A DNA stretch of 64,000 nt from Geitlerinema sp. BBD 1991-9 (lineage in GTDB: Bacteria; Cyanobacteriota; Cyanobacteriia; Cyanobacteriales; Geitlerinemataceae), in NCBI GenBank assembly GCA_001657325.1, contig LWRO01000029.1, positions 1-64,000 of the forward strand. Reading direction: 5' to 3'. The position numbers and the translations under genes were made by a program. Below are positions 1 to 64,000 of the stretch, one piece after another (the first letter of the stretch is position 1; each line of letters begins with the position of its first letter). Below the pieces are notes generated by a model. The model was given only the letters and a program-made list of their open reading frames with translations, was not told where the DNA came from and searched no databases.

Positions 1-322
1 GCTTTCTTGTTTGCTCCCTCCGGTCGCCCGCCGCTTCACCACCCCCCAAGCCTTCGGCTATGGGCGGAGCACTGCGACGGATCTTGGTAGTGACCAAGAA
101 GTAGTGACACCCAATTCATTCTACAGAAAAAGCGACTGTGAAACTGCAATTATCGAAGGCAAATTCACAGATTTCAACGATCTGCAAAAAATCACTAAAA
201 TGCCATAAAACGAACAAACAACACTAAAAACACCGCAATCGTGATAAATTCTTAGAATTCAATTTCTCATCTTTTAGATAAACGATGTCAACCTTTGATT
301 CTAGACCTCCTTGTCCAAGCTG

Positions 323-1689
323 CAGGGTAAGAGCATCTCAATCAGGCTTGACAAAAGGCTTTGAGAATAGTGGTCATGTAATCGTTATTCATTGCGGCTC
401 GTTTTTGTTTTTGTCGCAAACTACGCTGGAGAGTGGTTTCTTGACGAAGAACATTCAAAGCCCAGTGCCGGAGTAAAGCTAAATTGTGAGGACTATGACC
501 GGAACGAATCCGACAGGAATCTTCATTAAAAGTTACATCTAAAATCCAATGAACTTGGTTCTTAATTTCCCAGTGTTGTCGAATAATTTTGCCGAAAAGG
601 GAAGCATTAGCTGAAAGAGAAGATAGATAGAATTGGACTTCCCGAGTCGTTTTGTTCCAGAGATGACGAATTCGTTCGACGACGACAATCGTTTGAAGTC
701 CACACCATTGTTCTTGATGATGAAGATGGGTAAATTTTGAGACGGAAATCGCCCAAACTCGACGTTTTTCAAGGCGATGAAGTCCTTTTTCAAGGCGTTG
801 CTCATCGCTAAATTCGCTCGAATCGTCAGGAGATTTTCTTAAAGATTTAAACTCTTCTTCAAGTTGAGTGTAAAGAGTAGGATGATTCTTTTTTAAAGCG
901 AGAACATAATCAGCTTTTTGGGCTTGAATTTGTCGAACAATTTCAACTTGAGTTCCGATGGCATCAATCGTGACGACAGCTTCTTGAAGGTCTAATAACT
1001 TTAATAAAGTGGGAATCGCTGGGATTTCATTGGACTTATTTTCGACCTTGACTTGTCCTAAAATCAATTGTTGCTTTCCCGCCCAAGCTGTCAGTAAACT
1101 TAAGGCTTTAATGCCCTTTTCTCGGTCATAAGAGCCTCGAAGACATTTCCCATCTATCGAGACCACTTCTCCCACCCAAGACCCCAGAATACCTTGAAGC
1201 CATCGGGCTAATATTCGCTCTAATTCAGTCGGGTCTATTCGTTCAAAAATCCGCCGAAACGTATCATCGGAAGGAATTCCATTGGGTAAGACTAAAAACT
1301 CTTTTAACCAGAGCGATTTGCTAAGTCCGTAACTTTCCATGTCTTCCCACCCTTCCGCACCGGCAATAACGGCTAAAATCGCTATCACTAAAATATCTTT
1401 TAATAAATGTTTTTGAGTTCGAGGTGAGCGAGGGTCTTTCACTTCTTCAACATAACTCAATAAATTGTCTTGAACTTCAGAGATAGAGGGAAGGGATTGA
1501 AGTCGAGTCCCGGTCTTTTTGTTCTTCGCTTCAAGCCTGGGGGCAAAACCTTTAGCCATAATCTTGAATTCAAAACACTCTCAATTTGGATGCATCTCGA
1601 TCTTAACCAAATTTACTCAACTCCGTCTCATGTATGTTTTAGTTTTTTTGTCAAGTCAATTGGCTACAAAATTAGATGAGCTTACCCTG
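323..1689 (-). mobile_element. ISAs1-family insertion sequence
   Basis: A complete-looking element of about 1,367 bp. The left end starts CAGGGTAAGAGCATCTCAAT at 323, and the right end read on the minus strand starts CAGGGTAAGCTCATCTAAT at 1689, an imperfect terminal inverted repeat of about 19 bp. It carries one transposase gene reading leftward whose stop codon lies in the left repeat. I see no target-site duplication in the flanks, so the present junctions may result from a later deletion or recombination. The right end abuts an IS5-type transposase fragment. Confidence 0.8.
342..1559 (-). CDS. ISAs1-family transposase
   Basis: A 405-residue DDE transposase, full length for ISAs1. An N-terminal helical domain (about residues 25-110) with the motif DPRSPRTQKHLLKDIL and GAEGWEDMESYG is typical of the family. 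The catalytic core shows the first Asp in VSIDGKCLRGSYD (about residue 135), the second Asp in VVTIDAIGTQ (about 200) and the Glu in the HWEIKNQVHWILDVTFNED block near the C-terminus. The frame is uninterrupted, so it may still be functional. It is the only cargo of the element. Confidence 0.92.
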   Translation of the reverse strand: MAKGFAPRLEAKNKKTGTRLQSLPSISEVQDNLLSYVEEVKDPRSPRTQKHLLKDILVIAILAVIAGAEGWEDMESYGLSKSLWLKEFLVLPNGIPSDDTFRRIFERIDPTELERILARWLQGILGSWVGEVVSIDGKCLRGSYDREKGIKALSLLTAWAGKQQLILGQVKVENKSNEIPAIPTLLKLLDLQEAVVTIDAIGTQVEIVRQIQAQKADYVLALKKNHPTLYTQLEEEFKSLRKSPDDSSEFSDEQRLEKGLHRLEKRRVWAISVSKFTHLHHQEQWCGLQTIVVVERIRHLWNKTTREVQFYLSSLSANASLFGKIIRQHWEIKNQVHWILDVTFNEDSCRIRSGHSPHNLALLRHWALNVLRQETTLQRSLRQKQKRAAMNNDYMTTILKAFCQA

Positions 1690-2040
1690 TTCATATCCTT
1701 GTTCATTTAGATAGTCATTAAATCGATTAAATAAATCTTCAATTAATCCTTGCTGGGTGAGTTTTTTTCGAAAAAGCTAAACGGTTGTTGCATCCGGAAT
1801 AGAATCTTCAAAACCCAGATGTAGGAATTTCATAAATGATAATCTATCGTTGACCTGAAATTCTAATTCTTTATCGCTGAGATTGAAGAGTTTTTGTAAC
1901 AAAATTAACTCAAACATTAAGATCGCATCAAAGGGTTTACGCCCAACATTGCTGAGGCGATGCTTGGGGGTGAATTTGTTCGAGAATTGGACGAAGTTCT
2001 GTCCAAGGTATGAATTTATTAATACGGCAAAAAAGTTAAA
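1690..2040 (-). pseudogene. IS5-family transposase, N-terminal fragment with a nonsense codon
   Basis: Read on the minus strand, the segment encodes an IS5-type N-terminal region: NVGRKPFDAILMFELILLQ, then FNLSDKELEFQVNDRLSFMK and FEDSIPDATTV. The next codon is TAG where the family has Trp (the WLFREKL motif). In the same frame LFRKKLTQQGLIEDLFNRFN and DYLNEQGYE follow. The fragment ends exactly at the right end of the ISAs1 element, and the catalytic half is absent on the far side of it. This is a dead stump. Confidence 0.75.
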
Positions 2041-2054
2041 AATCCCCGCCTTTA

Positions 2055-2116
2055 CAGTGAACAGCGAGCAGAGAGCAGTGTCCACTGCTCACTGTTGGCT
2101 GTTCACTGCTCACTGA
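2055..2116. repeat. Short CACTGCTCACTG-type degenerate repeat tract
   Basis: A tract of alternating GAACAGCGAGCAG / CACTGCTCACTG / GGCTGTTCACTG units forming local inverted repeats. Related tracts occur at 14203-14234 and more loosely at 18396-18433. It separates the IS5 stump from the tnpB stump and may mark a rearrangement junction. No coding potential is evident. Confidence 0.5.
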
Positions 2117-2117
2117 A

Positions 2118-2234
2118 AAAGCGGTGGGACACACCGTTACTGCCTGTGGAGCGAGTGTAAGACTTGAAGGACATTGTTCCCGAGAGCGACTGCGAAAAAC
2201 CCCAAGGGGAAGAAACTCCGAGCCTAAATCGTGA
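2118..2234 (+). pseudogene. tnpB (IS200/IS605-type) 3'-terminal remnant
   Basis: The last 38 codons of a cyanobacterial TnpB-like RNA-guided nuclease. The frame reads AVGHTVTACGASVRLEGHCS and then RERLRKTPRGRNSEPKS before TGA at 2232-2234, matching the basic Thr/Arg-rich tail that follows the zinc ribbon in many cyanobacterial TnpB proteins. Everything upstream (RuvC core, zinc ribbon) is missing; the remnant starts directly after a short-repeat tract. It is followed by the right-end hairpin of the element. Confidence 0.6.
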
Positions 2235-2275
2235 GGTTTGGGAATCACCGTCCTTCCAGGGCGGTGAGGATGTCA
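2235..2275 (+). other. IS200/IS605-like right end / omega-RNA scaffold 3' end
   Basis: Directly after the tnpB stop is an imperfect hairpin of the form CACCGTCC...GGGCGGTG followed by AGGATGTCAA, the usual right-end structure of cyanobacterial IS605/IS607-type tnpB elements. In intact elements this region is the 3' end of the omega RNA, and the bases just beyond (from about 2276) would act as guide. Whether an RNA is still made here is unknown, since its usual 5' portion inside tnpB is truncated. Confidence 0.5.
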
Positions 2276-2442
2276 AATAAGGCTTCTAGCGATTTTGTCG
2301 TCTGCTGTCGTGCGATCGACTACCTGCAAAGTCCAGTTAAAATACCTCCTTTCTGCGAAAACCGTTTCGATGAGCCGTGTAACTTAACAGATAAATATGG
2401 CTTTGAAGCCATACAAGACTATGAATTTTGAGAGTTGTTAAG

Positions 2443-4896
2443 ATGACGAATTTACAAACAGATCGAGATCGAGCAGAAGGTTGGTTCAACGGTCTAAAGA
2501 ATTCCGAGGCTCAATTTCTGAATAGCTGCTACAACGCACCGCAATCTATGGCAGATTGGGTGCGGATCTACAATAAAGCCTTAGCAGCGATTACCTTTCT
2601 ATCTGAAGGCAACGCTTTGGCAACTTCGGATCGAGTCGATCCCGAGTTTAACCCGGTTCGGTCGGTGTTAGAAACCGGAGGGATATTGTGGGAAAGTGAA
2701 GAACGGTTTCACGCCCTCTTCGATCGAGCGGCTGCGTCCGTATCCTTACTCGAGCTAGACGGTCGCTTTGTCCGGGTCAATCAAAAATTATGTAATTTCT
2801 TGGGCTATAGCCGCTCCGAACTATTGGAGTTAGGTATAGCAGATATCACCCACCCTACCGACCTCGATCGGGTTCGAGACAACCTCGAGCGGTTGTTAGA
2901 AAGAACGGAGAACCCAATCTACACTCTCGAACAGCGGCTGATCTGTAAAGATGGCTCGATCGTCTGGGCACACTTCACGATTTCGATCGTGAAAGCGTCA
3001 GACGGATTTTCTAAATATCTCTTGGGGGTGTTGCTCGATATCAGCGATCGAAAGCACGTCTTTGAAGAAGGAGACAGCGTTAGAGCCAACCCGCGTCAAA
3101 ATGAAGGATACTTTCACACCCTTGTTCGCACGCTGGGCAGCGTCGTTATCGTCCTCTCCAGCGACAAGCAGGTTGTTGAGTGGAACGAGGAAGCCGAACG
3201 CTTGTGCGGTTGGCCTCGAGAGACCTTACTCGGCGAAGACTACTTGACTTTATGCGTCCCTCCCGCTTGGCAAAGCAACGTCACCGCCCAGTTCGATCTC
3301 GTGTTAGCTGGGAAATCGATGCGCGAGTTCGAGCATCCCGTTCTCAACTGGAATGGAAACCAGCGAGAGGTTTCGTGGAATTTCAACCGCTTGTACGACG
3401 CCCAATCTCAACGTTGGGAAATCGTGATGTGCGGTCGGGACGTGACTGAACGACAGCAAGCACAAAAAGCGTTGCCGGTAAGCGCCGAACCATTCCGTCA
3501 GATTTTCGAGCAGGTCGCCATCGGTTTGGCTTACGCGGACAGCCACGGTCGAATCGTGACTGCCAACCCCAAATTCGCCGATATTTGCGGTTGTTGCCCA
3601 GAAGACTTGAACGCGACCTCTGTCGCACGACTCGTTCACCCGGAAGATCGATCGGAGTGGTCGGAGGGGATAGGTCGGCTCCTCAGCCACGAACTGGCAA
3701 CATTTGCGCGAGAAATTCGTTACGTGCGTCGGGATGGTAAGGCGATTTGGGTGAAGTTTACGGCATCTGTCCTACGAGATGCTCAAGGCCAACCGGAAAA
3801 CCTGTTGTACGCCATCGAAGACCTCAGCGATCGAAAACAGGTAGAGGTCGCACCTAAAAGCGCCAACCCCCGACTCGTTGCCATCGTATCCGAACTCAAA
3901 CGTCGCCATCAGGAACTGGTCAGACTCGGACAAATGAGCGAGTTTTTACAAGTTTGTTCTTCTCTTCAGGAAGCCTACGAAACCTTGGGCGATCTCATGC
4001 TTCCCTTATTTCCCGGTTGTTCGGGAGGGCTGTTTCTCGTGTGTCCCGAGCGTGAGGAGTTGAAAGCGGTTTCGACGTGGGGCAAAGCCTCTGAGACGAC
4101 GAACGCCTTTACCTCGGATGATTGTTGGGCGTTACGCTTGGGACACTTGCATTGGAGCCAGGAAGCGTTGCCGGGTTTGCACTGTCACCACATTGGCGAT
4201 GACGTTCCTCCCGCTGAATGTTTATGCGTTCCAATTGTCGCCCAAGGGGAAACGTTGGGGGTGCTGCACGTTCGATCTGACGAAGCGGGCAGTTTGACCC
4301 AAGCCAAGCGACAGTTTTCCCAGACGGTGGCCGAACAACTCGCCCTCGCCCTATCAAACTTGCAATTGCGTGAAATCCTCAAGCATCAAAGTATCCGCGA
4401 TCCCCTGACCGGACTGTACAACCGCCGCTATCTAGAAGAAACGCTCGATCGAGAATTTCGCCGCGCTGCTCGCGAGGGGTATCCCATTAGCATTGTCATG
4501 CTCGATATCGATCGATTCAAAACGCTCAACGATACGTTCGGTCACGAAGCGGGTGATGCCGTGTTGGAAAGCCTCAGCAAATTTTTACTCGATTGCGTGC
4601 GCGGGTCGGATATTGCCTGTCGCTATGGAGGCGAGGAAATCACCCTCGTTCTTCCCGGTGCTTCCCTCGATGTCGCCTACGAGCGGGCTGAAACGTTGCG
4701 CCGGGGGATTTGCAATTTAAAAATTTGCAAAAGTGGGCGTTCTTTGGGGATTGTAACGGCGTCGTTCGGTGTAGCAGGGTTTCCCGACTGTGGAAAAACG
4801 TGGGACGTTCTCTTACGCGCGGCAGATACTGCCCTCTATCGTGCTAAAACCGCTGGACGCAATCGGGTTGTCATGGCAAAAACGGTGGTGAGTTAG
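2443..4896 (+). CDS. Diguanylate cyclase with three PAS domains and a GAF domain
   Basis: A multi-sensor cytoplasmic signalling enzyme predicted to make cyclic di-GMP from two GTP. Domain order: PAS about 86-205, PAS 222-340, PAS 345-470 (each ends in a DISDRK / DVTERQ / DLSDRK-type motif), GAF about 500-645, GGDEF about 650-815. The active-site motif is RYGGEEI, an acceptable GG(D/E)EF variant with Ile in the last place. Five residues upstream sits RGSD, a good RxxD inhibitory I-site, so product feedback is expected. No membrane segment is seen. I prefer ATG at 2443; a TTG five codons upstream is the alternative. There is no adjacent partner gene. Confidence 0.9.
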   Translation: MTNLQTDRDRAEGWFNGLKNSEAQFLNSCYNAPQSMADWVRIYNKALAAITFLSEGNALATSDRVDPEFNPVRSVLETGGILWESEERFHALFDRAAASVSLLELDGRFVRVNQKLCNFLGYSRSELLELGIADITHPTDLDRVRDNLERLLERTENPIYTLEQRLICKDGSIVWAHFTISIVKASDGFSKYLLGVLLDISDRKHVFEEGDSVRANPRQNEGYFHTLVRTLGSVVIVLSSDKQVVEWNEEAERLCGWPRETLLGEDYLTLCVPPAWQSNVTAQFDLVLAGKSMREFEHPVLNWNGNQREVSWNFNRLYDAQSQRWEIVMCGRDVTERQQAQKALPVSAEPFRQIFEQVAIGLAYADSHGRIVTANPKFADICGCCPEDLNATSVARLVHPEDRSEWSEGIGRLLSHELATFAREIRYVRRDGKAIWVKFTASVLRDAQGQPENLLYAIEDLSDRKQVEVAPKSANPRLVAIVSELKRRHQELVRLGQMSEFLQVCSSLQEAYETLGDLMLPLFPGCSGGLFLVCPEREELKAVSTWGKASETTNAFTSDDCWALRLGHLHWSQEALPGLHCHHIGDDVPPAECLCVPIVAQGETLGVLHVRSDEAGSLTQAKRQFSQTVAEQLALALSNLQLREILKHQSIRDPLTGLYNRRYLEETLDREFRRAAREGYPISIVMLDIDRFKTLNDTFGHEAGDAVLESLSKFLLDCVRGSDIACRYGGEEITLVLPGASLDVAYERAETLRRGICNLKICKSGRSLGIVTASFGVAGFPDCGKTWDVLLRAADTALYRAKTAGRNRVVMAKTVVS

Positions 4897-4942
4897 GGCA
4901 TTTTCTCCATCGACGCATCATTGGAATTCAGCAAGACCCCCT

Positions 4943-5050
4943 CGCAAATTACGAATCCACACACAACAATCCCCTCGATCGATCCCAACAACCGAGGGGA
5001 CAACTGAATCTACGTGCTTTCCCCAGCCTCCAACATCCCCAGCAGGGAGT
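4943..5050 (-). repeat. Dispersed repeat copy R1 (inverted orientation)
   Basis: Read on the minus strand this segment begins TCCCTGCTGGGGATGTTGGA and continues through an intrinsic-terminator-like hairpin (CCCCTCG...CGAGGGG). It matches the repeats at 5551-5655 and 8420-8524 over about 100 bp. It is the only copy in this orientation and, with the copy at 5551, brackets the DUF5996 remnant as an inverted pair. Confidence 0.7.
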
Positions 5051-5101
5051 TATCGTTACAGTGCAGCACTACCTTTTCCAGATTAGGGGATTCTCGTCGA
5101 T

Positions 5102-5491
5102 CGATCCCTAGCGTTCTTCTCCGAAAAGCTGGGGTTCGGTGACGGCGATGCCCAACGCCACCTCGTCCCCAACCTCCCCGATGAGGTAGCGAAAGAAGCC
5201 TACTGTCAGGAGGTCAGCAGCGCTGGCTTTTGGCCGGGGGCTGGACTGGGCTATCCGGCATTTTACTCCTACGCCTACCCCACTCCCGAGGGCTTCAAAG
5301 ATGCCCCCGTCCAGCCTGAATCTGCGTTTTTCCATGAAGGGCTGGGTGAGTTTATCCTGCCTTACGATGCTGTACGCGAAGCGGACAATCCTGACCGGGC
5401 TCTTTTGAGTTTTCTCGAAAGTACCTACGAAGCCGCTGCCAATTTAGCCAGTTGGGACAAGGAGGCTCTGAAACAAACTTGGTTCAAGTGA
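5102..5491 (+). pseudogene. DUF5996 family protein, C-terminal fragment
   Basis: An open frame without a start codon ends at TGA 5489-5491. It encodes the conserved C-terminal part of DUF5996: SSAGFWPGAGLGYPAFYSYA, PTPEGFKDAPVQPESAFF, GEFILPYDAVREADNPDRAL and TYEAAANLASWDKEAL. The N-terminal two thirds of the family (starting with a WRDTCATLHLW-type motif) are absent; the sequence before 5102 is the R1 repeat. The function of DUF5996 is not established. The fragment lies between inverted repeats, so it may have been moved or truncated by repeat recombination. Confidence 0.75.
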
Positions 5492-5511
5492 CACCACACA
5501 TACAAGTTTGC

Positions 5512-5547
5512 AATCGTTGGTTCGATCGACCCGTTTGTCGTGACTGA
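5512..5547 (+). pseudogene. Haemagglutinin-family exoprotein, 3' stump
   Basis: Twelve codons read NRWFDRPVCRD then TGA, nearly identical to the last codons (NRWLERPVCRD) of the exoprotein gene ending at 8416. The similarity continues past the stop into repeat R2. This is therefore the tail of a former paralogue; nothing else of that gene is visible upstream because the DUF5996 fragment abuts it. Confidence 0.6.
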
Positions 5548-5550
5548 ATG

Positions 5551-5655
5551 CCCTGCTAGGGATGTTGGAGGCTGGAAAGAGCGCTTAGGTTGAATTATCC
5601 CCTCGGTTAGATCGATCGAGGGGATTTTTGTGGTTGGACTCGTAATTTTCGAGGT
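5551..5655 (+). repeat. Dispersed repeat copy R2
   Basis: Begins CCCTGCTAGGGATGTTGGAG and runs about 105 bp, nearly identical to the copy at 8420-8524 and in inverted orientation to the copy at 4943-5050. It includes a terminator-like hairpin at 5598-5629. It follows an exoprotein gene tail, as copy R3 does. Confidence 0.75.
5598..5629 (+). terminator. Intrinsic terminator inside repeat R2
   Basis: Stem TCCCTCG-type arms (TCCCCTCG at 5598-5605 and CGAGGGGA at 5617-5624) followed by five Ts. The same structure recurs in R3. Confidence 0.6.
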
Positions 5656-5910
5656 CGATCCGTTTCTCGACTCTGATGTTTACGTCAGTTCACAAAATCC
5701 TTTGTGTTTATTGCAAATTTTCAAGTTTCTATATACGTTCGATCGTGTGTTTTATGCGTGTAAATACGTATGTTTTTTTCATTTTTTAACTCTCAACTCA
5801 AGTGTCTTATCGGCTATCGACATCTCCAATAGCCCATGTCATATTGGACAAAAGAGTTCTTTTTTTTGAGTATATAAATTTTAACAAAAACCCAGAAAAA
5901 AATACTAATC

Positions 5911-8416
5911 ATGACCCTTAAAAATTGGCCAAGCATATCGTATCGATTTCTAGCTGTCGCAGTTGCTTCGAGTACTCAGCTATTATTGTTCGGGTTTCTA
6001 TCTTCAAAACCCGCATTTTCACAAATCCTCCCAGACAATACTCTTGCCGTTCCTTCTCAGGTGACCATTGATGGAAACGTTCACACCATTGAAGGCGGAA
6101 CGGAAGCGGGAAGCAACCTCTTCCACTCGTTCCAAGACTTTTCCGTCCCCACCGGCAGCGAAGCCTTTTTCAACAACGACCGTTGAAAACATCCTCACCC
6201 GTGTGACGGGGGGCAACATCTCCAATATCGACGGATTGATACGAGCCAACGGAACGGCGAACCTGTTTCTGCTCAATCCCAACGGTATCGTCTTCAGAGA
6301 AAACGCCCGTCTGGACGTTGGTGGCTCGTTTTTCGCCACGACCGCCAACAGTCTCGTCTTTGAAAACGGTTTAGAATTCAGCGCGACCTCTGCCAACGCG
6401 CAACCGTTGCTCAGTGTGAGTGTTCCCCTCGGCTTGCAATTCAATCAAAATCCCGGAGCAATTCGGGTGCAAGGGACGGGTCACAATTTCTCGTTTGCGG
6501 TTCCCGGTTTGGCTCTCACACCCATTATCAGAGGAAATGGCGACTCGGGTCTGCGGGTCAGTCCGGGCCAGACCCTCGCCCTGGTGGGGGGGGAAGTCAC
6601 CTTAGAGGGAGGCACGCTGAGGGCCGAGCAAGGACGGATCGAGCTCGGGAGCGTGGCTGAAGGTCGAGTGGGCCTGTCCCCAACAGGCTTAGGATGGATG
6701 TTGGACTATGAAGGCGTCCCTAGCTTTCAAGATCTGAGGCTCTCCCAACGGGCGGCAGCCGATGTCAGTGGCGAGGGCGGCGGTGCGATCCAGATGGTGG
6801 GTCGGCAAGTCACCCTGGGGGAGGGTTCGGTCGTTTTGATTCAAAACATCGGACTACAACCCTCTGGGAGTATTCGCATTAATGCCTCGGAGTCGATGGA
6901 GGTGCTCGGCCTCCGTCCAGATGCCACCTTTCAGAGCTCTGTGTACTCTCAAACTCTCGGAACTGGGCGTGGCGGAGACATTGCCATTTCTACTCGACAG
7001 TTAGTTGTTCGGGATGGGGCCGAGATCGCCGCTCGAACTCTTAGTCCGGGCCAGGGGGGCAATATAGATCTGAAGGTCTCAGAATCCGTGGAAGTGCTCG
7101 GGGTTTCGCCCATCGATCCCAGGTTTATCTCTACCATCTCGTCAAATGCGTTGGGTCTAGGAGATGGCGGAAATACCACGGTGTCAACCGCTCGGCTCTC
7201 AGTCAGGGATGGGGGTCTCATATCCTCTGCCACTTTCGGTCTGGGTACTGGAGGAAAGCTTACGGTGAATGCGACTGAATTTATAGAAGTGATTGGAGGA
7301 GACCTCAGGACTTTTCCCAGTAGTCTGACTGGTCAAACTGTCACGGTCGGAGATGGAGGCGACCTAACGATCGACACGCCCCGATTAGTGTTGCAGGAGG
7401 GAGGTCAGGTAACCACTTCCGCCTTTGGCAGTGGACAGGCGGGAAGCATCACGATTAATGCCACCTCCTCCATCGAAGCGAGTGGCTCTTTGTTACCGGG
7501 CTTCCCCGCTGGAGTGACTTCCAATGCCCAGCCGGCCCCTGAAATCCTACAACAAAACTTGGGACTGTCTGGCGTAGTGAGTGGAACCTCTGGAGATGTG
7601 ACGATAAACACGCCCGTGTTGAGCCTCACAGATGGAGCGCAAGTGACTGTGGCGAATCCGGGGACGGGAAATGCGGGTTCTGTGCAAGTCAATGCGGGCT
7701 CGATTTTCCTCAACGATGAAGGGGGCATCACGGCCGCCACTGCCTCGGGGGAAGGAGGCAACGTCATCCTCCGCGCAGACGACTCCTTACAACTGCGCCG
7801 CGCCAGTCAAATTACGGCCGAAGCTGGGGGAACTGGCAACGGTGGTAATTTGACGCTCTCGGCGGACACGATCGCGCTGTTAGAAGGCAGCACCATCAGT
7901 GCCAACGCCTTTGAAGGTCGCGGAGGCAACATCCAAATCGCCACGCAAGGTCTGTTTCTCTCCCCAGATAGCAATATTACTGCCAGTTCCCAACTCGGCG
8001 TAGACGGTATCGTCACCGTTACCGACCCCGAAGTCGATACCAGTTCGGCATTGGTTTCGCTAAGCGACAATCCCATCGACCCGACGACTCAGATCGTTTC
8101 AACTTGTGCGATCGCTGAGGAGAACACGTTTATCGTCACGGGGAACGGGGGTTTGCCAGCCGATCCCACAGGTATCTTGAGGGGTGAAGACGTTTGGGTA
8201 GACACGCGACTTTCCGAGGATCTCGAGGTGGCACCGATCGAAGCCAGCACCAGCGAGGCAGAAGACAGCTCGGAAGAAGATAGCTCGATCGAGCCTCAGC
8301 CTCTCGTCGAAGCCACAGGTTGGCAGCGTCACGAGAACGGAACGGTGGAGTTAGTCGTCACCCCCCAAGGACAACTGGGGAATCGTTGGCTCGAGCGACC
8401 CGTTTGTCGTGACTGA
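5911..8416 (+). pseudogene. Two-partner-secretion exoprotein (haemagglutinin N-terminal domain), frameshifted
   Basis: A predicted secreted beta-helix adhesin. The first frame (5911-6186) gives a signal peptide (hydrophobic AVAVASSTQLLLFGFLSS, cleavage near AFS-QILPD) and the start of the TPS domain (HTIEGGTEAGSNLFHSFQDF). It hits TGA at 6184-6186. The rest continues in the next frame: VENILTRVTGGNISNIDGLI and NLFLLNPNGIVFRENARLDV, then long Gly/Ser/Thr-rich beta-helix repeats and a C-terminal module LVEATGWQRHENGTVELVV ... RPVCRD. A deletion of about 2 or 5 nt, or a 1-nt insertion, near 6178-6184 explains the break. The corrected length would be about 834 residues. Sequencing error or phase variation is possible. 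No TpsB transporter gene is in the window. Confidence 0.8.
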
Positions 8417-8419
8417 ATG

Positions 8420-8524
8420 CCCTGCTAGGGATGTTGGAGGCTGGAAAGAGCGCTTAGGTTGAATTGTCCCCTCGGTTGGATCGATCGAGGGGATTTTTGT
8501 GGTTGGCCTCGTAAATTGCGAGGT
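8420..8524 (+). repeat. Dispersed repeat copy R3
   Basis: Begins CCCTGCTAGGGATGTTGGAG directly after the exoprotein stop and matches R2 over about 105 bp. The identity with R2 extends upstream into the last codons of the coding sequence, pointing to duplication of a whole gene-plus-tail unit. Confidence 0.75.
8467..8498 (+). terminator. Intrinsic terminator inside repeat R3
   Basis: Arms TCCCCTCG (8467-8474) and CGAGGGGA (8486-8493) with a T5 run. It is positioned to end transcription of the exoprotein gene. Confidence 0.65.
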
Positions 8525-8877
8525 TGCATGTTTTTGCATCGGTCAAAAAAGTTTGTAGAGATAGGAGAGTCGATCTCCAGTCTGTTAAGAAACGCACCAA
8601 CTCACGCGATCGCAGCACTGTTTCGGTATAGAGGCGGTTAGTTTAAAAGTAGAGATCGGTTTCTGTTGCACTCCCAGTTGGCAGGGAACGAAGCTGACTT
8701 TTCCCGCTAAGTCCTGCAACTCCCTAATAGCAAGGGGTCTGGGGGGAATCGTGAAGGTCAATAAGCTAATGCTATTGACAACTGTTAACGAGCTTACAGG
8801 GCTTACAGTCTATGAAAATCGAGCGGGATTTCTTTCTCCAAAAGATAACGGGAAAAGTCAGGAACGAAGGAGTCGAG
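8525..8877. other. Gene-free stretch before the methyltransferase
   Basis: About 350 bp with no recognisable gene, RNA or repeat. Short open frames here overlap the methyltransferase in other frames and look spurious. Confidence 0.4.
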
Positions 8878-9528
8878 ATGATTGGCTTCGGTTCGAGATC
8901 GGTCGTGTCAGAAGGGCCTGCCGATCCAAAGGGATTTCAGGAGTCCTTTGACGAGTTCTACACGAGGACGGCAAGGCTCTACGACCTTGCCGTGAAGGTT
9001 CTCCCGGTGTGGAAGACCTGGCTGAAGCAGGCACTCCCATACATTCAAGGTCAACGGGTGTTGGAGGTATCGTTTGGTACCGGATACCTATTGATGCAGT
9101 ATGCCAGTAGATTCGAGACGCACGGAGTTGACCTCAACGCTCGTATGGTAGCCGTCGCCAGGAGGAACCTGGAAAAGAGTGGGATACACGCCGATCTCAA
9201 GCAGGGGAACGTGGAGCAGCTGCCCTACGCCGACGAATACTTCGATACGGTCATCGACACCATGGCGTTCTCAGGATACCCCGATGGCGCACGCGCCGTA
9301 TCAGAAATACGACGTGTTCTCAAACCGGGCGGACGGCTTGTTCTAATCGACGTGAATTACCCGACAGATCGCAATTGGCTGGGAATGCGACTGATTGGTT
9401 TTTGGCAATACTTGGGCGACATCGTTCGGGACATAGGCAAACTCCTTGAAGATCGTGGCTTTGATTGCGAAGACAGGGAGATCGGGGGATTCGGCAGCGT
9501 CCACATATACGTTTGTCAGAGACGATGA
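8878..9528 (+). CDS. Class I SAM-dependent methyltransferase (Methyltransf_11 type)
   Basis: A small cytosolic methyltransferase of about 216 residues. Motif I is VLEVSFGTGYLL (E/DxGxGxG variant with Ser-Phe in the loop), followed by the acidic THGVDLNARM motif, the NVEQLPYADEYFDTVIDTM segment (motif II region) and IRRVLKPGGRLVLID (motif III). ATG 8878 is preceded by AAGGAG at 8867-8872, so I choose it over an in-frame ATG 22 codons upstream. The substrate is unknown. The gene lacks the TCGATCGA octamers common in the rest of the window, which suggests acquisition from elsewhere. It has no operon partner. Confidence 0.85.
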   Translation: MIGFGSRSVVSEGPADPKGFQESFDEFYTRTARLYDLAVKVLPVWKTWLKQALPYIQGQRVLEVSFGTGYLLMQYASRFETHGVDLNARMVAVARRNLEKSGIHADLKQGNVEQLPYADEYFDTVIDTMAFSGYPDGARAVSEIRRVLKPGGRLVLIDVNYPTDRNWLGMRLIGFWQYLGDIVRDIGKLLEDRGFDCEDREIGGFGSVHIYVCQRR

Positions 9529-9662
9529 GGGGACACCGATCGTCACTGAGCGATACGTGCTTACGCACGCCCTTCATGCCAAATCCAGTTGTCATAGCAT
9601 CACTATATGAATCCCTCAAATTTTTTCTTGGCAAAAATTACAGGGAATAGTAATATGCTACT

Positions 9663-9830
9663 TTCAGAAGTGGATTTGGTATCAAACCGTTTGTGGCAAT
9701 TGCCGTTCGTCCAACTCGGAGTTGCGATATTGATAAAAAGCCTGCATTGTATGACTTAGTAGGCAATCGTCCCGACCTCACGGGGGAAGAGTTTATGGAC
9801 TCACTTAGAGAAGAGGGTAATTCGCAATAA
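9663..9830 (+). pseudogene. Possible small-protein remnant, unrecognised
   Basis: An open frame without a clear start reads FGIKPFVAIAVRPTRSCDID and KKPALYDLVGNRPDLTGEEF before TAA at 9828-9830. The composition looks protein-like (acidic, ending in a short helix), somewhat reminiscent of antitoxin tails, but I cannot assign a family. It may be the end of a truncated gene, or chance. Confidence 0.25.
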
Positions 9831-9870
9831 GACAGTGATTTGAGGGACTCATAATAAAGGGAAATTTTCC

Positions 9871-10374
9871 ATGTCAACAGAAGCAATTTTTCAGATTGTA
9901 TCGATCTTGGCTACATTTTTTTGCTCTCTGGTAGCAGGCTTCCTGTTTGCTTTTGCCTTAGTGGTGATGCCGGGTATAAAAAGTTTAAATAATCGAGAGT
10001 TTATTCAAACTTTTCAGGTGATGGATCGCATTATCCAAAATAATCAGCCAATTTTCGTGTTGGTCTGGGTCGGTTCAGTTTTGGTTTTGGTGACTTCGGC
10101 TGTGCTTGGCATTTGGCAATTGGATAGAGTTGGGCATCTGCTCGTAACCCTCGCCTCGCTCGCTTATATTCTCGGTGTCCAATTGCCGACCTTCACGATT
10201 AACGTCCCGCTGAATAACAAACTACAAACTCTGAATATCGATAATATGAATGAAACGACATATAAAGCAGCTCGTATTGATTTTGAACCACGTTGGAATC
10301 TGTGGAATTCAATCAGGACACTTTTTGCGTGCCTGACATCTGTCCTCTTAATAATTCTAATATTCAGAGTTTAA
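9871..10374 (+). CDS. DUF1772 (anthrone oxygenase-like) membrane protein
   Basis: A 167-residue integral membrane protein with four predicted hydrophobic helices: about 8-34, 62-84, 88-105 and 147-166. The order of helices, the FALVVMPG motif after helix 1, the conserved NVPLNNKL motif in the loop after helix 3 and the WNLWNSIRT motif before the last helix are those of DUF1772. The family is named for a fungal anthrone oxygenase, but bacterial members have no established role. It starts at ATG 9871 after a weak AAAGGGAAA site. It stands alone in an AT-richer region. Confidence 0.8.
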   Translation: MSTEAIFQIVSILATFFCSLVAGFLFAFALVVMPGIKSLNNREFIQTFQVMDRIIQNNQPIFVLVWVGSVLVLVTSAVLGIWQLDRVGHLLVTLASLAYILGVQLPTFTINVPLNNKLQTLNIDNMNETTYKAARIDFEPRWNLWNSIRTLFACLTSVLLIILIFRV

Positions 10375-10748
10375 AGTAATGTGATAGTCGTGTTGTCTGA
10401 CAAGACAGTGTACCGGAAACCAATGACCTTTTTGAAATTATCTCAAGGCTAAAACCTACGGCTCTTCCGAACTTACTATGCAAGAAATCGCTAAAACTTT
10501 TACAAATTAGGACTTTCAATTTAAGCTTATAAAAAGGGGTCTAAAATTGCGAAATCTCTTTCCAGATGAAGGCTATAGATATTGACCCTACATACCGAGA
10601 TCGGAAGAGCCTGAAAGAATTTACATTGCGATACAAAACGAACAGAATTTAGCTTGGTCTACTTAGTGATATAGTGCCTAAACAAAAGTTCTGTAATTAC
10701 ATGAGTGGTGATAAGCGTCGAATAAGAAATCATGGTTTTAGAAGATGA
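10375..10748. other. Gene-free stretch
   Basis: About 370 AT-rich bases between the DUF1772 gene and a PAS fragment. I see no convincing ORF, RNA or repeat. Confidence 0.4.
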
Positions 10749-10970
10749 TTTTTTTCTCCAGATTTAGGAAAAAATATCTCAATTAAGTATTCACAATTGA
10801 TTGAATCACTGCCGATAGGGGTAGTGTTACTCAATTGTGATGCAAAAATTTTATATGTCAATGCAAACGCAGCGGCAACTTTTAGCAAAACGCGACAAGA
10901 TTTATTAGAACAGCCTTGGGAAGGAGTAATTTCTGTAAACGAAGTCCATCAGTTTCAGACTCAGGGGAGA
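10749..10970 (+). pseudogene. Orphan PAS-domain fragment
   Basis: The frame reads KYSQLIESLPIGVVLLNCDA then KILYVNANAAATFSKTRQDL, which is the start of a PAS fold (ligand pocket entry helix and first strands). After about 60 residues it degenerates into unrelated sequence. No start codon with ribosome-binding site precedes it and no kinase or GGDEF output follows. It is the remnant of a sensor gene truncated at both ends. Confidence 0.55.
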
Positions 10971-11164
10971 AGGGCGCATACATCGACGAAAAATCTGTAA
11001 CCCAGTCCTTCTGCCAGTATCCGGAATTCGAAGCGACGCGGCAACGGCAGGCGGGCCGGTCGGACTCACGGACCGTACATATGCAGTCGGTCGCAGATCG
11101 AGAGGCCGCGAGCGAACTCTTCCCAGCTTCGATCGCTCGCTCGACGAGCCAGCCAACCACTTTG

Positions 11165-11355
11165 CGGGCATCCGCAATTTGGTCAAACGTAGTCACGGCG
11201 GGGGTTTTAAGTGTTAGGGCTATCACCTCAGCGGCACCCCAGACCACCACTTTCAAGCCTCCTCGAATCTGGTCAAACGTAGCTACAGCAGAGCTTCCAA
11301 ATTTCAAGACGACCACCCCAGAGCATCAATTTGTCGGGGCCGCCAATCTGGTCGA
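11165..11355. repeat. Three imperfect copies of an AATYTGGTCRAA-containing motif
   Basis: The element AAT(T/C)TGGTCAAACGTAG recurs near 11170-11186 and 11270-11286, with a weaker version (AATCTGGTCGAAGTC) near 11344. The spacing is about 100 and 75 bp. Open frames exist on both strands across them but none resembles a known protein. The surrounding 10.97-11.7 kb is otherwise unassigned. Confidence 0.4.
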
Positions 11356-11408
11356 AGTCAGCTCGGGGACAAAACGAGAGGTCAACCGGTCTGACTCCTC
11401 GATCGACT

Positions 11409-11464
11409 AGCTCGCGTGACGCGAGGAGATGCCACAGCTCGATCGAACAGCTCGCGTGACGCGA
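11409..11464. repeat. Direct repeat AGCTCGCGTGACGCGA, 40-bp period
   Basis: The 16-mer AGCTCGCGTGACGCGA occurs at 11409-11424 and again at 11449-11464. Its core GCGTGACGC is nearly palindromic. It lies in non-coding sequence. Confidence 0.5.
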
Positions 11465-11740
11465 CGTACATATAATGGAAGGTGTAACCGGATCGTTGGA
11501 ACCCGGAGTTCTCGCACGTGTAGACTTTCAATAATTCTCAGTCATCGATCGATACGCCGAAGCGGGGTTCGCTCTGCGTCGCCGTCGAGCCGGAGCGTCG
11601 AACCCCATGAGAATCGCGTCGCGGCGGTCGGAGCTGGTTCCCTTGAGGCTATGATAATCCAAGGCTTTGACGATTGACTGTGTCGTTCCTTAACCCCCAC
11701 CTGTTCCGAGGTGAGGGAATGCGTCGCTCGTTTCGTTCAA
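11465..11740. other. Gene-free stretch upstream of the aminotransferase
   Basis: GC-rich sequence with several short palindromes (for example around 11550-11610, GGGTTCG...CGAACCC) but no supportable gene. Confidence 0.35.
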
Positions 11741-11782
11741 CTCCCTGCTGGAGATGTTGGAGGCAGGGAAAAGCGCGTAGGT
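11741..11782 (+). repeat. Dispersed repeat copy R4 (partial)
   Basis: CTCCCTGCTGGAGATGTTGG at its start, followed by AGGCAGGGAAAAGCGCGTAGG, matches the first about 42 bp of R1-R3 but lacks the terminator half. Confidence 0.55.
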
Positions 11783-11917
11783 AAGCTCACCCCGGTCTGA
11801 AGACGCGGAGCTTCCCGCCGAGAAGCTAACGTCAAGGGGTCGTGAATTTTTTATCCCCCTCTTAAGCCCCGCGACTTTCACCCATCATCTCATCACCCTC
11901 TCATCTCTCCATCTTCC

Positions 11918-13084
11918 ATGCTCGAACCGACTCGTATGCAAGCCGTTCAATCGCCGATTATTCCCATCGTCGGCGAACTGATTCGCCAGCATCCCGGTAC
12001 GATTTCCCTGGGACAAGGGGTTGTTTCCTATCCACCACCACCGGAAGCCACGGAGAAACTGACCGAATTTTTCAACGATCGAACCAATCACCTCTATCAA
12101 TCCGTACAGGGGATTTCACCGCTTCTCGAAGTTATCGAAGCTAAGTTGCAAGCCGAAAACGATATCGCCATTACAGACGAAAACTGCATTGTCGTCACGG
12201 CGGGGGGCAACATGGCATTTAATAACGCCGTTCTCGCCATTACGCAACCCGGCGACGAGATCGTTTTACAAACGCCGTATTATTTCAATCACGAAATGGC
12301 GGTGATGATGGCGGGATGTCGTCGAGTCCTGGTGAATACCGACGATCGATATCAATTGCGTCCCGAGGCGATCGAGCATTCTATTACTGACAAAACCCGC
12401 GCTGTGGTGACGATTTCACCGAACAATCCAACGGGGGCAGTATATCCCGAAGCGGCGTTACAAACTGTCAATCGCCTGTGTCGGGAACGGGGAATTTACC
12501 ACATTCACGATGAAGCCTACGAATACTTTACCTACGACGGTGTCAAACACGTTTCGCCCGCATCGTTTCCGAATAGCGCGAAGCATACAATTTCGCTGTT
12601 TAGTTTGTCGAAAGCCTATGGGTTCGCCAGTTGGCGCATCGGCTATATGGTGTTCCCGAAAGTTCTGCTCGATGCGGTGAAGAAAATTCAAGATACGATT
12701 TTGATTTGTCCGCCAGTCGTGTCACAATATGCGGCATTAGGAGCGTTGCAGGTGGGAAAACAGTACTGCGAGCCACAGCTTCAGAAATTGGCAGCAGTGC
12801 GACAATTGGTATTGGAACGATTGGAAGCGTTACGAGATATTTGTTCGATCGAGCCGTCTACGGGAGCATTTTACGTGTTCTTGAAGGTTAAAACCTCGAT
12901 CGATTCGTTAACATTAGTGGAACGACTGATCCGCGAATATCGCGTAGCGGCGATTCCGGGGACGACGTTCGGGATGGAGGACGGGTGTTATCTGCGGGTG
13001 GCGTATGGGGCGTTACAAAAAGAAACGGTGGAAGCGGGGATCGATCGATTGGTTCGCGGGTTGAGATCGATCGTTGCATTGTAG
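11918..13084 (+). CDS. Class I/II PLP-dependent aminotransferase
   Basis: A 388-residue fold-type I aminotransferase, full length for the aspartate-aminotransferase superfamily. Substrate-binding Gly segment TISLGQGVVSYPPP; PLP-phosphate anchoring VVTAGGNMAF; the Asn of SPNNPTGAVY; the Asp/Tyr pair in IHDEAYEYF; the Schiff-base Lys in FSLSKAYGFASWRIGY; and the C-terminal Arg in YLRVAYGALQ that would bind the substrate carboxylate. All key residues are present. The amino-acid substrate cannot be read from sequence. The gene is rich in TCGATCGA and looks native. No partner gene is adjacent. Confidence 0.9.
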   Translation: MLEPTRMQAVQSPIIPIVGELIRQHPGTISLGQGVVSYPPPPEATEKLTEFFNDRTNHLYQSVQGISPLLEVIEAKLQAENDIAITDENCIVVTAGGNMAFNNAVLAITQPGDEIVLQTPYYFNHEMAVMMAGCRRVLVNTDDRYQLRPEAIEHSITDKTRAVVTISPNNPTGAVYPEAALQTVNRLCRERGIYHIHDEAYEYFTYDGVKHVSPASFPNSAKHTISLFSLSKAYGFASWRIGYMVFPKVLLDAVKKIQDTILICPPVVSQYAALGALQVGKQYCEPQLQKLAAVRQLVLERLEALRDICSIEPSTGAFYVFLKVKTSIDSLTLVERLIREYRVAAIPGTTFGMEDGCYLRVAYGALQKETVEAGIDRLVRGLRSIVAL

Positions 13085-13302
13085 ACTTCAGCTAAGATTC
13101 GGGGGTAGAATGCGCTTTAAAGTGACTTCAGGTATTTTTTAATTCCTTTCGTCCACCTGTCAATTTATACCTCGCTGCTTGAGGCAAAGCTTGAAATATA
13201 GCGTTTCCCTGGAAAGTGAGGTACACCTGGCCCTTGCTACATAAGGACTTCAGCCAGGAATCTGTACCTCATCAAGTTGAGAAACGCAAAAAGGAAAAAA
13301 TC

Positions 13303-13908
13303 GTGACACTTGAAATCCTCGATCGATTTATTTCTGTTTTTGGAAAAAACGTCTATATTCAAGAAGCTGGAGATCCTGAATCCCCGGTTATTTTATTCTT
13401 GCACGGTGCGAGCTTTACGTCGCAGACGTGGAAAGAAATTGGAAGTCTAGAATTCTTTGCGATGCACGAGTATCGACCGGTCGCCTTAGACCTGCCAAGC
13501 TATGGAAGGTCGAGTCGAATTTTAGGTCATCGTAATGAATTTTTAGTGGAGTTTTTGAATTCAATTGGAATCGCTAAGACTGTCATTATATCACCGTCAA
13601 TGAGTGGAAATTACAGCTTGCCATTTCTCGTCAAATATCCCGATAAACTTCTCGGCTACGTTCCCGTTGCACCTGTCGGCATTCAAAAATATGCAACACA
13701 GCTTCGAGGACTTGACGTTCCAACTTTAGCCCTTTGGGGAGAAAGCGATCGAATCATTCCGAACTCTCAAGCCGATATTTTTATTCAACAGATGAAAAAC
13801 GCACGAAAAGTTATCTTAAAAAATGCCGGACACGCTTGTTATATGAAAGCAACTGATGAATTTCACCAACAGGTACTCGACTTTTTAAAACAAATCGAGA
13901 TGAAGTAA
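13303..13908 (+). CDS. Alpha/beta hydrolase
   Basis: A small alpha/beta-hydrolase of about 201 residues. Oxyanion-hole motif LFLHGASFTSQTW, nucleophile elbow SPSMSG (Ser flanked by small residues), Asp in LWGESDRIIPNSQ and His in NAGHACYMK complete the triad. The length and motif spacing resemble the compact ABHD14-like group. GTG 13303 is preceded by AAGGA at 13291-13295 and fits the domain start; a GTG 29 codons upstream lacks a ribosome-binding site and adds a basic tail. The substrate is unknown. Confidence 0.85.
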   Translation: MTLEILDRFISVFGKNVYIQEAGDPESPVILFLHGASFTSQTWKEIGSLEFFAMHEYRPVALDLPSYGRSSRILGHRNEFLVEFLNSIGIAKTVIISPSMSGNYSLPFLVKYPDKLLGYVPVAPVGIQKYATQLRGLDVPTLALWGESDRIIPNSQADIFIQQMKNARKVILKNAGHACYMKATDEFHQQVLDFLKQIEMK

Positions 13909-14120
13909 CCGGTTGATGTAAGGCACATTTGTAACACGAGCGATCGGGGTTCGCGGCATTTATATCTTGTTGTTCCTTCAGTCCGTGACCGGCCGAATCG
14001 ACTACAATTTACGCTTTTTTCGCGATCTTTTTCGCACGATTTGTGCTTTTTTGCGATCTTCTGACGGTTCGCAGCTCGAGCCTTACTCAAGAGGATACTG
14101 GCCACTGGGGACGAGGGGTC

Positions 14121-14186
14121 GGTGCGTGACGTGGAAATCTCATTGACTGGATTTCAAGGCCATTTTTTAACCGCACCACACTACCC
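14121..14186. repeat. Short element related to the 28.3-kb MITE
   Basis: GGTGCGTGACGTGGAAATCT followed by CATTGACTGGATTTC matches the left arm of the outer miniature element at 28271 with a few changes. A degenerate right arm (AACCGCACCACACTACCC) ends near 14186. This copy lacks the inner element that interrupts the other one. Confidence 0.55.
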
Positions 14187-14202
14187 TTACTGGTGGCTGG
14201 CG

Positions 14203-14234
14203 ACTGCTCACTGCTCGCTGCTCACTGCTCACTG
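14203..14234. repeat. CTGCTCACTG tandem tract
   Basis: Three to four tandem units of CTGCTC(A/G)CTG, related to the tract at 2055-2116. Non-coding. Confidence 0.5.
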
Positions 14235-14340
14235 TAAAAGAGGTAGAACGCTTTCCCTTATTGCTTTGAAGATCGTTCTCAACCTGGGCTTCGGCTAGAC
14301 ACGGTAAACTGAGTCAGCGTGACGATAGAGAAGCCCAAAT

Positions 14341-15540
14341 ATGGAGACGCTTGCGCTGGGACTCACCCTGCTCTCACTGCTAACTTGGATTGGTTTACTG
14401 GCCTTTCGGGGACAATTCTGGCGTTCCAACGTTCGACTGATGCCAGTTCCCCTCAATATCGATCGATTGCCCAGCGTCTGTGCGGTGATTCCAGCCCGCA
14501 ACGAAGCCGACCTCATTCCCAAAACCCTTCGATCGATCTGTCTTCAAGACTACACGAGTCCCTTTCGCATCGTTCTCGTCGACGATCGCAGCACCGACCA
14601 AACGGCCGAAATCGCCCAAACGACGGCCAAAGATGCTCGAGCGATGTCTACAGAAATGGGCCATACGCCTCCCATGCTAGACGTCCTAACCGCCGAACCT
14701 TTGCCCGAAGGGTGGACGGGAAAACTCTGGGCGATGGAACAAGGGGTTCGTCACGCCAACTGCTACGCTCCAGACTACTACCTCTTCACCGACGCCGACA
14801 TCGAACACGATCGATCGAATCTCCGCCAACTTATCCTCCAAGCGGAGCGAGAGCGCCTCGATCTCGTATCGCTGATGGTGCGCCTACGCTGTCAGAGTTT
14901 CTGGGAACGCTTGCTAATTCCAGCTTTCGTCTACTTCTTCCAAAAACTCTATCCCTTCGAGTGGGTTAACGAGATCGACAACCCAACCGCCGCCGCCGCT
15001 GGAGGATGTATCCTCATCCGTCGCGAAGCCTTAGAGCGCATTGGCGGTTTAAAAGTTCTCAAAAACGCCCTGATCGACGATTGTACCCTCGCCCATGCCG
15101 TCAAGTGTGGCGACGACAAAGCACACTATCCCATTTGGTTGGGACTGGCAAGGAAAACCCGTAGTTTGCGCCCCTACAAATCTCTTTGGAGTATTTGGAA
15201 CATGGTGGCACGAACGGCATACACGCAACTGAAGTATTCGCCTTTACTATTACTGGTGACGGTGTTGGGAATGACAGTGACCTATTTAGTTCCGCCTGCG
15301 GGGTTCATGTGGGGACTTCTCGAGCGAGATCGATTCATCACCTTAATTTCTCTAGCCACTTGGTTGTTAATGGCATTTTCGATGCTTCCCACCTTGCAGT
15401 TATACCGTCGATCGCCATTGTGGGGATTATTCCTTCCTTTCATCGCCTTTCTTTACACGCTAATGACGATCGATTCTGCCGTTCGCCATCTGTTCGGCAT
15501 TGGCGGAAATTGGAAAGGACGAGTCTATTCACAAACTTAA
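14341..15540 (+). CDS. hpnB: Hopene-associated glycosyltransferase HpnB
   Basis: A 399-residue membrane-bound family-2 glycosyltransferase. An N-terminal helix (about 3-22) is followed by the GT-A domain: CAVIPARNEADLIPKTLRSI, IVLVDDRSTDQT, the donor-binding YLFTDADIEHD (DxD-like) and, further on, LIDDCTLAHAVKCGGD-like acceptor motif (here LIDDCTLAHAVKCGDD) with the PLPEGWTGKLWAMEQG motif typical of HpnB. Three C-terminal membrane helices lie at about 295-312, 330-352 and 358-380. HpnB genes are linked to hopanoid synthesis in many bacteria, though its exact step is not settled. No other hopanoid gene is in the window. Confidence 0.87.
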   Translation: METLALGLTLLSLLTWIGLLAFRGQFWRSNVRLMPVPLNIDRLPSVCAVIPARNEADLIPKTLRSICLQDYTSPFRIVLVDDRSTDQTAEIAQTTAKDARAMSTEMGHTPPMLDVLTAEPLPEGWTGKLWAMEQGVRHANCYAPDYYLFTDADIEHDRSNLRQLILQAERERLDLVSLMVRLRCQSFWERLLIPAFVYFFQKLYPFEWVNEIDNPTAAAAGGCILIRREALERIGGLKVLKNALIDDCTLAHAVKCGDDKAHYPIWLGLARKTRSLRPYKSLWSIWNMVARTAYTQLKYSPLLLLVTVLGMTVTYLVPPAGFMWGLLERDRFITLISLATWLLMAFSMLPTLQLYRRSPLWGLFLPFIAFLYTLMTIDSAVRHLFGIGGNWKGRVYSQT

Positions 15541-15575
15541 CGAAAATTCTCCCATTTCCCCTTCTCCTCATCTCC

Positions 15576-16637
15576 TCACTGTGGAAGATCGTCAAAGGGC
15601 GGTCGTTCGAGTTCCGGTAAATATTGTTTGAGTTTGCGAATTCGCTTAATATCGCGTTGAACGCGACGGCTGAATTTTGTCAGCAGTGAAGGAGATCGGA
15701 ACGTTTTTGGGCGTTGTTCGGGATCTTTGAGAAAACGATAGTGTAAAAAGACCTCGCGATAGGGAATATCGACATCTTCTCCCTGACATAACCGCGTAAA
15801 CGAGATCGAGGGAACGTTCATATAATGTAAGCGGTAAATCGGTTTTTTCCCCTGAGCGTTGTAGAGGACGTTATCGATGTTGATAAACGGATCGGCTAAC
15901 GCGCAATTTCCCGTTCGATCGAACCCATTCGGACTGAGCGTATAGTTAAACATCGGTCGATCGCGCCACAGGGTCATGTAATTGAATAAAAACGCATCGT
16001 CCCACCAACCCTGTCCGTTAATCCAAACGACTTCGCCTTTATCGACGAGCTGTTCTCGCATAGCTTCCACATCTTCCGACGAAAAGGACTCCCGCTTGGC
16101 ACCGAAAAAGCTGATGCAGTGAAGTTGGGGACGCAGTTCGGCTTCCGTGTAACGTCCAATAGCTTCGAGGTGAGGAATATTTAACGGAGCAACGGGAATC
16201 GGCTTTTTATGTTCCCAATCGTCAAATACGAATTCATACTCGTCGAGTTTGGCAAATATATCGTCCACAGGTTTCATGGCCAAACTATCTGCATCGTAAA
16301 CCACAAATCGATCGAACGGCCCGTCAAAAGCAGCGAGTCGTCGTTGCAAGTGACCACCATACCAACCTGGTCGAGAACGCCGCTGTTTCGCACGGGGATG
16401 GACGGCCCAAACCGCCCATGCAAAGCGTTCCCAACGATCGAGCGCTGCAAGATCCTCAAAAAGAAATCCGTTGGGACGGCGGGTGAGTTCCTCTCGAACG
16501 CGATCGACTCGATCGTCGTAGGGAATCACACACACTGGCAGATCTCGACTCACATTGACCTCGATGCTGTTGAGTAAAGCGACGAGTTGGTCGAAGACGA
16601 TGTCGTTCGCCAAAATATAAATGCCGTGTGATGCCAT
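15576..16637 (-). CDS. Npun_R2821/Npun_R2823 family protein (GT-A-like glycosyltransferase)
   Basis: A 353-residue cyanobacterial family protein resembling family-8 glycosyltransferases. GIYILANDIVFDQLVALLNS at the N-terminus, WYGGHLQRRLAAFDGPFDRF and the metal-site-like VVYDADSLAM (DxD) near residue 120 support a GT-A fold. The WINGQGWWDDAFLFNYM segment and LHYMNVPSISFTRLC are conserved blocks of the family. No signal peptide or membrane helix is seen. It converges on hpnB with a 35-bp gap. Acceptor and donor are unknown. Confidence 0.82.
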   Translation of the reverse strand: MASHGIYILANDIVFDQLVALLNSIEVNVSRDLPVCVIPYDDRVDRVREELTRRPNGFLFEDLAALDRWERFAWAVWAVHPRAKQRRSRPGWYGGHLQRRLAAFDGPFDRFVVYDADSLAMKPVDDIFAKLDEYEFVFDDWEHKKPIPVAPLNIPHLEAIGRYTEAELRPQLHCISFFGAKRESFSSEDVEAMREQLVDKGEVVWINGQGWWDDAFLFNYMTLWRDRPMFNYTLSPNGFDRTGNCALADPFINIDNVLYNAQGKKPIYRLHYMNVPSISFTRLCQGEDVDIPYREVFLHYRFLKDPEQRPKTFRSPSLLTKFSRRVQRDIKRIRKLKQYLPELERPPFDDLPQ

Positions 16638-17222
16638 AGTCTTTGAGAGAGCAAGCGCGTTAGTGAGGTGATCTCAGAAGGGTTGGGTTTATCTTGGCTG
16701 TTTTTCCCCAGACTCCCAACAATTAATTATTCTATTCGCGGATATTTTATTCGTGAAAGTCGCTCGACGGGGAGGATACCGAAAGGGAAACTCGTTCGTG
16801 AAGGGTTCTCAGGGTTTAAAAAAGGGGAATCGAGATCGCAGCGCACTCGAATCTGTCACGAGTTCGATCTCAACGATCGAGCCTTTACCCTAACACTTTC
16901 ATCGATCTCGACCCGCTATCGGGATTGTTGCTTGCCAACGGGAGCGTCGATCGCCCGAATTGACCGAGGAAATGGCGTGTCGGGAAGCCGGAATCGCGAA
17001 CGGGGAAGATGATACCTGGGTGCTAGAGAGCGTCAATCTTGTCCCTGAGCAATCGCGTCGATATGCTTGTATTGACCCACTGCTCCGCGATTCATCCCGA
17101 ATCTATTTCCTAATCTATCGAAGGAGAGCAGAATATCGAGATGTCGATCGTACCCCAGTTCATCACCTTAACAACCATCGCGAACTCTAAATCTCATCCT
17201 CAATCCAATAGACCCCAAACCG
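16638..17222. other. Intergenic region between two divergent genes
   Basis: About 585 bp between the Npun_R2821-type gene (leftward) and uppP (rightward), so it should hold both promoters. A 31-codon frame at 17141-17236 with AAGGAG upstream overlaps the uppP start but resembles nothing known. No hairpin or repeat stands out. Confidence 0.4.
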
Positions 17223-18143
17223 ATGAGCCAACTTAAGACTCTTTTGTTCGTCAGTACAACGGCGTTGTGTGTCGCTTTCGCCGTTCCCCTCAATGCGACG
17301 GAAGCAACTTCCAATGTCGTCTCGTGGACACCCGACGTTTTCCAAGCAGCGGTATTGGGAATGGTACAAGGATTAACAGAATTCATCCCGATCAGCAGCA
17401 CCGCTCATTTAAAAGTCGTTCCCGAATTGTTAGGTTGGGGCGATCCGGGTTCGGCATTTTCCGCCGTTATTCAACTCGGGAGTATCGTTGCTGTCTTCGG
17501 ATATTTTTGGCAGGATCTCGTGCAAGTCATTGGGGGTTCGATCCGTGCGATTTCCGAGTCAGATTACGACAGTCCCGACTTTCGCATCGCCTTGGGTATC
17601 GCCCTTGGAACCTTACCGATCGTCGTCGTCGGTTTGCTGATTAAATTTGTCTTTCGCGAGTTTTACGAAGCAAACGTTCGTAGTTTGACCGTGATTGCAA
17701 TTGTTTCGATCGTTATGGGAGTTTTACTCGGACTTGCTGAAAAATTGTGCAGTCACAAACGAGATTTTCAACATCTTTCAGTCCGAGACGGAATTCTGAT
17801 GGGGTGCGCTCAAACTCTCGCACTCGTTCCTGGCGTTTCTCGCTCTGGGTCTACAATTACATCGGGCTTGTTTCTGGGCTTAGATCGAGCGACAGCTGCC
17901 CGATTTTCATTTTTACTCGGCATTCCAGCTATTACCCTTGCTGGCTTAGTTGAATTAAAAGATGCCTTTGAAGTTAGCAGCCATGTCGGTTGGATGCCGC
18001 TTGTTTCGGGGTTGATTTCCGCTGGTATTTTTTCTTACTTAGCAATTGCCTGGTTAATTCGCTATTTACAAACGCAAAGTACCTGGTTGTTCGTCTGGTA
18101 TCGCGTCGCCTTTGGAATTTTTATTCTCCTCGTTATGGGGTGA
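17223..18143 (+). CDS. uppP: Undecaprenyl-diphosphate phosphatase
   Basis: Removes a phosphate from undecaprenyl diphosphate to recycle the lipid carrier for peptidoglycan and other wall polymers. It is a multi-span inner-membrane protein of 306 residues. Signature motifs: GMVQGLTEFIPISSTAHLKV (catalytic Glu and Ser/His, about residues 45-63) and LVPGVSRSGSTITSGLFLGL (catalytic Arg, about 200-218). The N-terminus has an extra hydrophobic segment (about residues 5-25) that could be a signal or additional helix, making it somewhat longer than the usual 265-280 residues. No strong ribosome-binding site precedes the ATG. Confidence 0.93.
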   Translation: MSQLKTLLFVSTTALCVAFAVPLNATEATSNVVSWTPDVFQAAVLGMVQGLTEFIPISSTAHLKVVPELLGWGDPGSAFSAVIQLGSIVAVFGYFWQDLVQVIGGSIRAISESDYDSPDFRIALGIALGTLPIVVVGLLIKFVFREFYEANVRSLTVIAIVSIVMGVLLGLAEKLCSHKRDFQHLSVRDGILMGCAQTLALVPGVSRSGSTITSGLFLGLDRATAARFSFLLGIPAITLAGLVELKDAFEVSSHVGWMPLVSGLISAGIFSYLAIAWLIRYLQTQSTWLFVWYRVAFGIFILLVMG

Positions 18144-18189
18144 TACGGAATCCGCCATACGAAAGGGTGTTTTTGTCCGTTTGCCTGAA

Positions 18190-18227
18190 CCCCCGTAGAG
18201 TCCTTGCATGCAAGGACTCTACGGGGG
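18190..18227. terminator. 38-bp perfect palindrome, terminator of uppP
   Basis: CCCCCGTAGAGTCCTTG followed by CATG and the exact complement, then CAATTTTATT. The stem has up to 19 bp with the GCATGC centre. It lies about 47 bp after the uppP stop and could terminate transcription from the left; lack of an A-run on the left makes it weaker in the other direction. Confidence 0.7.
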
Positions 18228-18358
18228 CAATTTTATTCACTGATTTGAGAAGTGAATTTCGTATGAGGAGGTGTTTACAGTGAAGCGTGAAACGTGAAAA
18301 GTGGGGAAGTTGAGAGTTCGCGCTTTCTCCCCATCCCCCCATCACCGACTTCGTTCGC

Positions 18359-18388
18359 CCTCGTTCCCAGGCAGAGTCTGGGAACGAG
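18359..18388. repeat. CTCGTTCCCAG / CTGGGAACGAG hairpin repeat
   Basis: An 11-12 bp inverted repeat with a 7-base loop. The same arms recur in the hairpin at 38934-38966. It resembles a REP-type dispersed palindrome and lies between convergent genes. Confidence 0.55.
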
Positions 18389-18437
18389 GAAAACACTTTC
18401 CACTGGCGACTGGTAACTGGTAACTGGCAACTGTAAA

Positions 18438-19811
18438 TCACCACTCTCGCACGAAAGCCGATTCGGGATCGGGGGCGAATGCCAACCACAGGGGGAATTG
18501 CAACAGTGCGAGATTGAGTTGACTTTCCGACTCATCGACAATGACGAGTGGCATCAATCCCGACTGCGCCAATCGATCGGCCCGTTGCGCGAGGGGTTCG
18601 GGTGCCTCAAACAAGGCCACTCCTCGATCGGGGCCGAAATCCGGACGCGCGATCCCCAAACAGTCTTGCAAACCGCGCCGCCATTCACCCAAACGTTCTG
18701 GGGCGTTCGCTAATACGAGCGTTCGCAGGCGTTTTCCGTAGATGGCGTGTAACACCGAAATAATCGCCGATGCGATGAGGATATTTTGCAAACGGCTGTT
18801 GGTGGATTTGAGCGCCCCTCGTCCCCCTTGACTGAAGAACCAATTCGCAACGCGCTCGGCGTGAACGGGTTCAAAGGTGCGGCGAAGTTGCCAAGGGGGG
18901 CCGTAGTAATCCGGAGCGTTGCGATACTGCTCGAGCAAGCGACGAATCAAACGCCGTTGTTCTTGAAAAGCCCGCTCGGAAAACTGTGGGGTGGGTGCAG
19001 TCTCCGGTTCGGCGGAACGTCTCGAGGGAGTGGGAGCAGGCGCGGGAGTTGATGGCGGGGGTGGGGCGAGTTCGAGTTGTTCGGCGACAGCGGCTAACTC
19101 TTGGAGACTTCCCACGAGGTATTCTTTGAACCCTTGAAGGCGAACGGCGAGATCCTGAGAAACGCCAGCGAAGGTGGTTCGCATTTCTTTGCGAATTCGC
19201 TCCTGACGACGTTCGAGTTTTTCGATCGAGACGGTTAAATGCTGCTTGCGCTTTTCGAGTTCGCTGAGTCCTTCTTGAATCAACCGTCCCATATCCGCTT
19301 GCATTTGAGATCGATCGCGAAGCAACTCCGCTTTCGTCGCTTCGAGGGTGGCGATTTCTTCCCGAAGTTCTGCCGCTCGACGATCGAGCGCGTTCACCTC
19401 TCGTTCTGTCGTTTCTGAGATCTCGTTTGAGATCGCTGCGGATTCGGGTTCAGCCGTTTCGACAGGTTCCGCTCCCTCAGATGCTTCTTCAGGTGTCTTC
19501 TCGTCCCACGGTTGAGGTTCGATCGAGGCTTCCATCGATTCTACGTCCACGATGTTTTCGATCGCGTCAGCTTCCGGTTCGATCGATTCTGGTTCGACAG
19601 ACGCTTCCATCATTTCAGCTTCCGGTTCGATCGATTCCGGTTCGACAGACGCTTCCAGGGTTGTCGGGGCGAGATCGATTTCTACCGCTTCCGGGGTTTC
19701 TTCAACCCCGTCCGAGTCCAGCTCGATCGCTCGATCGTGGGGTTGCACCTGGGCATCTTGAAACTCGGCGTTTTCTTGAGATTCAGGCGTTGGATTTTCC
19801 TCTGGATTCAT
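18438..19811 (-). CDS. DUF3086 domain-containing protein
   Basis: A 457-residue cyanobacterial protein of unknown role. Residues 1-150 are acidic, low-complexity and contain near-repeats of EASVEPESIEPEA. A coiled coil spans about 155-235 (RAAELREEIATLEATKAELL and the Glu/Arg/Gln-rich segment after it). A Pro-rich linker precedes the conserved C-terminal DUF3086 domain (about 280-457) with APDYYGPPWQLRRTFEPVHA and RVANWFFSQGGRGALKS. No membrane helix is visible. It is followed on the same strand by DUF3119 and ChW-like genes upstream of it, which may form a loose cluster. The acidic repeat region may vary in length between strains. Confidence 0.85.
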   Translation of the reverse strand: MNPEENPTPESQENAEFQDAQVQPHDRAIELDSDGVEETPEAVEIDLAPTTLEASVEPESIEPEAEMMEASVEPESIEPEADAIENIVDVESMEASIEPQPWDEKTPEEASEGAEPVETAEPESAAISNEISETTEREVNALDRRAAELREEIATLEATKAELLRDRSQMQADMGRLIQEGLSELEKRKQHLTVSIEKLERRQERIRKEMRTTFAGVSQDLAVRLQGFKEYLVGSLQELAAVAEQLELAPPPPSTPAPAPTPSRRSAEPETAPTPQFSERAFQEQRRLIRRLLEQYRNAPDYYGPPWQLRRTFEPVHAERVANWFFSQGGRGALKSTNSRLQNILIASAIISVLHAIYGKRLRTLVLANAPERLGEWRRGLQDCLGIARPDFGPDRGVALFEAPEPLAQRADRLAQSGLMPLVIVDESESQLNLALLQFPLWLAFAPDPESAFVREW

Positions 19812-19846
19812 CGAAAATGGTTAAAGCTTAACAACGACAACACCTT

Positions 19847-20236
19847 CTACGAACAGCGACAGCGTTGCTCGAGACAGGCGCGTAAAGTATTGGGGTCGAA
19901 CAGAATCGGCAGAAAGTGAATGCTCTTGACCTCGCGGAAATAAAACAGAATCGGGACGGGTTGCCCAAAAATCCGCCAGTTGAGCCATTCGCGATAGGGA
20001 AACCGGCGAATGAGTTGATTCGATCGATACACGTCGAGATCGCTTTCGGTAAATCGCAGTCGAATCGTCGCCGCTTGCACCATCAGGAACAATCCAAACA
20101 GTGCGACGATCCCTGCAATCCAAGGTCGAACGAGAAATAGCGGAATTGCTGCCAACACCAGAACAGCCGGAATGACATAACTCGGCGAGAGTTCGACAAC
20201 TTGCGTCGGTTGAATTTGGGGAGAGGAGACAGTCAC
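19847..20236 (-). CDS. DUF3119 family membrane protein
   Basis: A conserved cyanobacterial protein of about 129 residues. A hydrophobic hairpin of two helices (SYVIPAVLVLAAIPLFLV and GIVALFGLFLMVQAATI) is followed by a soluble beta-rich domain with TESDLDVYRSNQLIRRFPY and VPILFYFREVKSIHFLPILF, as in DUF3119. I place the start at GTG 20236 (VTVSSPQIQPTQ), because the upstream 57 residues are low in similarity and overlap the neighbouring gene. It lies 35 bp upstream of the DUF3086 gene and in the same direction, so cotranscription is likely. Confidence 0.82.
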   Translation of the reverse strand: MTVSSPQIQPTQVVELSPSYVIPAVLVLAAIPLFLVRPWIAGIVALFGLFLMVQAATIRLRFTESDLDVYRSNQLIRRFPYREWLNWRIFGQPVPILFYFREVKSIHFLPILFDPNTLRACLEQRCRCS

Positions 20237-20385
20237 GATTCGTTTTTCCAGTGAGTGAGGAACGGGTCGGGGCGAGGCCTCCTCGCCCGAAAGGTCGGAG
20301 AATCGAATGGGTCGATCGACTCGATCGATCGATTGCCGACTACCGCCTATTGTACCGATCGCACAGCGCCTGAGGAGGAAATTCG

Positions 20386-21441
20386 CTACCCTTTCGCCTG
20401 AACCCAAACACGCAATCCTTCGACTCGCAAGGACTTACCCCGCGTTCCACAAAACTGACCGTCGGCGTAAACAGGCGTGTCGCCGATATTCTGCACGTGC
20501 GCTGAATAACACACGCTGTACTGACTGGCTTTCGCACCCGTCAAGCGAACGGCAAACCCTTCGAGATTGCGGTTTTCGCCTCGCGTTCCCACATACTGAC
20601 CACTCGACATCCAGGGGGTATCGCCGACACCCGCTAAATGCGCCAGATATTCAATATTCAATCCCGCAATCGGCGAAGCAAAGCTGATTTGAAATCCCTG
20701 TAGCGATTTCGATTGACCCCGCGTTCCTGCATACTCACGCGCCCCGAACTGTCGGTCTCCGAGACCTTGAATGTGGACGAGAACGTTGAGCGCCTCTGTA
20801 CCACTGAGCTGGTTTTCCATACCCAAGCTTTTCGCCCCGAAGACGATGAGGGGTTCGTCATCCGTGGAAGCTGAGGACGGTTGCGCGGCTTTTTCAGTGA
20901 CATCCCCCCACATGAGCAAATCTTGGCTTGCTGCGGCGGGTTTGGGAGTGGGAGCGGACGGTTGGGCAGTTTTTGGCGCGACGTAGAGTTTGCCACGGGA
21001 GGCTGCGATCGAAATCGCCTGACCCAATACTTTGACCAAATTTGCTTGTAAACTCGACCACTGAGCGTCCGTGAGTCGATCGCCTTCTTCAACGGCTTTC
21101 AAAAGTTGTGTGACGATGTGTTTACCCGAGAGGACTTCGTTTGCATCTGGCGGTAAGTTCGACTCGGTGGCATTTTCGACTTGCGTGCGGAACTGGCGCA
21201 CCTGTTGCTTGAACGGTGCCAGTGGGGGAAATCCAGGTTGGTCGTAATGGTCGAGGGCTAAAAATCGATCGAGAATATCGAGAACGGTTTGTTTGGGGTT
21301 TTCCGAGGTCGTCGCCTGCTGTTGTTTCAACAGCGTTTTCAACTCGCCCAGTGTCGTTCGATCGTTCACTGTAACGAGTTGTGCGAGATCGGCTTCGAGG
21401 GCAATCAATCGATCGAGTAACGCTTTCGGATCGGGTTTCAT
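20386..21441 (-). CDS. Protein with three C-terminal ChW-like (hydrophobic W) repeats
   Basis: A 351-residue protein. Residues 1-150 are helical (MKPDPKALLDRLIALEADLA), followed by an Ala/Pro linker and then three repeats of about 45 residues: VHIQGLGDRQFGAREYAGTR, AHLAGVGDTPWMSSGQYVGT and AHVQNIGDTPVYADGQFCGT, each followed by a GxxxxLEGF-type strand. This H-x-GxGD...GTRG...LEGF pattern is that of the clostridial ChW repeat, but the central Trp is kept in only one unit. No signal peptide is visible, which is unusual for a repeat known mostly from surface proteins. The function is unknown. Confidence 0.7.
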   Translation of the reverse strand: MKPDPKALLDRLIALEADLAQLVTVNDRTTLGELKTLLKQQQATTSENPKQTVLDILDRFLALDHYDQPGFPPLAPFKQQVRQFRTQVENATESNLPPDANEVLSGKHIVTQLLKAVEEGDRLTDAQWSSLQANLVKVLGQAISIAASRGKLYVAPKTAQPSAPTPKPAAASQDLLMWGDVTEKAAQPSSASTDDEPLIVFGAKSLGMENQLSGTEALNVLVHIQGLGDRQFGAREYAGTRGQSKSLQGFQISFASPIAGLNIEYLAHLAGVGDTPWMSSGQYVGTRGENRNLEGFAVRLTGAKASQYSVCYSAHVQNIGDTPVYADGQFCGTRGKSLRVEGLRVWVQAKG

Positions 21442-21456
21442 AACATCAAAAGTTCC

Positions 21457-21536
21457 AGTCGCAATTTCTAAGTTGCAATTTTGAGTTGCAATTTAATTTT
21501 GAGTCGCAATTTTGAGTCGCAATTTTGAGTTGCAAA
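21457..21536. repeat. Tandem AGTYGCAATTTT repeats
   Basis: Six copies of AGT(C/T)GCAA followed by T-rich spacers, with a period of about 12-18 bp, between glcD and the ChW-like gene. It lies in the leader of the latter and could affect its expression by copy-number change. That effect is inferred only. Confidence 0.6.
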
Positions 21537-21623
21537 CATCAACCAACACTGACCGCCGAGACGGTCGCCACCATCACTGACAGAACGTTATTGTATCCCG
21601 TGGTGTCTCCCGTGGCACAAACG

Positions 21624-23075
21624 CTAAAACTGCGGAACCCCTGGATAGGCTTTCGCTTTCGGATGCGCCGCTTCACCACAGGTGCGTGGTGTCGGGAAAA
21701 TTTTTCCGGGGTTCGCCAACCCTTTGGGATTCAGGGCATCTCGCACCCATTTCATCGTTTCGAGATCGACATCCGCAAACATTTGCGGCATGTAACAGCG
21801 TTTGTCTGCACCGATTCCGTGTTCTCCAGAAATCGAACCTCCGGCTTTGACACAAAGTTTCAAAATCTCGCCGCCTAATTCTTCCACGGCTTCCAATTCT
21901 CCCGCGACGGCATTGTCGTACAACACTAACGGATGTAAGTTGCCGTCTCCTGCGTGAAACACGTTGGCAATTTTGTAACCGCTACGCTCGCTGAGGGCTT
22001 CGATTTCTTTCAGCACTTCCGCCAATCGCGTGCGAGGAATCACGCCATCTTGGACGTAATAATCGGGGCTGATATGGCCGGCAGCGGCAAACGCAGCTTT
22101 GCGTCCCTTCCACATTTTGGCTCGGGTTTCAGCATCGTTCGCCCAGGTGACATTTCGCGCCCCGTTTTCCCGACAAATTTCCGCAACGCGCCGTTTGTTG
22201 GTGGCAACTTCAACGTCTAAACCGTCCAGTTCTACTAACAAAATTGCCTCGGCATCGCGGGGATAACATCCTGTCGCGACGACATCTTCAACGGCGTTGA
22301 TACTGAGGTTGTCCATCATTTCCATACCAGCGGGGATAATGCCCGCACTGGTGATATCGCCAACAGCAGCACCGGCGGCTTCAATGCTGGTGAAATCGGC
22401 GAGAACGACACAAATCGAGTCGGGGGTTTTGAGAATTTTGAGGGTGATTTCCGTCGCGATGCCGATGGTGCCTTCGGAACCGACGAACAATCCCGTTAAG
22501 TCGTATCCGGGCATTTCGGGAATTTCACCACCTAACTCGACGATCGAACCGTCGGGAAGTACGACTGTCAGCCCTAAAACGTGGTTGGTCGTCACGCCGT
22601 ATTTGAGACAGTGAACGCCGCCGGAGTTTTCCGCGACGTTGCCGCCGATCGAGCAAATAATTTGACTGGAGGGATCGGGTGCGTAGTAGAAGCCTTTGCC
22701 GCTGACAGCTTGCGTGACCCAGTTATTAATGACTCCCGGCTGGACCGTGACGCGCTGGTTGTCGTAGTCGATATCGAGGATTTTCCGCATCAAGGCGGTG
22801 ACGATGAGAACGCAATCGTCTACGGGAAGCGCACCGCCAGACAGACCCGTTCCCGCACCTCGTGCGACCCAGGGCAGTTCGTATCGATCGCAAAGTTTGA
22901 CGGCGGCGGCTACTTGTTCGGTGGTGCGCGGGAGAACTACGAGGGCGGGTTTTTGGCGGTAGCTGGTTAAGCCGTCGCATTCGTAGGTGAGGAGTTCTTC
23001 TTTCCGCCGAACGACGTTGTTTTTTCCAACCACCTCTTCAAAGGCTTTGGCAATCCGTTTCCAGTCGGGAGTCAT
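21624..23075 (-). CDS. glcD: Glycolate oxidase subunit GlcD (FAD-linked)
   Basis: An FAD-dependent 2-hydroxyacid dehydrogenase subunit of 483 residues that oxidises glycolate or D-lactate in the photorespiratory pathway. The FAD_binding_4 domain shows PWVARGAGTGLSGGALPVDD and PDPSSQIICSIGGNVAENSG with the GSEGTIGIATEITLKIL block. The C-terminal FAD-oxidase C domain has NVFHAGDGNLHPLVLYD and SGEHGIGADKR. All are typical of GlcD1. There are no glcE or glcF genes nearby, as is common in cyanobacteria. It lies 5 bp after a small TA locus, which reads in the same direction. Confidence 0.9.
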   Translation of the reverse strand: MTPDWKRIAKAFEEVVGKNNVVRRKEELLTYECDGLTSYRQKPALVVLPRTTEQVAAAVKLCDRYELPWVARGAGTGLSGGALPVDDCVLIVTALMRKILDIDYDNQRVTVQPGVINNWVTQAVSGKGFYYAPDPSSQIICSIGGNVAENSGGVHCLKYGVTTNHVLGLTVVLPDGSIVELGGEIPEMPGYDLTGLFVGSEGTIGIATEITLKILKTPDSICVVLADFTSIEAAGAAVGDITSAGIIPAGMEMMDNLSINAVEDVVATGCYPRDAEAILLVELDGLDVEVATNKRRVAEICRENGARNVTWANDAETRAKMWKGRKAAFAAAGHISPDYYVQDGVIPRTRLAEVLKEIEALSERSGYKIANVFHAGDGNLHPLVLYDNAVAGELEAVEELGGEILKLCVKAGGSISGEHGIGADKRCYMPQMFADVDLETMKWVRDALNPKGLANPGKIFPTPRTCGEAAHPKAKAYPGVPQF

Positions 23076-23080
23076 GAAAT

Positions 23081-23410
23081 TTACGATTTGGGGTTCAAAG
23101 GGATTTGGGATTTCGATCGAGAGTCGAAGTCTTCCGATTTGGGGATAACGGTCAGTTGAAAGCCTAACGCATCGAGGATTTGGAGGAGTCGATCGATCGC
23201 CGGTTCCTCCGTACCCGTCAGCAGAGAATTTGCTGAGGATTCAGGCGTTTCGCCCGTTACCGCTTCTCGCACGTCTGCCAGCGCAGCTTGCAAAAGCCCC
23301 CTTTCAAAATCACCATTGTCACGTGCCAAGATCGCTGTCAGATAAGCGGCTGCGTGTTCTGGGTTTTTGAGGTTCTTAATTCTATAAGGACGATAGGCAA
23401 GCTCAGGCAT
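23081..23410 (-). CDS. HigA-type putative addiction-module antitoxin
   Basis: A 109-residue protein resembling the putative addiction-module antidote family: LKNPEHAAAYLTAILARDNG (the 'NPE.AA.YL.A.L..GD' helix) followed by FERGLLQAALADVREA and a C-terminal AIDRLLQILDALGFQLTVIP. The usual helix-turn-helix core is not well preserved, so DNA binding is uncertain. It overlaps the toxin gene upstream by 8 bp, the standard toxin-first order of HigBA. Its C-terminus runs to within 5 bp of glcD, so both may be cotranscribed. Confidence 0.7.
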   Translation of the reverse strand: MPELAYRPYRIKNLKNPEHAAAYLTAILARDNGDFERGLLQAALADVREAVTGETPESSANSLLTGTEEPAIDRLLQILDALGFQLTVIPKSEDFDSRSKSQIPLNPKS

Positions 23411-23741
23411 CTGACTCGCTCCGATAAGCTTTCCAGTATTCTATCGCCTGACGGATATCTTGTTTTTGCGTTCCGTTATCACCACCGCACAGCAACAAAA
23501 CCACCGTTGCCCCCAATTGGCCGAAATACACGCGATATCCTTTTCTCGTATGAATTCTCAGTTCGCAAACACCTTTCGAGATCGATCGATAATCTCTCAA
23601 ATTTCCCAAACGAACTCGATCGAGACGTTTTTCAATCCGAGCTTGAATGGCAGCATCCGGCAACGAGTTAAACCCAGCAATCAATGGAATTCGACCGTCT
23701 GGTGTGACGTATCAGCGAATTTCTCTGGGATTGACTGTCAT
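23403..23741 (-). pseudogene. RelE/ParE (HigB, Gp49-like) toxin with an in-frame stop codon
   Basis: From ATG 23741 the minus strand reads MTVNPREIR, then TGA at 23714-23712, then YVTPDGRIPLIAGFNSLPDA and on to NGTQKQDIRQAIEYWKAY. REIR-YVTPDGRIPF is the conserved beginning of this toxin family, so the TGA is an internal nonsense mutation rather than an upstream stop. Downstream the family motifs RIEKRLDRVRLGNLRDYRSI, GVCELRIHTRKGYRVYFGQL and VLLLCGGDNGTQKQDI are intact. Translation from TTG 23684 is conceivable but would lack the first strand. The toxin is probably inactive while the antitoxin is kept. Confidence 0.7.
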
Positions 23742-23871
23742 CGTGCCGGCGATCTCGCTCGAACGCCCAAGAGACCCTCTAGCATCTTGCCATTTCGATC
23801 GCCAACGAATCGGTTAAAATTGTAAAGAAATCTATCGTTGATGTTACAGCGCACCGTCTGGACGCTTCTTT

Positions 23872-25662
23872 ATGTCTCTCCCAATCCGCAACGTCGCAAT
23901 CATCGCCCACGTCGACCACGGCAAAACCACCCTCGTGGACGCGCTTCTCAAACAATCCGGCATCTTCCGCGAAGGGGAGGACGTTCCGGACTGCGTGATG
24001 GACTCCAACGACCTCGAACGGGAACGGGGCATTACTATCCTGTCGAAAAATACAGCAGTTCGCTACAAAGATACGCTGATTAACATTGTCGATACCCCCG
24101 GACACGCCGACTTCGGCGGCGAAGTCGAACGGGTGTTGGGTATGGTAGACGGGTGCATCCTCATCGTCGATGCCAACGAAGGCCCGATGCCGCAAACCCG
24201 CTTCGTCCTTAAAAAAGCCTTAGAAAAAGGATTGCGTCCGATCGTCGTCGTTAATAAGATCGATCGACCGCAAGCCGAACCTCATACCGCTGTCGATAAA
24301 GTCCTCGATCTGTTCATCGACCTCGGTGCCGATGACGATCAGTGCGACTTCCCCTATCTTTTCGCCTCTGGCTTGGCTGGCTTTGCCAAAGAAGACCTCG
24401 ACGACGAGGGCAAAGATATGCAGCCCTTGTTCGAGTCGATCTTGCGCCACGTTCCGCCCCCAGTCGGCGATCCCGAAAAACCGCTTCAGCTACAAGTTAC
24501 GACGCTCGACTACTCGGAATATCTCGGTCGCATCGTCATCGGACGCATCCACAACGGCAAGATTCGCGCCGGACAGCAAGCAGCATTATTAAAAGAAGAT
24601 GGCAGCGCCGTCAAATCCAAAATCAGCAAACTGATGGGATTTGAAGGACTCGCCCGCGTCGAAGTCGAGGAAATGTCGGCAGGTAATATCGTTGCCGTGG
24701 CGGGTTTTGCAGATGCCAACATCGGGGAAACGATTTCCTGTCCCGACGAACCGCAAGCGCTACCGCTGATTAAGGTAGACGAACCCACGTTACAAATGAT
24801 GTTCTTGGTGAACGATTCCCCCTTCGCCGGAAAAGAAGGTCAATTCGTCACCTCTCGCCAACTGCGCGATCGATTAATTCGAGAACTCGAAACCAACGTT
24901 GCGTTGCGCGTTGAAGAAACGGACTCTCCCGATAAGTTGGCCGTTTCGGGACGGGGAGAACTGCACCTGGGCATTCTCATCGAAACCATGCGCCGCGAAG
25001 GATACGAATTCCAAGTCTCGCAGCCGCAAGTGATTTTCCGCGAAGTCAACGGACAGCCTTACGAACCGTTTGAATTGCTCGTTCTCGACGTTCCTGAAGA
25101 AGCTGTGGGCGGTTGCATGGAACGCCTCGGCGAACGCAAAGGCGAAATGCAGGATATGCGAATGGGAAGCGGTCGTTCTCAGTTGGAATTCGTCGTTCCG
25201 GCGCGAGGTCTGATCGGTTTCCGAGGCGAGTTTATGCGCTTGACTCGCGGTGACGGCATCATGAACCACAGTTTCCTCGAATACCGTCCGCTGTCGGGAG
25301 ACGTGGAAACTCGCCGCAACGGAGTCATTATTTCGTTTGAGGAAGGAGTCGCGACGTTCTACGCTTTGAAAAACGGCGAAGATCGCGGCGTGTTCTTCAT
25401 TACGCCGGGAACGAAGGTTTATAAAGGCATGATCGTCGGCGAGAACAACCGCCCGCAGGATCTCGATCTCAACGTCTGCAAAACGAAGCAGTTGACCAAC
25501 CATCGTTCGGCAACAGGTGACGAGTTAGTACAGTTACAAGCGCCGATGGAAATGAGTTTGGAACGGGCGTTGGAATACATCAGCGCGGATGAGTTGGTGG
25601 AAATCACCCCGGAATCGATTCGGTTGCGGAAAATGCCTGCTAAAAAATTAGCGCGGCGTTAG
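23872..25662 (+). CDS. typA: Ribosome-associated GTPase TypA/BipA
   Basis: A translational GTPase of 596 residues that binds the ribosome and is needed for growth under stress. G motifs: AHVDHGKTT (G1), ERGITI (G2), [13 protein letters not shown] (G3), VVNKIDRP (G4). Domain II follows at about 200-290, then the two EF-G-like C-terminal domains with [18 protein letters not shown] and the TypA-specific tail [20 protein letters not shown]. The reading frame is complete and TCGATCGA-rich. It starts 130 bp from the divergent HigB pseudogene and ends in a clear intrinsic terminator. Confidence 0.95.
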
Positions 25663-25701
25663 TTCGATCGTACTTGAAATTGCCTGAATAGCCCCTAAAA
25701 C

Positions 25702-25742
25702 AAACCCGGGTTTTACCTAAAAGCCGGGTTTTGAGTTTTTTT
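25702..25742 (+). terminator. Intrinsic terminator of typA
   Basis: Arms AAACCCGG (25702-25709) and CCGGGTTT (25724-25731), then TGAGTTTTTTT. It begins 40 bp after the typA stop. Confidence 0.8.
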
Positions 25743-25932
25743 AATATTAATTAGCGGCGGTTCGACTGTCGCAAATTCTGTTTCAGTGGGGAATCAACGC
25801 TTTATCTATTATTTATCCTTCGGTTCCTCAGAATAACGCCAGAGTGCGGTTTTCTCTCAGCTGTACTCACGAAATGGTTGATTTGCAGTGGGCGAAGGGA
25901 TCGATCGGGCGTTGAGAGAGATGACGGGATAA

Positions 25933-26178
25933 ATGAAGGAAATATTAAAATTCGATCGTAAAGGCTTGACAACAGGTCGATCGGAGGAATTACACTGCAC
26001 TTTCGGTCTAATATATAGTTATACAGATCGTTCTATAGCTGAGGCTTTAGCCAAATTTATCTGTCAGTGCCAAAGTCGAATTACCTTAGGATCGTCGGCT
26101 GAAAAATGCTTTAGAGTGATTTGTGGTGAAGTCAAAGCTAAGCTGTCGTCTCAGTACTCAGTTTACTGCTCAATGTGA
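25933..26178 (+). CDS. Small hypothetical protein, unrecognised
   Basis: An 81-residue frame (MKEILKFDRKGLTTGRSEEL...) in otherwise low-coding DNA. It ends ATGTGA, overlapping the GTG where the next frame could begin, which hints at translational coupling. I recognise no domain, signal or membrane segment; three Cys lie in the second half. It may be spurious. Confidence 0.3.
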   Translation: MKEILKFDRKGLTTGRSEELHCTFGLIYSYTDRSIAEALAKFICQCQSRITLGSSAEKCFRVICGEVKAKLSSQYSVYCSM

Positions 26179-26954
26179 ATGAAGAAATTGAAATTCTACG
26201 ACTGGTTGCAAGAGGTTGAAGTGTTGTTTCTTCCTCGGTTCGTAGTTGCAGCCCAAGAGCATGGAATGAAGACCATATTAGCTATTCCTGGCTTCAAGGC
26301 TTAACGAAAAACTTTCGAGATGTTACTATAACCGACATTCCTAGTCATTTCTCGATGGCATGGGATGCTTACAAGGCTGATGGAGATCTAGAAGAAGAAC
26401 ATGGCGATATAGCCATACTCGTAAGACTCGCTTTTTCCAAGCAAAAAACGCTGATTGGTGTAGCATTTCTTGAAGCAAAGCGAAATTATGGAAGTTCGGG
26501 GTATAAGAAATTAAATTGGAAGCAGCTTGAATATCAGTCTTCGCAAGTCTCAAATCATCAGGTATTGCTCTACGACGATCGACCGACAAATGATTGCATA
26601 ATGAATTTATTGAAACAAGGATATTGTCAGCTTTGCTTTTCAAAGCCTTATCAATCTACTCAAGCTATTGTTGTTCCGACTCCCCATGTCTTAGCTTTTC
26701 GTCGCCGTATAAGAAAAATAAATTTGCTGGGACTTCCACTAGCTTATAAACTTTGCTGTCGTTATCTTCAAGGTTTGGATTTAGATTTTTCAAGTCAATT
26801 AGTCTCAGCGGTAAAAGCTGGAGTAGTAGGCAGAATTAAGTATTTGTTGGTTGCCCATGTTGTTCGAGAAGGTGATGGGGAACCTACTATACAAAATATT
26901 GAGATTAATAGGGAACATTATAGGAGGCTCTCATCTAATGGTCGAAATGGATAG
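26175..26954 (+). pseudogene. Possible PD-(D/E)XK nuclease-like protein with an in-frame TGA
   Basis: From GTG 26175 the frame reads NEEIEILRLVARG, then TGA at 26217-26219, then SVVSSSVRSCSPRAWNEDHI and SYSWLQGLTKNFRD without any start codon until ATG 26355. Residues around the later part show EEEHGDIAILVRL and LIGVAFLEAKRNYGSSGY with a following LEYQSSQ, an order (acidic D, then E-x-K, then Q) compatible with a PD-(D/E)XK nuclease core. The family name is not known to me, so the nuclease role is inference. The codon use is AT-rich and unlike the core genes. It stands among decayed toxin-antitoxin genes. Confidence 0.45.
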
Positions 26955-27334
26955 TTGACGCTGTATAACACGCCTGGTGCAGCGGATTGAATAAAGCCGA
27001 TCGTGAAGCCGCAGTGCGATCGCCGATCTTGTAGGCTGGGTTGACGTAAGGAAATCCAGCGTTATTTTTTGCTTAGAGTGGTGACTGTTCCTTGCACGAC
27101 ATTCATTCAGTTCTTCCCACATCAGATTTTGATAAAAAGGGAATCGAAGCTTTTGGTAAGCTTATCCTTTCAAGTAAAAAATAAGTATTGCCCGTCAGCC
27201 AATGGAATGAGAAACGCCATATTTAGCTGCCTCAGAATCTCAGTTATCTCAAATCTATAGTCGATCTATTGCCATAAAAGATTCCATATCCAACTGGGTG
27301 GAGCCATTTCGGATGGAGCTAAAATAGGCATGGA
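26955..27334. other. Gene-free stretch
   Basis: About 380 bp with no supportable gene. Short frames here have no protein-like signature, and no clear terminator was found. Confidence 0.4.
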
Positions 27335-27635
27335 ATGACTAGAAAAAAACTCCATACTTCAATCCACGGAACACTGTCACATTGTCAAAGACAGCGAAAT
27401 TCTAAGCGGTGAACCGATTATCAGAGGGACAAGGACTCCAGTTCGCGCGATCGTGGAAATGTGGCGGCTTGGGGTTTCACCTGAAGAGATTCCTCAGCGT
27501 TTGCCGCATCTTATTTTGTCACAAGTTTTTGACGCTCTTAGCTATTACCTGGATCGTCAAGAAGAAATCAACGAATATATCGAGCGTAATCGAATTCCTG
27601 ATGAATTAATCGATGCGCGAGTTCGGAAAGTATGA
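27335..27635 (+). pseudogene. DUF433 antitoxin, frameshifted in an A7 run
   Basis: The main frame reads LQSTEHCHIVKDSEILSGEP, IIRGTRTPVRAIVEMW and RLGVSPEEIPQRLPHL, the DUF433 helix-turn-helix core, and ends at TGA 27633-27635. No start codon exists in that frame after the upstream stop. ATG 27335 lies one frame off and is separated by AGAAAAAAAC: removing one A gives MTRKNSILQSTEHCHIVKDS, an ideal N-terminus. So a +1 slip in the poly-A run breaks the gene, or the run is a slippage site. Its stop overlaps the toxin start as ATGA. Confidence 0.7.
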
Positions 27636-27979
27636 CTGACATTTTTATTCATGTTTATTTAGATGAAGATGTTGATGTACTGGTGACGACTCTTTTACGC
27701 TCTCGTGGGTTTGAGGCGACAACAGCACATCAAGCAGGACAACTTGGCAAAACTGATTCCGAGCAACTGGAGTATGCTGTGAGTCAGAGAGCAGCTATCC
27801 TCACCCATAATCGAATTGATTTTGAAGATCTGGCACGAGGGTACTTCGATCGAGGAAAGCCGCACTACGGAATCATTATTGCTGTCAGAAATCCCTATCA
27901 AGAAATTGTGCAAAGATTGCTTACTATTCTAAATAGTACGACAGCCGATGAAATGGAAAATCAAATTTTTTATATCTGA
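27632..27979 (+). CDS. DUF5615 PIN-like toxin
   Basis: A 115-residue PIN-like ribonuclease toxin of the DUF5615 (Mut7-C-like) group. The N-terminal acidic signature VYLDEDVDVLVTTLLRSRGF and the later AAILTHNRIDFEDLARGYFD carry the conserved Asp/Asn residues expected at the metal site. RPGxxH-type middle segment is replaced by AHQAGQLGKTDSEQLEYAV. It overlaps the DUF433 gene by 4 bp, the common antitoxin-toxin order for this pair. If the DUF433 frameshift is real, an intact toxin would persist with a defective antitoxin, so one of the two must be silent or slip-corrected. Confidence 0.78.
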   Translation: MTDIFIHVYLDEDVDVLVTTLLRSRGFEATTAHQAGQLGKTDSEQLEYAVSQRAAILTHNRIDFEDLARGYFDRGKPHYGIIIAVRNPYQEIVQRLLTILNSTTADEMENQIFYI

Positions 27980-28270
27980 GGGTTTGAGAGGATTGCTCAG
28001 ATAGATTAGAGCTAACAACCCCAACGTAGCAGACGGTTGAAAGCTATTGATGTTGAGTTCGAGTTTGCTGGCAGTCGCTGATTGAGAACGTTCGGAAGCA
28101 CTCACCCCTGGGCATCCTGTTCGTTCAGTTCTTCAATGAAGACGTTCGGATCGCAGTACAGACTGTTTCTTACTGGGGAAACCCTGCGTTACGATTAGAT
28201 CTAGAATCGATTATTTTGAGATCGATCGAGCCTCCTTACAATGTCCAAATCCCACCGGAGACCAAAGCTT

Positions 28271-28435
28271 GGTGCGTTACGCGGAAATCTCATTAACTGG
28301 ATTTCTAATACCATTTCTCGATAATCTTGCTAGAGATCTTCGGCTGAACTTGGGCGAACACCGTTCGCCCCTACAGACATCTATGGCATGAATTTTTAAA
28401 AATGGTATAACCCATTTTTGTCCGCGTAACACACC
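28271..28435. mobile_element. Miniature inverted-repeat element, interrupted by another
   Basis: Left arm GGTGCGTTACGCGGA (28271-28285) and right arm TCCGCGTAACACACC (28421-28435) form a 15-bp terminal inverted repeat with one mismatch. Between them lies the sequence shared with 14121-14160, split by a complete 101-bp inner element. No transposase is encoded. I could not see a clear target duplication. Confidence 0.6.
28308..28408. mobile_element. 101-bp MITE (ATACCATTT family), copy 1
   Basis: Begins ATACCATTTCTCG and ends AAATGGTAT, a 9-bp perfect terminal inverted repeat. It contains an inner palindrome GGGCGAAC-ACC-GTTCGCCC. An inverted, nearly identical copy of the same length lies at 58889-58989. 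It is inserted in the outer element. Confidence 0.7.
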
Positions 28436-28450
28436 CTACCATGACTACCG

Positions 28451-28755
28451 ATGGAAAACATTGCAGAATTTTGTCACAAATGGCAGGTGATAGAATTTGC
28501 TTTGTTTGGCTCTGTCCTGCGCGACGACTTCCGCCTCGACAGCGATTTGACGTAATGGTGCAATTTCACCCAGATGCTCGTCCGATCTTTCGTACCCTAG
28601 ACCAAATGGGAACCGAGTTGCAAACTCTTTTCCATCGAGAGGTTGACATACTTAATCGTGAAGGGATTGAAACCAGTCGCAACTACTTATGTCGTCACAA
28701 AATCCTTTCCTCAGCCCAGGTGATTTATGCAACGGGATCTTCAATTCCTGTTTGA
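28451..28755 (+). pseudogene. MntA-type nucleotidyltransferase (antitoxin), frameshifted
   Basis: From ATG 28451 the frame reads [20 protein letters not shown] and [12 protein letters not shown], then breaks; from about 28547 the next frame continues [40 protein letters not shown] and HKILSSAQVIYATG. The two halves join as [18 protein letters not shown], the GSx(n)DxD nucleotidyltransferase motif, if one T is restored after GATTT. This is a minimal MNT antitoxin that AMPylates a HEPN toxin. The break falls in the catalytic DxD, so the product is dead. It is followed by a truncated HEPN gene. Confidence 0.72.
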
Positions 28756-28771
28756 TAGGCTGCAATCGGCC
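28727..28771 (+). pseudogene. HepT-like toxin gene, 5' stump cut by a MITE
   Basis: Overlapping the end of the MntA remnant is ATG 28727 with MQRDLQFLFDRLQSA, which resembles the first helix of HepT (HEPN) toxins and is in the standard MntA-HepT position. The frame runs directly into the miniature element starting at 28772, and nothing of the toxin remains beyond it. Confidence 0.45.
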
Positions 28772-28877
28772 GGGTGCATCTCAAACTTGCTAAAATATAC
28801 AGTATAAGAACCCCGGCATCTTGGAAATGCCGGGGTTCTGGCAATTTACATTCAATTTACATTTTTGAGATGCACCC
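28772..28877. mobile_element. 106-bp MITE (GGGTGCATCTCAAA family)
   Basis: Perfect 14-bp terminal inverted repeats GGGTGCATCTCAAA (28772-28785) and TTTGAGATGCACCC (28864-28877). The interior has a strong hairpin AGAACCCCGGCATC...GATGCCGGGGTTCT-like (AACCCCGGCAT / ATGCCGGGGTT). It ends the HepT stump on the left and lies only 3 bp from the stop of the DAHP synthase gene on the right, so it may serve as the terminator of that gene. A single arm-like match (GAGATGCACCCAACGA) occurs near 52627. Confidence 0.65.
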
Positions 28878-28880
28878 AAC

Positions 28881-29948
28881 TTAACCCACGGAAACCGGAC
28901 GGCAACTGAGGGTTTGATAAGCGTTTAGAATTGATTGTTCGGTTTCTTCCCATCCCAAACATTTATCGGTGACGGAAACACCGTATTGAAGATCCTTCAA
29001 ATCTTGAGGAATTTTTTGATTGCCTTCGTGTAAGTTCGATTCCAACATCATCCCCACGATCGAGGAATTCCCCTGACACACCTGGCGAACGACATCCTCA
29101 AACACGGCAGCCTGACGCTTGTGGTCTTTGTTGGAGTTCCCGTGACTGCAATCGACAACGATTTGAGGCGGTAAGTTCGCAGCTTTCAGTTGCGCTTCGA
29201 CTTGGCGAATCGATTCTGCGTCGAAGTTGGTTTGACCTCCACCCCCTCGCAGGATAATGTGGGCGTAATTGTTCCCACTGGTGTTGAACACGCTCACGCG
29301 CCCGAGTTCGTCGATCCCGAGAAAACTGTGGGGTTCGCGGGCGGCTTTCATGGCGTTGAGGGCAACTTCAATGCTGCCGTTCGTACCGTTTTTCAAGCCG
29401 ACGGGCATGGACAAACCGCTGGCCATTTCGCGGTGGGTTTGCGATTCGATCGTCCGCGCCCCGATGGCCGACCACGATAGGACATCGCTGAGATACTGCG
29501 GCACAATGGGATCGAGGGCTTCTGTCGCGGCGGGTAACCCCAACTCGGCGAGATCGACGAGGAGATGACGGGCTTGCAACAATCCTTTTTCGATGTGAAA
29601 AGAATCGTCCATGTCGGGATCGTTGATTAACCCTTTCCAGCCAACGGTGGTTCGGGGTTTCTCGAAATAGACGCGCATGACCAAAAACAGGCGATCGCGC
29701 ACGCGATCGGCGAGTTCTTTCAGTCGTCGAGCGTATTCGCGGGCAGCTTCGACATCGTGAATCGAACAGGGACCGACAACGACAAAGCAACGGGAATCTT
29801 TACGGTCTAAGATATCTTCGATTTGATGGCGAAATTGATAGATGTTGTCTTCGGCTCGATCGGTGAGGGGAAGCTTAGCCTTAATCTCGGCAGGGGTTAA
29901 GAGAACCTGCGAGTTGGCAATGTGGGTATTGAAAAGTGGTTGCGACAT
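28881..29948 (-). CDS. aroF: 3-deoxy-7-phosphoheptulonate synthase (class I, AroFGH type)
   Basis: First enzyme of the shikimate pathway; condenses phosphoenolpyruvate and erythrose 4-phosphate. 355 residues, full length. Motifs: CFVVVGPCSIHDVEAAREYA, LVMRVYFEKPRTTVGWKGLI, GARTIESQTHREMASGLSMP followed by VGLKNGTNG (Leu for the usual Phe), and IVVDCSHGNSNKDHKRQ plus SIVGMMLESNLHEGNQ, with metal ligands Cys, His, Glu and Asp all present. The N-terminal extension would hold the allosteric site, but which aromatic amino acid inhibits it cannot be told. Paralogue naming (aroF/G/H) is arbitrary here. Confidence 0.92.
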   Translation of the reverse strand: MSQPLFNTHIANSQVLLTPAEIKAKLPLTDRAEDNIYQFRHQIEDILDRKDSRCFVVVGPCSIHDVEAAREYARRLKELADRVRDRLFLVMRVYFEKPRTTVGWKGLINDPDMDDSFHIEKGLLQARHLLVDLAELGLPAATEALDPIVPQYLSDVLSWSAIGARTIESQTHREMASGLSMPVGLKNGTNGSIEVALNAMKAAREPHSFLGIDELGRVSVFNTSGNNYAHIILRGGGGQTNFDAESIRQVEAQLKAANLPPQIVVDCSHGNSNKDHKRQAAVFEDVVRQVCQGNSSIVGMMLESNLHEGNQKIPQDLKDLQYGVSVTDKCLGWEETEQSILNAYQTLSCRPVSVG

Positions 29949-30064
29949 CGTGCGTATCGGACGGAAAACGGCGAAAATGCGTTCGGGGGTACTCTTTTTA
30001 AAATAGTAAACCAGTTTACCGATCGAGCGACACGGACAAGTATTTGCAGCTCCTCACTTTTGCG

Positions 30065-31075
30065 TTATTTTGGCGCTTCCACACCTTTCTGAGTCCGCGA
30101 CACCGAGAGTTCCATCAACTCCGAGAGGGTACTAAATCGATAGCCCTGTTCCTGCAAACGCTTGAGAATTTCGGGGAGGGCCGTGGCAGTCCGAGATCGA
30201 TCTCCACCTCCATCGTGCAGCAGAATGACAGCACCGGGCTGTATTTGACTGAGGACGTTGTTGACAATTTCGTTGACGGAAACAGCATAGTCTAGGCTGT
30301 CGAGAGACCACATCATCACCGCATAATCTCGATCGGCAGCGTGGGCGGCGAGGCCGTTGGTGAGGTTCCCGCCCGGTGGCCGGAAAAATCGAGTCCGAAC
30401 GCCTGTGGTTTGGTAAATAAACTCAGAGGTTCGATCGATCTCTTGGACGGCTTCGGCGGGACTGACATTGTGATAGCGATGATTCCAACTGTGATTCCCT
30501 AATTCGTGCCCTTCTGCAACAATGCGACGTAAGAGAGCCATGCGTTCTGTCGCGTGACTGCCGACAACGAAAAACGTGGCGGAAACATCGTGCTTGCGAA
30601 GGATATCGAGAATTTGGGCGGTATTCGTCCAAGGGCCGTCATCAAAGGTCAAAGCCACAACGCGATCTTGCTCGGGAAGCGGAACTTGATAAACCGTTTG
30701 TCCCTGAAACTCGGTCGGAGGGCTGTGAGATGTGATGGGCGGATTTCGATCGAGTTCGATTTGCGCTTGGGTAGATGCCCAAATGCGATCGACTTGCTGG
30801 AGAGAAGTTTGGGCGTGATGGGCCACGCTGGCTTGGACGCGAACAGTCTTCGTTTCCGGGAGGGGCTGAGGTCGAGCTTGGGACGCTCCGACTAAATCTT
30901 GGGGAAGCGGCCGGAATGCCAAGAGCAGAAAGCCCAAGTTGAATACTGTGGTCGTCACGAGTTTTTTGCGAACCGGTTCGCAGTGAAGACCAATTAACGG
31001 ACGGCGAATTTTAGGATGTTGGGCAATACGGCGCTTTTTTGGAGGGAGACGGCGCGCAATAGCAGACTTTTTCAT
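30065..31075 (-). CDS. Polysaccharide deacetylase (NodB homology domain)
   Basis: A 336-residue membrane-anchored carbohydrate esterase family 4 protein. A basic N-terminus and one hydrophobic segment (about 37-55, TTTVFNLGFLLLAFRPLPQ) precede a linker and the NodB domain at about 135-325. Motif 1 VVALTFDDGPWT (catalytic base and metal Asp), motif 2 GHELGNHSWNHRYH (metal His pair), motif 3 RFFRPPGGNLTNG, motif 4 MMWSLDSLDY (Asp for Trp-containing loop) and motif 5 AVILLHDGGGDR. It is predicted to remove N-acetyl groups from peptidoglycan or another envelope glycan. It is followed by the DAHP synthase gene on the same strand after 116 bp. Confidence 0.88.
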   Translation of the reverse strand: MKKSAIARRLPPKKRRIAQHPKIRRPLIGLHCEPVRKKLVTTTVFNLGFLLLAFRPLPQDLVGASQARPQPLPETKTVRVQASVAHHAQTSLQQVDRIWASTQAQIELDRNPPITSHSPPTEFQGQTVYQVPLPEQDRVVALTFDDGPWTNTAQILDILRKHDVSATFFVVGSHATERMALLRRIVAEGHELGNHSWNHRYHNVSPAEAVQEIDRTSEFIYQTTGVRTRFFRPPGGNLTNGLAAHAADRDYAVMMWSLDSLDYAVSVNEIVNNVLSQIQPGAVILLHDGGGDRSRTATALPEILKRLQEQGYRFSTLSELMELSVSRTQKGVEAPK

Positions 31076-31363
31076 GATTTGAGGGTTAAGGACAATATCA
31101 CAGAAGGGCGCGTCCGGGCATAGTCTAGCCCGAGTCGTTTCACCGCGCCAAGTCTTCTTTGAGAGGAATCAACGCATCCCAACGATCGAAGGATATCATT
31201 CTGCTACAGCAGTCGTTCTCGGCATTCCGCAGAGCGCGAATCGAATCAATAGCATGGCGTTCGAGTGACATTTCTCCCCAATCTCATAAAGTGTTGTAAC
31301 AATCTTCCGTAAACTTCATCCCCCTCGTTGAGGTTCTTTTTAAGATAAGGAAAGAGAAGACCT

Positions 31364-31942
31364 ATGGAAGAGGAGCTTAGCAGGGTGTTCGATCGATTTT
31401 TTCAAAAATTATATTCAAACGGATTTTCTGTGTGGTCTTTTGCGACTCTGCCGGTCGCTTTGTTCGTCGTAACGGGACTAATGAAAGCTCAGCCCATCGC
31501 GGCTTCTTCCGAAGGAATGCCCTTACCACAAAATACGATTTCGATCGCTCAAATGCCAGTCTCAAGCGAGACAATGCCCACCGCTGACGGGATATATCTT
31601 TATGGTGAAGCGCCAGCATCCGATCGGATCGGAACGGCTTATATGGTATTTGAACTTCGGCAAAGCCAAGCGGTCGGAGCGTTCTTTATGCCCCATTCGT
31701 CGTTCGACTGTTTTTACGGTCGTGTCAGCCCTCGAGCGCTCGAGGTGACCGTCGTGAACAGCTACGATCGAACGGCTTACGACTATGCAGTGGCTTTAGA
31801 GGATTCAGCAATCGCTTCCGAAGCGAACGTTACGATCGAACCGGAGTTTGAAGGATTTTATCCGATCGAATCGTTGAGTGACAGCAATCGCCAGATTTTA
31901 GAAACGTGTAAGGATCGATATCAAAATGCCGTTTGGCAATAA
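31364..31942 (+). CDS. Hypothetical exported protein
   Basis: A 192-residue protein with a hydrophobic stretch at about residues 23-41 (SVWSFATLPVALFVVTGLM), so anchored or exported. The mature part contains a beta-rich block with YLYGEAPASDRIGTAYMVFE and GAFFMPHSSFDCFYGRVSPR and single Cys near residues 123 and 183 that might pair. I do not recognise the domain, although the YMVFE..G.FYMP pattern recurs in other cyanobacterial hypotheticals. It has GGAAAGAGAAG upstream of the ATG. Confidence 0.6.
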   Translation: MEEELSRVFDRFFQKLYSNGFSVWSFATLPVALFVVTGLMKAQPIAASSEGMPLPQNTISIAQMPVSSETMPTADGIYLYGEAPASDRIGTAYMVFELRQSQAVGAFFMPHSSFDCFYGRVSPRALEVTVVNSYDRTAYDYAVALEDSAIASEANVTIEPEFEGFYPIESLSDSNRQILETCKDRYQNAVWQ

Positions 31943-32027
31943 TCTCTATCGAACATTACGCCGATTTAAGTTTGAGAGACGATTTCCCCACACCGATCGA
32001 GCCTTCGATCGGTGTTCTTTTGAAACA

Positions 32028-32921
32028 CTAAGACTCTTGACTGACCAGGTAGCGACGCAAGAAACTTTCGAGCGATTCCATGTGAATTCCAAACGTCGAT
32101 TCGAGGGTGTGAATTTCGTCTGACGTACAGAAAAATTCATTGGCCAGCAAGACTCGCAACGTTCCGAGCGATTGCTGCAAATCGGGGTTCACCCAACCGA
32201 GCGCCGTCCGCACGCCGTCAAACACGGTGAGGGGAACGTTCAAGACGATGGGTTCTTTATTAAAGACGCGCCCGAAAATCTTGGGGATTTCGTCACGAGC
32301 GATAATTTCGGGACCGCCGACGGCGAAAATTCGATTGCTCGCCGCTTCGACTTTTACGGAATCTACCGCAATTTGCGCGAGATCGTCCGTGCTGACGATC
32401 GAAGTACGATTGTTGAGATCGCCGATCGCCAAGTAAATCCCCGTCGAGCGAAACCGTTCGGCCAGCGGAAGCAAATTAGACGCGAAACCCGACGGACGCA
32501 AAATCGTGTACGTCAGATCGCTGGTTTGGAGATAGTTTTCCACTTCCCGTTTCGCTTTGAAGACCGGAGAATCGCGATAGCCTCGATCGACACCTAACAC
32601 GGAAATATAGACGAAATGTTCGATTCCGGCTTCTTTCCCGAAATCGATGAGGTCGATATTGGCACCGTACTCGATATCTTGGATTTGGCTTCCCGTTCCC
32701 CTCGAGCCGTGAGTGCTAATCGCGTAACGCACGCCGCGAAAAGCTTTACGAAGATCTCGTTCTCGGTTTAAGTCGCCGATAAAAATCTCAGCACCGCGCT
32801 GTTCGAGTTCGGCATAGTTCGACGACAGACGAACGAACGCTCTTACGGGAAGATCGCGATCTCGCAACAGTCGAACGATCCGTTTTCCCAGTCCTCCGGT
32901 AGCACCTGTAACGAGATACAT
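32028..32921 (-). CDS. NAD(P)-binding atypical SDR (NmrA/Ycf39-like)
   Basis: A 297-residue Rossmann-fold protein. The dinucleotide motif MYLVTGATGGLGKRIVRLLR (TGATGxxG) is at the very N-terminus, then RAFVRLSSNY with the basic residue that favours NADP, FIGDLNRERDLRKAFRGVRY, HFVYISVLGVDRGYRDSPVF and YTILRPSGFASNLLPLAERF. This is the atypical SDR / NmrA class in which the usual YxxxK is absent. Related cyanobacterial proteins act in photosystem or quinone assembly, but no specific role can be assigned. It is convergent with the hypothetical gene at 31364. Confidence 0.82.
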   Translation of the reverse strand: MYLVTGATGGLGKRIVRLLRDRDLPVRAFVRLSSNYAELEQRGAEIFIGDLNRERDLRKAFRGVRYAISTHGSRGTGSQIQDIEYGANIDLIDFGKEAGIEHFVYISVLGVDRGYRDSPVFKAKREVENYLQTSDLTYTILRPSGFASNLLPLAERFRSTGIYLAIGDLNNRTSIVSTDDLAQIAVDSVKVEAASNRIFAVGGPEIIARDEIPKIFGRVFNKEPIVLNVPLTVFDGVRTALGWVNPDLQQSLGTLRVLLANEFFCTSDEIHTLESTFGIHMESLESFLRRYLVSQES

Positions 32922-33127
32922 AGCTGTTTTACCGTTCGCTCGCTCTACAATCGGACAGTGTTCGAGCTGTCTCGAACGTGCTGGTTTGAGACCGGTTGAG
33001 ACGTGTTATCCGGCGCTTCGATCGCTCGGGACGCCACACCTCAAACCGCTAGGACTATTGTACAACTGCTCGAGAAACTCAGAAACGCGATCGAAGGTTC
33101 GAGACTGGAAAAACTCGACTCAGCCGG

Positions 33128-34750
33128 TTAACGCAATACAATGTGGCCGTTATCGTCGATCGAAATTGGCGTATTGGGAAAGTCCGATCGGGTCAGATCT
33201 CGCATAAAACCAACAGAACGAAACCAATTGTCAATCCGAGGAATGCCATCGTTTCCCAAGTAAACGGGAATGATTTTGCCGGAAACTAAATCACCGTTGA
33301 GATCCAGCTTGGCTTCTAAGATCAACGAATAAGCCAATTGTCCGTCCGTTGAAAGGGTTTCGTAACCGACGAAATTTCCCAAAGAATATACGATGAGTTT
33401 GCCGTTATATCGTTCGATCGCTCGGGGAACGTGCGGTCCGTGTCCGAGGACGAGATCGGCCCCGGCATCGACAGCTGTTCGAGCGAAACGGACGATATTG
33501 CCGCGATCTTCACCGAAAAAGAATTCCTGTCGATTGCGGACGTGCATCGCTCCCGTTCCTTCTGCGCCGGCGTGAACGGAAACCACCACGATTTCAGCAT
33601 TTTGATGGGCTTGGGCGACGAGGCGTTTGACCCCTTCGTAATCGTTCACCCAGTTGTGATAGTTGTAAGTGCTGAAACCAATAAACGCCACAGGAACGGT
33701 ATTCGCGCGCGTATATAAAATCTGATTTTTTTGACCGACCGTTTGAATGCCAACATCGCCAAAATGCCGCACCGTATCGGCTAAGCCTGCTTCGCCGAAA
33801 TCCATTGAGTGGTTGTTGGCAATGTTGAGGACGTCGAAACCCGCGCTTTGAAAGAGCGTGGCGTATTCCGGAGGGGCGCGAAAGGCGAAAACAGTTCCGC
33901 GACTGATATCTTTAGCACTGTAAGGATAGTCGGTGAGAACGCTTTCAAAGTTACCAAAGGTGAGATCGGCACTTTGAAGATCGGCGGCGACATCGCGAAA
34001 AAAGATATCGGGGTTGGCGGGAAGTTTGGGGTAAGGGAAATTCGTACCGGGAACGATATCGCCGACCGCTTTAATGGTGATGGTTGCGGGGTAGGGATCG
34101 GGGATCTCGATCGGTGGGGGGAGTACCCGAGCGAGATCGGTTTTGATGGTACGAACGGCGACGGGTTGCGGGATAACGGTGGCAACGGTCTTTTCCATAT
34201 TTCCCATCGCTCGTCCGATCGATCGTTCGATCGACGGTCGAAGTCGAGCGAATTGCACCGGGATGCTTTGGCGATCGAACAATCCCCAAAACCCGCCGAA
34301 ACTAAAGCCGAACAATCCCAACGCGAAGACCCAAAGGTTCGATCGACCTCGGACTGGGGGCGATTTGACTGGGTGATGGGGCGCTCGAGATCCCTTGGCT
34401 GTGGAGGTTTCCGGTCTCCTCGGCGGCTGTGAGGTGGATGTTGTCCGTCTCCTCAACGGTTGCCAGCTGAATTTATAAGTCCAAGCGGGGGCTGTTTCGC
34501 CAATTTCTCGTCCGTAGACGACCACTGCTCGAACGTCAGAGATTTCGCAGCGATGCAATCCTCGCTCGATCGAAGATACAGAAATCCTCGCTTCAGGAGC
34601 GGGGATAGATTCCAACAAAACTTGTAGCCAGACCCCCTCACGGTAGACGCGAACTTTCACGTTTTGCGTTGGGAGGGTGCGAGCGAGGACGACGGCAATC
34701 GCTTTTAAATCGCCCTGTCGAGCGAGATCGATTAACTCCTGAACCCTCAC
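33128..34750 (-). CDS. CapA family protein with an extra N-terminal domain
   Basis: A 540-residue protein. The C-terminal CapA metallophosphatase-like domain (about 220-515) shows TITIKAVGDIVPGTNFPYPK, LTFGNFESVL, GFDVLNIANNHSMDFGEAGL, VVVSVHAGAEGTG and VDAGADLVLGHGPHVPRAIE with YSLGNFVGY; these Asp, Asn and His residues are the expected metal ligands. CapA relatives act in polyglutamate or capsule export. The N-terminal about 100 residues (LIDLARQGDLKAIAVVLART) form a separate alpha/beta domain, followed by a basic linker and one membrane helix (about 146-165). The fusion suggests a cyanobacterial variant with another job. Confidence 0.82.
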   Translation of the reverse strand: MRVQELIDLARQGDLKAIAVVLARTLPTQNVKVRVYREGVWLQVLLESIPAPEARISVSSIERGLHRCEISDVRAVVVYGREIGETAPAWTYKFSWQPLRRRTTSTSQPPRRPETSTAKGSRAPHHPVKSPPVRGRSNLWVFALGLFGFSFGGFWGLFDRQSIPVQFARLRPSIERSIGRAMGNMEKTVATVIPQPVAVRTIKTDLARVLPPPIEIPDPYPATITIKAVGDIVPGTNFPYPKLPANPDIFFRDVAADLQSADLTFGNFESVLTDYPYSAKDISRGTVFAFRAPPEYATLFQSAGFDVLNIANNHSMDFGEAGLADTVRHFGDVGIQTVGQKNQILYTRANTVPVAFIGFSTYNYHNWVNDYEGVKRLVAQAHQNAEIVVVSVHAGAEGTGAMHVRNRQEFFFGEDRGNIVRFARTAVDAGADLVLGHGPHVPRAIERYNGKLIVYSLGNFVGYETLSTDGQLAYSLILEAKLDLNGDLVSGKIIPVYLGNDGIPRIDNWFRSVGFMRDLTRSDFPNTPISIDDNGHIVLR

Positions 34751-34833
34751 GAATTTTCACCCAATGGGGAATTGGTAATTGAAAACAAGTCGGGATGTTG
34801 TCTGCCAGATCCCGACATCATCCCATCACCTTA

Positions 34834-35433
34834 TCACCCGATCGTTCCATCGTCTTCCCAACGCTGAATTTCGGCTTGGCGGCGTTGTCGTCGATCGGCT
34901 TGATACCAACGATACCAGGCTGAAGAACTCCGAACTGCCAGCCACAAGAGTAACAGAGCGATGAGTCCGCCTTGTTGGGGCGCGTCGAAGGCAAAAAGAA
35001 CGAGAATCACGCACAGCGCGTCTTGCAGCCAGATCGCCCATAAGGGAAATCCGCGCAGGCGGAAAAACCACCCAGTTTGGACGAGTTGCAATACGAGAGC
35101 GAGTAATCCTCCGACGATGCCAATCCATCCCACTAGCCACGCTTCAACACCCGTCAATTGCGATACGCCCATGCCGACGATGGCTCCGGCGATGGGACTG
35201 CACACGAGTTGAACCAGTTGTAAAATACGCGCCCCCAGCAGCTTTTTCGAGGCGAAGACCTCGAACAGCGACCAACTGACGAGTACGCCGACCACCACTT
35301 GAGGCGAAAAATTCGATAAAATCGGCACGTCCTTCCAGAGATTGGTTTTCACTAATCCAATCAAGAGGAGAGGTAAACCGATTCTCAGACCAGCCGCTGC
35401 CGATGCAGACAGTGCGGCGAGAATTGCAATCAT
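34834..35433 (-). CDS. DUF4126 family membrane protein
   Basis: A 199-residue integral membrane protein with about five hydrophobic helices. The start AALSASAAAGLRIGLPLLLI matches the Gly/Ala-rich DUF4126 motif, and FEVFASKKLLGARILQLVQL carries the conserved charged loop. It ends in a basic cytosolic tail (WYRWYQADRRQRRQAEIQRW). The function is unknown. It lies 83 bp upstream of the CapA gene on the same strand. Confidence 0.8.
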   Translation of the reverse strand: MIAILAALSASAAAGLRIGLPLLLIGLVKTNLWKDVPILSNFSPQVVVGVLVSWSLFEVFASKKLLGARILQLVQLVCSPIAGAIVGMGVSQLTGVEAWLVGWIGIVGGLLALVLQLVQTGWFFRLRGFPLWAIWLQDALCVILVLFAFDAPQQGGLIALLLLWLAVRSSSAWYRWYQADRRQRRQAEIQRWEDDGTIG

Positions 35434-35669
35434 AACTTCACCGATTCGAGATCGCCTCTCTTCCTCTTTGCCAAACTCGGGCGGAAAAATCCCGATCGCA
35501 ATCGCGAAAATGACGGGATAGAGATCGGTTAGAGGATTTTCGGTTAGAGGATGTGTTGTACTTCTAGTGTACGAAAAACAACAGTTGCTAGGATTCAGCG
35601 ACCTCGTTCGATCGAGAGGGAATTCGCGATCGATGAAACAATAAGTTCAACTCAGCCGCACGAATGTTG

Positions 35670-36497
35670 CTAGAGAATTTTCTCTAAACCGTATACGAGG
35701 GATTTGAGTTCGGTGACTTTGCGAACGGCTAACAGGACACCTGGCATATAGCAGGCTCGATCGGTGGTGTCGTGGCGCAGGGTATAAACTTGTCCCGGTG
35801 CGCCGAAGATAATTTCCTGGTGGGCGATCAGTCCGGGTAAGCGCACGCTGTGAATGCGGATGTTTTCGTCCCCAACGCTTCCCCGGGCCCCTTTCAGTTT
35901 TTCTTCTTCGGAGACAGCTTGCGGATTGAAGGTTTTACCCAGCTCAGCCAACATCTGGGCGGTTTTGATGGCGGTTCCCGAGGGTGCGTCGGCTTTTTGG
36001 TTGTGGTGGAGTTCGATGATTTCGACGTGATCGAAATACTTCGAGGCTTGAATGGCAGCTTGCTGCATTAAAACAACGCCGATCGAAAAGTTCGGGACGA
36101 TCAGACATCCAGTACTCGCCTTGTCCGCAAACTCGGCTAAATCTTGAATTTGTTCGGGACTCAAACCCGTCGTTCCCACGACTGGGCGAACCCCGTAAGC
36201 GATGGCAGCGCGAACGTTATCGTAAACCCCATCGGGGTGGGTGAAATCCACCATCACGCCCTGTTGCTGTTCTTGAGTCGCCATGACGAGGGTACTTTGC
36301 AAGTCGCTCAAGATTGGGACTTCGAGGGGCCCGCATCCGGCGACTTCACCTACGTCTTGTCCTGCCAAGTCCGGATTTCTGTCGATCGCCCCGAGGAGCA
36401 TCATGTCTTCGGCTTGCGCGACGGCTTTGACGACTTCGCGACCCATTTTTCCGGCCGCACCGTTCACGACAACAGGGATGGGGGATTGACTGGTCAT
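35670..36497 (-). CDS. dapB: 4-hydroxy-tetrahydrodipicolinate reductase
   Basis: Reduces the dihydrodipicolinate precursor in lysine and diaminopimelate synthesis, in the cytosol. 275 residues, full length. The nucleotide site [52 protein letters not shown], the catalytic block [20 protein letters not shown] (His-His and Lys) and the [20 protein letters not shown] block are all present. It stands alone on the minus strand with a long upstream region. Confidence 0.93.
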
Positions 36498-37134
36498 ACT
36501 AAGACTCGATTGAAATAACGCAATTCTCGATCGGTTGTTGTTCCAAACGTCCCGTACCGGTTTTGCATCGAGGACGAGACTGACGGATTTTCAACCTTCC
36601 GATTTTAACACTGACCCCCGCTTTGCCGTGAAGTAGGACGCGGTAAACCTGGGGAGAGCGAGGTTGACCGGGCGATGTTTTTTACAAAATCTGGATCGGT
36701 TTTGAAAGGGGAAGCAAATCGAAGTCTGAAATCTCGATCCTGGTGTGGATTTGACTCGTCCAAATCGACTTAGTCAATATTGCCCGATATTGCCGGGTCA
36801 GTCAGTTCCCCGTTGTGGCGGTTCGCAGTAGCCCGAGCTTCCCTCTCTTTTGGAGTTGCCGACCCATCGATCGTCCTGAGTGAATTTCAGCTATATTTAT
36901 TCTGGTGTCGCTAAGTCGAAATATTTTTTGAATCCTTGAATCTCGTGCAAAACAAGCAAGAGGATCGTTTTTTTTAGAAAATCGAACGCAATACAATGCA
37001 ATTCAAAACATAAAGCTTTTATAAAAAACATTTTTTTGAAAAACTCAAATCATTGTTGATGTTTTTTGGGTTATCGTCTTATTAAAATAGTTCCTCAAAA
37101 AAACAAAACAAATTACCTACTTCCTCAAAAACTC
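36498..37134. other. Long divergent promoter region
   Basis: About 640 bp between dapB (leftward) and the ABC exporter (rightward). The right half (36950-37110) is strongly AT-rich with T runs, as expected of a promoter region. I see no RNA gene or repeat. Confidence 0.4.
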
Positions 37135-38919
37135 GTGAAACAAAAACGATATCATCCCTTTCAGCGATTGTTTCAATATGCCGATCGATATCGCCTTGAA
37201 ATCTGGAAAGCGTCCGCTTGCTCTGTCCTCAATAAAATCTTCGATCTCGCACCCCCCGCTCTGATCGGACTAGCTGTCGATATCGTCGTCCAACAGGACA
37301 GCTCGTTCCTCGCAGGATGGGGAATTCAAAGTGTTTTGGCGCAACTCATCGTGTTGTCGCTGCTGAGCTTCCTCATTTGGGGGTTTGAGTCGCTCTTTGA
37401 ATACGCCTATCAGCGATTGTGGCGAAATCTAGCACAGTCAATCCAACACGACCTGCGCCTCGATGCGTATTCGCACTTGCAGGAGATGGAACTGTCGTTT
37501 TTTGAAGAACGGAGTACGGGGGAATTACTCTCCGTTCTCAACGACGATATCAACCAACTCGAGCGGTTTTTAGATGGCGGTGCAAACGAGATTTTGCAAG
37601 TTACGACGACGGTTATCGTCATTGGCGGGGCATTTTTCCTCCTCGCACCGAACGTAGCATGGTTGGCAATGTTGCCCATGCCGTTCATTTTATGGGGGTC
37701 GATCTCGTTTCAGAAACGACTGGCTCCCCGATATACAGCAGTACGCGAAGCGGTAGGTTGGTTGAACGCTCAACTGACGAACAATTTAACGGGAATTACC
37801 ACTATTAAGAGCTTTACTGCTGAGGATTACGAAATCCAACGGATCGATCGATTGAGTGATGACTATCGCAACAGCAATCGACGGGCAATTGCCTTAAGTG
37901 CTGCCTTCGTACCGTTAATTCGGATTATTATTTTGGTGGGCTTTACCGCCACGTTGCTGTTGGGTGGACTCGAAGCGGCATCGGGCAATCTGGCGGTGGG
38001 AACCTACAGCACGATGGTCTTTTTAACTCAACGGTTATTGTGGCCGTTAACGCGGTTGGGGGAAACACTAGATTTATACCAACGATCGAGTGCTTCGACG
38101 CGACGGGTTTTTAAAGTACTCGACACGCCGATTACCGTACATCCAGGAGACAAACCGCTTCCCGTAGAACGGGTGAAAGGCGAGATCGCATTGGACAACG
38201 TGACCTTTGGTTATCTCGATCGATCTCCAGTCATTGCCGATTTCTCGCTACAGGTTCCGGCGGGGAAAACCATCGCCATCGTTGGAGCGACGGGTTCGGG
38301 AAAAAGCACGATCGTCAAATTGCTGTTGCGGCTGTACGAGATTAAATCGGGGCGTATTACCCTCGACAACATCGACATTCAGCAAATTGTTTTGCAGGAT
38401 TTGCGGAGATCGATCGGTTTGGTGAGTCAAGACGTGTTTCTATTTCACGGAACCGTCGCTGAAAACATTCGCTACGGAAGTTTCGAGGCGTCAGATGAAG
38501 ATGTCGTAGCGGCGGCGGCGATCGCAGAAGCCCATCAATTTATTTCCGAGTTACCCCAAGGATACGATACGGTGATTGGCGAACGGGGTCAGAAGCTTTC
38601 TGGGGGACAGCGCCAACGCTTAGCGATTGCGCGAGCGGTGTTGAAAGATCCGCCGATTTTGATTTTAGACGAGGCAACTTCAGCAGTAGACAACGAAACC
38701 GAGGCGGCGATTCAGCGATCGCTCGATCGAATTACGCAACATCGCACCACCATCGCCATCGCCCACCGCCTGAGTACCATTCGCAACGCCGACTGTATCT
38801 ACGTGATGGACAAAGGTTATATCGTCGAACGGGGATCTCACGAAGCATTGTTGGAACGTCAGGGAATTTACACGGGATTGTGGCGAGTACAGATGGGCGA
38901 GCCGTACCGTGAAGCGTGA
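37135..38919 (+). CDS. ABC exporter (half-transporter, membrane domain fused to ATPase)
   Basis: A type-IV ABC exporter of about 594 residues. The membrane domain (about 15-320) has six predicted helices and the intracellular loop FFEERSTGELLSVLNDDINQ. The nucleotide-binding domain (about 345-590) has Walker A VGATGSGKST, Q-loop SQDVFLF, signature LSGGQRQRLAIARAVL, Walker B ILILDEATSAVD and switch IAHRLST; all are intact. It should work as a dimer; the substrate is unknown (lipid, peptide or drug). I prefer GTG 37135 because KQKRYHPFQRLFQYADRYRL begins the homologous region; a TTG at 37066 would add 23 residues. Confidence 0.9.
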   Translation: MKQKRYHPFQRLFQYADRYRLEIWKASACSVLNKIFDLAPPALIGLAVDIVVQQDSSFLAGWGIQSVLAQLIVLSLLSFLIWGFESLFEYAYQRLWRNLAQSIQHDLRLDAYSHLQEMELSFFEERSTGELLSVLNDDINQLERFLDGGANEILQVTTTVIVIGGAFFLLAPNVAWLAMLPMPFILWGSISFQKRLAPRYTAVREAVGWLNAQLTNNLTGITTIKSFTAEDYEIQRIDRLSDDYRNSNRRAIALSAAFVPLIRIIILVGFTATLLLGGLEAASGNLAVGTYSTMVFLTQRLLWPLTRLGETLDLYQRSSASTRRVFKVLDTPITVHPGDKPLPVERVKGEIALDNVTFGYLDRSPVIADFSLQVPAGKTIAIVGATGSGKSTIVKLLLRLYEIKSGRITLDNIDIQQIVLQDLRRSIGLVSQDVFLFHGTVAENIRYGSFEASDEDVVAAAAIAEAHQFISELPQGYDTVIGERGQKLSGGQRQRLAIARAVLKDPPILILDEATSAVDNETEAAIQRSLDRITQHRTTIAIAHRLSTIRNADCIYVMDKGYIVERGSHEALLERQGIYTGLWRVQMGEPYREA

Positions 38920-38933
38920 AACGGAAAGAATTG

Positions 38934-38966
38934 CTCTCGTTCCCAGACTTCACCTGGGAACGAGAG
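38934..38966. terminator. Hairpin between convergent genes
   Basis: Arms CTCTCGTTCCCA (38934-38945) and TGGGAACGAGAG (38955-38966) with a 9-base loop, no clear T run. It shares arms with the hairpin at 18359-18388, so it is probably a dispersed palindrome placed between convergent ends. Confidence 0.5.
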
Positions 38967-39000
38967 AACCCGAGCAACCCGCGAGAAACCAAAGAACTGC

Positions 39001-39906
39001 TTAACGAGCAGACGACTCAGTTTGCAAATCGTCGATCAGACGTTGCAAGTCACTGACATTGGCGTGAAAGACATCTTTGCAAAATTCGCAGGTGGCTTCT
39101 GCACCGCCGTCTTTTTCAATCATGTCTTGCAATTCTTCAGTCCCCAGGAGTTTCAAAGCACCGAGGAGGCGTTCCCAGGAACAGCCGCAGTGAAAGCGCA
39201 ACATCTGCACGCCGGGAAGAAGTTGTAAGCCGAGATCGCCGAGGAGACTTTCAAAGATAGCTGGAAGGGTATGCTTCTCTTTGAGGAGCGGTGTGAAACC
39301 CGACAAGCCAGCGATGCGGGATTCGAGGGTGCTGACGAGAGCTTCATCGCGAGCCGCTTTGGGTAGAACTTGCAACAACAGTCCTCCGGCTGCGGTTACG
39401 CCTTCCGAACCGACGAAAACACCCAAAACGAGAGCAGATGGGGTTTGTTCGGAGTTGACGAGGTAGTGCGTTACATCGTCGCCGATTTCGCCAGAGACGA
39501 GTTCGACGGTACTGGAGTAGGGATAGCCGTAGCCCACATCGCGGACGACGTAAAGGAAGCCGTTGGAACCGACTGCACCCCCCACGTCGAGTTTCCCGAT
39601 CGAGTTGGGAGGGAGTTCGATGGTGGGGTTGTGGACGTAGCCGCGAACGCTTCCATCCAAGCCAGCATCGACGAGAATTCCGCCGAGGGGGCCGTCGCCA
39701 CGGACGCGAAGGTTGACGCGGGAACCGGGTTTTTTCATGCTGGAAGCGAGGAGGAGTCCAGCACTCATGGTACGTCCGAGGGCGGCGGTGGCGACGTAGG
39801 AAAGATTGTGGCGTTGTCGAGCATCTTCAGTGAGTCGCGTGGTAATCGCGCCAACACATCGGATGCCACCGTCCGCTGCTGTTGCGCGTATGAGCTGGTC
39901 TGCCAT
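39001..39906 (-). CDS. hslO: Redox-regulated chaperone Hsp33
   Basis: An oxidation-activated holdase that protects unfolding proteins under oxidative stress. About 301 residues from MADQLIRATAADGG, which I take as the start; an in-frame ATG 10 codons upstream is weaker. The substrate-binding core has GRTMSAGLLLASSMKKPGSR and the C-terminal redox switch is CGC ... CEFC, the CxC-x(n)-CxxC zinc site at about residues 239-272. It is convergent with the ABC exporter. Confidence 0.92.
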   Translation of the reverse strand: MADQLIRATAADGGIRCVGAITTRLTEDARQRHNLSYVATAALGRTMSAGLLLASSMKKPGSRVNLRVRGDGPLGGILVDAGLDGSVRGYVHNPTIELPPNSIGKLDVGGAVGSNGFLYVVRDVGYGYPYSSTVELVSGEIGDDVTHYLVNSEQTPSALVLGVFVGSEGVTAAGGLLLQVLPKAARDEALVSTLESRIAGLSGFTPLLKEKHTLPAIFESLLGDLGLQLLPGVQMLRFHCGCSWERLLGALKLLGTEELQDMIEKDGGAEATCEFCKDVFHANVSDLQRLIDDLQTESSAR

Positions 39907-40048
39907 GAAGTCTTGTGGGTTTAGGGATCGTCTCAACTTTACTTATTGTAACGATCGAGCGCTGTTGGGGATCGGAGGAACGACCTAGCGATCGCGTGCG
40001 GAAATTCGTCATAATACTGGCGTGCGCTTGCTGGGGAAAGTCGGAAGT

Positions 40049-40444
40049 ATGCTGGGAACGTTTCAAGCGAGTCATCTGCGAATTGAAGTTGACGCGCCTG
40101 CGAAGTCGATCGGGCGGTGTTTGTTGTATCCGATCGAGTTACAGAAGTGGCTACCGCAGCAGTTATCACCGGGTTTACCGGAGAAGTTGTCGGAAGGGTT
40201 GACGTTTACGAGTTCGATCGGGTTCGTTTCGATCGAGCATCACGTCGAAGTGGCCAGCGATCGATGTTTGCGAATGTTACTCAGTCAAGGAATTGACGGG
40301 TTTCACGAGTGGTATTGGGGCGATGGTTGGGTGCAGTCGCGCTTGGAAGGGGTGTCGCTGTTACCGTTGAATTTGGGACAGACGTTCAGTTTGTGGCGAT
40401 TCAAGGAGTTTTTGGCAACGTTGCACGTATCGGATACCCCATAA
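40049..40444 (+). CDS. Conserved cyanobacterial SRPBCC-like protein
   Basis: A 131-residue protein starting MLGTFQASHLRIEVDAPAKS. An N-terminal strand followed by a helix, curved sheet (LTFTSSIGFVSIEHHVEVAS) and a long C-terminal helix (SLWRFKEFLATLHV) fit the SRPBCC (START/Bet v1) fold seen in similar short cyanobacterial proteins. The ligand is unknown. ATG 40049 fits better than an in-frame TTG/GTG nine codons upstream. It is divergent from hslO with 142 bp between. Confidence 0.6.
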   Translation: MLGTFQASHLRIEVDAPAKSIGRCLLYPIELQKWLPQQLSPGLPEKLSEGLTFTSSIGFVSIEHHVEVASDRCLRMLLSQGIDGFHEWYWGDGWVQSRLEGVSLLPLNLGQTFSLWRFKEFLATLHVSDTP

Positions 40445-40492
40445 ATATCCGGATCTCTTGACCAATTGAGCGACAATAAAGGTATCTGGTTC

Positions 40493-40535
40493 GCTCCACC
40501 CGGTTTTCTCCTTCAGGCTTTGGGTGGAGCTTTTA
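40493..40535 (+). terminator. Intrinsic terminator after the SRPBCC-like gene
   Basis: Arms GCTCCACCC (40493-40501) and GGGTGGAGC (40522-40530), followed by TTTTA. Confidence 0.7.
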
Positions 40536-40634
40536 TCGAGTCCCGATCGTCTTTCATCGATCCGATCTTCACAAGCTGGCCGTCTCTACTACTCGATCGA
40601 AAACGCTTTTTGTGAAAATTGCGCAAAAGACCGA

Positions 40635-40673
40635 CGGTTTCTAGATTCCGGATTGCCCGGAATCTAGAAACCG
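40635..40673. repeat. Perfect 17-bp inverted repeat, non-coding
   Basis: Arms CGGTTTCTAGATTCCGG (40635-40651) and its exact complement (40657-40673), with a 5-base loop, followed by CCAACCTTTTTAAC. It can act as a rightward terminator but lies 100 bp beyond an existing one. Confidence 0.6.
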
Positions 40674-40732
40674 CCAACCTTTTTAACGCATTTGACTGAC
40701 ATTGCGTCGGGACGCGGCAAACAAGAACCCGA

Positions 40733-40772
40733 CGGAAGAACACAGAAAAAGTGTTTTTTCTGTGTTCTTCCG
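40733..40772. terminator. Perfect 18-bp hairpin downstream of cysC
   Basis: Arms CGGAAGAACACAGAAAAA (40733-40750) and the exact complement (40755-40772), loop GTGT. The A5/T5 stretches lie inside the stem next to the loop. It is about 47 bp after the end of cysC on the minus strand. Confidence 0.6.
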
Positions 40773-40818
40773 TATGCGTCAGATTCCTGCTTTCGAGCCG
40801 TTTTCCGAGTGCAGGGGG

Positions 40819-41355
40819 TCAATCGTCAGCGAGATAACCCATCGATTTCAGAGTATCGAGGACTTTATTGACACTTTCTTCTTCCGATTCGAGATCCGTG
40901 CGACATTCCACCGTCGGTGAGAGCGGGGGTTCGTAAGGATCGCTAACTCCCGTAAAGTTTGGAATTTCGCCCGAGCGCGCTTTTTTGTACAAGCCTTTCA
41001 CGTCTCGATCTTCACAGACTGACAGGGGGGCGTTGACAAACACTTCGGCGAAATCGCCAATTCGCGCTTTGACTTCCTCGCGAATTGCCCGATAGGGAGA
41101 AATCGCCGAGACCAAGACGATAACACCGTTGCGCGTCAACAGATGGGCGACAAAACCGATGCGACGAATGTTTTCATCCCGGTCTTCTTTGCTAAATCCG
41201 AGTCCTTTCGTCAGATTTTGACGGACGATATCCCCGTCGAGGACTTCGATTTTGCAGTCCCACGACCGCAAGCGTTCGGCAACGGCTTTACTGATTGTCG
41301 TTTTTCCCGCACCGCTCAAACCCGTAAACCAAACTGTAACACCACGTTGTTTCAT
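40819..41355 (-). CDS. cysC: Adenylyl-sulfate kinase
   Basis: Phosphorylates APS to PAPS in sulfate assimilation. 178 residues, normal length. P-loop FTGLSGAGKTTISKAVAERL, the APS-binding VLDGDIVRQNLTKGLGFSKE and DENIRRIGFVAHLL, then VLVSAISPYRAIREEVKARI and the lid segment VKGLYKKARSGEIPNFTGVS. All functional residues are present. The gene is alone; no cysD, cysN or cysH is in the window. Confidence 0.93.
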   Translation of the reverse strand: MKQRGVTVWFTGLSGAGKTTISKAVAERLRSWDCKIEVLDGDIVRQNLTKGLGFSKEDRDENIRRIGFVAHLLTRNGVIVLVSAISPYRAIREEVKARIGDFAEVFVNAPLSVCEDRDVKGLYKKARSGEIPNFTGVSDPYEPPLSPTVECRTDLESEEESVNKVLDTLKSMGYLADD

Positions 41356-41597
41356 TGTTGTCGTTCCTTACATCGAGTTAGCGTTCGCGTTCGATCGAAT
41401 CGATCGACTTCAATCTGTTTCACGCGCCCGTCGCGAATTGTACTCGGGAGCGGACGAGATGTCGAGTCGATCGAAGTTTTCGACAACCGCTTCACTTCCC
41501 GCTTAACTCTTTAGTTACACAGCAATCTTAAAAGGGTCGATCGAGATTTAAACAAATTCTAAAACCCGAGTGTCTTCGTATTCGATCGAATCTGTTT

Positions 41598-42170
41598 TTA
41601 GGAGGTGGTTTCAGATTGAGGAGACGATCCCGACGGACGAGGTTTACGACGTTCCGAGCGCCTCCCGCGTTCGAGTTCGCGCGCAATATCGAGAATGGTA
41701 ATGGCAAACTGACGATATTCGTAAGGAGACTTCGTAAAAAACACAATAATCGTATTGCGAGGACTGGAAATAACGAGATACTTATATTTCACCCAAAAAT
41801 ATAACAAGGCAAAAATAATCGAACCCAAGCAAAACCCCCAAGAAAACGCTTTATACTTGAGCGGATCGACCAATAACAGAACGATGCCAACGAGAAACAA
41901 GATTAAGCCAACAATCAACAAAACACCGATCGAGCTTTGGTAAATACCGACTCGATCGATAGACCGAATGCGCGTAAACGTTTCCCGTCGCTCCGAACCG
42001 ATTTGAGCTTGTTCGTGGAGCGTATCCTTTTCAATGCGAACGGTCGTCTTACCACCGAAATTCGGAACGATCGTTCCCCGTACCAACTGTCCGGGGGCAC
42101 CTTTGACTTCGAGAAACCGTTTCGGATTGTTCATCAAGGCCGAAATTTGCGTGTTTTCCGAGGAATTCAC
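41598..42170 (-). CDS. Hypothetical two-helix membrane protein
   Basis: A 190-residue protein: a soluble N-terminal part (about 1-75), then two hydrophobic helices (SIGVLLIVGLILFLVGIVLL and AFSWGFCLGSIIFALLYFWV at about 80-125), then a short beta segment (YKYLVISSPRNTIIVFFTKS) and a basic Ser/Pro-rich tail. This layout resembles bacterial PH-domain or photosystem-assembly membrane proteins, but I cannot assign a family. It is divergent from the coiled-coil gene at 42385. Confidence 0.6.
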   Translation of the reverse strand: MNSSENTQISALMNNPKRFLEVKGAPGQLVRGTIVPNFGGKTTVRIEKDTLHEQAQIGSERRETFTRIRSIDRVGIYQSSIGVLLIVGLILFLVGIVLLLVDPLKYKAFSWGFCLGSIIFALLYFWVKYKYLVISSPRNTIIVFFTKSPYEYRQFAITILDIARELERGRRSERRKPRPSGSSPQSETTS

Positions 42171-42384
42171 GATGCACTCACTCCTGATGGCAAACGACCG
42201 TTGCCCCTTAAAGGCGCGTTTTTGCTTTCATTTTGACTGTGGAGTTTCGAGATTGCAGCGATTGCTGACAAAAATTAATAATTGGGCGAATTCGGGTATC
42301 TCCAGGTATCGACCAATGAGATACTGGGGCATACTGGAAGTAGTTTCCCCAATCAGTCAGTCGTTTCTCCGCCCAGTATTTGTA

Positions 42385-43716
42385 ATGAGTCGCCTCAACG
42401 ATCGAGCTTACCAAATCTTACGCAAAGCGCTGAACAAAAAACCCTGTCGCGATGCAGCCGATCGCGTTCGTCAAAATATCGTTGCCAAGCGGTTAGAAAA
42501 GATGAATCTGTCGTTCGGGGCATACGCCACTTACGACGAAATCAAAAACGCTGTCACAGATATTTATCCCGATTTTGACAAGAAGGCTTTAAAACAGGCC
42601 AGCCAGGTCAACCATCCCCCCGGCCTGCTCTCAGCTTTGAAATGGGCGATGTTATTAGCCGTCGGTGGTGTAGGTTTTATTTATATTGCCAATCTGCCCT
42701 ATCCGATGATTCGCCGCCCCGTTGCCAAAGCGGCTCCTCTTCTGCTGCTTCCGAGTTTCATGCAGATGGATTACAGCTATCGGGAAGCGATCGCCCTCAC
42801 CGAACAAGCCGACCAACTCGTCAATCAAGCCACCAGTGCAGCGGATTTAGAGTTGGGAACCGAAAAGGTCACGAAAGCACAGCGCCATCTCGATAAACTC
42901 CCCGTCTGGTTTCTGGATTACTATCCCAAGGCGTACTGCACCTTTTTTAGCTGTACCTGGCGCTTCACTTACGACGAATTTAAAGCGGCACGGCAACAAG
43001 TGGCGCGAATGGAGGCCAAACTCTTTCAGGAAAACAACGCTCAGACGGCCTTGAACGAAGCGTTAAGTGCTTTGGAAGCTGCGAAGCAAGGACATCAGCA
43101 AGCGACGACTGCCAACGAGAAATCGACCGCAATCGCTCAATGGCAAGCGGCGATCGATCGATTAAACCAGGTTCCTGCAAACACCCTCGCCCAACGGTCT
43201 GCACAAATACAACTGGAAGCGGCACAGCGGGATTTTCAAGCGGTGGTGGGAACGACGGCAGGGAGTCAGCGCACGGGAAGCTTACTGGACGGGGCGAAAG
43301 CCTTTGCTTTGCAAGCGGCGCAGTTGTCGCAGAATCCCCCCCATAACGCAGCAACTTGGGAGCAGGTGGTTCAATTGTGGGACGAGTCCATCTCTCGGTT
43401 GGAAAACATCAGTGTTGACAATCCCGGTTATGCGGAAGCTCAGATGAAACTGGCAGAGTATCGATCGAATTTGGCACAGGCTCGCATTCGCTTGGCCAAC
43501 GAGCGCAATTCGGCCGAAGCACTCGATCGAGCTAAAGGTTTGGTTTCGGAATGGCAATCTCTGGCAGCTGCCAATCCGCGCGATCCTCGCTTGGTCAGTT
43601 TAATTCAAAATATTCTCAATCAACTCGATAAAGTCGAACCCGGTACGACGGCGACAGCGGAGGCAGAACGAATTAAACAGTCGGCAAATCAGGCGTTCGC
43701 TCGGCTGAAACGATAG
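42385..43716 (+). CDS. Hypothetical membrane-anchored helical-repeat protein
   Basis: A 443-residue protein from MSRLNDRAYQILRKALNKKP (ATG 42385, which I prefer because the 117 upstream codons overlap the divergent neighbour). One membrane helix lies at about 88-106 (LLSALKWAMLLAVGGVGFIY). The C-terminal two thirds are Ala/Gln-rich helices with repeating motifs such as LNEALSALEAAKQGHQQATT and ALDRAKGLVSEWQSLAAANP, about every 40-50 residues, as in extended periplasmic helical-hairpin proteins. No enzymatic signature. It could bridge the membrane and envelope, which is inference. Confidence 0.65.
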   Translation: MSRLNDRAYQILRKALNKKPCRDAADRVRQNIVAKRLEKMNLSFGAYATYDEIKNAVTDIYPDFDKKALKQASQVNHPPGLLSALKWAMLLAVGGVGFIYIANLPYPMIRRPVAKAAPLLLLPSFMQMDYSYREAIALTEQADQLVNQATSAADLELGTEKVTKAQRHLDKLPVWFLDYYPKAYCTFFSCTWRFTYDEFKAARQQVARMEAKLFQENNAQTALNEALSALEAAKQGHQQATTANEKSTAIAQWQAAIDRLNQVPANTLAQRSAQIQLEAAQRDFQAVVGTTAGSQRTGSLLDGAKAFALQAAQLSQNPPHNAATWEQVVQLWDESISRLENISVDNPGYAEAQMKLAEYRSNLAQARIRLANERNSAEALDRAKGLVSEWQSLAAANPRDPRLVSLIQNILNQLDKVEPGTTATAEAERIKQSANQAFARLKR

Positions 43717-43863
43717 CTTCAGGTGCTGTTGAGGTTGAGCGCAATTTAGATAGGACACAGCGATCCGAAGTTTTTACTCGCGATCGGCGGGTTCTGATAT
43801 CGATCGGTTCGGATTGTCATCGTTTTTTGAGATTCCTTCAACCCCAGTAGCCGCGCTATATCA

Positions 43864-44172
43864 CTATCGGAGATTAAGATGATGCAGTTGAAATTCGACT
43901 AATTCGAGGTATTCTTTATCGTTTAAGGCTTCGGCAGTTAAAAGACCTCGATCGATGGCTGCACGAACGATATCTTCTGCCTCCACTTGTCGATTTTCAA
44001 TATGAGAGACTAACTGGCCGTGGCTGGCGATGCCCTGTTCGGAGAAGTAGCCCTGATAAGCCATGGTTGCTAGTTGGAAGGGATCGAGCGGGTTCGTCCT
44101 CGATCGAGCGACTGGCGTGGCAACGTTTGAAACCAGACAGATAGAAAATAGTGCGATAGCAAAGCGTTTCAT
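43864..44172 (-). CDS. Small hypothetical secreted protein
   Basis: A 102-residue protein with a clear signal peptide (MKRFAIALFSICLVSNVATP, cleavage near VAR or RSR) and an alpha-helical mature part: DPFQLATMAYQGYFSEQGIA, QVEAEDIVRAAIDRGLLTAE. Similar short exported proteins with the 'AYQGYF...QGIPSY..L' pattern are known in cyanobacteria without a function. GGAGATTTTGACATG precedes the start. Confidence 0.65.
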   Translation of the reverse strand: MKRFAIALFSICLVSNVATPVARSRTNPLDPFQLATMAYQGYFSEQGIASHGQLVSHIENRQVEAEDIVRAAIDRGLLTAEALNDKEYLELVEFQLHHLNLR

Positions 44173-44584
44173 GTCAAAATCTCCTGAGTTAGATAAAGTG
44201 TTTCGTTAATCCCGTTGTTTTGATTATGCTAACTCGCCGCAGGTTTTACAAACCTGTATTTCTACCTGCTGTAAATCGTTAGATTTTGACGACTTGGGCA
44301 TTCGAGCAAAACACCCGCAAAATGTTTGATATTGCCGAAAATTAGCCAAGCTCGCGTGACAGATGATGTAAAAAGTTGTTTTCAGTTTTCAATAAAGCTG
44401 TTTATGACTACACTTTTATAAAGCTTTCGATTGATTCGATCGAAATGTATTTAGTTATCCCGAACGATCTATAAAACAAAATCTGTAAAGTGAAATTCTC
44501 CAAGCTTCTCAAATACCTCACGACAAGAGGAAAGCCAGCAAATTATTCTCACGCACCACTTAGGGCTGGCTGACAAAGTACATT
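44173..44584. other. Gene-free stretch
   Basis: About 410 AT-rich bases upstream of the small secreted protein gene and of an exoprotein stump. No gene, RNA or repeat stands out. Confidence 0.4.
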
Positions 44585-44862
44585 TCCTCTCTGCTTGTGG
44601 GGTGGCAGTGGAGAACACGCTTATCGTAACGGAGAGCGGGGGGTTGCCACCCGATCCCATGGAAGTCTTGAGGAGTCAGTCTATTTGGAGCGATATGCGA
44701 CTGTCGGAGATTCTCGAACCCAATCGAGCGATCGAACGTCTACCGAACGAGGCAGAAGACCAGGAAGAAAGCTTTGAGCCTCCGTCTCTCGTGGAAGCGA
44801 CGGGTTGGCAGCATCACGAGGAACGAGTTAGCAATCGTTGGTTCGATCCCACTTGTCGTTAG
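44585..44862 (+). pseudogene. Haemagglutinin-family exoprotein, C-terminal remnant
   Basis: The frame reads SACGVAVENTLIVTESGGLP, SIWSDMRLSEILEPN and LVEATGWQHHEERVSNRWFD then PTCR and TAG. This aligns with the C-terminus of the gene ending at 8416 (STCAIAEENTFIVTGNGGLP ... LVEATGWQRHENG ... RPVCRD). The beta-helix and TPS domain are absent. A decayed copy of repeat R follows. It is a third paralogue reduced to its tail. Confidence 0.72.
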
Positions 44863-44867
44863 CCAAC

Positions 44868-44895
44868 ACCCTGCTAGGGATATTAGCAGCCTCAA
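44868..44895 (+). repeat. Dispersed repeat copy R5 (decayed)
   Basis: CACCCTGCTAGGGATATTAG and the following GCAGCCTC match the start of repeats R2 and R3 and sit just after an exoprotein stop, as those do. The terminator half is not recognisable. Confidence 0.45.
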
Positions 44896-44989
44896 ACTGA
44901 AGTTCGAGATCGATCGCTCGATCGAAATGCTCGTTCTACAATAAGGGAAAATTCAATTCTTCAAGGGCAATGGCACAGCCCGAGAAACC

Positions 44990-45973
44990 ATGACACGCAA
45001 AAATACGCGACGGAATTTTCTAGTAACCGGGGCTGCGGCTGCTGCTGGTGTTGTTGGAGTCCGGGTGTTCCAGCAAGTTCGCCAAAAAAACGCCCAACCC
45101 CCCGAACCTCTTCCTGAAGTCGAACCCATTCCCGAGCGCACCTTGGGAGAAACCGGAGTGGTTCTCCCGATGTTCGGCTTGGGGGGAGCTGGTCGAACCC
45201 CGTTGTCGAAGGAAGGACAAGAACGAGAAGCCCAAGACCTGATTGAAGGTGCTTTGCAACTAGGGATTCGTTACTTTGATACGGCGGCGGATTACGGCCC
45301 GAGCGAGAAAAATTTGGGTAAAGTACTCGCCCCCTACCGAGATCGATTGTTTATTGCTAGTAAGACAGCGGTTCGCGATCGCGATGGAGCTTGGCGGGAA
45401 TTGGAGCGTTCCCTACGGCGTTTGAAAACGGATTATCTCGACTTATGGCAGCTTCACCACGTCTCGTTACCTGAAGAAAACGAGGAAATCTTCAGTCAGC
45501 GGGGAGCGATTCACGCCATTGAGGAAGCGAAGGAACAGGGTCTCGTTCGGTTGGTGGGTATTACCGGACACCACGACCCAGATGTGATTGTCGAAGGGTT
45601 ACGCCGCTACCGCTTCGATACTACCTTGATTCCAGTGAACGCAGTCGAAATTCATCATCCTCACTCGTTCGTGTCTACAGTCATGCCGGTTGCTCGGGAG
45701 CAAAATTTGGGAACGATTGCCATGAAAGTCCCAGCCTGGGGGCGTTTGCTCCAACCCGGTCTTCTCGATGGAATGCACCAAGCCCTAGGGTATACGCTTT
45801 CTGTTCCTGGGGTTCACTCGTGCATTGTTGCTGTGGAGAACTTGGCTCAGTTGGAACAAAACATCACGCTGGCTCGCCAGTTCGAACTGTTGGACGAGGA
45901 AGCGATGGTGGCAATTTCACAACGCACTGCAGCCGATTGGGAGGAATTAACGTTCTATCGGGCTTGGACTTAA
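44990..45973 (+). CDS. Aldo/keto reductase with a Tat-type signal
   Basis: A 327-residue aldo/keto reductase. The N-terminus TRKNTRRNFLVTGAAAAAGV is a twin-arginine signal (RRNFLV), so export of a folded, cofactor-loaded enzyme is predicted. The catalytic tetrad can be read in RYFDTAADYGPSEKNLGKVL (Asp and Tyr), LFIASKTAVRD (Lys) and LDLWQLHHVSL (His). The NADPH-binding loop near the C-terminus is short (SVPGVHSCIVAVENLAQLEQ). The substrate is unknown. It may be linked to cell-envelope redox reactions. AGGGCAATGG precedes the start. Confidence 0.88.
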   Translation: MTRKNTRRNFLVTGAAAAAGVVGVRVFQQVRQKNAQPPEPLPEVEPIPERTLGETGVVLPMFGLGGAGRTPLSKEGQEREAQDLIEGALQLGIRYFDTAADYGPSEKNLGKVLAPYRDRLFIASKTAVRDRDGAWRELERSLRRLKTDYLDLWQLHHVSLPEENEEIFSQRGAIHAIEEAKEQGLVRLVGITGHHDPDVIVEGLRRYRFDTTLIPVNAVEIHHPHSFVSTVMPVAREQNLGTIAMKVPAWGRLLQPGLLDGMHQALGYTLSVPGVHSCIVAVENLAQLEQNITLARQFELLDEEAMVAISQRTAADWEELTFYRAWT

Positions 45974-46068
45974 ATTAGCTGGGACTTAAACCGGTTGAAA
46001 CTTAAAATAAATTCTCGTATCGCAGTATCACAGAGAGCCTTTCCCGTGTAGAAAGCGGCAAAGAGCGT

Positions 46069-47418
46069 TTATTGCTTCAAATGTTGCAAGAACGCCGAAA
46101 TTTCTTCGGCTAACCACCGCTTTTCAACGGGGGTGAGTCGCTCGCCAATTTCGTAGTTGTGGGCGTGTTCCCACAGCATACAGCGAACTTTTTTTCGTCC
46201 GTATTCATCGGCGTTAACTTCCAGAGAAGCCAATTCTAATTCTGAAGTTAAACCGTGATTTTCTTGATACGTTACGCCCAAACAGTGTTTGCAAAAGCGA
46301 AATCGCTCTCGATCGATCGTCAATCTCGCAGAACTCGCGAGTGCCCACAAGCTCCCAATCGTCAATCCTACGCCGACTAAAGCGTGCAAACCGACAAAGA
46401 ATAAGATTTGCCAAGTCTGTTGTAGGATTGCAATCAAAACCATACCGAAAATTATCAAATCCCAAAATGCGACAAATAGGAAAAAGCCGAGGTTGTTAAA
46501 ATTAACGCCACTTGGGGGAATTTTCAAGTCGAATCGATCGAGCTTTTTTTGAACCTTGACTCGCGATCCTTTTGGCTGACGACGCTGAGGAAGAATTGTG
46601 AGGTGAGAAACCTTTCGATCGAGTTTGCGTTTTCCTTTAAGAACAGCTAATGCTTCTCGTGCAGATTTGTAGCGATCCTCGAGGGCAGGTTCTATCATCT
46701 TTTCTAACCATCCCGCAAAAGATTCAGAAACTTGCACCACCTTCCGAAAATCAATTTTCATACGAACGTGAGGTAGTTCTTCCGGAGAACGATGGGCGAG
46801 AACAAAGAGTAAGGTTGTGCCTAAGCCGTATAAATCTGAGGCAAGAAATGCTTGTCCGCGAAATTGTTCGGGAGGCATATAGCCCAACGTTCCGACAAAA
46901 GTTCCGCCTTTTATCAGGCTATTTCGATAAAGATCTCGAACCGCACCGAAATCTACCAGAAACACTTTACCATCTTGACGTAAGATAATATTTTGAGGTT
47001 TAATATCTCGGTGAATAACTGGTGGATTTTGCCAGTGAAGATAGTCTAAAATTTCTAAGACTTGAACGGCAATATCTCGAACTTGTTCTTCCTCGGCTCG
47101 CCATCCCTGTTTTACCCAATTTGCCAGAGAGCGACCTTCGACAAGCTCTTGCACGAGACAAAACAACCTGTCTTTACGAGTATCGACATAAAAGTAATCA
47201 ATATAATTGGGAATTCCAGGATGGTTCAAGCGCGATAAGACTTTGGCTTCTCGCTCAAATAATTCAACAGCTTTCCAATCGTCGATCTGCTTTAAAGACA
47301 AGACCTTTATTGCAACCCATCGATCGTGTTCTAAATCTTGCGCTTTATAGGTAATTCCAAACGCACCTTTCCCCAGGGTTGATAAAATGCGATATTGATG
47401 TAAAGAGCGATCTGCCAT
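46069..47418 (-). CDS. Serine/threonine protein kinase (membrane-linked), copy A
   Basis: A 449-residue bacterial Hanks-type kinase. The kinase domain (about 8-265) has LGKGAFGITYKAQD (Gly-rich loop), WVAIKVL (Lys), VIHRDIKPQNIIL (catalytic loop), LVDFGAVRD (DFG) and the activation-loop GGTFVGTLGYMPPEQF. Two hydrophobic helices (about 305-360) follow, then a C-terminal soluble domain of about 80 residues rich in charged residues. All catalytic residues are intact. It is preceded by its paralogue (copy B) with a 35-bp gap, so the two are probably cotranscribed. Confidence 0.9.
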   Translation of the reverse strand: MADRSLHQYRILSTLGKGAFGITYKAQDLEHDRWVAIKVLSLKQIDDWKAVELFEREAKVLSRLNHPGIPNYIDYFYVDTRKDRLFCLVQELVEGRSLANWVKQGWRAEEEQVRDIAVQVLEILDYLHWQNPPVIHRDIKPQNIILRQDGKVFLVDFGAVRDLYRNSLIKGGTFVGTLGYMPPEQFRGQAFLASDLYGLGTTLLFVLAHRSPEELPHVRMKIDFRKVVQVSESFAGWLEKMIEPALEDRYKSAREALAVLKGKRKLDRKVSHLTILPQRRQPKGSRVKVQKKLDRFDLKIPPSGVNFNNLGFFLFVAFWDLIIFGMVLIAILQQTWQILFFVGLHALVGVGLTIGSLWALASSARLTIDRERFRFCKHCLGVTYQENHGLTSELELASLEVNADEYGRKKVRCMLWEHAHNYEIGERLTPVEKRWLAEEISAFLQHLKQ

Positions 47419-47453
47419 TGCCGATAATTCCCAATTGCAAATTGCCGATCGAG

Positions 47454-48809
47454 TTATAGAGGATCGAGTCCCAAAAAATCTTGAATATTTTGTGCGATGA
47501 GTGACAGTTCGCTAAAATACAATCCCGAGCCAAAGTAGTGCGGACGAACGCCTTCCCAGAGACATAAAACGGGTTTCATCGTTGTCTTTCCTTTTTTACT
47601 AGAAAACGTTTGAACTTCAACTTCCACGAGATCGAGATCTTCAGATTGACCTTGCTTCTTCCAATACGTGAATTTTCCAAAGCGCCACTTCAACTGAAAT
47701 TGTTTTCGATCGACGATCAACCATCGATCGGTACCAAAAGCAACGACTAGAATCAAACCGACAAGTATCCAAGACATGAGCGTAACAGCACTAAACGCAG
47801 CAAAGTTACCGGATGAAATCGAAGAAATTGCAAAAGCTATAAAAACAATAAAATATAAAATTTTAATGGTTCGAGCTTTTAATCGATTGGAAGGTAGTAC
47901 AAATGCGACATAACCATCGGTTTTCTGCATTCCACCCCAAGTACTATTCGTTCGATCGATATCGATCGAATTCAAGGAAATCGGACTTTGACTGACTGTT
48001 GACGCACGTTGCAATGCGTTAAGAGCTTCTTTCGCCGAAGCAAAACGATCCTCGACTGATGGTTCTAGTATTTTCTCTAGCCAATCGGCGAATTTTGGTG
48101 AAACAGAAATTCGATCTCGAAACTGAAGTTTGAGCCGTTTTTGCGGAAACGAATCGGGTGGTTTCCCTGAAAGTACGAACAATGCTGTCGTACCCAATCC
48201 ATATAAATCCGAAGCCGCACACACTTCGCCGCGAAACTGTTCGTGAGCCATATATCCGAGTGTCCCGACAAACGTTCCACCGCGCGTCAACGTGTTGCGA
48301 TAAACATCCTGAACTGCTCCAAAATCGACTAAATACACGCTTCCGTCGTCGTCACGCATGATATTTTGTGGTTTGATATCGCGGTGAATGACGGGAGGGT
48401 GTAAACTGTGGAGGTAATCCAAGATTTCTAAAACGTTGAATAATAGCCGTTTGACTTCCGTTTCTGTGGGTTGCCAACCCCGTTTGACGAGAGTTTCGAG
48501 GGATTGTCCGGGGGCGATTTCTTGGATTAAGTAAAAGCGCCGATCGTCGTCGGTGTCGAGTTTAAATTGGGCGAGATAGTTCGGAATTTGGGGATGGTTG
48601 AGATTTGAGAGAACTCTCGCTTCTCGATCGAATAATTCAAGCACTTTCCAATCTGTCACTCGTTGTAGCGATACGACTTTCATCGCCACTCGAATGCTCT
48701 CGTGGGTGTCTTCAGCTTTATACGTCGTTCCCATTCCACCGCTTCCTAATACATTTAGGATACGGTATCGATCTGCAACGATGTCGTTTGGTTCGTGTAA
48801 GGAACTCAT
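47454..48809 (-). CDS. Serine/threonine protein kinase (membrane-linked), copy B
   Basis: A 451-residue paralogue of the next gene with the same layout: kinase domain (LGSGGMGTTYKAED, VAMKVV, VIHRDIKPQNIMRD, LVDFGAVQD, GGTFVGTLGYMAHEQF), a hydrophobic pair of helices (about 315-365) and a shared C-terminal domain (LDLVEVEVQTFSSKKGKTTM, LCLWEGVRPHYFG). Copy A has the counterpart LWEHAHNYEIGERL, so the C-terminal domain is homologous and may sense or bind something common. This pair arose by tandem duplication. Confidence 0.9.
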   Translation of the reverse strand: MSSLHEPNDIVADRYRILNVLGSGGMGTTYKAEDTHESIRVAMKVVSLQRVTDWKVLELFDREARVLSNLNHPQIPNYLAQFKLDTDDDRRFYLIQEIAPGQSLETLVKRGWQPTETEVKRLLFNVLEILDYLHSLHPPVIHRDIKPQNIMRDDDGSVYLVDFGAVQDVYRNTLTRGGTFVGTLGYMAHEQFRGEVCAASDLYGLGTTALFVLSGKPPDSFPQKRLKLQFRDRISVSPKFADWLEKILEPSVEDRFASAKEALNALQRASTVSQSPISLNSIDIDRTNSTWGGMQKTDGYVAFVLPSNRLKARTIKILYFIVFIAFAISSISSGNFAAFSAVTLMSWILVGLILVVAFGTDRWLIVDRKQFQLKWRFGKFTYWKKQGQSEDLDLVEVEVQTFSSKKGKTTMKPVLCLWEGVRPHYFGSGLYFSELSLIAQNIQDFLGLDPL

Positions 48810-48967
48810 GGTTTTCAGATGAAGAATAGAAGCAGTTCAAGGTTCGATCGATAAGGTATTTACTTTTTTGGAAGTCGATCCACACTGAGATGTCGTAATA
48901 AAAACATAAAAAATCTTGATATCAAACGTTTGAATAAACGCCCGATAAATTCATCATTCAATCGTTT

Positions 48968-49103
48968 GGGCCTGTTGGAATTGTGGTGATATTGGATTGC
49001 CTATGATACCAATATCATTGTCGGGGCGAACGGCCGTTCGCCCCGACGCCAACGGTTTCGGAATTCCATAAACTCGGCTTATCACCCTAACTCCAACAGA
49101 CCC
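48968..49103. mobile_element. 136-bp MITE with 8-bp target duplication
   Basis: Terminal inverted repeats of about 23 bp: the left begins GGGCCTGTTGGAATTG and the right end read backwards begins GGGTCTGTTGGAGTTA. The flanks carry the direct repeat AATCGTTT at 48960-48967 and 49104-49111. The centre has the palindrome GGGGCGAACGGCCGTTCGCCCC. No coding capacity. The intact TIR and duplication point to recent insertion. Confidence 0.78.
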
Positions 49104-49111
49104 AATCGTTT

Positions 49112-49739
49112 CGATCGGAAGTCAGTTTTTTTGTAATTTCAGAAGGAGACATTAAAGTTAGCGCGACTCGATCTACATTGACAAAAATCGACAGATCAAA
49201 TGTTTTTTTGAAGATTTTTATCCCTCTAAAATATAACCCATGACTTAAGTGAACGCCAATTCAAGAGTATATTTTTCTCCCGAACGGCTACGACAACTCA
49301 TCGTGACTTGTGTAGTAATCACAGGTTGTGTTGCACCCAATCGTTTTGCTCTGTTAAAAACCTGCTTTGGTAAGGATTTAAGCGTAAAATCCGTGTTGCA
49401 ATTTACTACTACCTAGTATTATACTGCCAAAATTAGAGCCAGTCTCAATACATCCTAAACCTTAGACTCGATCGATCGCCGCAGCGCAAGCTAGAAGCCT
49501 GTTACTAGATTTCTCAACCCAGTCGAATTGCGACATCAACGAGAATAGTCGCTCTAATTCAAAATACGATAGATTCATAGCAAAACAACCAATCGAAAAA
49601 ATACAAAACAACATATAAAGCTATATGACAATAAATCAAAGCTAGAAAAAATAAATTAGGAACTCAAGACAAACAAGACCCAAAAAATATACTTTCAGTC
49701 ACAAAAGCAATTTTTGGGGTTGGCGTTATAAAAATTTGG
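49112..49739. other. Gene-free AT-rich stretch
   Basis: About 630 bp without supportable genes, between the TPR gene and the kinase pair. Poly-A/T rich near 49560-49740. No RNA recognised. Confidence 0.4.
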
Positions 49740-50630
49740 CTAGAATTTTGAATTGAAGTTCTCATCAGAATGGGGAGAATCCAACTGTAAAAGATGGTGA
49801 AATGTCGATCGATCTCGTAACACATCCAAATCGGAATCAGATAAAGCTTTGAGGACGAACGTTTTCGCATCGAGTTCGATTGCCCGTTTCAACGATTCTA
49901 ATGCTACCTCTACATCTCCTGTCAAAGCCGCACAACAGGCTTGATTGTACCAACTGTAACCATCTTCCGGATCGAGATCGAGACAACTATCGTATTGCGC
50001 GATCGCCTGTCGGTAATCTCCCATCAAACGATAAATCTCTGCCAATTTATACCGCGTCCAAAAATCCTCCGGATCTCGGCGCAACGCCTGACGATAGTTG
50101 AAGATTGCATCCTCGTATTTTTCCAATTTTCGCAAACAATCTGCTTTGCGGAACCACCCCCAAAAATCCCGAGATCGAATTTCGATCGATTCGTCATAAC
50201 TCGCAATGGCCGCTCGATATTCTCCCAAATAGCGCAACGCATCGCCGCGACGAAACCAAGCCCAATAATCGTGAGGACGCAGCCGAAGCGCCTTATCAAA
50301 ACTCGCAATGGCTTCCTCGAATTTTTCCAATTCCTCCGACAAAATACAACCGCGATTGTACCAAACCCAATAATCGTGAGGACGCTGTTCGAGCGCTCGA
50401 TCGAAACAGTCGATCGCCTCTTCGTAATCGCCTAACTCAACCAGCACGTTACCCCGGTTGTACCACGACCAATAATCGTCCGGACGGGCAAGTAACGCTC
50501 GATCGAAACACGCTAAAGCTGCGGTATACTCGCCCTTATCTAAGAATTTCTCTCCTTGGTGATAGCACAACCAGTAATCTTCCCATCGCGATTCCAAATA
50601 CGGCGTGAGACGACTACTCATTAAATTCAC
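49740..50630 (-). CDS. Tetratricopeptide-repeat protein
   Basis: A 296-residue protein composed of about seven TPR units of 34 residues between residues 20 and 255. Each carries the same odd aromatic signature after the helix boundary: DDYWSWYNRGNVLVELGDYE, HDYWVWYNRGCILSEELEKF, HDYWAWFRRGDALRYLGEYR, RDFWGWFRKADCLRKLEKYE. The strong similarity between units suggests recent internal duplication. No signal peptide. It probably serves as a protein-interaction scaffold, possibly for the nearby kinases, which is inference from proximity only. Confidence 0.85.
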   Translation of the reverse strand: MNLMSSRLTPYLESRWEDYWLCYHQGEKFLDKGEYTAALACFDRALLARPDDYWSWYNRGNVLVELGDYEEAIDCFDRALEQRPHDYWVWYNRGCILSEELEKFEEAIASFDKALRLRPHDYWAWFRRGDALRYLGEYRAAIASYDESIEIRSRDFWGWFRKADCLRKLEKYEDAIFNYRQALRRDPEDFWTRYKLAEIYRLMGDYRQAIAQYDSCLDLDPEDGYSWYNQACCAALTGDVEVALESLKRAIELDAKTFVLKALSDSDLDVLRDRSTFHHLLQLDSPHSDENFNSKF

Positions 50631-50822
50631 GTAAACTTCTCCTTTTTCAGCGAACAGCCAACAGCAAGCCGCGAGTAACAGTGTTGCAAGCCCTACCGAA
50701 CTAGACAGTATCGGCGTTAGAGATTACCCCGTAACTCTATTTTCCTCTAAAACGATGTTTCCCGTGAGACGGTAAAATCGAAACCGACCGTAAGAGAGAG
50801 AGGGGATCGCCCGATCGAGAAG

Positions 50823-52238
50823 ATGACAGAGTACCGCACCGAACAAGACTCAATGGGGGAACGCCAGATCCCCGAGACAGCTTACTACGGCATTCAAACG
50901 CTACGGGCGATCGAAAACTTTCCCATTAGCGGACTCAAGCCGCTTCCGACTTACATCGATGCGTGCGTGCTGATTAAAAAAGCAACGGCCACCGCCAACG
51001 GCGAACTCGGTTGCATTCCCCAAGACATCGCCGCCGCGATCGTGCAAGCTGCGGACGAAGTATTAAGCGGGAAATTGCGCGAACAGTTCGTTGTCGATGT
51101 GTACCAAGCGGGGGCGGGAACGTCTCACCACATGAACGTTAACGAAGTTCTCGCCAATCGTGCCTTGGAATTATTGGGCGACAAAAAAGGAAATTACAAC
51201 CGCGTCAGTCCCAACGATCGCGTCAATTACGGTCAGTCAACCAACGACGTGATTCCGACAGCAATTCGCATCGGGTCGTTATTAGCGCTCGATCGAACCT
51301 TTTTTCCTGCACTAGATTCTGCCATCGCTTCGTTGCATCGCAAAGCAGATGAATTCCAAAACGTGGTGAAATCCGGGCGCACCCACATGCAAGACGCCGT
51401 CCCCGTGCGTTTGGGGGAAGACTTTCGCGCCTGGGCGACGATCTTAGAAGATCGCAAACGTCACGTTCAATTCGCCTCAGAAGAGTTGAAAGTCTTGGGA
51501 TTGGGTGGAAGTGCTGCGGGAACGGGACTCAACACGCACCCCCGCTATCGATTCCGCGTCGCCGAACTGCTCTCAGAATACATCGGACAGAACTTGCAAA
51601 GCGCCCCTCACCTGATGGCGGCGATGCAAAGTCTCGGCCCCTTCGTCAGCTTGTCGGGAAGTCTCCGCAACTTGGCGCAGGATTTGGTAAAAATTTCCCA
51701 CGATTTGCGGTTGATGGATTCGGGCCCGAAAACGGGATTGAAGGAAATTCAACTTCCCCCCGTCCAACCCGGTTCCTCGATTATGCCGGGGAAATACAAT
51801 CCCGTCATGGCGGAAATGACTTCGATGGTGTGTTTCCAAGTCATGGGATACGACCAAGCCATCGCCCTGTGCGCCCAAGCGGGACAGTTAGAATTAAACG
51901 TCATGATGCCCTTGGTGGCCTACGACTTGATTCACAGTATCGAAATTCTGGGCAACACGCTATCGGCGTTAACCACCCGTTGCATTGACGGAATTACCGC
52001 AAATCTCGATCGATGCTGGGCTTATGCTGAAGGGAGTTTAGCCCTCGTCACCGCGTTAAATCCCCATATCGGTTATCTCAACGCCGCCGCCGTCGCCAAA
52101 GAATCCCTCGAAACTGGCAAATCCTTACGTCAAATTGTCTTGGAAAAGGGATTGATGGACGAAACCGAATTGGCGAAGGTGTTGGATTTGGAAAAGATGA
52201 GTCAACTTCCCCCGTCGCAGGCGGAACTGAGCGATTAA
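50823..52238 (+). CDS. aspA: Aspartate ammonia-lyase
   Basis: Interconverts L-aspartate with fumarate and ammonia. A 471-residue member of the fumarase/aspartase superfamily with the aspartase-type N-terminus TEYRTEQDSMGERQIPETAY. Motifs: VYQAGAGTSHHMNVNEVLAN, SPNDRVNYGQSTNDVIPTAI, and the signature loop GSSIMPGKYNPVMAEM, where Tyr replaces the usual Val of MPGKVNP. Class II fumarase is the alternative but the N-terminus favours AspA. It starts at ATG 50823 and is followed by small gene 52313 in the same direction. Confidence 0.87.
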   Translation: MTEYRTEQDSMGERQIPETAYYGIQTLRAIENFPISGLKPLPTYIDACVLIKKATATANGELGCIPQDIAAAIVQAADEVLSGKLREQFVVDVYQAGAGTSHHMNVNEVLANRALELLGDKKGNYNRVSPNDRVNYGQSTNDVIPTAIRIGSLLALDRTFFPALDSAIASLHRKADEFQNVVKSGRTHMQDAVPVRLGEDFRAWATILEDRKRHVQFASEELKVLGLGGSAAGTGLNTHPRYRFRVAELLSEYIGQNLQSAPHLMAAMQSLGPFVSLSGSLRNLAQDLVKISHDLRLMDSGPKTGLKEIQLPPVQPGSSIMPGKYNPVMAEMTSMVCFQVMGYDQAIALCAQAGQLELNVMMPLVAYDLIHSIEILGNTLSALTTRCIDGITANLDRCWAYAEGSLALVTALNPHIGYLNAAAVAKESLETGKSLRQIVLEKGLMDETELAKVLDLEKMSQLPPSQAELSD

Positions 52239-52312
52239 GATCTGCGTAAAGGTGGTGTGTCGCAACTGACCGAGATCGAGATTCAAACGCTATTGAGTTC
52301 AATTGGTTTCTC

Positions 52313-52594
52313 ATGCAAAGTCAATATACAGAAACCCAAGTTACCTTCTCTTACGAAAACGGTCACGAGGAATCCTTCAGCATTCCCATGACCCCCCAAG
52401 CTGTTTACCAACAGTTGCAACTGGCGATGGACTCGCCCCTGTTGACGTTTCATTTGCTCGATCGAAGTGTAACAATTCGATTCGATCGTGTCCTCAAAGT
52501 CGAAATCGTTCCCCCCTTCCCCGAAATGCAAGGTGACGGTATCTTCCCCAATGCCCAAATTGTAACGGCAATGCGCCGGGCCGCGCGGCGGTAA
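52313..52594 (+). CDS. Small conserved cyanobacterial hypothetical protein
   Basis: A 93-residue protein, MQSQYTETQVTFSYENGHEE onward. Beta strands and one helix (MTPQAVYQQLQLAMDSPLLT) are predicted, with no signal or membrane segment. The terminal RRAARR tail is basic. The function is unknown. It begins 75 bp after aspA. Confidence 0.6.
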   Translation: MQSQYTETQVTFSYENGHEESFSIPMTPQAVYQQLQLAMDSPLLTFHLLDRSVTIRFDRVLKVEIVPPFPEMQGDGIFPNAQIVTAMRRAARR

Positions 52595-52704
52595 TGGGTC
52601 GCTGAGGAGATAAGGAGATGATGAGGTGAGATGCACCCAACGACAACCCTACCCCCCTTATCTCCCCTGTCCTCCTTGTCTTATATTTCCTCGCGCTCTA
52701 AAAC

Positions 52705-53919
52705 ATGAAACTCTTCGTCGAAGGCTGGCGGTTTATTTCTCAATCCTACGCCGTCGTCAATCAATTCCAACTTCTCGAACTGTTGAAACGATCTCATGTC
52801 GAACTGTTTCATCGGGAAATGCCGTATTTACAGGATTGGAAACCGACGACGGGATTACTTTCACTGGACGAAGAGATGGCGCTACGCAACATTCCCAAAC
52901 CGCCAAAATTTGGTAAAGCAGATGCGTTGTTGCGAATGCAGATGCCGTTTGACTTCACGCCGTCGCCAGAAGCCACTCAAACCTACATCTTTGGCTTGAC
53001 GGAGTACGGCAAAATTCACAACGCCATGTTGGAAGCAATGAACGTTTCGCATCTCAGAAAAGTTCACGGCGACACGAATACTGTCATTATCACGTCTTCG
53101 GAATGGTCGCGTCAGGGATTTATCGCCAGTGGGGCCGAACCGAGTCGCGTCGTGGTGGTACCGTTGGGAGTAGACCCGAAGCGATGTCGTCCGCTTCCGA
53201 AAGAAGAGCGTTTGGCGTTGCGTCGGAAGTTGGGGATTGACGATTACTTCGTCTTTCTCAACGTGAGTTCGTTGCATCCGCGAAAGGGTATTCGTCCGTT
53301 GTTGAAAGCCTTTTCACAAGTGGTCGATCGATACCCCGACGCGCGATTAATTTTAAAAGGAACGACTTCGCTTTACGATTCGCGAAAACATATTTTCGAT
53401 GCGTTTAATGAAGTGTTGACAGAAGCCGAACGGGAACGGGTGATTCCGCGACTGTCTTATGTAGGGAAAGATTTATCGTTTGAGGAAGTTATTCGGTTGC
53501 ATCAAGCCGCTGATGTTTATATTTCGCCCTATTTAGCAGAAGGTTTCAATCTGCCCGTTTTGGAATCGATCGCCTGTGGAAATCCCGTCATTTGTACCGC
53601 AGGCGGGCCGACGGATGATTTTACTCGATCGAACTTTGCTTTATCCGTTGCAAGCGAACCGATGTGGTTAGAAATTAGCAACGAACCCCGTCTGATTCTC
53701 CATCCCGATCTCGATGCGTTAGTTGCTGCAATGGAACGATCGATCGAGGATTCTGCATTTCGCCAACAGGCTTCCGATGCTGGTGTTGCATTTGTGGAGC
53801 AAAATTATACCTGGTCGAAAGCAGTCGATCGATTACTCGGCGTATTTTCATCGTCCATGAATTCCTTTGCCGATGTCGCTCCCGTTAAAATTGACGATCT
53901 CGCCGAAAGAGACTTTTGA
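52705..53919 (+). CDS. Glycosyltransferase family 4 (GT-B fold)
   Basis: A 404-residue GT-B glycosyltransferase. The C-terminal donor domain shows VFLNVSSLHPRKGIRPLLKA, LILKGTTSLYDSRK, VGKDLSFEEVIRLHQAADVY and the acidic motif SPYLAEGFNLPVLESIACGN (E-x7-E), all typical of GT4. The N-terminal acceptor domain is longer and conserved in cyanobacterial paralogues (FVEGWRFISQSYAVVNQFQL). There are no membrane helices. It probably builds an exopolysaccharide or lipid-linked glycan, but acceptor and sugar cannot be read. It is followed by the ATPase/DUF4276 pair after 30 bp. Confidence 0.87.
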   Translation: MKLFVEGWRFISQSYAVVNQFQLLELLKRSHVELFHREMPYLQDWKPTTGLLSLDEEMALRNIPKPPKFGKADALLRMQMPFDFTPSPEATQTYIFGLTEYGKIHNAMLEAMNVSHLRKVHGDTNTVIITSSEWSRQGFIASGAEPSRVVVVPLGVDPKRCRPLPKEERLALRRKLGIDDYFVFLNVSSLHPRKGIRPLLKAFSQVVDRYPDARLILKGTTSLYDSRKHIFDAFNEVLTEAERERVIPRLSYVGKDLSFEEVIRLHQAADVYISPYLAEGFNLPVLESIACGNPVICTAGGPTDDFTRSNFALSVASEPMWLEISNEPRLILHPDLDALVAAMERSIEDSAFRQQASDAGVAFVEQNYTWSKAVDRLLGVFSSSMNSFADVAPVKIDDLAERDF

Positions 53920-53949
53920 AAACCATCAATAAGCAGAGAGGATTAACGG

Positions 53950-55049
53950 ATGAATCTCCTCAAAAAAATAACACTCAAAGGCTTCAAGTCGATTCAGTCA
54001 ATGGAGCTTGAACTTCATCCATTGAATATCTTAATTGGGGCGAATGGAGCAGGAAAGAGTAATCTCGTTTCCTTCTTCAAAATGTTGAATGAGATGATGG
54101 CGGGACGCTTTCAACAATATATTAGCATATCTGGGCGTGCCTCATCCATTTTGCATTTTGGACTCAAAATTACACCACAGATTGAAGCAAGATTAGAGTT
54201 TGAAGTTGAAAACGGTGTCGATACCTATTCTATAAGGCTATTCCATGCAGCGAACGATACCCTCGTTTTTGCGGAAGAGACTTTAAGCTTTTTACAAACA
54301 GGTTATACATCTCCGAAACTCAACTCTTTAGAAGTCGGACATCTAGAAACTAAAATACCAAAAGCAGCAGAAGGAAAAATCGTCACTGCACAAATGCTGA
54401 AATTCTTGCTAAATCACTGCCGAGTTTACCACTTTCACGATACATCGGGAACATCAGCCATGCGACAGTCTTGTTACGTCGGTGACACGCGATGGCTCAT
54501 GCCCGATGCTGGAAATTTAGCGGCTTTACTCCTCAAATTTCGTCGCGAAAATTATTTAGTTTATCAAAAAATTGTCAAAACAATTCGTTTGATCGCACCT
54601 TTTTTTAAAGACTTTGTTCTCGAACCCGATGCTTCTCAGCGTGTTTTGCTGAATTGGGAGACTAAGGACTCCGATCGAGTGTTTGGCCCCATCAGTTTTC
54701 GGATGGAACTTTACGCGCAATTTGTCTGATTACGCTGCTTTTGCAGCCCGAAGAAACACGCCCCGAGATGATTATTGTAGACGAGCCAGAACTTGGACTT
54801 CATCCTTATGCACTCAATATCATTGCAGACTTGTTTACTCAGGCTGCACACCATACCCAGATTTTGATGAGTACCCAATCGAGTTTATTGATAGATAATT
54901 TCGCGCCTGAAAATATTATCACCGTCAATTTAGAGGGACAAGCATCGCAGTTTCAGCGACTCAGTCCGTCGAAATTAGATGCTTGGCTCGAAGAATATAG
55001 CCTAGGAGAAATCTGGAAAAAAAATATTATTGGTGGAAGTCCTCACTAA
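53950..55049 (+). pseudogene. AAA family (SMC/OLD-like) ATPase, frameshifted
   Basis: The first frame (53950-54729) begins LLKKITLKGFKSIQSMELEL with Walker A LIGANGAGKSNLVSF and the middle domain, and stops at TGA 54727-54729. The rest is in another frame: DGTLRAICLITLLLQ, then MIIVDEPELGLHPYALNIIA (Walker B and D-loop) and HHTQILMSTQSSLLIDNFAP (switch). The ideal join is SFSDGTLRAICLITLLL, needing one more T in the TTTT run at 54695-54698. Restored length is about 366 residues, as for AAA_21/AAA_15 ATPases that pair with TOPRIM-like effectors. The product is broken unless slippage or a sequencing error is involved. It ends in ATGG overlap with the DUF4276 gene. Confidence 0.75.
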
Positions 55050-55738
55050 TGGTTCGTCTTTACCTTTTTGTTGAAGGACAAACTGAACTAACTTTTGCAG
55101 ATACTTTACTCAAGCCACATTTAGCACAATACGGCGTATTTATGCACAGCCCGCGTTTGATTGCTCATGCTCGAAAAAAAGGTCGAGTCCATCGCGGAGA
55201 ATTTGTAAATTATATTCCGATGAAAAACGATATTCTTCGCTCTCTACAAGAAAATAAAAATTCAGACGTATTTTTTACAACGATGCTTGATTTATTCAGA
55301 ATGCCTCCAGAATTTCCAGGGTTTGACCAGTCTACATCTAAACAAAACCAACCGTTCGATCGAGTCGAATTTTTAGAGGAATGCTTTGCTGAAGACATTG
55401 GAGATCGCCGATTTATTCCTTATATTCAGTTGCATGAGTATGAAGCTTGCCTTTTTTTCGATCCAACCGGTTTTGAGTACTTTTATCCAAAGCACGATCG
55501 AGAAATCGAGGCGCTTAAAACGATTGCAAGTCAATATGAAACGCCCGAGTTCATCAACGATGGACAGGAAACATCACCGAGTCAACGTATTATCGAACAA
55601 TTTCCCAATTATAAAAAACGACTTTATGGATCTGACTTAGCGGAGTTAATTGGCTTACCTGTTATTCGACAAAAGTGTCCTCATTTCGATAGCTGGCTCT
55701 CTCGCCTGGAATCATTAAATCAAACGCAAGCTTTATAA
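55049..55738 (+). CDS. DUF4276 (TOPRIM-like) protein
   Basis: A 229-residue protein. YLFVEGQTELTFADTLLKPH at the N-terminus carries the TOPRIM-type Glu, and FFTTMLDLFRMPPEFPGFDQ plus YIQLHEYEACLFFDPTGFEY supply acidic residues in the DxD/Glu positions of the DUF4276 family. DUF4276 genes are regularly preceded by an AAA ATPase gene, the OLD/PARIS-like arrangement of some anti-phage systems. Here the start codon overlaps the ATPase stop by one base, so the two form one operon. The exact activity (nuclease or tRNA cleavage) is inferred only. Confidence 0.8.
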   Translation: MVRLYLFVEGQTELTFADTLLKPHLAQYGVFMHSPRLIAHARKKGRVHRGEFVNYIPMKNDILRSLQENKNSDVFFTTMLDLFRMPPEFPGFDQSTSKQNQPFDRVEFLEECFAEDIGDRRFIPYIQLHEYEACLFFDPTGFEYFYPKHDREIEALKTIASQYETPEFINDGQETSPSQRIIEQFPNYKKRLYGSDLAELIGLPVIRQKCPHFDSWLSRLESLNQTQAL

Positions 55739-55931
55739 TTTATTGATTCTATTATCGTAATTTTTGCACGACAATCAAATAGAAGGTAAATATCTGCATC
55801 CGTTCGTCTTCCTCACTTTCTCCATCTCTCTCCAACAACCAATTCAGTACATCCCCAAAAGGCAACCTTGTAAATTATCGATTGCCTTTTTCCCCTTCCC
55901 CCATAAAAAATGCTACAATCCAGACTTTAAG
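55739..55931. other. Intergenic, promoter of thiC
   Basis: About 190 bp between the DUF4276 stop and the TPP riboswitch, expected to hold the thiC promoter. No clear hairpin terminator. Confidence 0.35.
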
Positions 55932-56012
55932 TAGCTAGGGGTGCCTGAGTCGTCAGGCTGAGATTACACCCTTAGAACCTGAGTCCGGTTAGTACCGGCG
56001 AAGGGAAGCTGT
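55932..56012 (+). promoter_or_regulatory. TPP riboswitch (THI element)
   Basis: The conserved elements of the thiamine pyrophosphate aptamer are in order: AGGGGTGCC, GGCTGAGA, ACCCTTAGAACCTGA (the pyrimidine sensor), then CCGGTTAGTACCGGCGAAGG (the P4/P5 arm with AAGGGAAGC). It lies 19 bp upstream of thiC, with AGAGGA at about 56017-56022 just after it, so control of translation initiation by sequestering the ribosome-binding site is likely. No T-run terminator follows. Confidence 0.9.
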
Positions 56013-56018
56013 TCTTAG

Positions 56019-57419
<1,401 letters not shown>

Positions 57420-57432
57420 TCGTTAAGATTTA

Positions 57433-57459
57433 GGGGTGAGACTTGCTCACCCCTTTTTT
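57433..57459 (+). terminator. Intrinsic terminator of thiC
   Basis: Arms GGGGTGAG (57433-57440) and CTCACCCC (57446-57453), loop ACTTG, then T6. It begins 13 bp after the stop. Confidence 0.85.
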
Positions 57460-57479
57460 GATGGCCGCGATGGGGACAA

Positions 57480-58067
57480 ATGGCGATGGCAGTTTCGACA
57501 GAAGGGAAAACCCTTGTTTCTCTCGATAAATATCGCGCGGCGGAAGAAATTTCGGAGTTTAAGAGCGAATACCGAGATGGGGAAATCGTCCCGATGACGG
57601 GGGGAACCTACGAGTATAACGGCATTGCGTTAAACTGGGTGACTTGCCTCAAGGTGGCGCTACGAGGCAAAAATTACCACGTCCGCGCGGGAGATATGCG
57701 GTTGTGGATTCCTCAGTACCGACAAGCGGTTTATCCCGATGTGTTGGTTATTTCAGGCGCTCCGGTATTCAACGAGAATCGTCGAGATGAGATTCTCAAT
57801 CCTTGTTTGATTGCTGAGGTGTTGTCGGATTCAACGGAGGCACGAGATCGAGGCGATAAGTTTCGGTATTATCAATCGATTTCTGAGTTTCAGGAATATC
57901 TGTTAGTCAGCCAGTACGACGCTCGTGTCGAACAGTTCGTTCGAGTGGGTGTTAATGAATGGTCGTTGCGAGTGTACGACGATTTGGCGATGACGGTGCA
58001 GTTAGGGGCGATCGATCTCGAAGTGGCGATGCGTGATATTTACGAGGGAATTGCATTTGAGGTGTGA
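57480..58067 (+). CDS. Uma2 family endonuclease (DUF820)
   Basis: A 195-residue PD-(D/E)XK-fold protein of the Uma2 family, which is greatly expanded in cyanobacteria. YPDVLVISGAPVFNENRRDE and NPCLIAEVLSDSTEARDRGD with KFRYYQSISEFQEYLLVSQY are the signature blocks carrying the metal-binding Asp and the Glu-x-Leu motif. The N-terminal MTGGTYEYNGIALNWVTCLK is normal for the family, with Asn and Tyr in the first half. A role in DNA cleavage or mobile-element biology has been suggested for the family, but none is shown. It is followed by a decayed DUF2281-like gene after 2 bp. Confidence 0.85.
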   Translation: MAMAVSTEGKTLVSLDKYRAAEEISEFKSEYRDGEIVPMTGGTYEYNGIALNWVTCLKVALRGKNYHVRAGDMRLWIPQYRQAVYPDVLVISGAPVFNENRRDEILNPCLIAEVLSDSTEARDRGDKFRYYQSISEFQEYLLVSQYDARVEQFVRVGVNEWSLRVYDDLAMTVQLGAIDLEVAMRDIYEGIAFEV

Positions 58068-58069
58068 GG

Positions 58070-58328
58070 ATGGATGCAACGATCGATCGATTGCTGGCAG
58101 AACTCGGTGAGGAATGTCGAACGACGTTGAACTTGCTGGAAAAGCTACGACAACCGATTTCGGAGGTCGATCGAACAACAATGGCTAACGGCATCTGAAA
58201 AAGCGATCGCACTTCTCGATCGACTCTCGGATGACAAACGAGAGGAAGTTTTAGATTTTGCCCGTTTTTTGATACAAAAAATTGAAAATCTGGCAACAGA
58301 AGCGAAAAATGCGATCGGTAATATCTAA
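58070..58328 (+). pseudogene. DUF2281-like small antitoxin-type protein, frameshifted
   Basis: ATG 58070 starts MDATIDRLLAELGEECRTTL, but the frame ends at TGA 58196-58198. The next frame reads QWLTASEKAIALLDRLSDDK then REEVLDFARFLIQKIENLA, the LSxxKxxEVLDFxxFL signature of DUF2281-like proteins, and ends at TAA 58326-58328. A one- or two-base change near 58175 joins them. It follows the Uma2 gene directly, so it may be a decayed partner. Assignment to DUF2281 rests on that one motif. Confidence 0.5.
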
Positions 58329-58387
58329 TTTTACGAGGAGATCGATCGCGTTCTTTGTATGCTAACACGATTGGAGGTTTGGTGAGT

Positions 58388-58901
58388 ATGACCGTTACGC
58401 CATACAATGCGATCGATCTCCAAGATTTTTTAAAACTCCCCGAAACCCAACCCGCCAGCGAGTACCTCGACGGGAAAGTTATCCAAAAAACCATGCCGAA
58501 GGCACGTCATTCGCGACTCCAAAACAAGTTAATTCAGGCAATTAGCGAAGTGGCAGAAGACGCACAAATCGCCTACGGGTTTTTTGGAGTTGCGCTGTAC
58601 CTTCGGAAATCGATTTCTAGTTCCCGATTTTGCGGTGTTTCGCTGGGAACGCATCGCCTTCGATGAGACAGGGGAACCCATTGACGATGTGGAGATTGCG
58701 CCAGATTGGGTTATTGAGATTCTGTCGCCACAGCAAAGCGCAAATCGCGTTGCTGGCAAGATTTTACATTGCTTGCATTATGGGTGTCAATTGGGTTGGC
58801 TTGCCGATCCGGACGATCGATCGATTTTGGTGTTTCAACCTCAGCAAGAGCCGATGTTGTGTGAGGGTTCGATGCAATTGAGGGTTTTATACCATTTTTA
58901 A
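58388..58901 (+). pseudogene. Second Uma2 family endonuclease, frameshifted
   Basis: ATG 58388 starts MTVTPYNAIDLQDFLKLPET, and KVIQKTMPKARHSRLQNKLI follows. Around 58575-58584 the frame shifts in GGGTTTTTTGG: with one T less it reads AYGFLELRCTFGNRFLVPDF and goes on to AVFRWERIAFDETGEPIDDV and PDWVIEILSPQQSANRVAGK, then the LADPDDRSILVFQPQ tail. All Uma2 blocks exist in the joined frame. The last three residues and the stop come from a miniature element that starts at 58889. Confidence 0.72.
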
Positions 58902-58989
58902 AAATTCATGCCATAAATGTCTGTAGGGGCGAACGGTGTTCGCCCAAGTTCAGCCGAAGATCTCTAGCAGGATTATCGAGAAATGGTAT
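58889..58989. mobile_element. 101-bp MITE (ATACCATTT family), copy 2
   Basis: Same length, terminal repeats (ATACCATTT / AAATGGTAT) and inner GGGCGAAC...GTTCGCCC palindrome as 28308-28408, but inverted. It sits at the 3' end of the second Uma2 gene and provides its stop codon. Confidence 0.72.
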
Positions 58990-59450
58990 TAGAGAAGGTT
59001 GAGTTAAATTTGACGGTCGATCGAGTGTTTGATTAGCTCAAGATGGAAACATCATCTTCATAATTCGTGAAGTCTACAAAACTTAAATAACGTTTTTATA
59101 TCCTTAGAGAACATCTTGTCATTCAAGCTAAATCACCGAAAAACCTGACCTAAGGAGAGTGAGTCGATCGAATTTCTCTCGTAAACCTCCATCGAGAAGT
59201 CGATTGATGATAACTCACATCGATTGCAGAGTGTGAAAAACATCAAAATTTCATCGATCGAACAACGGAGTCTTTCGGCAATCCACCCCAAAAATTACTA
59301 TCCATTACCGAAAAAATGAGATTCCATAAGGAATTTGTCTAAACCATCGAGATTTGTAAAAACTCGTAAAACCACAGATGTCTTTGAGTTGCCATCCTGT
59401 TAAATTGGACTCAGGGGATCGAGTCGAGCCGAATTGAAACCAAAGCGATT
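58990..59450. other. Gene-free stretch upstream of the large exoprotein
   Basis: About 460 bp, AT-rich to 59300, with no recognisable gene. The promoter of the next gene is expected here. Confidence 0.4.
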
Positions 59451-62408
59451 GTGTTACCGAATAGTGGAAAACGAGTAAGATCGATCGCGTGGGCAGTAGT
59501 TGCCAACGTAAGTTTTGCTTTGCCCGCTTTCGCTGAAATCGTCCCCGATGCCACACTTCCCGAGCCTTCAACCGTCCAAACCGAGCAGAACCTCCACCAC
59601 ATTACAGGGGGAACGGCGGCCGGAACCAACCTCTTTCACAGCTTCGATCGATTCGACGTTCTGACTGGAGAAACCGCTCGCTTTGAAAATACCGAAGCGT
59701 TCGATCGCGTGTTTACCCGCGTCACGGGCAACAACGTTTCAACGATCGACGGATTGCTTCAAGTCAACGGAACTGCCGATTTATTTTTCATCAATCCCAA
59801 CGGAATTGTCTTTGGAGAAAACGCCCGTCTCGACGTCGGCGGTTCTTTCATTGCCAGTAGTGCGAACGGTGTTATTTTTCAAGACGGAATCGAATTTAAG
59901 AGTACAGCCTCAGAAACTCCCCTGCTGAGCGTCAACGTTCCGCTCGGACTGCAACTCGGCAGCCATCCGGGTTCGATTCACGTTGAAGGTGTCGGAGAAA
60001 CCGAATTTTTTCCCATGGGAGATACGGGATTGCACGTTTCACCTCGGGAAACGCTCGCCCTCGTGGGTGGAAACATCGATCTCGTCGGCGGTGTTTTGAG
60101 AACAGCCTCCGGTCAGTTGAACCTCACGAGCGCGATCGAGGGAACGGTCGAATTAACTCCCGCCGCTACGGGATGGCAGATCGACGCGAACGCCGTGGAG
60201 CAATTCGGAACGCTACGATTGAGCGAACGTGCGGCCGTCTTCGACTCGGCAGAACTCGAGACGCTCGACGCTCGCGTGCGCGTCACTGCCGGGAAAATTG
60301 ACTTAGCCGGTCGGTCTCGCATTGCCAGTGCGACCATCGGCCCGTTTGACAGTAACCCGATCGAAATCCGAGCCGAGCAGTTATCCGCCACAGATGGCAG
60401 TTTCGTGCAAACCTTCAGTCTCGGTTCGGGCGATGCCGGAGATATCTGGGTCGAAGCTGACACCGTTATCCTACAAGGATTTAACCGAGAGAAACCGACA
60501 ACCTTGCTGTTGGATAGCCCAGCCAGTCGGATTGGAACGGGTAGTTTTTGGACGGGAGCAGTCGGCAATATCGATCTGAGGGTCGATCGACTGATCCTTC
60601 GCGAGAGTGGAATTGTCGCCAGTGCCGTGGCCAATCTCGGGGAAGCGGGCGATCGCACGGTTGAAATCGTTGCCCGGGAGATCGAAGCGTCGGGAGCCAA
60701 TCCATTTTTACCGCTGGCTACGAGTGGCGTTGCCTCGCTCAGCTTTGGGGAAGGAGACAGTAGTGCACTTATCGTAACGGCCGATCGAGTGACGTTGCAA
60801 GATGGCGCTCAGATCCAGTCAGCCGTTCAAGGTTCTGGCCGCAGCGGCGATCTGACGGTGAACGTTCGGGATTCGATCGTTGCATCGGGGACGAACCCTT
60901 TTGCGCCAGTACTCTCAACCGGCATTTTATCCACAGCTTGGAGTGCAGGCGGAAGTGGAGACATTCAAGTTTCAGCGTCGCGATTGCACTTGGAAAGCGG
61001 AGCGCAAGTGGGGTCGCTGGTGTTGATACGATTGCTCGATACAACATTTCCCGCTGCGGGAACGGGCAATGCCGGAAACGTTACCGTTGCCGCCGATTCG
61101 ATTTCGATCGTTGGGGCGGCCGGCGAAAATCCCAGTCAGATCGGCAGCGTGACCTTTGGCTCGGGTCGTGCAGGCGACGTGACGGTATCCGCTCGACAGT
61201 TGGAGATTCGCGACGGTGCCGATCTGATTTCAACATCGGCGTTATCGCTATTGAGTCTTGGGGAACCGATGCCGCTCTCGGGAACGGGTGATGGTGGAAA
61301 CGTAACAGTGCGCGTCGATCGATCCCTATCCGTGGCCGGTCGAAGTGAGAACCCCTCGAAGCCGAGTACGATCGGTACGTCAACCTTTGGCAACGGTACG
61401 GGCGGTCGAACCGATATTGTCGCAGGGGAGATTTGGGTGAGTGACGGCGCCACCATTGCAGCTTCGACGTTCGGGCGAGGGAATGCAGGACGACTTTCGA
61501 TCGAGGCTTCTTCTATATCAGTCAGTGGGGAAGACTCGTCCATCTCCGCTCAGGCTCAAATTTTAGGCGAAACGGCACGAACAGCATTCTTTCTGCCAGA
61601 GGTTCCGACTGGCAACACGGGAACGTTAAACTTACGCGCCGATACTGTGACGATTTCAGACAACGGTCGGATTAGCGTTCAGCATGACGGTGTCGGCAAC
61701 GCAGGACAGCTGAATGCCCGCGCCAGCTTGCTGCAACTCGAGCGCGGCGGGCAGATTTCTGCAGAAACGGCCTCGGGTTTGGGAGGGGATTTACAGTTGG
61801 ACTGCGATGGGATACACCTAAATGAAAACAGCAGCGTGACCGCCACAGCTGGGAGAATGGGAAATGGCGGCAATATCTCGCTCGAGGCAACCACCCTCAT
61901 CCTCGAGCGGGGTAGTACCCTCGCTGCAAACGCCTTTGACGGTGATGGGGGAAACGTGCGCGTTATAGCTGACGGGGTTTTTGTTTCGCCGGACAGTGCG
62001 ATTACGGCCAGCTCGAATCTCGGAATCGACGGCTCCATCGAGATCGTCGGCTTCAACATGGAAGCCAACGTGGGATTGCCCAGCCTTCACGTCGAACCAG
62101 TGGACGTCGCTTCCCTCGTCAACGATCCCTGTTATGCGTTGCGTTCGGGTAGCGAGTTTATTATCAGCGGTCGCGGGGGAATGCCGAACGATCCGTTTGT
62201 CCCGATCGAGGGTCGGCGACTTTGGCGCGATTTGCGATCGATCGAGGTGAACGAGTTACCGGAGGAACGTCACGATAACCCAACGATTCCCGAAGAGCGA
62301 CTCGTCGAAGCCAATGCTTGGACGGTTCGTCCAGACGGTTCGATCGAGCTATTGGCGATCGATCCGGCGGAGTTGCCGCTATCGATCTTCGATCGATGTC
62401 GGCGTTAA
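59451..62408 (+). CDS. Two-partner-secretion exoprotein (haemagglutinin N-terminal domain)
   Basis: A 985-residue secreted beta-helix protein, complete. The GTG start is followed by a signal peptide (AWAVVANVSFALPAFA, cleavage before EIVPD). The TPS domain at about 27-190 has HHITGGTAAGTNLFHSFDRF, VFTRVTGNNVSTIDGLLQVN and LFFINPNGIVFGENARLDVG. A long stretch (about 200-900) of Gly/Ser/Thr-rich repeats (GSGDAGDIWVEAD, GNAGNVTVAAD, GNGGNISLEAT) forms the beta-helix. The C-terminal module carries ALRSGSEFIISGRGGMPNDP and LVEANAWTVRPDG. It would be exported by an outer-membrane TpsB pore, not seen here. Its stop overlaps the convergent gene by 4 bp. Confidence 0.9.
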   Translation: MLPNSGKRVRSIAWAVVANVSFALPAFAEIVPDATLPEPSTVQTEQNLHHITGGTAAGTNLFHSFDRFDVLTGETARFENTEAFDRVFTRVTGNNVSTIDGLLQVNGTADLFFINPNGIVFGENARLDVGGSFIASSANGVIFQDGIEFKSTASETPLLSVNVPLGLQLGSHPGSIHVEGVGETEFFPMGDTGLHVSPRETLALVGGNIDLVGGVLRTASGQLNLTSAIEGTVELTPAATGWQIDANAVEQFGTLRLSERAAVFDSAELETLDARVRVTAGKIDLAGRSRIASATIGPFDSNPIEIRAEQLSATDGSFVQTFSLGSGDAGDIWVEADTVILQGFNREKPTTLLLDSPASRIGTGSFWTGAVGNIDLRVDRLILRESGIVASAVANLGEAGDRTVEIVAREIEASGANPFLPLATSGVASLSFGEGDSSALIVTADRVTLQDGAQIQSAVQGSGRSGDLTVNVRDSIVASGTNPFAPVLSTGILSTAWSAGGSGDIQVSASRLHLESGAQVGSLVLIRLLDTTFPAAGTGNAGNVTVAADSISIVGAAGENPSQIGSVTFGSGRAGDVTVSARQLEIRDGADLISTSALSLLSLGEPMPLSGTGDGGNVTVRVDRSLSVAGRSENPSKPSTIGTSTFGNGTGGRTDIVAGEIWVSDGATIAASTFGRGNAGRLSIEASSISVSGEDSSISAQAQILGETARTAFFLPEVPTGNTGTLNLRADTVTISDNGRISVQHDGVGNAGQLNARASLLQLERGGQISAETASGLGGDLQLDCDGIHLNENSSVTATAGRMGNGGNISLEATTLILERGSTLAANAFDGDGGNVRVIADGVFVSPDSAITASSNLGIDGSIEIVGFNMEANVGLPSLHVEPVDVASLVNDPCYALRSGSEFIISGRGGMPNDPFVPIEGRRLWRDLRSIEVNELPEERHDNPTIPEERLVEANAWTVRPDGSIELLAIDPAELPLSIFDRCRR

Positions 62409-63490
62409 AACGTCAACCGATCGGCAATTTCCGCAATGTCGAGTTCGAGCAATCGATCGATCGACATATACAACCAGAAAATCGAGATCGTCGAATCTTG
62501 GCTCGTGCGCTGGAAACCGACGGTACGAGCAATTTTCTCGTAGACGGGATGGTAGCCGAGCGCGTAGAGATCGCACAAATTCGGAAAGTCTCGTTGCATC
62601 CGCTCGAGCGTAGCGCGCGTATCTTCGATGAGGTGACAGACAATAGACGGCTGGAGATAGGTTCGATCGAGCGCCCAACTGCGAACGAATACCGACGTAC
62701 ACGACAGATCGCCGGGATTTGCCATGACAAAGGGATCGTCGGCTCGATGAGACTCCATCCCGCTTTCGCGAACCGACATCAGATGCAAACTCTGACCCGG
62801 CGGTAAGAAAAAGTGCTTTTCCGAAACTGCTGCGGTCGGATAGAGAACGTAAAATCCAATCGGATTGAGGTTGTCGCAGCGACGCAACACGCGGGAGCCA
62901 GAGGGATATTGCCGGGCCCAACACCGCAACTGTCGGGCGATATGATGGGGGGATGCCGTGTTGTCGTTCATCCAGTTGTAATTCGCAGCGAGGAAACTCG
63001 CAACGGGAATTGCATCTGTACGAGGATTGAAGTCGTCTGCGCGAACTGAGATTTGGGTGGGATCTTCTGAAAGTCCGTCGAGTTGCGGCAGTGCTTCGAT
63101 TTGAATGCAGATGGTGTTACCGTCAAACTGCTTCGCGATCAATCCCAAGTCCGCGAGCTTGTCGAGCATCATCCCAGCGGCTCGGGTACTTCCCCGCTCT
63201 CGATCGGCGTAGAACAAAGCAGCAGCTTCGCGATGGGTGCAAGATACGAAGCCATCGGGAAAGTCGAGATGGGAAAGCGGAGGGTCGATCGATCGACCCC
63301 AGGCAACTTGTTGTTTGAGCCACAAATAGCCCCACAATCGCACGAAGTACTCAGCTCGCCGGCGCGTCAAGCCGATTTGTCCGACGAGTCGGGAAACATA
63401 CTGGCGTTGTTGTTCGAGGGGAAACCATCGATCGATCGACATGGGATCGAAATTCTGGGGACAGGGAGATAAGGTAAACGCTTCAGACAC
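62405..63490 (-). CDS. Conserved hypothetical protein
   Basis: A 361-residue protein. The first part (about 25-120) is helical with a possible winged-helix character (LTRRRAEYFVRLWGYLWLKQ and THREAAALFYADRERGSTRA). The second half has mixed alpha/beta with HHIARQLRCWARQYPSGSRV and a C-terminal YALGYHPVYEKIARTVGFQR, a stretch that looks like the last strand and helix of a GNAT acetyltransferase. I cannot assign a domain with confidence. Convergent with the exoprotein gene and overlapping it by 4 bp. Confidence 0.6.
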   Translation of the reverse strand: MSEAFTLSPCPQNFDPMSIDRWFPLEQQRQYVSRLVGQIGLTRRRAEYFVRLWGYLWLKQQVAWGRSIDPPLSHLDFPDGFVSCTHREAAALFYADRERGSTRAAGMMLDKLADLGLIAKQFDGNTICIQIEALPQLDGLSEDPTQISVRADDFNPRTDAIPVASFLAANYNWMNDNTASPHHIARQLRCWARQYPSGSRVLRRCDNLNPIGFYVLYPTAAVSEKHFFLPPGQSLHLMSVRESGMESHRADDPFVMANPGDLSCTSVFVRSWALDRTYLQPSIVCHLIEDTRATLERMQRDFPNLCDLYALGYHPVYEKIARTVGFQRTSQDSTISIFWLYMSIDRLLELDIAEIADRLTF

Positions 63491-63673
63491 GGGGATTATG
63501 TTCGTAGTGAAATACGTGGAGATTTAACGATTGTTCTATTTTCTCACGCACTTCGTGGAAACTACCACAAACTTCACGCATCTTCGATTAAATTCACCGT
63601 ATATCCACGTAGAAAAGCTCAGCGATCTGACGCACACCTCCCTCATTGCACCTCCTCGGACGCCACGAACACA

Positions 63674-64000
63674 ATGGCAATAACCCCCACGGATACAGGG
63701 GTATCGGCTGTTTCGGGGGCGCTTCGTGTGACTTACGTATTTTCTCGCAGCTTAGATCGTGACTTGCCGGACTTCAATCCGGAAATTTTTTTAGACACCT
63801 CATTTTTTCACACAGTTCTCGAAAGTTTGGGGGATGGCGTTTTACTCTTCGGCGAAAACAGAACCCTGTGCTTTGCCAATACTCGTGCGAAAACCTAGTG
63901 TCGGCAATTAAGCGGCGATCGATCGATTCCCGAACCCGTGCAACGTCTATGGTGCTGTCCAATTGAACCGCGAAGGAGGTTCGATCGTGTACTAAACCTC
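63674..64000 (+). pseudogene. PAS-domain gene with an in-frame TAG, running off the window
   Basis: From ATG 63674 the frame reads to FFHTVLESLGDGVLLFGENR then TLCFANTRAKT, the beginning of a PAS domain, and hits TAG at 63896-63898. The same frame then stays open to the edge: CRQLSGDRSIPEPVQRLWCC, where related cyanobacterial response regulators and kinases have ANTRAR-x-ICxxL-x-IPxxVxxL. The nonsense codon is thus inside a conserved region. Partial at the 3' end. Confidence 0.6.

Follow-up and report, generated by a model that had tools for sequence, protein, structure and literature searches.

Why does a short, hairpin-bearing repeat recur beside exoprotein genes? The question is raised by the window analysed here, a 64,000-nt stretch of DNA from Geitlerinema sp. 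BBD 1991-9, in which the original prediction recognised three units (R1, inverted, R2 and R3) sharing about 105 bp with a terminator hairpin, and two partial ones (R4 and R5). Based on comparisons of the copies and of the DNA around them, we propose, and consider it probable, that the repeat is the scar of a duplicated cassette composed of an HTH tail, a terminator, a promoter and an exoprotein gene, joined at the stop codon of the exoprotein. The features on which the argument turns are the following.

4935-5053, minus strand: R1, full copy, inverted; tail NSLLGMLEAGEST with stop, terminator-like hairpin at 5001-4969, then the palindrome.
5153-5473, plus strand: truncated DUF5996 gene remnant (profile positions 188-295 of 296).
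5488-5545 (approximately), plus strand: exoprotein C-terminus relic, directly 5' of R2.
5545-5659, plus strand: R2, full copy; tail NALLGMLEAGKSA with stop, terminator-like hairpin at 5597-5625.
5911-8416, plus strand: TPS-type exoprotein gene, split by a frameshift near 6186 into 5911-6186 and 6068-8416; body of the duplicated cassette.
8414-8528, plus strand: R3, full copy, beginning at the exoprotein stop codon; terminator-like hairpin at 8466-8494.
11739-11780, plus strand: R4, tail remnant NSLLEMLEAGKSA with stop, lacking the terminator.
44602-44908, plus strand: R5, consisting of an 86-aa exoprotein remnant (44602-44862) and, after it, the beginning of the tail.

R1, R2 and R3 are real repeats, with a core of about 110 bp made up of a 42-nt stretch, the hairpin with its T-run and a short palindrome. 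The repeats were confirmed at 4940-5047 (minus strand), 5551-5655 and 8420-8524, respectively. R2 and R3 have 168 bp in common at 90% identity, and R1 matches them at 81.5% and 82.4% over 108 bp. Chance is ruled out as their source, because a 17-mer of the tail finds five matches in the window at up to three mismatches, where 0.10 are expected, and the hairpin pattern finds two against 0.00 expected; four of the tail matches are R1 to R4, while the fifth, at 45045, is no copy but part of an unrelated ORF. R4 and R5 are partial as predicted, R4 being the coding-like tail alone and R5 (about 44823-44908) the end of the exoprotein remnant plus part of the tail. That R2, R3 and R5 each directly follow an exoprotein gene end applies fully to R3 and, by way of the remnant, to R5, but R2 comes after a short relic only. 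R2 also precedes the frameshifted exoprotein gene that R3 follows, whose longer frame (6068-8416) carries the TPS / haemagglutinin N-terminal domain (PF05860, 2e-53; TIGR01901, 8.2e-20).

At least 11 full copies of the unit, and several partial ones, are present in the genome (5.98 Mb, 113 contigs). At the DNA level, at least 29 matches reached E<=1 among the best 40 of 82 candidates scored, the strong ones corresponding to exoprotein C-termini or to copies of the unit. With a covariance model of the 11 full copies, at least 17 places reached E<=1 among the best 150 of 10,385 candidates scored, namely the training copies together with C111, R4, C54:9953, C89a, C85 and C34. C54:9953 consists of the hairpin only and adjoins an ORF that we take, from its sequence, to resemble an IS3-type transposase; the match in C85, inside a long ORF, is probably due to chance; and that in C34 is weak (E=0.29), corresponding by eye to an exoprotein-end relic with tail. 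The figure of 11 is thus a lower bound.

Seen from the copies, the predicted tie to exoprotein genes holds. Eight of the 11 full copies (R2, R3, C54a, C54b, C105a, C105b1, C105b2 and C89b) have an exoprotein gene or relic as a direct neighbour, on one side or both and no more than about 350 bp away. Of the other three, R1 and C54c are in inverted orientation, and other sequence separates them from an exoprotein relic or exoprotein end at distances of about 435 and 690 bp, respectively; C55 is so close to the end of its contig (about 670 bp) that its further neighbours are out of view. Most copies are thus found near exoproteins rather than away from them, and their hairpin is conserved, as a terminator, so that the refuting condition given with the original prediction, which asked for distant copies together with a lack of conserved structure, does not apply. 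Seen from the genes, the tie does not hold: the 50 matches to the TPS domain (PF05860) in this roughly 6-Mb genome, merged by judgement to 46 exoprotein loci, include only six loci flanked by a full unit, on one side or both (one in C7, two in C54, two in C105 and one in C89), and partial units occur at the exoprotein loci of C74 and C34. The unit is a property of one group of exoprotein cassettes, not of exoproteins generally.

Homology between these loci is not confined to the unit. Positions 5564-8524 of the window align with C105 over 2,984 bp at 77%, continuously through unit, exoprotein gene and unit. Similarly, an 864-bp alignment of R2 and C54b (76%) crosses the unit and runs on into the next gene, and the homology of C54b and C105b extends from -786 to +872 (65%). 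All exoprotein-following copies have one common junction, at the stop codon. R1 and its adjacent DNA to 5168 belong to a separate 232-bp duplicon, common to contig C55. In a tree of the 11 copies, the HTH and orphan copies split weakly from the rest (38/83), and C105a, though preceding an exoprotein, groups with the exoprotein-following copies.

We propose the following sequence of events. The unit would be a composite relic, formed by the 3'-terminal ~14 codons of a small XRE/HTH-like gene, its intrinsic terminator and the short palindrome, and would originally have been located upstream of an exoprotein gene, as it still is at C54. Tandem duplication of the cassette may then have brought the HTH tail up against the exoprotein stop codon, and the terminator would as a result be found behind exoprotein genes too, and not only in front of them. 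Copying of whole cassettes to several loci presumably came later, with R1, R4, R5, C55 and C54c as inverted or truncated leftovers, and in the arrays the hairpin, located between adjacent exoprotein genes, probably continues to act as a plain rho-independent terminator. The earlier suggestion that the unit spreads with the gene tail is hence nearly right: it travels with exoprotein cassettes, but the tail appears to be that of the upstream HTH-like gene and not that of the exoprotein.

The cassette model has to accommodate three full copies, R1, C54c and C55, that lie outside cassettes and need separate rearrangements. These same copies, with homology from about -41 to +70 in other contexts, would be natural if the ~110-bp unit were a small non-autonomous mobile element (MITE-like or a small dispersed repeat), inserting beside genes and bringing a terminator with it, and both the number of full copies in one genome and the other short repeats of the window are compatible with such an element. 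We consider this unlikely, however, as no terminal inverted repeats are visible in the 11-copy alignment, the ends are not fixed (5' ends at -24, -30 or -41, or continuous with the exoprotein) and most copies sit inside longer homology that spans exoprotein genes.

Two observations concern the duplicated regions more broadly. Near R4, window positions 11144-11456 match C55 (78%, 245 bp) and C54 (94-95%, 68 and 59 bp), contigs that hold unit copies too, and the stretch appears to be a shuffled duplicon zone. In addition, the exoprotein paralogues in C7 (window ~6183) and C105b (C105 ~50447) are interrupted by a frameshift at one and the same position of the TPS domain, after which long open frames follow. 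A programmed frameshift was considered and set aside; since the gaps relative to paralogues differ (5 and 4 nt), separate or successive lesions are likelier.

The HTH component of the cassette is the tail. The first 42 nt of the unit read NALLGMLEAGKSA and a stop, or close to it, and at C54 this stretch ends an open 109-aa HTH-like frame just upstream of the exoprotein gene; its matched part (1938-2168) scores 22.6 bits against HTH_3 (E=1.1e-4), just below the cutoff of 23. Upstream of the C89 exoprotein gene lies a decayed HTH C-terminus with the same tail and an internal stop; DNA homology between C54a and C89b extends from -112 to +786 at 70%, with tblastn at E=0.16 only. Nine tails keep one open frame, ending in TAG or TAA, and pairwise differences between tails are distributed over the codon positions as 116/54/160 (160 of 330 at the third; P=0.023 for that frame, 0.068 for any). 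The orphan tails of R1, R4, C54c, C55 and C111 retain the same frame and stop with no exoprotein end before them. In a MAFFT alignment, the HTH is matched throughout by XRE proteins from Agrobacterium, Scytonema, Calothrix, Synechocystis and one genome of the order, but the tail columns are weak, because 19 of 20 matches to plasmid XRE records stop at 47-52; only one reaches residue 71 of 77, and the XRE origin of the tail therefore rests mainly on the C54 and C89 loci. Counting against an HTH-gene origin, only one of the HTH frames remains open, and towards its N-terminus it appears scrambled.

Since several tails stand after exoproteins but only one HTH copy is open, and since the tail is not clearly conserved in XRE relatives, transfer might also have run the other way, with the HTH ORF acquiring its C-terminus from an exoprotein 3' region that already existed. 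The orphan tails just described, and XRE relatives with a weakly alignable C-terminal stretch, render this highly unlikely, and we infer that the tail passed from the HTH-like gene to the exoprotein junctions.

The second component of the cassette is the terminator. The hairpins of R1, R2 and R3 have the longest stems among 17 terminator-like sites at 4000-12500 (9.4 sites in shuffles), with 13, 13 and 12 pairs in the three G+C-rich stems. The T-run follows the stem directly, as TTTTTGTGG at R2 and R3 and as the weaker TTGTTGTG at R1. The 51-nt hairpin piece has z-scores of -3.54 (R3) and -3.69 (R2), and the 119-121-nt units alone have -2.15, -1.39 and -1.40. Over the 11 full copies, 97.7% of the cells in the stem are paired, with the T-run next. 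The covariation analysis suggested with the original prediction thus finds a hairpin conserved as a terminator, but, of its 12 pairs, five vary on a single side and none on both. In a second small helix, one of five pairs changes on both sides, in two sequences, which 320 of 500 shuffles reach as well; for both helices the covariation score is reached by 17 of 500 shuffles and the percentage paired by 23 of 500, levels that can be attained from relatedness alone, without structure. Because no terminator pair changes on both sides, nothing past an ordinary terminator is supported: the data match an intrinsic terminator, with no sign of a more elaborate RNA. An Rfam scan of the window at the gathering score gave no match near the unit; its only match was a TPP riboswitch (RF00059) at 55927-56023.

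Conservation of the unit was compared with that of its surroundings in the alignment to C105. The R2 core is 87% identical to C105a (80/92) and the adjoining spacer 54% (123/227), whereas the exoprotein parts have 234/276, 1093/1390 and 663/810 identical positions and R3 has 74/95, with 17 gap columns. In this one comparison, the R2 core is hence much more conserved than the spacer and a little more than the coding parts, to which R3 is similar. Passive copying alone fails to explain the conservation of R2, given the difference between core and spacer; selection on the terminator or gene conversion is the likely cause, at which the single comparison hints. Tentatively, the HTH-tail-terminator block may even be a homogenised hotspot, kept alike by gene conversion between copies while spacers diverge and acting as a recombination handle, a possibility to which we attach limited weight. 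If so, exoprotein genes would duplicate, swap and invert (R1-R2) via the block within the lineage. The well-conserved R2 core, the hairpin kept in 11 copies and the low shuffle counts, which relatedness alone can give, might also be cited for a reading in which exoprotein mRNAs have a structured regulatory RNA or 3' element of their own, as first suggested for the region downstream of these genes, but this is hardly tenable given the lack of an Rfam family, the 0 of 12 terminator pairs changed on both sides, the frequency with which shuffles reach the lone such pair of the second helix, and the 40 of 46 exoprotein loci that have no full copy.

In agreement with the original prediction, R1 and R2 flank the DUF5996 fragment as an inverted pair. 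The description of the fragment as foreign was not borne out: the family is present in 38 of 291 genomes of the order, including this one, where the fragment is the sole DUF5996 match, and its G+C (0.53-0.57) is unremarkable. None of the 13 other listed genomes of the same family has DUF5996. A decayed gene suffices to explain the fragment, and a recent transfer into this genome may have taken place.

Outside this genome, the unit DNA had no match at E<=1e-4 among the best three candidates scored in each of 290 others sampled from the order. Diverged copies elsewhere could therefore be missed, and this genome itself shows only three of its copies in that 291-genome search. A longer query, with the best 20 candidates scored, gave marginal matches in two of 38 relatives, one to an exoprotein end and the other to 22 bases of the hairpin 3' arm and T-run. 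Plasmid and phage DNA searched for the unit gave no match. The HTH peptide was found in this genome only at E<=1e-10 (39 genomes), and in this genome and two weak relatives at E<=1e-5 (291 genomes); in a scan of genome contigs with this peptide, 136 stretches match a pattern and four encode a relative, none cyanobacterial by title. In the portions of the literature consulted, no report naming the ~110-bp unit was found.

Other repeats occur in the same genome. A ~101-bp element, near-identical (98%) at window positions 28308-28408 and 58889-58989, has imperfect 30-nt inverted ends (ATACCATTT...AAATGGTAT) and looks like a MITE; of its further copies, one precedes an exoprotein-like ORF by about 420 bp (C111:3963-4063) and another follows an exoprotein end at about 190 bp (C74 67532-67630). 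C55 (L033 9989-10604) contains an array of the palindromic repeat CTCGCCAAATGCGAGG, partly with a 34-bp period, directly after its unit copy. A 23-mer of this array was found in C55 alone at up to three mismatches without gaps, and variants shorter by one base are seen by eye in C105 and beginning in C54c. The palindrome CTCGCN5GCGAGG has 10 forward and 7 reverse matches genome-wide, against 1 and 4 for controls, and 7 of the 17 fall in C55.

In conclusion, the repeat is mostly ordinary genome wear and tear. It shows that a large exoprotein family, here 46 TPS loci in a 6-Mb genome, can grow via cassette duplication and leave regulatory-looking scars, and it advises caution, in that a hairpin-bearing repeat found after one class of genes can be a duplication junction and not a functional RNA.

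Several known systems resemble parts of the unit. Cyanobacterial small dispersed repeats and MITEs are likewise short and lineage-limited, but the unit has no inverted ends and most of its copies are explained by longer duplications. REP and BIME elements, as far as the consulted parts of two reports describe them (PMC3733652, PMC3116915), are also intergenic palindromic repeats, and a hypothesised role in termination is mentioned for them (PMC3733652); the present unit differs in its ~110-bp length, the about a dozen copies found, its coding-derived sequence and its spread with neighbouring genes. XRE-family HTH regulators match the C54 ORF in the HTH core, whereas the tail is weakly alike and an exoprotein gene follows here; on an Agrobacterium rubi plasmid the XRE regulator precedes an annotated reverse transcriptase gene, whose protein the neighbour of the Scytonema XRE gene resembles by eye. 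With rho-independent terminators, finally, the unit shares a G+C-rich stem of 12-13 bp followed by a T-run, and is set apart from them by the placement of its hairpin in a repeated block together with the remnant of a gene tail.
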